In this document: piece after piece, positions 1 to 13,346 of the stretch
How the letters are laid out: each line of letters starts with the position of its first letter
Position numbering within the stretch: position 1 is the first letter of the stretch
Source: Chloroflexota bacterium
GTDB lineage: Bacteria; Chloroflexota; Limnocylindria; Limnocylindrales; CSP1-4
Reading direction: 5' to 3'
DNA: 13,346 bases
NCBI GenBank assembly: GCA_021789355.1
Contig: JAJYJR010000089.1
Span: 1 to 13,346 of the forward strand
Translations under genes and position numbers: made by a program
Notes under the pieces: generated by a model
The model's database searches: none
What the model saw: the letters and a program-made list of their open reading frames with translations, nothing else
Told to the model about the DNA's origin: nothing

Positions 1-279
1 CCCCCGGCGTGCCATCAGGCGCGCCACCCGTTTCCGGCCCACCCTGATCCCCCGCCGCTGCAGGGCCGCGGTGATGCGGGGTGCGCCGTAGGTGCGCCGC
101 GAGGTCCGGTGGATCTCGACGATCGCGTCCCCGAGCCGCTCGTCGGCCAGGGAGCGGGCCGAGGGAACGTGCTGCTGCCAGACGCTGAAGGCGGAGCGGG
201 AGACCTCGAACAGGGCGCACGCCTTGCGGACGTTGCGCGCTGCGACCTTCTCCGCCGCGATGAACGGGTACACGCTCAC
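1..279 (-). CDS. IS3-family transposase OrfB, N-terminal part (partial)
   Basis: This frame starts with GTG at 279 and stays open to the window edge (93 codons). The start overlaps the orfA stop as GTGA, in the frame one base back from orfA. The product begins VSVYPFIAAEKVAARNVRKA and continues through a segment with R-R-T-Y-G-A-P-R-I and RKRVARLMARRG. That is the HTH_21-type region that precedes the DDE (rve) integrase core in IS3 OrfB proteins; the catalytic core itself lies outside the window. No A6G-type slippery heptamer is visible at the junction, so GTGA translational coupling or a weaker slip at the GTTTTC run could produce OrfB or an OrfAB fusion. Confidence 0.85.
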   Translation of the reverse strand, partial: MSVYPFIAAEKVAARNVRKACALFEVSRSAFSVWQQHVPSARSLADERLGDAIVEIHRTSRRTYGAPRITAALQRRGIRVGRKRVARLMARRG

Positions 280-590
280 CGGGTCTCTCTGGCGAAGAAA
301 ACCGTCGCCCGCTTCAAGATGTCGCGCTCCTCGCGCAGCACCCGCACCTCCTTGCGCAGGCGGGCGAGCTCCTCGCGCTCGGCGCTCGTCAGCCCGTCCC
401 GGCGCCCGGCGTCGACCTCGGCCTGGCTGACCCAGCGGCGCACCGCGGTCTCGCTCAGGTCGAGGTCACGGGCGACCGCCGCGATCGACTTGCCGCTCGC
501 GCGACAGAGCTCGACCACCTCCCCCTTGTATTCGTCAGTGAACGCGCGGCGCGCTCGTCGCTGTTGTTCCATGGCGTCCATGATGGACAT
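276..590 (-). CDS. IS3-family transposase OrfA (helix-turn-helix)
   Basis: The 104-aa product has the form of an IS3 OrfA. An N-terminal HTH_Tnp_1 domain (about residues 14-60: RRAFTDEYKGEVVEL, then SIAAVARDLDLSETAVRRWV) is followed by a Leu/Glu/Arg heptad region (about residues 68-96: EREELARLRKEVRVLREERD) and ends in the typical ILKRATVFFARE tail. In this family OrfA binds the terminal repeats and joins OrfB, by fusion or in trans, to make active transposase. The length is normal and no damage is visible. The ATG at 590 was used; an ATG three codons in (MDAMEQQ) is an equally good start. Confidence 0.9.
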   Translation of the reverse strand: MSIMDAMEQQRRARRAFTDEYKGEVVELCRASGKSIAAVARDLDLSETAVRRWVSQAEVDAGRRDGLTSAEREELARLRKEVRVLREERDILKRATVFFARETR

Positions 591-662
591 CCTCTCCCGG
601 CCCTTCCGGCCGATGCTGGATGTCCGTCAGACCGGGGCAACCCCAAAACCGGATAAGCACAT

Positions 663-678
663 GTAGGGTTATCCCCAC
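663..678 (+). promoter_or_regulatory. Palindromic operator copy 1, abutting the -35 box
   Basis: GTAGGGTTATCCCCAC is a 16-bp near-palindrome of the form GTAGGG-N4-CCCCAC. It is nearly identical to two sites at 3997-4012 and 4020-4035. It ends one base before the TTGCGT -35 box of the promoter for the secreted protein at 745, a position typical of an activator touching sigma region 4. I infer it is the binding site of the LuxR-type regulator encoded at 1800-2444. Recurrence and placement are visible; the identity of the binding protein is not. Confidence 0.6.
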
Positions 679-707
679 TTGCGTCTCCTCATCCCTCGGC
701 CTAGCGT
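679..707 (+). promoter_or_regulatory. Promoter of the secreted protein gene at 745
   Basis: TTGCGT (679-684) and TAGCGT (702-707) are separated by 17 bp, consistent with a housekeeping-sigma promoter. The same operator/-35/-10 arrangement recurs at 4020-4065 with TTGGCA, 18 bp and TAGCGT, which supports the call. Transcription would begin near 714 and leave a leader of about 30 nt. Confidence 0.55.
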
Positions 708-744
708 CCGTCACGAGCCGCGGGTATGGGGAAGGGAGAGCCCA

Positions 745-1239
745 TTGAAACGTGTTTTCGCGATCTGTGCGGTCATGTTGCTGACCATTGCGATCTCACC
801 CGGATCGGCAGTCGCCAAGAGCGCCAGCCCGGATCCGGCAGCCGTCGTCAAGGTTACCCTGACAGCGGTCTCCGGTGGGCCGTCAGGAACGGTTTCTCCG
901 ATGGCCGCCGGCGAGTGGAATGCCGGCTGCCAATACTCCGCGTTCAACGCACTTGGCCAGGTCATCTACTCCTACACTACCTGGCAGCAATTCGCGACGG
1001 ACGGTTCGCGAATCTACTACTACCCTGCGCCTACGTACAGCGCGAGTGCCTACTGGGGCTGGGCCCTGACCTCGGCACCGACGCCCACCCACTGGTGGGT
1101 GACGCAGCCGACAGCTCTGGCCGCGCGCGGGAGCTACACGTTCACACAGTACGTTGGCGGGCAACCGTTCCAGTCCGCGTCGGGCTGGGTTCAGGTGACG
1201 GTGTACGCAAGTGGCACCTGGGGTTGCCTCAACGGCTGA
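745..1239 (+). CDS. Secreted Tyr/Trp-rich protein of unknown function
   Basis: The start is placed at TTG 745 because AGGGAG (733-738) lies 6 nt upstream and the product then opens with a clean signal peptide (KRVFAICAVMLLTIAISPGSAVAKS). Earlier in-frame starts would put the promoter inside the gene. The 164-aa product would be cleaved near residues 24-25 (AVA/K). The mature part is rich in Tyr, Trp, Ser and Thr (for example SRIYYYPAP and YWGWALTS) and contains two cysteines, C62 and C161, placed so that a disulfide could close the domain. No known catalytic motif is visible; a beta-rich extracellular fold is inferred. The gene sits directly downstream of operator copy 1, so it probably belongs to the same regulon as the crystallin-like gene at 4116. 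Confidence 0.8.
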   Translation: MKRVFAICAVMLLTIAISPGSAVAKSASPDPAAVVKVTLTAVSGGPSGTVSPMAAGEWNAGCQYSAFNALGQVIYSYTTWQQFATDGSRIYYYPAPTYSASAYWGWALTSAPTPTHWWVTQPTALAARGSYTFTQYVGGQPFQSASGWVQVTVYASGTWGCLNG

Positions 1240-1268
1240 TTCGCACCTGGGCTGAGTCGCTTGGGGGG

Positions 1269-1298
1269 TTGCGGTAGGCGGCTCGACTCTGCTAACAC
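1269..1298 (+). promoter_or_regulatory. Possible promoter of the SHOCT-domain gene
   Basis: TTGCGG (1269-1274) and TAACAC (1293-1298) are spaced by 18 bp in the intergenic stretch 1240-1382. The operator palindrome is absent here. The match is modest and unsupported by a second copy. A GAGTCG/CGACTC inverted pair (1254-1259 and 1284-1289) overlaps it but has a long loop and is not a convincing terminator. Confidence 0.3.
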
Positions 1299-1382
1299 AA
1301 TGACGTACCCGCGGCTGAGCACGTTGAGGGTCGAGCGATCACGATCCTCAGACTTCCCTGGGCGAACTGGGAGCCCCGAAGT

Positions 1383-1643
1383 ATGGACTACCTGCTAGCT
1401 TGGATCGTCGCAGCCAGCGTCTTCTTCGGCATCGTCTTTGCCTTGTTCTTCGCCATCGTCCGTGTGACTCGGGCTCTGATGGGAACCCGCCGACGACTCG
1501 AAGAGGAGCTCGGCGACGAAGTGCTTCGCCTCCGACTCGCCCGCGGCCAGATCACTCAGGAGGAGTACCTCCAGGCGAGACGGGCACTCGGTCTCGCAGA
1601 TCGACGACCCTATCGGGACGCGACCCTGCCCCCTCCCCGCTGA
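1383..1643 (+). CDS. Small membrane protein with SHOCT domain
   Basis: The 86-aa product has one hydrophobic helix (about residues 5-27, LAWIVAASVFFGIVFALFF), then a charged stretch, then a C-terminal SHOCT motif (about residues 46-70) with the hallmark pattern R-G-Q-I-T-Q-E-E-Y-L-Q-A-R-R-A-L. SHOCT is a short helical module found at the C-termini of many small bacterial membrane proteins and is thought to mediate oligomerisation; its cellular role is usually unknown. GGGAG at 1369-1373 lies 9 nt before the ATG. The gene lies between a secreted protein gene and the convergent two-component operon, so a link to envelope signalling is plausible but inferred only from position. Confidence 0.85.
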   Translation: MDYLLAWIVAASVFFGIVFALFFAIVRVTRALMGTRRRLEEELGDEVLRLRLARGQITQEEYLQARRALGLADRRPYRDATLPPPR

Positions 1644-1750
1644 CATAACTCTGGGGAGTCCACGGTCGGCGCCGATAGTGCTGCGGCAGCCCGAGGCGAT
1701 GCCTAGACCGGGTCCCCGCGGGGTGAGATTGGAGGTTGTGAAGCGCCGGA

Positions 1751-1768
1751 GGGGTGCGCGGGCGCCCC
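1751..1768. terminator. Possible hairpin between convergent genes
   Basis: GGGGTGC, a four-base loop and GCGCCCC form a 7-bp stem with one G-T pair, inside the gap (1644-1799) between the plus-strand SHOCT gene and the end of the minus-strand regulator gene. There is no T-run, so intrinsic termination is doubtful. A CCCCGCGGGG palindrome at 1714-1723 lies nearby. Nothing else was seen in this gap. Confidence 0.3.
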
Positions 1769-1799
1769 CTCGCGCTCGGGGTCTCGACAGATCCGGTGT

Positions 1800-2444
1800 T
1801 CATCGCGCCTCGGCCCGCCGGCTGTCTGTCGGCAACGCCAGCCAGCCCTCGCGCTCCGCGCGTACGGCGAGCTCGGTGCGGCTCGCGACGCCAAACCGTT
1901 CGAACAGGCGCCCCAGATGCGCCTCGATCCCCTTGCGCGTGATGCTGAGGGTCGCCGCGATCTCATCGTTCGTGCGGCCCTGAAGGAGCAGCCCTACGAG
2001 GCGCCGGTCGCGCGGGCTCAGCGGCGTCCAGCCGGAACGCTGCACCGCCACCAGGAGCTCGGCCGGGAACGCAAAGCCCCCTACCGCGACCTGGCGGATC
2101 GCGTCGAGGATCTCCGCGGTGGGCGCGGTCTTCAGGACGAAGCCACTCGCGCCGTGGCGCAGCGCCGCGTCGACGTACTGCGGCATGCCGAAGCTCGACA
2201 CGACGATGAAGGCGGGCGGCGCGGGGAGCTCGCGCGCCTCGAGCAGCAGGTCGAACCCCGACCCGTCCGCCAGGCGCAGGTCGAGCAGGACCACGTCGGG
2301 CCGCTCGCGGGCCAGCAGGTCCCGCGCCGCGGCGAGCGAGCCGGCCACGACGACGACCTCCAGATCCGGCTCCCTGGCCAGCACGCCCTCCAGCCCGCTG
2401 GCGACGACCGGGTGGTCGTCCACGATCGCAATGCGCACGCTCAT
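1800..2444 (-). CDS. Response regulator, LuxR/NarL family
   Basis: The 214-aa product has an N-terminal receiver domain (about residues 4-118) with the acidic pair D9-D10, phospho-acceptor D55 (VVLLDLRLADGSG), S83/S84 at the switch Ser/Thr position and conserved K105 (GFVLKTA). A GerE/LuxR-type DNA-binding domain follows (about residues 140-200: LSPRDRRLVGLLLQGRTNDE and its HTH). The domain order and length are standard for the NarL/DesR/LiaR group. The ATG at 2444 is preceded by GGAG 8 nt upstream; a GTG at 2453 is a weaker alternative. The gene starts 16 nt after the kinase stop, so both are co-transcribed as a cognate pair. The palindromes at 663, 3997 and 4020 are its most likely DNA targets; that link is inference. 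Confidence 0.92.
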   Translation of the reverse strand: MSVRIAIVDDHPVVASGLEGVLAREPDLEVVVVAGSLAAARDLLARERPDVVLLDLRLADGSGFDLLLEARELPAPPAFIVVSSFGMPQYVDAALRHGASGFVLKTAPTAEILDAIRQVAVGGFAFPAELLVAVQRSGWTPLSPRDRRLVGLLLQGRTNDEIAATLSITRKGIEAHLGRLFERFGVASRTELAVRAEREGWLALPTDSRRAEAR

Positions 2445-2460
2445 GCGGTCCACTCCACGC

Positions 2461-3969
2461 TCACGCCCGCCACTCCAGTTCGACCGCCACTCCCCCCTCC
2501 GTGGCGTTCTCGAACCGCAGGCTCGCATTGATCGAGCGAGCGCGCTGGCGCATGGACCCGGTGCCCATGTGACCCTCGCGGCCGGCACGTTCCAGCGCGC
2601 CCTGGGGCATCCCGAGTCCATCGTCGACTACGGAGAGCACGACGTCGTCCCGCGACACGACGCCGCGCACGGCGACACGGCCCCCGCCCGAATGCCGCAC
2701 GGCATTCGACAGCGCTTCCTGCACGATGCGGAACGCGGCGACCTCGACCTCTGGCGGCGGTCGCAGGTCTTTCGTCGGGCCCGCCTCGTTCTGCACGTCG
2801 GCGTCGACCCGGAAGCCCGGCGCCTGCGCGCCAACCTGCGCGGCCAGGAACTCGATCGCGGGGGCGAGACCGAGATCATCGAGCACCGGCGAGCGCAGGT
2901 CGGTCGCCACCCCGCGCAGGTGGTCCGCCACGCCCCTCAGCGCGGAGATCTCCGACTGCGCGTCCGGTACCGTGTCGAGCCGGCGGATCACGCCCGCGAT
3001 CTCCTGGAGTGGCACGTCGTGGAGGTCGCGCGCGAGGCGACCGCGCTCGGCCTCCGCTGCCTCCACCGTAAGCCGGTCGCGCAGGTCGGCGATCAACAGG
3101 CGGTCGAGCGTACCCCCGACCGCCCGGCGCAGGCGCGGGTACACCAGCACACCCGCAACCAGCACGGCGGCGGTGAGAAGAGGAGGCGCGTCCGCGATCA
3201 GCTGCAGGGCGGCCACCAGCGCGAGCGCCAGGGCCAGGGCGAGAACGTCCAGGGCACGCAGGCCACCGACGGAACGGATCCAGTTTCTCGCGGCGTCGAC
3301 GTCGACCTGCAGGGCAAGCACACCCGCGCAACCGGCGAGAACGGCCGCGACGCGGAGGTCGTCGATCGAGTCGAAGAACGCCGGCGCCGCGAGCCAGGCG
3401 AAGACCCAGGCAGCGGCCAGGAGCAGGGTGAGGGCGACGATCACCGACCGCGCCCGGACGTTCCGAAGGCCCCAGCGGGCGCTCCAGGTCGCGGGTGCCA
3501 CCATCGCCAGCAGGCGGGCAGGTATCTCGATCGCGGGCGGCGAGGCGATCGTCAGGGGCACCGAAGCCGCGACGACTCCGAACGTCGCCAGCGCCGCGGC
3601 GCGCCGGGGTCGCCCGGGGAACGCGGCGATCGCAAGCGCTGCCAGCGCGAGCGCGATCAGGGCCGCAGGTAGCGCGTCCCGCAGGTGAGCGGTGGCCCCG
3701 CCGAGTGTCGCGCCGATCCGCACACCGTCGGCCTGCGTCACCATCCCTCCCCCGCCAGGGCTGTCGCTCGACGACAGCGCAACGACGGTCTGGCCGGCGC
3801 GAACCCCCTCCTGCCAGGCGAACGATCCTGGATCGACGTGTGACACCTGTGCCCCTGGAAGCCCTGAGACCACGCCGAGCTCGGCCGTGCCCAAGAGCGC
3901 TGTGGCCACGGACAGTGCCGCCATGGTGAATCCCGCGATGACAAAGCCGAGCACAGCGATCGGCGACAT
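2461..3969 (-). CDS. Membrane sensor histidine kinase, HisKA_3 (NarL/DesK/LiaS type)
   Basis: The 502-aa product begins with a hydrophobic helix (about residues 4-28). An extracytoplasmic segment follows that includes a PDZ-like stretch (about residues 42-66, with D-P-G-S-F-A-W-Q-E-G-V-R-A-G-Q). A run of predicted membrane helices spans about residues 100-275. The cytoplasmic part carries a HisKA_3 dimerisation motif, ERGRLARDLHDVPLQEIAG, with phospho-acceptor H317 and the HDxxxQ signature. A GHKL ATPase domain follows, with the N box EALSNAVRHS (N422), the G1 box DDGLGMP (D450) and a glycine-rich GHMGTGSM segment. All catalytic elements are present. The ATG at 3969 was chosen because the hydrophobic N-terminus begins there and upstream codons would run through the operator at 3997-4012; its Shine-Dalgarno is weak. 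The PDZ-like region could sense misfolded or unusual envelope proteins, but the ligand is unknown. Confidence 0.88.
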   Translation of the reverse strand: MSPIAVLGFVIAGFTMAALSVATALLGTAELGVVSGLPGAQVSHVDPGSFAWQEGVRAGQTVVALSSSDSPGGGGMVTQADGVRIGATLGGATAHLRDALPAALIALALAALAIAAFPGRPRRAAALATFGVVAASVPLTIASPPAIEIPARLLAMVAPATWSARWGLRNVRARSVIVALTLLLAAAWVFAWLAAPAFFDSIDDLRVAAVLAGCAGVLALQVDVDAARNWIRSVGGLRALDVLALALALALVAALQLIADAPPLLTAAVLVAGVLVYPRLRRAVGGTLDRLLIADLRDRLTVEAAEAERGRLARDLHDVPLQEIAGVIRRLDTVPDAQSEISALRGVADHLRGVATDLRSPVLDDLGLAPAIEFLAAQVGAQAPGFRVDADVQNEAGPTKDLRPPPEVEVAAFRIVQEALSNAVRHSGGGRVAVRGVVSRDDVVLSVVDDGLGMPQGALERAGREGHMGTGSMRQRARSINASLRFENATEGGVAVELEWRA

Positions 3970-3996
3970 GCTGCGCCATTCGCGCCCCCGGCGGAA

Positions 3997-4012
3997 GTAG
4001 GGATATCCCCAC
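3997..4012. promoter_or_regulatory. Palindromic operator copy 2, upstream of the kinase gene
   Basis: GTAGGGATATCCCCAC has a perfect 10-bp core (GGGATATCCC, 4000-4009) and is palindromic over 16 bp except for one pair. It lies 27 bp before the kinase start and 23 bp, about two helical turns, centre to centre from copy 3 at 4020-4035. Two dimers could therefore bind the same helix face in this divergent promoter region, giving autoregulation of the kinase/regulator operon. The occupant is inferred. Confidence 0.6.
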
Positions 4013-4019
4013 ACCCGGC

Positions 4020-4035
4020 GTAGGGTTCTACCCAC
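4020..4035. promoter_or_regulatory. Palindromic operator copy 3, abutting the -35 box of the crystallin-like gene
   Basis: GTAGGGTTCTACCCAC agrees with copies 1 and 2 except in the central bases and the following position. Its GGGT-TCT-ACCC core (4023-4033) is an inverted repeat. It ends immediately before TTGGCA at 4036, exactly as copy 1 ends before TTGCGT, so the spacing between operator and -35 is conserved between two unlinked promoters. Confidence 0.6.
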
Positions 4036-4065
4036 TTGGCACCACCCCTCCGCCCCCGCTAGCGT
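4036..4065 (+). promoter_or_regulatory. Promoter of the beta/gamma-crystallin-like gene
   Basis: TTGGCA (4036-4041) and TAGCGT (4060-4065) are separated by 18 bp. The -10 box and the flanking CTAGCGTC are the same as in the promoter at 679-707. The leader to the ATG at 4116 would be about 45 nt. Confidence 0.55.
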
Positions 4066-4115
4066 CGGGTCGCGTCCCACCGCATGAGGCCCCGTGACGG
4101 GACCGGGAGGGATGA

Positions 4116-4652
4116 ATGGGACGCACCCACCTGCGGGTTATTATGGCCTTGGCGGCCTGCCTCGTCGTGCTCCTCGTGCTGCCGGGCGCGGCATCCGCGC
4201 ACGATTCGAGCGTGACGGGTCCGCCCGGCCCGGTGGTCGCCGACCTCGCGGGCCACACCATCGCGGTCGGCGAGATCCCGCACTGGTACTGCCACGACCT
4301 CGACTTCCCGCGCATTCACTGCTTCGCCACGGCGGCCGAGCTGGAGCACGCGCTGGCCACGCACCAGAGCGCCCGACCGGCGGGCACGGCGGGCGCCAGC
4401 ATCGATCTCGCCATCTACGCCGACGCGAACTGGCAGGGCGGGACCACGGTCATCTCCCAGGCGTACCCCGACCTCGGCACGATCGGCTGGAACGACAAGA
4501 TCAGCTCGTTCAAGGTCCTCAACGGCGTCGCGGGTCACTTCGCGACCGACATCTACAACAGCGGCGCCTACGACTATTTCGCTCCCTACCAGCTGACCAC
4601 CTACGTCGGAAACGCCTGGAACGACACGTTCAGCTCGGTGTACCCGGGGTGA
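4116..4652 (+). CDS. Secreted beta/gamma-crystallin-like protein with two NDxxSS motifs
   Basis: The 178-aa product has a signal peptide (about residues 7-28, ending GAASA before HD). The C-terminal half (about residues 96-178) reads as two Greek-key units. The first contains IYADANWQGG and ends NDKISSFKV (residues 126-131 for NDKISS). The second begins DIYNSGAYDYF and ends NDTFSSVYP (169-174 for NDTFSS). N/D-N/D-X-X-S/T-S is the calcium-binding signature of microbial beta/gamma-crystallins, so each unit keeps a complete motif. The N-terminal part of the mature protein holds C59 and C69, a possible disulfide. GGGAGG (4105-4110) precedes the ATG by 5 nt. Likely role: a calcium-stabilised extracellular or envelope protein; I36-type peptidase inhibitors share this fold and are an alternative. 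Control by the adjacent two-component system is inferred from the operator pair. Confidence 0.82.
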   Translation: MGRTHLRVIMALAACLVVLLVLPGAASAHDSSVTGPPGPVVADLAGHTIAVGEIPHWYCHDLDFPRIHCFATAAELEHALATHQSARPAGTAGASIDLAIYADANWQGGTTVISQAYPDLGTIGWNDKISSFKVLNGVAGHFATDIYNSGAYDYFAPYQLTTYVGNAWNDTFSSVYPG

Positions 4653-4755
4653 CACGGTCGAAACAGCGAGGCGGTTCAGGGGGTCAATCGCGAAGCCCCG
4701 CCATGAGACCACGCTTGACTGGGTTCAGGCGATGCGGCCGCCGCACGACCGCCAT

Positions 4756-4768
4756 AGGGCCGCGCCCT
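4756..4768. repeat. Small inverted repeat in the gap before the 4815 gene
   Basis: AGGGC-CGC-GCCCT is a perfect short inverted repeat preceded by T, giving TAGGGC. It loosely recalls the TAGGG half of the 16-bp operator but lacks the CCCAC half, so I do not count it as a fourth copy. The rest of 4653-4814 holds a TGCGGC/GCCGCA pair near 4734-4746 and no clear promoter. Confidence 0.25.
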
Positions 4769-4814
4769 TCCAGCGACAGAGTTGCGTCCCCCGAGATAGA
4801 TGAGGTCGGGTGAA

Positions 4815-5618
4815 ATGAAGCGATTGGTGTACGGCGCTGAACGCGGACTGCTCCCCGCTTTGATGGCCCTCATACTCGCCCTCTCCTTGATGGCCCCGAG
4901 CGCAGCTGCCAGCAATGCTGCGTTCGTACCCTCTGGAGCGTTCAGTTCAGCGGAGATCAGCCAACTCATTGCCACCATGTCCCCCGAGGAACGCGGGACG
5001 ATCGGGGCCAAATGGCAAAGCGGACAGTACGCCCCGGTGGCCTACGAGCGCATCTTCATGCCATTGGATTCGGCCGGCCGACCGGTGACGTCATCGGCGA
5101 CAGTGCTGCCACTGACTGGCAGCACCAGCGGCCACGGACTCTACATCTCAGTGTCCGCCACATATGATTACCAGGCCCCGGCGTATCGCTGGGATCTTGA
5201 CGGGTTCTGGCAGTGGACTGGTGGCACCGCAGACTCATGCAATCAGGCGCCTGACCATGTGTCAATCTCCTGGGGCGGCCAACTGGGACTCGTCAACGAC
5301 TACGCGTACGGCTACTACTCGGATAATTCAGCGATTCCCACCTATCGCGGCACCGCCAATTCGAACGGCGGGGTCGACTACTACTTCAACGAGTGGAAGC
5401 CAGGGTCGCCGCTGTGCACAGGCGCGAACTGGGGAAACCTCCTGGCGACAATCTCCGAGACACGGTTGCAGAACTTCAATTCTGGCGTGGATTTCCAGTA
5501 CACACACACGTACGGTACTGTCGATGTCGGCATCAGTTTCAGTTTCCCTCCTGCCATCACTGTGAGCACGGGGAGTTCCTACTGGCCACTGGCGGCGTCG
5601 ACATCAGTGACCTTCTGA
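4815..5618 (+). CDS. Secreted protein of unknown function
   Basis: The ATG at 4815 was chosen because GAGGTCGGG (4802-4810) serves as its Shine-Dalgarno, whereas the ATG at 4800 has none. The 267-aa product has a signal peptide (about residues 11-33, LLPALMALILALSLMAPSAA) and a short helical segment (about residues 43-75, SSAEISQLIATMSPEERGT). The long beta-rich remainder is full of Tyr, Trp, Asn, Gly and Ser (for example NDYAYGYYSDN and GGVDYYFNEW). C142 and C201 may pair. No known enzyme motif was recognised. It resembles surface-exposed or released actinobacterial/chloroflexotal proteins only in general composition. It follows the crystallin-like gene on the same strand after 162 bp with no clear terminator between them, so read-through from the 4036 promoter is possible. 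Confidence 0.8.
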   Translation: MKRLVYGAERGLLPALMALILALSLMAPSAAASNAAFVPSGAFSSAEISQLIATMSPEERGTIGAKWQSGQYAPVAYERIFMPLDSAGRPVTSSATVLPLTGSTSGHGLYISVSATYDYQAPAYRWDLDGFWQWTGGTADSCNQAPDHVSISWGGQLGLVNDYAYGYYSDNSAIPTYRGTANSNGGVDYYFNEWKPGSPLCTGANWGNLLATISETRLQNFNSGVDFQYTHTYGTVDVGISFSFPPAITVSTGSSYWPLAASTSVTF

Positions 5619-5662
5619 GGGCAGTCACTGACCTCGAGTAGCCGAGCGGGCAGGCGCTGTGC

Positions 5663-5692
5663 GGGCGGTGAGTTGAGGGCGACTCACCGCCC
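5663..5692 (+). terminator. Strong hairpin downstream of the 4815 gene
   Basis: GGGCGGTGAGT and ACTCACCGCCC form a perfect 11-bp stem with an 8-nt loop, 44 bp after the stop codon. It is followed by CGTCTGCTTGT, which is T-rich for this genome but not a real T-run. An intrinsic terminator ending the secreted-protein transcription unit is the simplest reading. Confidence 0.65.
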
Positions 5693-5757
5693 CGTCTGCT
5701 TGTCCACCAATCTGTAGGTACGGCGAGCCTCAGCGCCGCGCTCCGGGGTCTTGATCG

Positions 5758-6468
5758 ATGAGCCGACTGGTTCTCTCCGAAACCGATGAGCATCGACAAT
5801 CCGTCCAGCGTCGCGCCGGTTCGCGTCTCGGCACCAACCTGCGGTGTCTCGACGTCGAGGCCCCCGAGTCGAAGGCGTTACGCCCGTCGTCATGGGCCCT
5901 TCGGTCCTATCGAAACAGCCTCGCCGTCGTGATGGCCTGCTGCGTTCTGTTCATTGCCTGTACTGCCGTGCCGACGCCGACCGCGCGTGTTTCCGTCATG
6001 GAGGCCGGATCAGTGCGATGGTCGTTCCCCGCCTCGTGGCATGCGACGGGGACCGTTCCAGTTCAACCTGGCGGGAAGGAGGGCATCACGTTCGTCTCCC
6101 CTGAGCCGATCGCTGTCAACTGCTCGGTCGATCCGCCGTCGCTGGAGGCCTGCTGGCCGCTGCAGCGCCTGTCATCGGATGGAATCCTGGTGGCGTGGAT
6201 CCCATTGCGGGGGCTGAGCCCGCAACCGACGGCCACGGCGTGGACCACCCTCGCGTCGAACGGTGCCGCCGCACGGGTCAGGCGGGAGGTTCCGGGAATA
6301 TGCGGCGAGATTGGCGGGGACGAGACACTCATCGCGATCGCGCCGACGCTACCGGACGGGTCGGGCGACCACCAGCTTGTCGCCTGTCTCCGGGGTCCTG
6401 ACCTGACATCGGGCGAGGCCGCGGTTCGGGAGGTCCTGGCGTCGGTCAGGCCAGCGACGATCCCCTGA
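5758..6468 (+). CDS. Membrane-anchored or lipoprotein-like extracytoplasmic protein
   Basis: The 236-aa product has a hydrophobic segment at about residues 54-68 (SLAVVMACCVLFIAC) followed by a Thr/Pro linker, TAVPTPTARV. C68 could be a lipidation cysteine, but FIAC is a poor lipobox, so a single-pass anchor is equally likely. The extracytoplasmic part (about residues 78-236) starts VRWSFPASWHATG, a pattern common in small lipoproteins of unknown function, and has four further cysteines that could form disulfides. The 50-odd residues before the anchor are Arg-rich and unusual for a signal sequence, so the true start may be later; the ATG or GTG near 5929-5932 would leave no positive N-region. 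The start is unresolved. The gene ends 31 nt before the GAF-domain gene. Confidence 0.65.
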   Translation: MSRLVLSETDEHRQSVQRRAGSRLGTNLRCLDVEAPESKALRPSSWALRSYRNSLAVVMACCVLFIACTAVPTPTARVSVMEAGSVRWSFPASWHATGTVPVQPGGKEGITFVSPEPIAVNCSVDPPSLEACWPLQRLSSDGILVAWIPLRGLSPQPTATAWTTLASNGAAARVRREVPGICGEIGGDETLIAIAPTLPDGSGDHQLVACLRGPDLTSGEAAVREVLASVRPATIP

Positions 6469-6499
6469 TCACCAGGTGAACACCTTGGACGGCGCGGTG

Positions 6500-7255
6500 A
6501 TGACGCTGAAGCACCCTTGTGTGCGGTTCTGGGCGAAGCTTGTGGATTGGCCGACCACGCAGTGGTGGACGCAGAACGCTCCGTCAATGAGCGGCTGGCT
6601 GTTCCTGGCCGGGCTCGGCACGGCCATGAGCGCGCGGCTCCGCGTCGGACAGCTCGAACGCCGGAATCGCGTGCTAAGGGAGCGCGTCGACACCCAGACG
6701 GAGCGAGCGGAGGACGCAGAGCGGCGGCGACAGATCGACGAGTTGCTCAAGTCGCTGCTCACGGCCGTGCACCAGGCCACAGGGCTCAACCCCGTGACGC
6801 TTGGGTCGTCGGTGTGGCTCGTGCCCCCCGACCCCGCCGGGCCCGCCCTCCAGAGGCTGACGAACTACCAGTTCCATTCGCGGCAGTCCACGAGGATCGC
6901 ATGGACCAAAGGCAAGGGGACCATCGGTCAGTGCTGGGAAAGCGAGGTTGAACTCGTGACGAACCCGGGCAGTTGGCGGGACCTGCAGCGCGGCGACTTT
7001 GAGGCGTTGACCGAAGATAAGCGACTGGGGATGTCTTGGCAGGAGTACCAGGCGACGGCCGCCTACAGCGCGGTCTGGGCGGTCCCGCTGAAGGACCACG
7101 AGGGCCGCCTGCGGGGGGTGCTGTCGGTTGACTGCGACGATCCGTCGGACGGTGTCTCCGGCCTGCTGAAGATTGCCAAGGACGATAAAGTGGTGATCGG
7201 GCTGGTAACGTCAGTGTCACGACTGGTGGCGGCCGAGCATGTGGGTGGTGCGTAG
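6500..7255 (+). CDS. GAF-domain protein with N-terminal hydrophobic segment and coiled coil
   Basis: The product is 251 aa from the ATG at 6500, which has GGACGG (6487-6492) upstream; a GTG at 6476 would add eight residues. Order: a Trp-rich N-terminus, a short hydrophobic stretch (about residues 31-45, SGWLFLAGLGTAM) that may insert in the membrane, a charged coiled coil (about residues 50-85, QLERRNRVLRERVDTQTERA), then a GAF-like domain (about residues 86-245). The domain has the usual late strands and loop KGTIGQCWES and VWAVPLKDHEGRLRGVLSVD. GAF domains bind small ligands or mediate signalling, and here no output domain is fused. The small gene at 7257 follows one base after the stop, so the partner or effector may be that protein or one encoded elsewhere. 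The ligand cannot be told from the sequence. Confidence 0.78.
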   Translation: MTLKHPCVRFWAKLVDWPTTQWWTQNAPSMSGWLFLAGLGTAMSARLRVGQLERRNRVLRERVDTQTERAEDAERRRQIDELLKSLLTAVHQATGLNPVTLGSSVWLVPPDPAGPALQRLTNYQFHSRQSTRIAWTKGKGTIGQCWESEVELVTNPGSWRDLQRGDFEALTEDKRLGMSWQEYQATAAYSAVWAVPLKDHEGRLRGVLSVDCDDPSDGVSGLLKIAKDDKVVIGLVTSVSRLVAAEHVGGA

Positions 7256-7256
7256 T

Positions 7257-7475
7257 GTGAAGGGCGCGATCGCGAGGCAGCGGCGGCGTTCGCGCGGGCG
7301 TAATCAACGGCGGGCGCGCGCCATTCAACTTTCCGACGTGATCATCGTTCGTGATCAGCCGCGAGTCGGCAAGATCGACGACGAAGTGCTCGAGTACCTG
7401 CGAGCGACCGGCGCGAGCGCCCAGCTTCTCAGGACGGTCACGCGGCTCAAGGACGAGGACGTCGCGGTCCACTGA
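7257..7475 (+). CDS. Small basic protein coupled to the GAF-domain gene
   Basis: The GTG at 7257 begins one base after the upstream stop and has a GGTGGTG Shine-Dalgarno-like tract at 7244-7250. An ATG at 7239, inside the previous gene, is an alternative that adds six residues. The 72-aa product has a strongly basic N-terminus (ARQRRRSRGRNQRRARA), then QLSDVIIVRDQPRVGKIDDE and a predicted helical C-terminus (VLEYLRATGASAQLLRTVTR). No family was recognised. The basic head could bind nucleic acid or acidic membrane surfaces. Tight coupling suggests that it works with the GAF protein. Confidence 0.6.
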   Translation: MKGAIARQRRRSRGRNQRRARAIQLSDVIIVRDQPRVGKIDDEVLEYLRATGASAQLLRTVTRLKDEDVAVH

Positions 7476-7538
7476 CGTCGGAGCCGGACGTAGCGACCGC
7501 CTGCGTGGCGCGTCGTCACGGTCAGCGACCTGGGCCCG

Positions 7539-7901
7539 ATGAGCTATGCCTTGCTGCAGCAGGACACCAGTGCGCTGCCATCGGGGGAGGGTCCCGGCCA
7601 GATGGCGGGGCTGTCGGTGAACGTGGCCTGCTTCGGCAGCACCGCCGCCGACGTCATGCGGGAGTATCGCGCCGCACCCCCGATGCTGGGCGCCAGTCCA
7701 ATCCCGGCGCCCAGCATCGGCGACGAAGCAGTGGCCTTCGAGCTGAACGCCGAGACCTCCGCGGCCCAGTACTTCGTCTACGTCCGACGAGGCGGTCTGG
7801 TGGCCACGGTGGCCACGGGGGTCGGCCCGACGCAGCTGCCCGAGGCCGATATACTCGCGGTGGCGGCGGCGATCGACCGGGCGATGGCGACGACGCGGTA
7901 G
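7539..7901 (+). CDS. Possible N-terminally truncated extracytoplasmic domain protein
   Basis: The 120-aa product has a C-terminal part, PSIGDEAVAFELNAETSAAQ then YFVYVRRGGLVATVATGVG, which looks like the end of a secreted or lipoprotein sensor-type domain, yet it has no signal peptide. Protein-like sequence (PPAWRVVTVSDLGP) continues in frame upstream of the ATG until a TAG at 7491, and no good start codon or Shine-Dalgarno exists in that stretch. The simplest reading is the surviving 3' part of a longer gene that lost its 5' end. A short cytosolic protein starting at 7539 is the alternative. The cysteine in VNVACFGST has no partner in the remaining part. Confidence 0.5.
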   Translation: MSYALLQQDTSALPSGEGPGQMAGLSVNVACFGSTAADVMREYRAAPPMLGASPIPAPSIGDEAVAFELNAETSAAQYFVYVRRGGLVATVATGVGPTQLPEADILAVAAAIDRAMATTR

Positions 7902-7905
7902 GGGC

Positions 7906-7924
7906 GGGGCGGCGCTGCTGCCCC
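7906..7924 (+). terminator. Possible hairpin after the 7539 gene
   Basis: GGGGCGGC, GCT and GCTGCCCC form an 8-bp stem with one G-T pair and a 3-nt loop, starting 5 nt after the stop codon and followed by TGTCCTG. The position suits termination, but the T-tract is weak. A perfect 12-bp palindrome (GCAGACGTCTGC, 7935-7946) lies just downstream and could be a protein-binding site or chance in GC-rich DNA. Confidence 0.4.
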
Positions 7925-7985
7925 TGTCCTGCCCGCAGACGTCTGCCGCAGGTCTCGTCCGAAGCGCCAAGCTGGCGCACGCGGG

Positions 7986-8084
7986 TTACCCGTTCCGACA
8001 CACCTCGTGCCGGTTCTTCGCGGCCCCTGCCCCCACAGCCCGTTCGGCCGCCTGATCCGCGTCGCCAATCCATGTCACTTCCAT
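7986..8084 (-). CDS. Possible 32-aa peptide with a very strong ribosome binding site
   Basis: On the minus strand a perfect AGGAGG (8095-8090) lies 5 nt before an ATG at 8084, giving a 32-codon frame that ends in TAA at 7986. The product starts MEVTWIGDADQAAERAVGAG and ends KNRHEVCRNG. No family was recognised. It lies in an otherwise gene-free stretch (7902-8258) and has the inverted repeat at 8122-8139 upstream of it. The Shine-Dalgarno is the best in the window, which is the main support. It could equally be chance, or the 3' end of a decayed gene. Confidence 0.35.
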   Translation of the reverse strand: MEVTWIGDADQAAERAVGAGAAKNRHEVCRNG

Positions 8085-8121
8085 CTCCACCTCCTGCCGC
8101 ACAGGATCAGCACCACCTGCC

Positions 8122-8139
8122 GAACTGGAAGGCCAGTTC
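8122..8139. repeat. Perfect inverted repeat GAACTGG-N4-CCAGTTC
   Basis: Seven-base arms are separated by four bases (AAGG on the plus strand), within the gap between the 7539 gene and the 8259 gene. The size and symmetry suit an operator for a small HTH dimer; no T-run follows, so termination is unlikely. It is 38 bp upstream of the start of the possible minus-strand peptide and 120 bp upstream of the plus-strand Cys/His protein gene, so either could be its target. Confidence 0.35.
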
Positions 8140-8258
8140 TTGTCACACAGGAGCGGCCCCCCTTTCGCACCGCCCCTCTTGACGGCGCACGCGTTCCGCC
8201 GAAGGTCCGCCAGCGGCCGGCGAAGGGCTGGTCGCAGGAGCGAAGGAGCGCGGGAGCG

Positions 8259-8498
8259 ATGCTGTGCTTGGCGCCGAGTGGCCGCCTGTATGCGGCACGC
8301 CGGACCTGGATCTGCGACCACCCGGCGTGCGGAACTGTGGAGTGCGAGGAGGGCCGCGAGGGGTCCTTCCCGGACCTGCCGGACGGCTGGAGCCGTACGC
8401 GGGACGGACGACATGCCTGTTCGTCGCGCTGTCGGCGTTGCCTCGAGCAGGGGGATCAGGCGGCGGGGATCTTCAAGGGGGCGCAGGCAGCGGCGTGA
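8259..8498 (+). CDS. Small Cys/His-rich protein, probable zinc-binding
   Basis: The 79-aa product (ATG 8259; AGGAG at 8244-8248 lies 10 nt upstream) has C19, H21, C24 and C29 in WICDHPACGTVEC and H52, C54, C58 and C61 in GRHACSSRCRRC, around a central LPDGW turn. The pairing of two Cys/His clusters around an LPxGW segment resembles the small zinc-ribbon-like proteins common in actinobacteria and their phages, which are usually of unknown function. The frame stays open upstream, but residues before 8259 do not look protein-like. TTGACG at 8179-8184 is a possible -35 box without a convincing -10. Confidence 0.55.
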   Translation: MLCLAPSGRLYAARRTWICDHPACGTVECEEGREGSFPDLPDGWSRTRDGRHACSSRCRRCLEQGDQAAGIFKGAQAAA

Positions 8499-8511
8499 TC
8501 GTCGCGGACCG

Positions 8512-8539
8512 TTGACTTCGCCACCGTCCGGGCAAGACT
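8512..8539 (+). promoter_or_regulatory. Possible promoter of the helical-repeat gene
   Basis: TTGACT (8512-8517) and AAGACT (8534-8539) are 16 bp apart, just downstream of the 8259 gene and 53 bp before the 8593 start. The -35 is close to consensus and the -10 is poor. Confidence 0.35.
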
Positions 8540-8592
8540 CCCGCTGGCTGGCCGGCAGGTCGCCGGCGTCATCGGCAGGGTGAGGTGGCCCG

Positions 8593-9495
8593 ATGGAACC
8601 AGGATCTCCTCGGGAGCCGTTTCGCCTGTACGACCCGCCTGCGCCGCGCGAGCTCACCAGGGAGACATGGCTGCGGCAGGTCGCACGCGACGCCGCGACG
8701 GGCGACTGGATACTGGCCGCGATTGACGCGGAGCGCGCCAACGACCCGCGACGGGCCCGGGCGGCCTGGACCCAAGTGCTCGCGCAGGGGCCGGCGACGG
8801 TGGGCTGGCCCGCCCTCGCGGTCGCCTGCGCGCGGCTGGGTCGGCGCTCGGCGGCGAAGGCCGCCTGGCTCCGCGAGGCGCGCCTGCGCGCGAGCCGGGA
8901 CGAGTGGCTCGATGCCGCCGTGGCCGAGACGATGGCCGGCGAGCGGGCGGCCTGGACCCGGCTCGCGCAGGCTGCGACACGGGGCGGTGACCACGCCCTG
9001 GCGCACACCGCCTGGGAGCAGGCCGGCGAGCGGGTACAGGCGGCCGCAGCGGCCGCGCGGGAGGCGGCCCTGTCAGGCAAGGGGCACCGCAGCGAACGGC
9101 ACGTGGACTCAGCCTGGGCGTTCGACGCCGCCGACTGGTGGGAGGCGGCCGGGCTGCCCGGACGCGCCGAGGCGGCGCGCACCCGCGCGGAGCGGTCCGA
9201 GGCTCCCTTTGGCGCGGCAGGTGGTGGGTCCCCGATCGAGAGCTCGACCGGCTGGGCGGTGACCACACAGCGGCGGCGACTGGCCGCGGCCGCCCCGCGC
9301 GCGATGCGCCAGCCGCTCGCCGCCGCCGCGACGCCCGCCGTCTCCGGCACCCTGGCCCGTCGGCGCGCGCCGCAATCCTGGTCCCGCGGCGCACCGGACG
9401 CGACCGACGGAGCCCGCGACCGATCAGAGGTGCGCACCGCCCTCGAGCACGGGTCCCGGATCGGGCAGGCCGAGGTCGAGCAGGGCGCGGCGTAG
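8593..9495 (+). CDS. Ala/Arg/Trp-rich helical-repeat (TPR/Sel1-like) protein
   Basis: The 300-aa product has a GGGTGAGGTGG ribosome-binding tract just upstream of its ATG. Residues about 25-205 read as repeated helix pairs with recurring A-A/T-W signatures: ARAAWTQVLAQG, AKAAWLREARLRAS, AAWTRLAQAATRGGDHALAH, TAWEQAGERVQ and AADWWEAAGLPGRAEAARTR. This fits a tetratricopeptide-like scaffold for protein-protein contacts. From about residue 205 the sequence becomes low-complexity and Arg/Ala/Ser-rich. The last 72 bp overlap, on the opposite strand, the 3' end of the FtsH-like protease gene. Because the tail looks disordered and is partly shaped by the overlap, the functional part is probably the helical region. 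A scaffold or adaptor for the neighbouring protease is a guess from position. Confidence 0.68.
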   Translation: MEPGSPREPFRLYDPPAPRELTRETWLRQVARDAATGDWILAAIDAERANDPRRARAAWTQVLAQGPATVGWPALAVACARLGRRSAAKAAWLREARLRASRDEWLDAAVAETMAGERAAWTRLAQAATRGGDHALAHTAWEQAGERVQAAAAAAREAALSGKGHRSERHVDSAWAFDAADWWEAAGLPGRAEAARTRAERSEAPFGAAGGGSPIESSTGWAVTTQRRRLAAAAPRAMRQPLAAAATPAVSGTLARRRAPQSWSRGAPDATDGARDRSEVRTALEHGSRIGQAEVEQGAA

Positions 9496-10980
9496 CTCCT
9501 GGCCGCCCAACTGGCCGTGCTCGGCCCCGTCGATCCGGGCGGCCAGGGCGCGCAACTCGGGCTCGTGCGCGGCCAGCAGGTCCTCCACCCGCGCCCGCTG
9601 TATCGTCAGGGTGGCCGCGGCCGCCGCGGCGGCGAGGTCCCGCAGGGACGCCGGCTGCTGGGGGTCGAAGGCGGCGCGGGAGATCGGCGGGAAGCCCGGA
9701 TCGGTGCCCGCGTCGATCCGGGCGAGGGCCAGGGCGGTCGCCCGGGTCAGGTCGTCGGCGCTGCCCAGGCTCACTTCCGCTGGCGCGAAGAGGAGCCGCT
9801 CGGCCGCTTGGCCGGCCAGCCCCACCGCGATGAGATCGAGCACCTGGCCGTCGGACTGGCCGCTGGAGCGGGGACGATCCTCCTCCTCGAGCTCGGTGAA
9901 CGCGCCCCCCGTTGTGGGATCGAGGGCGATCTGGCCGAGCGGCAGCCCGAGGAGGGCGGCGGCCAGGGCATGGCCGGCCTCATGCCCCGCGGCGATGCGC
10001 CGTTCGCGCGCGTCGAGGGGCCGGTGGCGGTCCGAAATCTGTCCGCCGCGCTGGATGGCTTCGACGGTGTGCGACCAGTCGGCCCCCACCGGGAGCGGCC
10101 GCTCGCTGCCCGCCGAACCCGTGGTCCGCGAGTCTGCGGGCGCCGCGTCGGCATCGGCGAGGGTCAGGGCGAGAGCGTCATCGAGGATCTGGCGCACCTC
10201 CGCGCCGCTGGTGCGCGTGCCCATCATCTCGGCCGCCTTCGCCCAGTCCATCGGGCCCGCGAAGCGTCGGCCGGCCGCGAAGTGGCGGAACAGCTGTTCG
10301 CGCTCGGTGCGGGTGGGGTAGGTCGTCTCGATGTGCCAGCCCATCCGCCCGCTGCGGGTGATGGCATGGTCGAGCTCGGCGGGCGTCGTATTGCTGGTAA
10401 ATAGCCAGAGAATGGTCGGGGTGGCACGCAAGCCGTCGAGCACGGCCAGGAGTGCGTAGAGCGCCTGGCGTGACGCGGGCGTATGGGCCCAATGGCCCCG
10501 CGCCATGGCGATGGCGTCCACCTCGTCGACGAACACGACGGCCATCCCGGCGTCCGCCGCTCGGGCGGCGAAGTGGTCGCGCAGGGCGAAGAGGCGCGCC
10601 GCGGTGAGATCCCCGCCGCTCAACTCGTAGAAGGGCACCGCACGCTCGGTGCCCTCGGCCAGCGCCGAGGCCACCACGCGCGCGAGGGTGGTCTTGCCGG
10701 TGCCGGCCGGACCGTAGAAGAGGATCGCCCGGGGGAGTTCGCCGCCCGCCTCCCGGATCAGCTCGGGATGGCGCAGCCGCGCGATCAAGGACTGGACTTC
10801 CCGCTTGGCCGCCGTCAAGCCCACCACGTCGTCGAGCGTGGCCCCCGACACGGTGATCCGTCGTTCGGCCAGCCAGGTGGCCATCCCCTGATCGTGGGTG
10901 CGCGGGCGGGCCGCAGGAACGCTCGTGAGGGTGGCGATGGGGGAGGGGCCGGCGGTGGCCGCAGTCGAGGAGCGGGTCAT
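9424..10980 (-). CDS. Soluble FtsH-like AAA+ ATPase/M41 zinc metalloprotease
   Basis: The 518-aa product has an AAA+ module (about residues 50-275). Walker A is GPAGTGKTT (residues 90-98, K96). Walker B is VVFVDEVDAI (D152, E153). Sensor 1 is TSN (N197). The second region of homology is TRSGRM, with R209 and R212 as candidate arginine fingers. An M41 peptidase module follows (about residues 325-505) with zinc motif H333-E-A-G-H337 (AGHEAGHALAA) and third ligand candidate D410 in GSADDLTRAT, plus LAGQAAERLLF. All catalytic elements appear intact. Classical FtsH has one or two N-terminal membrane helices; this protein instead has a short polar Ala/Ser/Pro tail, so it should be cytosolic. The ATG at 10980 was used; a TTG at 11016 would add twelve residues. 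Substrates are unknown. Confidence 0.88.
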   Translation of the reverse strand: MTRSSTAATAGPSPIATLTSVPAARPRTHDQGMATWLAERRITVSGATLDDVVGLTAAKREVQSLIARLRHPELIREAGGELPRAILFYGPAGTGKTTLARVVASALAEGTERAVPFYELSGGDLTAARLFALRDHFAARAADAGMAVVFVDEVDAIAMARGHWAHTPASRQALYALLAVLDGLRATPTILWLFTSNTTPAELDHAITRSGRMGWHIETTYPTRTEREQLFRHFAAGRRFAGPMDWAKAAEMMGTRTSGAEVRQILDDALALTLADADAAPADSRTTGSAGSERPLPVGADWSHTVEAIQRGGQISDRHRPLDARERRIAAGHEAGHALAAALLGLPLGQIALDPTTGGAFTELEEEDRPRSSGQSDGQVLDLIAVGLAGQAAERLLFAPAEVSLGSADDLTRATALALARIDAGTDPGFPPISRAAFDPQQPASLRDLAAAAAAATLTIQRARVEDLLAAHEPELRALAARIDGAEHGQLGGQELRRALLDLGLPDPGPVLEGGAHL

Positions 10981-11050
10981 GCCTTGTACGCAACCACCAC
11001 TGGGCGGGACGCGCAATGGATTCGCCGGGTGAATGGGACTATCGGGCTAC

Positions 11051-11082
11051 GGCCCCATCGGGGGCCGGAGCGTCGGGGGCCG
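11051..11082. repeat. Short inverted and direct repeats upstream of the protease gene
   Basis: GGCCCC-ATCG-GGGGCC (11051-11066) is a perfect hairpin. Its right arm belongs to a 10-base direct repeat, TCGGGGGCCG, at 11058-11067 and 11073-11082. It lies about 70-100 bp before the protease start, in the divergent region shared with the 11226 gene, so it may be a regulator site. Chance is possible in such GC-rich DNA. Confidence 0.3.
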
Positions 11083-11119
11083 ATTTGCGCCTGGGGGTTC
11101 AAGTCCGCAGGGCGGGCGT

Positions 11120-11148
11120 GCATCCCCTGGGGATGCCCCCACTTGACG
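11120..11148 (+). promoter_or_regulatory. Perfect inverted repeat abutting a TTGACG -35 box
   Basis: GCATCCCC-T-GGGGATGC (11120-11136) is a perfect 8-bp-arm inverted repeat. It is followed by CCCCAC and TTGACG (11143-11148), and a possible -10 (GAAGAT, 11165-11170) lies 16 bp on. CCCAC directly before TTG is the same junction as in the promoters at 679 and 4036. The preceding bases match the 16-bp operator only partly, so membership in that regulon is weak. The likely target is the small gene at 11226. Confidence 0.4.
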
Positions 11149-11225
11149 ACTGCGCCTTCCCACAGAAGATGCCCGGTCGCCGTTGCGCGACCCGTGGGCC
11201 GGCGGACGGCGGCCAAGGGAGCAGG

Positions 11226-11429
11226 ATGGAGATGTCCCACGCCACGACGCCACAGACACGCTGCATCGGGGTCGTCATCAGCTGGTCGCGCAACCGCTAC
11301 ACCCGAGGCTGGTACGAGTCCGCGCCCCCGCGGCAGTGCTCGAAGGCAGCGGCGCCCGGAGAGCGGACGTGCGCCTGGCACCGCGGAACACGGCAGACCA
11401 TCGAGCACGTCCCGCTCGCGCCAGCGTGA
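11226..11429 (+). CDS. Small Cys/His protein of unknown function
   Basis: The 67-aa product starts at ATG 11226 (GGGAG at 11217-11221); ATG 11232 is an alternative. It contains C13, then VVISWSRNRYTRGWYES, then C38 and C49-A-W-H52 in RQCSKAAAPGERTCAWH. C13, C38, C49 and H52 could form one zinc site. No family was recognised. The frame extends upstream to 11016, but that part is low in protein character and would run through the putative promoter. The gene is divergent from the FtsH-like protease gene. It parallels the other small Cys/His protein (8259) on the far side of the protease/helical-repeat pair, although the two do not look closely related in sequence. Confidence 0.5.
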   Translation: MEMSHATTPQTRCIGVVISWSRNRYTRGWYESAPPRQCSKAAAPGERTCAWHRGTRQTIEHVPLAPA

Positions 11430-11477
11430 GACCCGCACCGGGCCACGGCCATCGTGTGAGACCGGCTCAGGCTCACA
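11426..11477. repeat. GTGAGACC direct repeats and TGTGAG/CTCACA inverted repeat
   Basis: GTGAGACC occurs at 11426-11433 and 11456-11463, 30 bp apart. The second copy is part of TGTGAG-N11-CTCACA (11455-11477). The rest of the gap to 11662 holds three GCTGGC copies (11633-11660) next to the transposase start, and no gene that I can support. Transposon ends may lie in this gap but could not be recognised. Confidence 0.3.
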
Positions 11478-11662
11478 ACGGTCGGATCGCGGGGTTGCGC
11501 GTACGCGCGGACGATCCTCTGGGGCCGGGTAGGGGTGGAGCCCGCATCCGCCGCCCCTCGTGTTTGGCGGCAGCATCCCCCTTGTGCGTCACACCCGGTG
11601 GGTAAGTCCCTGACCTTCGTGATGCCATAGAAGCTGGCAAAGTCGGCTGGCACGCTGGCTGC

Positions 11663-13346
11663 ATGAAGGTCGCGCGCTCGCAGGAGCCGCTCTATAAGCC
11701 GCGTCTCGGACGCCCGAGACGGGTCATCGAGAACCGTCCCGAGCGATGCCCGGACGGTCACGTCGGCGGTGTCACGCTGTGGGGCACCCGGGAATGGACG
11801 ACCGCACCCTTCCGCCGCCAGCGCTTCCGCTGCGTGCCACCGGACGGCTCCACGCCCCACACGTTCTCGCTGGATCGGCGTCCCGCTGCCGAGCGTCATC
11901 CCGCCGGCGAGGCCTGCGTCGTCTGCGATCTGCGCCCGGGTGTCGCGGAGGGCCCGCTGTCACCGGCGGACTACTTCCACACCGCGGTCGAGATCGCGCA
12001 CCTGCTCCAGCTCGTCGCGCAGGGCATGTCGCTCCGGCGTGCGAGCCACACGATCCGCCTTGAGGCCACCGCTTCTGGGAGGACGCCCACGGCATGCGCC
12101 ACGCGAGCCGCCAGCACGTCCTCGCCGCCCGCTACCTCGACCTCTTCGGGACCGCCATCGACGCGGCGCTCGCCCCCACGCGCTGCCCGCGCATCCTCAT
12201 CCTCGACTCGAAGCCGCTCAACCTGCGGGCCTACGGCGCCGAGCGGTTCGACCCCTCATGGAACCCCGACGAGCGCGGCGGTGCCGTGTTCGTGGCGGTC
12301 GGCGGCGACGATCCCGGGCATCGGTTTATGCCCTGGCGCATCGGCCTCGCGCCCGACGGGACCACGAAGTCCTGGATCGACTTCCTCGACGAGATCGATC
12401 CCGACGGACCCGGACCCGACTGGGTGGTGGCCGACGGCGCCAAGGCCATCGCCAACGCGGTCGCCGCGCGCTGGCCCAACGCGACGTTCTACTCGTGCGA
12501 GTTCCACCTGGGCCGCGCGCTGCGGGCCGCAGCCAGCGCCGACGGCATCTGGACCGGCGATGCCGCCCACCGGCAGCTCTTCGAGCGGGCCTTCTGGACC
12601 AACCACGACTGGGACGCCCTCGGGACGTTCGCGCGAACGCGCCACGCGGCGACGCTCGAGGGCTGGTGGCGCGCGAACGAGGCCCTCGTGCGCCAGCAGA
12701 TCGCCGAGCATCGCGCCCACCAGGGCTACCCGCGCAGCACCGCAGCCGCGGAGCGCATCCTCGACTGGATCGACACGCGCTTCGGGCGCCGGCGCCGCTA
12801 CAGCCTGCGGAACGCGCGCCGCCTCCAGCTCGTGCTCGCCCTGGTGCGCGCCCACCACGCCGGGCAGGCCGACCTCGCCACCTTCGCCGCGATCGTCAAG
12901 CGCGAGCTCCGTGGGCTGCCGCCCTCGTTCCGCTTCGCCTGGACGGGGCTCCATGATCCGCACACGAAGGCATGCTCGATCGCGGAGCTCATCCTCGACG
13001 CCCATACCCGGGCCACCCAGGGGACGGCGACCTACATGGCCGCGGCCAAGGCGCGCTCGGTCATCGCCAACGTGGCCGCCCAGAACGACGCGCTCGCGGC
13101 GCTCGGGCATCCGCCCCTCGTGGCCACCGTGGCACCGGGCCGGAAGACGGCCTCGGTCAAGGTCAGCGGGCTCATGCTCGCGCGCGACTTCCCGCTCGTC
13201 GCACGCGACTGGGACGCCGGGGCCAACGACAAGCCACTCGCCACTGTCACGGCGGGCTCGAGCTACGAGGCTCACTGGACCTGCCATCGCTGCGGCCACC
13301 GGTGGGTCGCCCCCGTGGTCCAGCGGACCTGCCGCCAGACGCGCTG
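11663..13346 (+). pseudogene. MULE/DDE-type transposase with C-terminal zinc ribbon, frameshifted and partial
   Basis: The first frame from ATG 11663 encodes a Cys/His-containing N-terminus (ERCPDGHVGGV, then RFRCVPPDG and CVVCD) and a probable HTH (LVAQGMSLRRASHTIRLEA). Near 12066-12068 the protein-like sequence moves to the frame one base back and continues HRFWEDAHGM. Restoring one C in the C-run would give an uninterrupted LEAHRFWED. The second part has LILDSKPLNLRAYG (D codon at 12205), WVVADGAKAIANAV (D codon at 12433) and FYSCEFHLGRAL, in the order seen in MULE/Mutator-type DDE transposases. It ends with a domain, VARDWDAGANDKPLATVTAG then HWTCHRCGHRWVAPVVQRT, that fits the treble-clef zinc-ribbon family DUF4379. 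The product runs off the window. The original frame also stays open, so ribosomes would make a long nonsense tail. A sequencing indel is possible. Confidence 0.7.

Follow-up and report, generated by a model that had tools for sequence, protein, structure and literature searches.

NarL/FixJ response regulators bind short inverted repeats as dimers, and some NarL-type response regulators act from dyads near the -35 region. The DevR/DosR, DesR, VraR and NarL systems are unlike the locus described here in kinase sensor, operator sequence and target gene. In ComP-ComA of Bacillus, a quorum-sensing two-component system, the kinase ComP consists of one transmembrane (TM) helix, an extracellular PDZ domain, several further TM helices and then HisKA/HATPase (PMC9620489, PMC3353171). 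The ComA operator spans 16 bp, two hexamers in inverted orientation around a spacer of 4 nt, and most known target promoters have two adjacent sites (PMC4797271).

The window (the whole stretch of DNA analyzed, 13,346 nt) resembles this system in the TM/PDZ/TMs/HisKA/HATPase layout of its kinase, in its NarL-family regulator and in the site at 3997, a 16-bp inverted repeat with 6-bp arms and a 4-bp spacer (Table 1). However, the hexamer is GTAGGG in the window instead of the TTGCGG of ComA, and some distant loci carry GCGGG-N4-CCCGC-like forms, in which TTGCGG hexamers would stand 6 apart. The second ComA site is a direct repeat with a 5-nt spacer, whereas in the window a further inverted repeat, 23 bp from the first, takes this place. 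ComP has about ten TM helices (one before and nine after the PDZ domain) and the window kinase has fewer; comQ or comX was not recognised among the window proteins scanned, which were part of the reading frames. The usual neighbour in this class is a secreted crystallin-like protein, unlike in ComP-ComA. Its predicted fold matches beta/gamma-crystallin domains. From the microbial beta/gamma-crystallins and the peptidase inhibitors of family I36, the window protein differs in its tie to a two-component operon and in an extra N-terminal stretch. Response regulator work on Limnocylindria was not found in the open-access literature. The open-access matches listed, in the parts available, included neither a gamma-crystallin beside a divergent two-component system nor a Chloroflexi NarL binding motif, palindrome or regulon describing this circuit. 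The proposed circuit would be a variant on a known two-component type, of which the crystallin link and the paired architecture are the interesting parts.

Table 1. Coordinates of the features discussed, numbered from the first letter of the window
Feature	Position	Strand	Remarks
Dyad C, operator-like, GTAGGGTTATCCCCAC	663..678	+	single copy; weight-matrix score 18.8
Promoter-like stretch of gene 745	679..707	+	TTGCGT (679-684), 17 nt, TAGCGT (702-707)
Secreted-looking protein	745..1239	+	164 aa; N-terminus signal-peptide-like by eye
NarL/FixJ-type response regulator	1800..2444	-	214 aa; receiver + GerE/LuxR HTH
Membrane histidine kinase	2461..3969	-	502 aa from ATG at 3969
Dyad A, GTAGGGATATCCCCAC	3997..4012	.	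kinase-near, crystallin-far; 14/16 dyad
Dyad B, GTAGGGTTCTACCCAC	4020..4035	+	crystallin-near; 23 bp from dyad A
Promoter-like stretch of crystallin-like gene	4036..4065	+	TTGGCA (4036-4041), 18 nt, TAGCGT (4060-4065)
Secreted-looking beta/gamma-crystallin-like protein	4116..4652	+	178 aa

The sensor system probably controls the crystallin-like protein through a paired dyad at the common promoter. The same paired arrangement was found in related genomes of this little-known class, suggesting that the dyad pair is probably the switch from the sensor to this protein. We consider it likely that dimers of the NarL-type regulator bind the dyad pair and activate the crystallin-like gene under the PDZ-sensor kinase. 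The class is represented here mainly by metagenome assemblies, and it would thereby gain a concrete regulatory circuit: a PDZ kinase of ComP-like layout and its NarL-type regulator, acting through an operator pair at a nearly fixed distance from the promoter on a secreted target that recurs and has a beta/gamma-crystallin fold.

The sequence-only reading had reported three 16-mers, which were all recovered; 13 of their 16 positions are identical (shared pattern GTAGGG.T.T.CCCAC), and both strands of the window contained no further exact match to GTAGGG-N5-CCCAC. Their description as near-palindromes holds for 3997 (GTAGGG-ATAT-CCCCAC) and for 663 (12/16 dyad symmetry), while 4020 is poor (8/16). 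The general layout is 16 bp with two 6-bp arms, a 4-bp spacer and the core GGG-N4-CCC. The three sites are real and non-chance. They are not three independent operators, as 3997 and 4020 form one pair, 23 bp apart (centre to centre about two helical turns), between the kinase-regulator operon and the divergent crystallin-like gene.

It is very improbable that the sites arose as repeats by chance, belong to an RNA hairpin or terminator, or are remnants of an IS element at the left edge, even though the window is rich in G+C (70%) and has an IS3-like transposase frame immediately to the left of 663. The number of exact GTAGGG-N5-CCCAC matches expected per window was 0.003 (300 order-2 Markov simulations). 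A weight matrix built from 15 regions, including the 3997/4020 region and leaving out 663, gave three sites scoring at least 13 against 0.04 per simulated window, and two sites with a correctly spaced -10 box against 0.0 (200 simulations each). When two mismatches were allowed, the pattern was not unusual (9 in the window, 5.0 expected, 9 reached in 19/200 shuffles). An Rfam match was absent, the fold of 3985-4060 was no better than that of shuffles (z -0.54; 59/200 as good), 3997 and 4020 are far from the IS element, and conservation in 15 regions contradicts all these origins.

This conservation was analyzed by an unsupervised palindromic EM motif search in 15 intergenic regions, those of 14 homologous loci and the window. 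The search returned a 16-bp dyad TAGGG-N4-CCCTA (full model.taGGGatatCCCta.) with a log-likelihood of 62.7, against 27.8 +/- 2.7 (maximum 33.2) in 20 shuffled sets; 60 starts were used for the real set and 25 for the shuffled sets. The model was fitted with one site per locus, yet pairs emerged: a partner site lay 22-24 bp away in all 15 regions and was the second-best match in 14, several partners being weak (scores 1.5 to 3.0 in G072, G074 and G098). In the homologous loci, too, the dyad lies in the stretch that separates the kinase operon from the crystallin-like gene. These loci are related and so do not count as wholly independent cases of conservation.

Some 23 nt separate the end of the gene-proximal site from a TASCST -10 box, and the site lies next to the -35 region. 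Both 4020 and 663 show this geometry; dyad B abuts the -35-like hexamer TTGGCA and dyad C abuts TTGCGT. A scan of 14 loci for TA[GC]C[GC] within 80 nt downstream found nine boxes, all 20-22 nt past the hand-drawn pair end, with four loci lacking a box and one cut by a contig end; a recognisable -10 was thus absent in 4/13 divergent-side promoters. Computation shows that the site exists, occurs in pairs, keeps its distance from the -10-like box, is conserved and goes with the kinase family.

From these we infer binding by the regulator encoded at 1800-2444, activation over repression, and the signal. The dyad would be the binding site of dimers of this regulator. A stimulus outside the membrane would lead the PDZ-sensor kinase to phosphorylate the regulator, whose dimers would fill both dyad A and dyad B. 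From the proximal site beside the -35 region, with a centre that we place near -44, RNA polymerase would be recruited and the crystallin-like protein switched on. The single site at 663 may act likewise on the secreted protein gene at 745. We think it unlikely that the same regulator represses from the same sites, with occupancy of the -35 region blocking polymerase until phosphorylation or its loss gives relief. The proximal site does abut a -35-like hexamer in the window, and the kinase start is only 27 nt from dyad A, so that binding could block the kinase promoter. However, many promoters keep the site at a nearly constant distance from the -10, which suits a position-dependent activator, and a repressor would tolerate variation.

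Activation from the dyad, if correct, would extend to related kinases of the class, whose own promoters carry the site at the presumed activating position. For the window's own kinase operon, the proposed autoregulation found no support: a -10 box at the right distance was absent on the kinase side, and such a box occurred in only 2/15 loci (script count, window plus close homologues). The kinase-side geometry was seen in paralogous kinases of the class. Among 16 kinase loci outside the model (54 kb), 11 carried site-N23-TACC[GT]T immediately in front of the kinase and on its strand, and the antisense arrangement occurred in none (simulated mean 0.05, maximum 1 in 60); in the other five, the site was not found within the stretch covered. 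The dyad therefore belongs to a family of kinases and NarL-type regulators in this class, which appears to be Limnocylindria. In 177 class genomes, GGGWWWWCCC-N26-TASCGT had 12 matches and no control matches, and six of the 12 (L177, L178, L182, L184, L186 and L187) were directly upstream of a frame encoding a kinase of this family. The promoter rule (dyad, 23 nt, TASCST) may be used to find genes controlled by this kinase/regulator family.

The assignment of the dyad as a putative operator of the regulator at 1800-2444 stands in that the dyad is conserved and tied to this kinase/regulator family, paralogues included. As site and regulator are linked by co-location only, and as recognition helices compared with site ends (40 rows by eye) gave a mixed picture, a different transcription factor encoded elsewhere might bind the dyads and control these genes, which we regard as quite improbable. 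The site tracks this kinase/regulator family across genomes, and the 11/16 loci above contrast with NarL-type regulators of other bacteria, where the site was rare: 78 loci (831 kb) contained seven sites scoring at least 13. The -10 geometry accompanied none of these seven, and 5/1057 of the sites scoring at least 5. Elsewhere in 18 module-bearing or related genomes, the site was no commoner than controls: GGG-N-W-NN-CCC-N26-TAGCST gave five matches against 11 control matches, which does not bear out a wider regulon. One of the five is the operator of G002 itself.

The literal string did not carry over to relatives either. GTAGGG-N5-CCCAC occurred 1, 0 and 1 times in G068, G028 and G001 (reversed control 10, 5 and 6), and TAGGG-N5-CCCAC-TTG matched once in each of two of the 177 class genomes, both spacers being all-G+C; the literal form is thus no general feature of the class. 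A profile scan with the regulator alignment gave at least 80 loci. Among the matches listed, just two (L001 and L002) were near, at 48%, and none of the listed loci contained the literal motif. The closest regulator, in G068 (90% over residues 40-207), is cut by a contig end, and kinase and crystallin matches were both absent from that genome.

The regulator has both a receiver and an HTH domain (Response_reg 5.2e-20, GerE 1.8e-12), and its best-scoring solved relatives by profile included DevR (1.4e-35), DesR (1.1e-34), NarL (1.2e-34) and VraR (4.1e-34). The kinase begins with TM1, which is followed by a PDZ-like domain spanning roughly residues 29-98, by more TM helices and by HisKA_3 and HATPase_c. 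A database copy begins 22 aa earlier, across dyad A. In the structure model (helix 3-26, beta-rich 33-88), the predicted PDZ-like domain lies between TM1 and the next TM helices, as in ComP; the model has one helix before it and about seven after, and hydropathy gives seven in all. PDZ_6 was weak in the window kinase alone (E 0.028, below cut-off) and reached E<=0.1 in 35 of 77 aligned family members. A profile of 19 PDZ-like segments matched DegQ (9.1e-7) and Protease Do (5e-6), and also a few lectins from 1.1e-5. Among the best 50 Foldseek rows for the whole kinase model, which were kinase cores and related proteins, PDZ was absent. The output domains HisKA_3 and HATPase_c were both present at E<=0.1 in all 77 members, HisKA_3 of the window kinase being just under its cut-off (23.6 vs 24 bits).

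The crystallin-like protein fell short of the Pfam Crystall gathering score (3.1e-4; 21.2 vs 25 bits). Its model (pLDDT 82.8) has a beta/gamma-crystallin fold by Foldseek, with 2bv2 as best match (E 1.9e-5; TM 0.82 by target, 0.40 by query). From a set of 5.8 billion, 484 word-sharing candidates yielded 24 proteins at E<=1e-3, including that of the window, and 15 and 14 of 23 homologues matched Crystall and Inhibitor_I36, respectively, at E<=0.1. NDKISS and NDTFSS presumably match the family's calcium-binding motif, and the extra N-terminal stretch has conserved cysteines. The gene is divergent from and adjoins the kinase in 12 of the 13 homologous loci where sequence covers that side. Of 19 further crystallin-like genes that had looked like orphans, wider flanks placed 10 beside a kinase of this family; several of the other nine are close to contig ends. 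The strict site was mostly missing upstream of these 19, and in several a diverged site lay at a long distance upstream, close to the kinase. A diverged form of the site seems to be in use among distant relatives. The strict site with the -10 rule was found in 10/26 crystallin rows beside the kinase and 2/6 without it, four rows being too short.

A doubtful extension is a self-sensing loop, in which the extracellular PDZ sensor would read the secreted crystallin-like protein, whole or in part, as signal or damper. If true, kinase, operator pair and secreted protein would be inherited together across a little-studied class as a unit for quorum or surface sensing. Reading of the crystallin-like C-terminus by the PDZ domain was unsupported, as the C-termini vary (PG, PW, RT, RS and others).

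The secreted-looking protein at 745 had no Pfam or NCBIfam match and two marginal relatives (6e-4 and 9e-4) in the 177 class genomes. A partner of dyad C was absent 20-29 bp upstream of 663, and weak dyads lay 30-32 bp upstream (best score 3.7). As a proposed regulon member, gene 745 has a fitting promoter geometry, observed at one locus.

The three 16-mers named by the sequence-only reading were present at 663, 3997 and 4020, agreed at 13 of 16 positions and had no fourth exact match in the window, as that reading held; 0.003 matches to the exact pattern were expected per window. Their dyad symmetry was 12/16 (663), 14/16 (3997) and 8/16 (4020), and the copies at 3997 and 4020 are a single unit with a period of 23 bp. 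A TTG-type hexamer directly 3' of the 663 and 4020 copies, and a TAGCGT located 23 or 24 nt 3' of the 16-mer at both places, were absent from that reading. The 663 site, which was outside the training set of the weight matrix, scored strongly (18.8). It has no upstream partner site, perhaps because an IS3-like element occupies that place, and the IS3-family pieces may have displaced such a partner. These pieces end about 70 bp to the left of the site.

Features assigned in the window, with the matches on which they are based
Feature	Position	Strand	Basis or remark
IS3-family transposase pieces	1-590	-	OrfA-like 276-590; OrfB-like cut by window edge
Response regulator, receiver and GerE	1800-2444		domain matches
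Histidine kinase, HisKA_3/HATPase_c	2461-3969		domain matches
Secreted-looking crystallin-like protein	4116-4652	+	predicted model matches beta/gamma-crystallins
Secreted-looking protein, 3' of crystallin-like gene	4815-5618	+	family match not found
FtsH-like AAA protein	9424-11016	-	FtsH_fam 1.9e-42, below cut-off
Reading frame weakly matching IS256/IS1249 transposases	12094-13346	+	continues past window edge

The regulator homologues carrying an organism name (P0092, P0097 and P0104) came from Candidatus Limnocylindria or Limnocylindrales, which makes this group of Chloroflexota the most likely origin of the window. In the crystallin-like protein, NDKISS and NDTFSS fit the calcium-binding motif of microbial beta/gamma-crystallins. 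A domain scan of the protein encoded by the gene at 745 found no family match. Among the sites listed, none before the gene at 4815 scored at least 12 or showed the -10 geometry. The FtsH-like protein displayed a HEAGH motif by eye, and within the frame that was scanned its FtsH_fam match starts at residue 44.

Kinase matches at 1e-30 were detected in 34 of the 177 genomes searched, which make up the class to which genome G068 belongs. The regulator of genome G068, cut by a contig end, was 90% identical to that of the window; neither a kinase nor a crystallin match was found in G068. The motif model was built from the window and 14 loci (13 genomes) with a match starting by residue 16, leaving out later starts such as L108. 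Of the 13 loci in which the contig covers the divergent side, 12 have a crystallin-like homologue as the divergent gene, the exception being L126; L107 starts at a contig end and was outside this count. A palindromic 16-bp motif was sought by EM, with one site per region, in 15 regions no longer than 150 bp; the result was.taGGGatatCCCta. with a log-likelihood of 62.7 (60 starts), whereas 20 shuffled sets (25 starts) reached 27.8 +/- 2.7 and at most 33.2. In 14 of 15 loci the second-best match, weak in some cases, lay 22-24 bp away from the best one; in G074 the third-best match held this place. When 2113 tiles from the flanks of 19 loci, the training loci among them, were scanned, the top 13 site pairs were all upstream of kinases of the window-kinase family, and ranks 14-15 were downstream of a regulator gene. 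Extra strong dyads (L132:11679 and 11735, L140:9097 and 9132, L136:5665, L130:2127; scores 13.7-16.9, without exact -10 spacing) were found about 45-330 nt past the 3' end of the regulator gene.

The end of the site pair was drawn by eye in 14 loci (G072 omitted), and TA[GC]C[GC] was sought within 80 nt downstream. The box was identified in nine loci, always 20-22 nt after the pair, and was not found within that distance in four; one locus was cut by a contig end. In a test on 16 other kinase loci from the same search (L109-L124), all outside the matrix training, 11 had a site scoring at least 4 that was followed after exactly 23 nt by TACC[GT]T, one of which also reads at 22 nt; several of these loci are close kin and so are not 16 independent cases. 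Only two other sense matches occurred at 0-59 nt (46 and 53 nt) and no antisense match was found in that range, while the mean over 60 simulated sets was 0.05 positive loci, with at most 1 in any set. The site therefore stands at the own promoter of those paralogous kinases. An ATG or GTG was seen by eye 6-8 nt after the -10 box in 11 loci (L110, L112-L114, L116-L121, L124), which suggests that these kinase messages would be leaderless.

On the kinase side of the window dyads, no -10 box was found. Such a box was detected by script in two of the 15 close loci, and in G096, a third locus, TACAAG was seen by eye at a similar distance. The proposed autoregulation is thus not supported for the organism of the window.

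In the 177 genomes, GGGWWWWCCC-N26-TASCGT had 12 matches in 12 genomes, compared with none for the reversed pattern. Six lay directly upstream of a frame encoding a kinase of the window-kinase family; the downstream kinase was recognised by profile in L177, L178, L182, L184 and L186, and in L187 the frame after the site continues through the kinase also found as L109. The scan overlaps the 16-locus test, since L184 and L124 are one and the same place. A kinase match also followed on the same strand in L180, but in a different frame from the one starting after the site. The site preceded an ABC-transporter ATPase in L179, L181 and L183 (genomes G041, G045 and G056; Pfam ABC_tran 3e-27 to 5e-26), a VanY-type carboxypeptidase in L176 (G016; 1.4e-29) and a frame weakly matching DUF3558 in L185. 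The ABC-transporter and VanY-type neighbours hint at cell-envelope functions. For comparison, 78 loci around NarL-type regulators, mostly from other bacteria (831 kb), contained seven sites scoring at least 13, none with the -10 geometry, which was present at 1 of 130 sites scoring at least 9 and 5 of 1057 scoring at least 5. A looser site and -10 pattern gave 5 matches in 18 genomes versus 11 for the control, and so gave no indication that a large regulon uses this exact geometry. The defined regulon of the sequence-only reading is not supported; its central proposal, a predicted operator through which the neighbouring regulator would act on a few secreted-protein genes, is well supported by comparison.

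Taken as a whole, dimers of the NarL-type regulator probably activate secreted-protein genes from these dyads under the kinase signal. One dimer would bind the proximal dyad beside the -35 region, centred near -44, and activate transcription, and a second, two turns upstream, would assist it. Support is strongest for the crystallin-like gene as a target; the strong site and the spacing make the gene at 745 a plausible second target, despite the missing upstream partner.

Among 19 further crystallin-like loci, most had no strict site upstream of the crystallin gene; several had kinase-side palindromes such as TTGCGTGGTTTTCCTCAA or GCGGGTTTTCCCGC, and in wider flanks a kinase of the window-kinase family adjoined 10 of the 19 genes. 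Joint change of regulator helices and site ends gave a mixed picture across 40 rows.

In the predicted kinase model (pLDDT 91), a TM-like helix is followed by a small beta-rich domain, then by several further helices and the kinase core. ComP, in the passages describing its layout (PMC9620489, PMC3353171, PMC6411480), is arranged in the same way. The canonical ComA site is given in the relevant part of PMC4797271 as a TTGCGG inverted repeat with a 4-nt spacer, and most known ComA promoters there have a second, direct-repeat site. The window operator shares this 6-4-6 frame with a different hexamer, whereas its second site is again inverted. Based on the shared layout and frame, the window system would work like ComP-ComA in outline, a resemblance rather than membership. 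Foldseek with the whole kinase model returned kinase cores and related proteins among the matches listed. The PDZ match of the window kinase alone was weak (E 0.028), and PDZ_6 was detected at E<=0.1 in 35 of the 77 members of the kinase alignment. A profile of the segment built from 19 of these 77 matched DegQ (9e-7), Protease Do (5e-6), a myxobacterial hemagglutinin (1.1e-5) and Scribble (1.3e-5), followed by further PDZ proteins and another two lectins.
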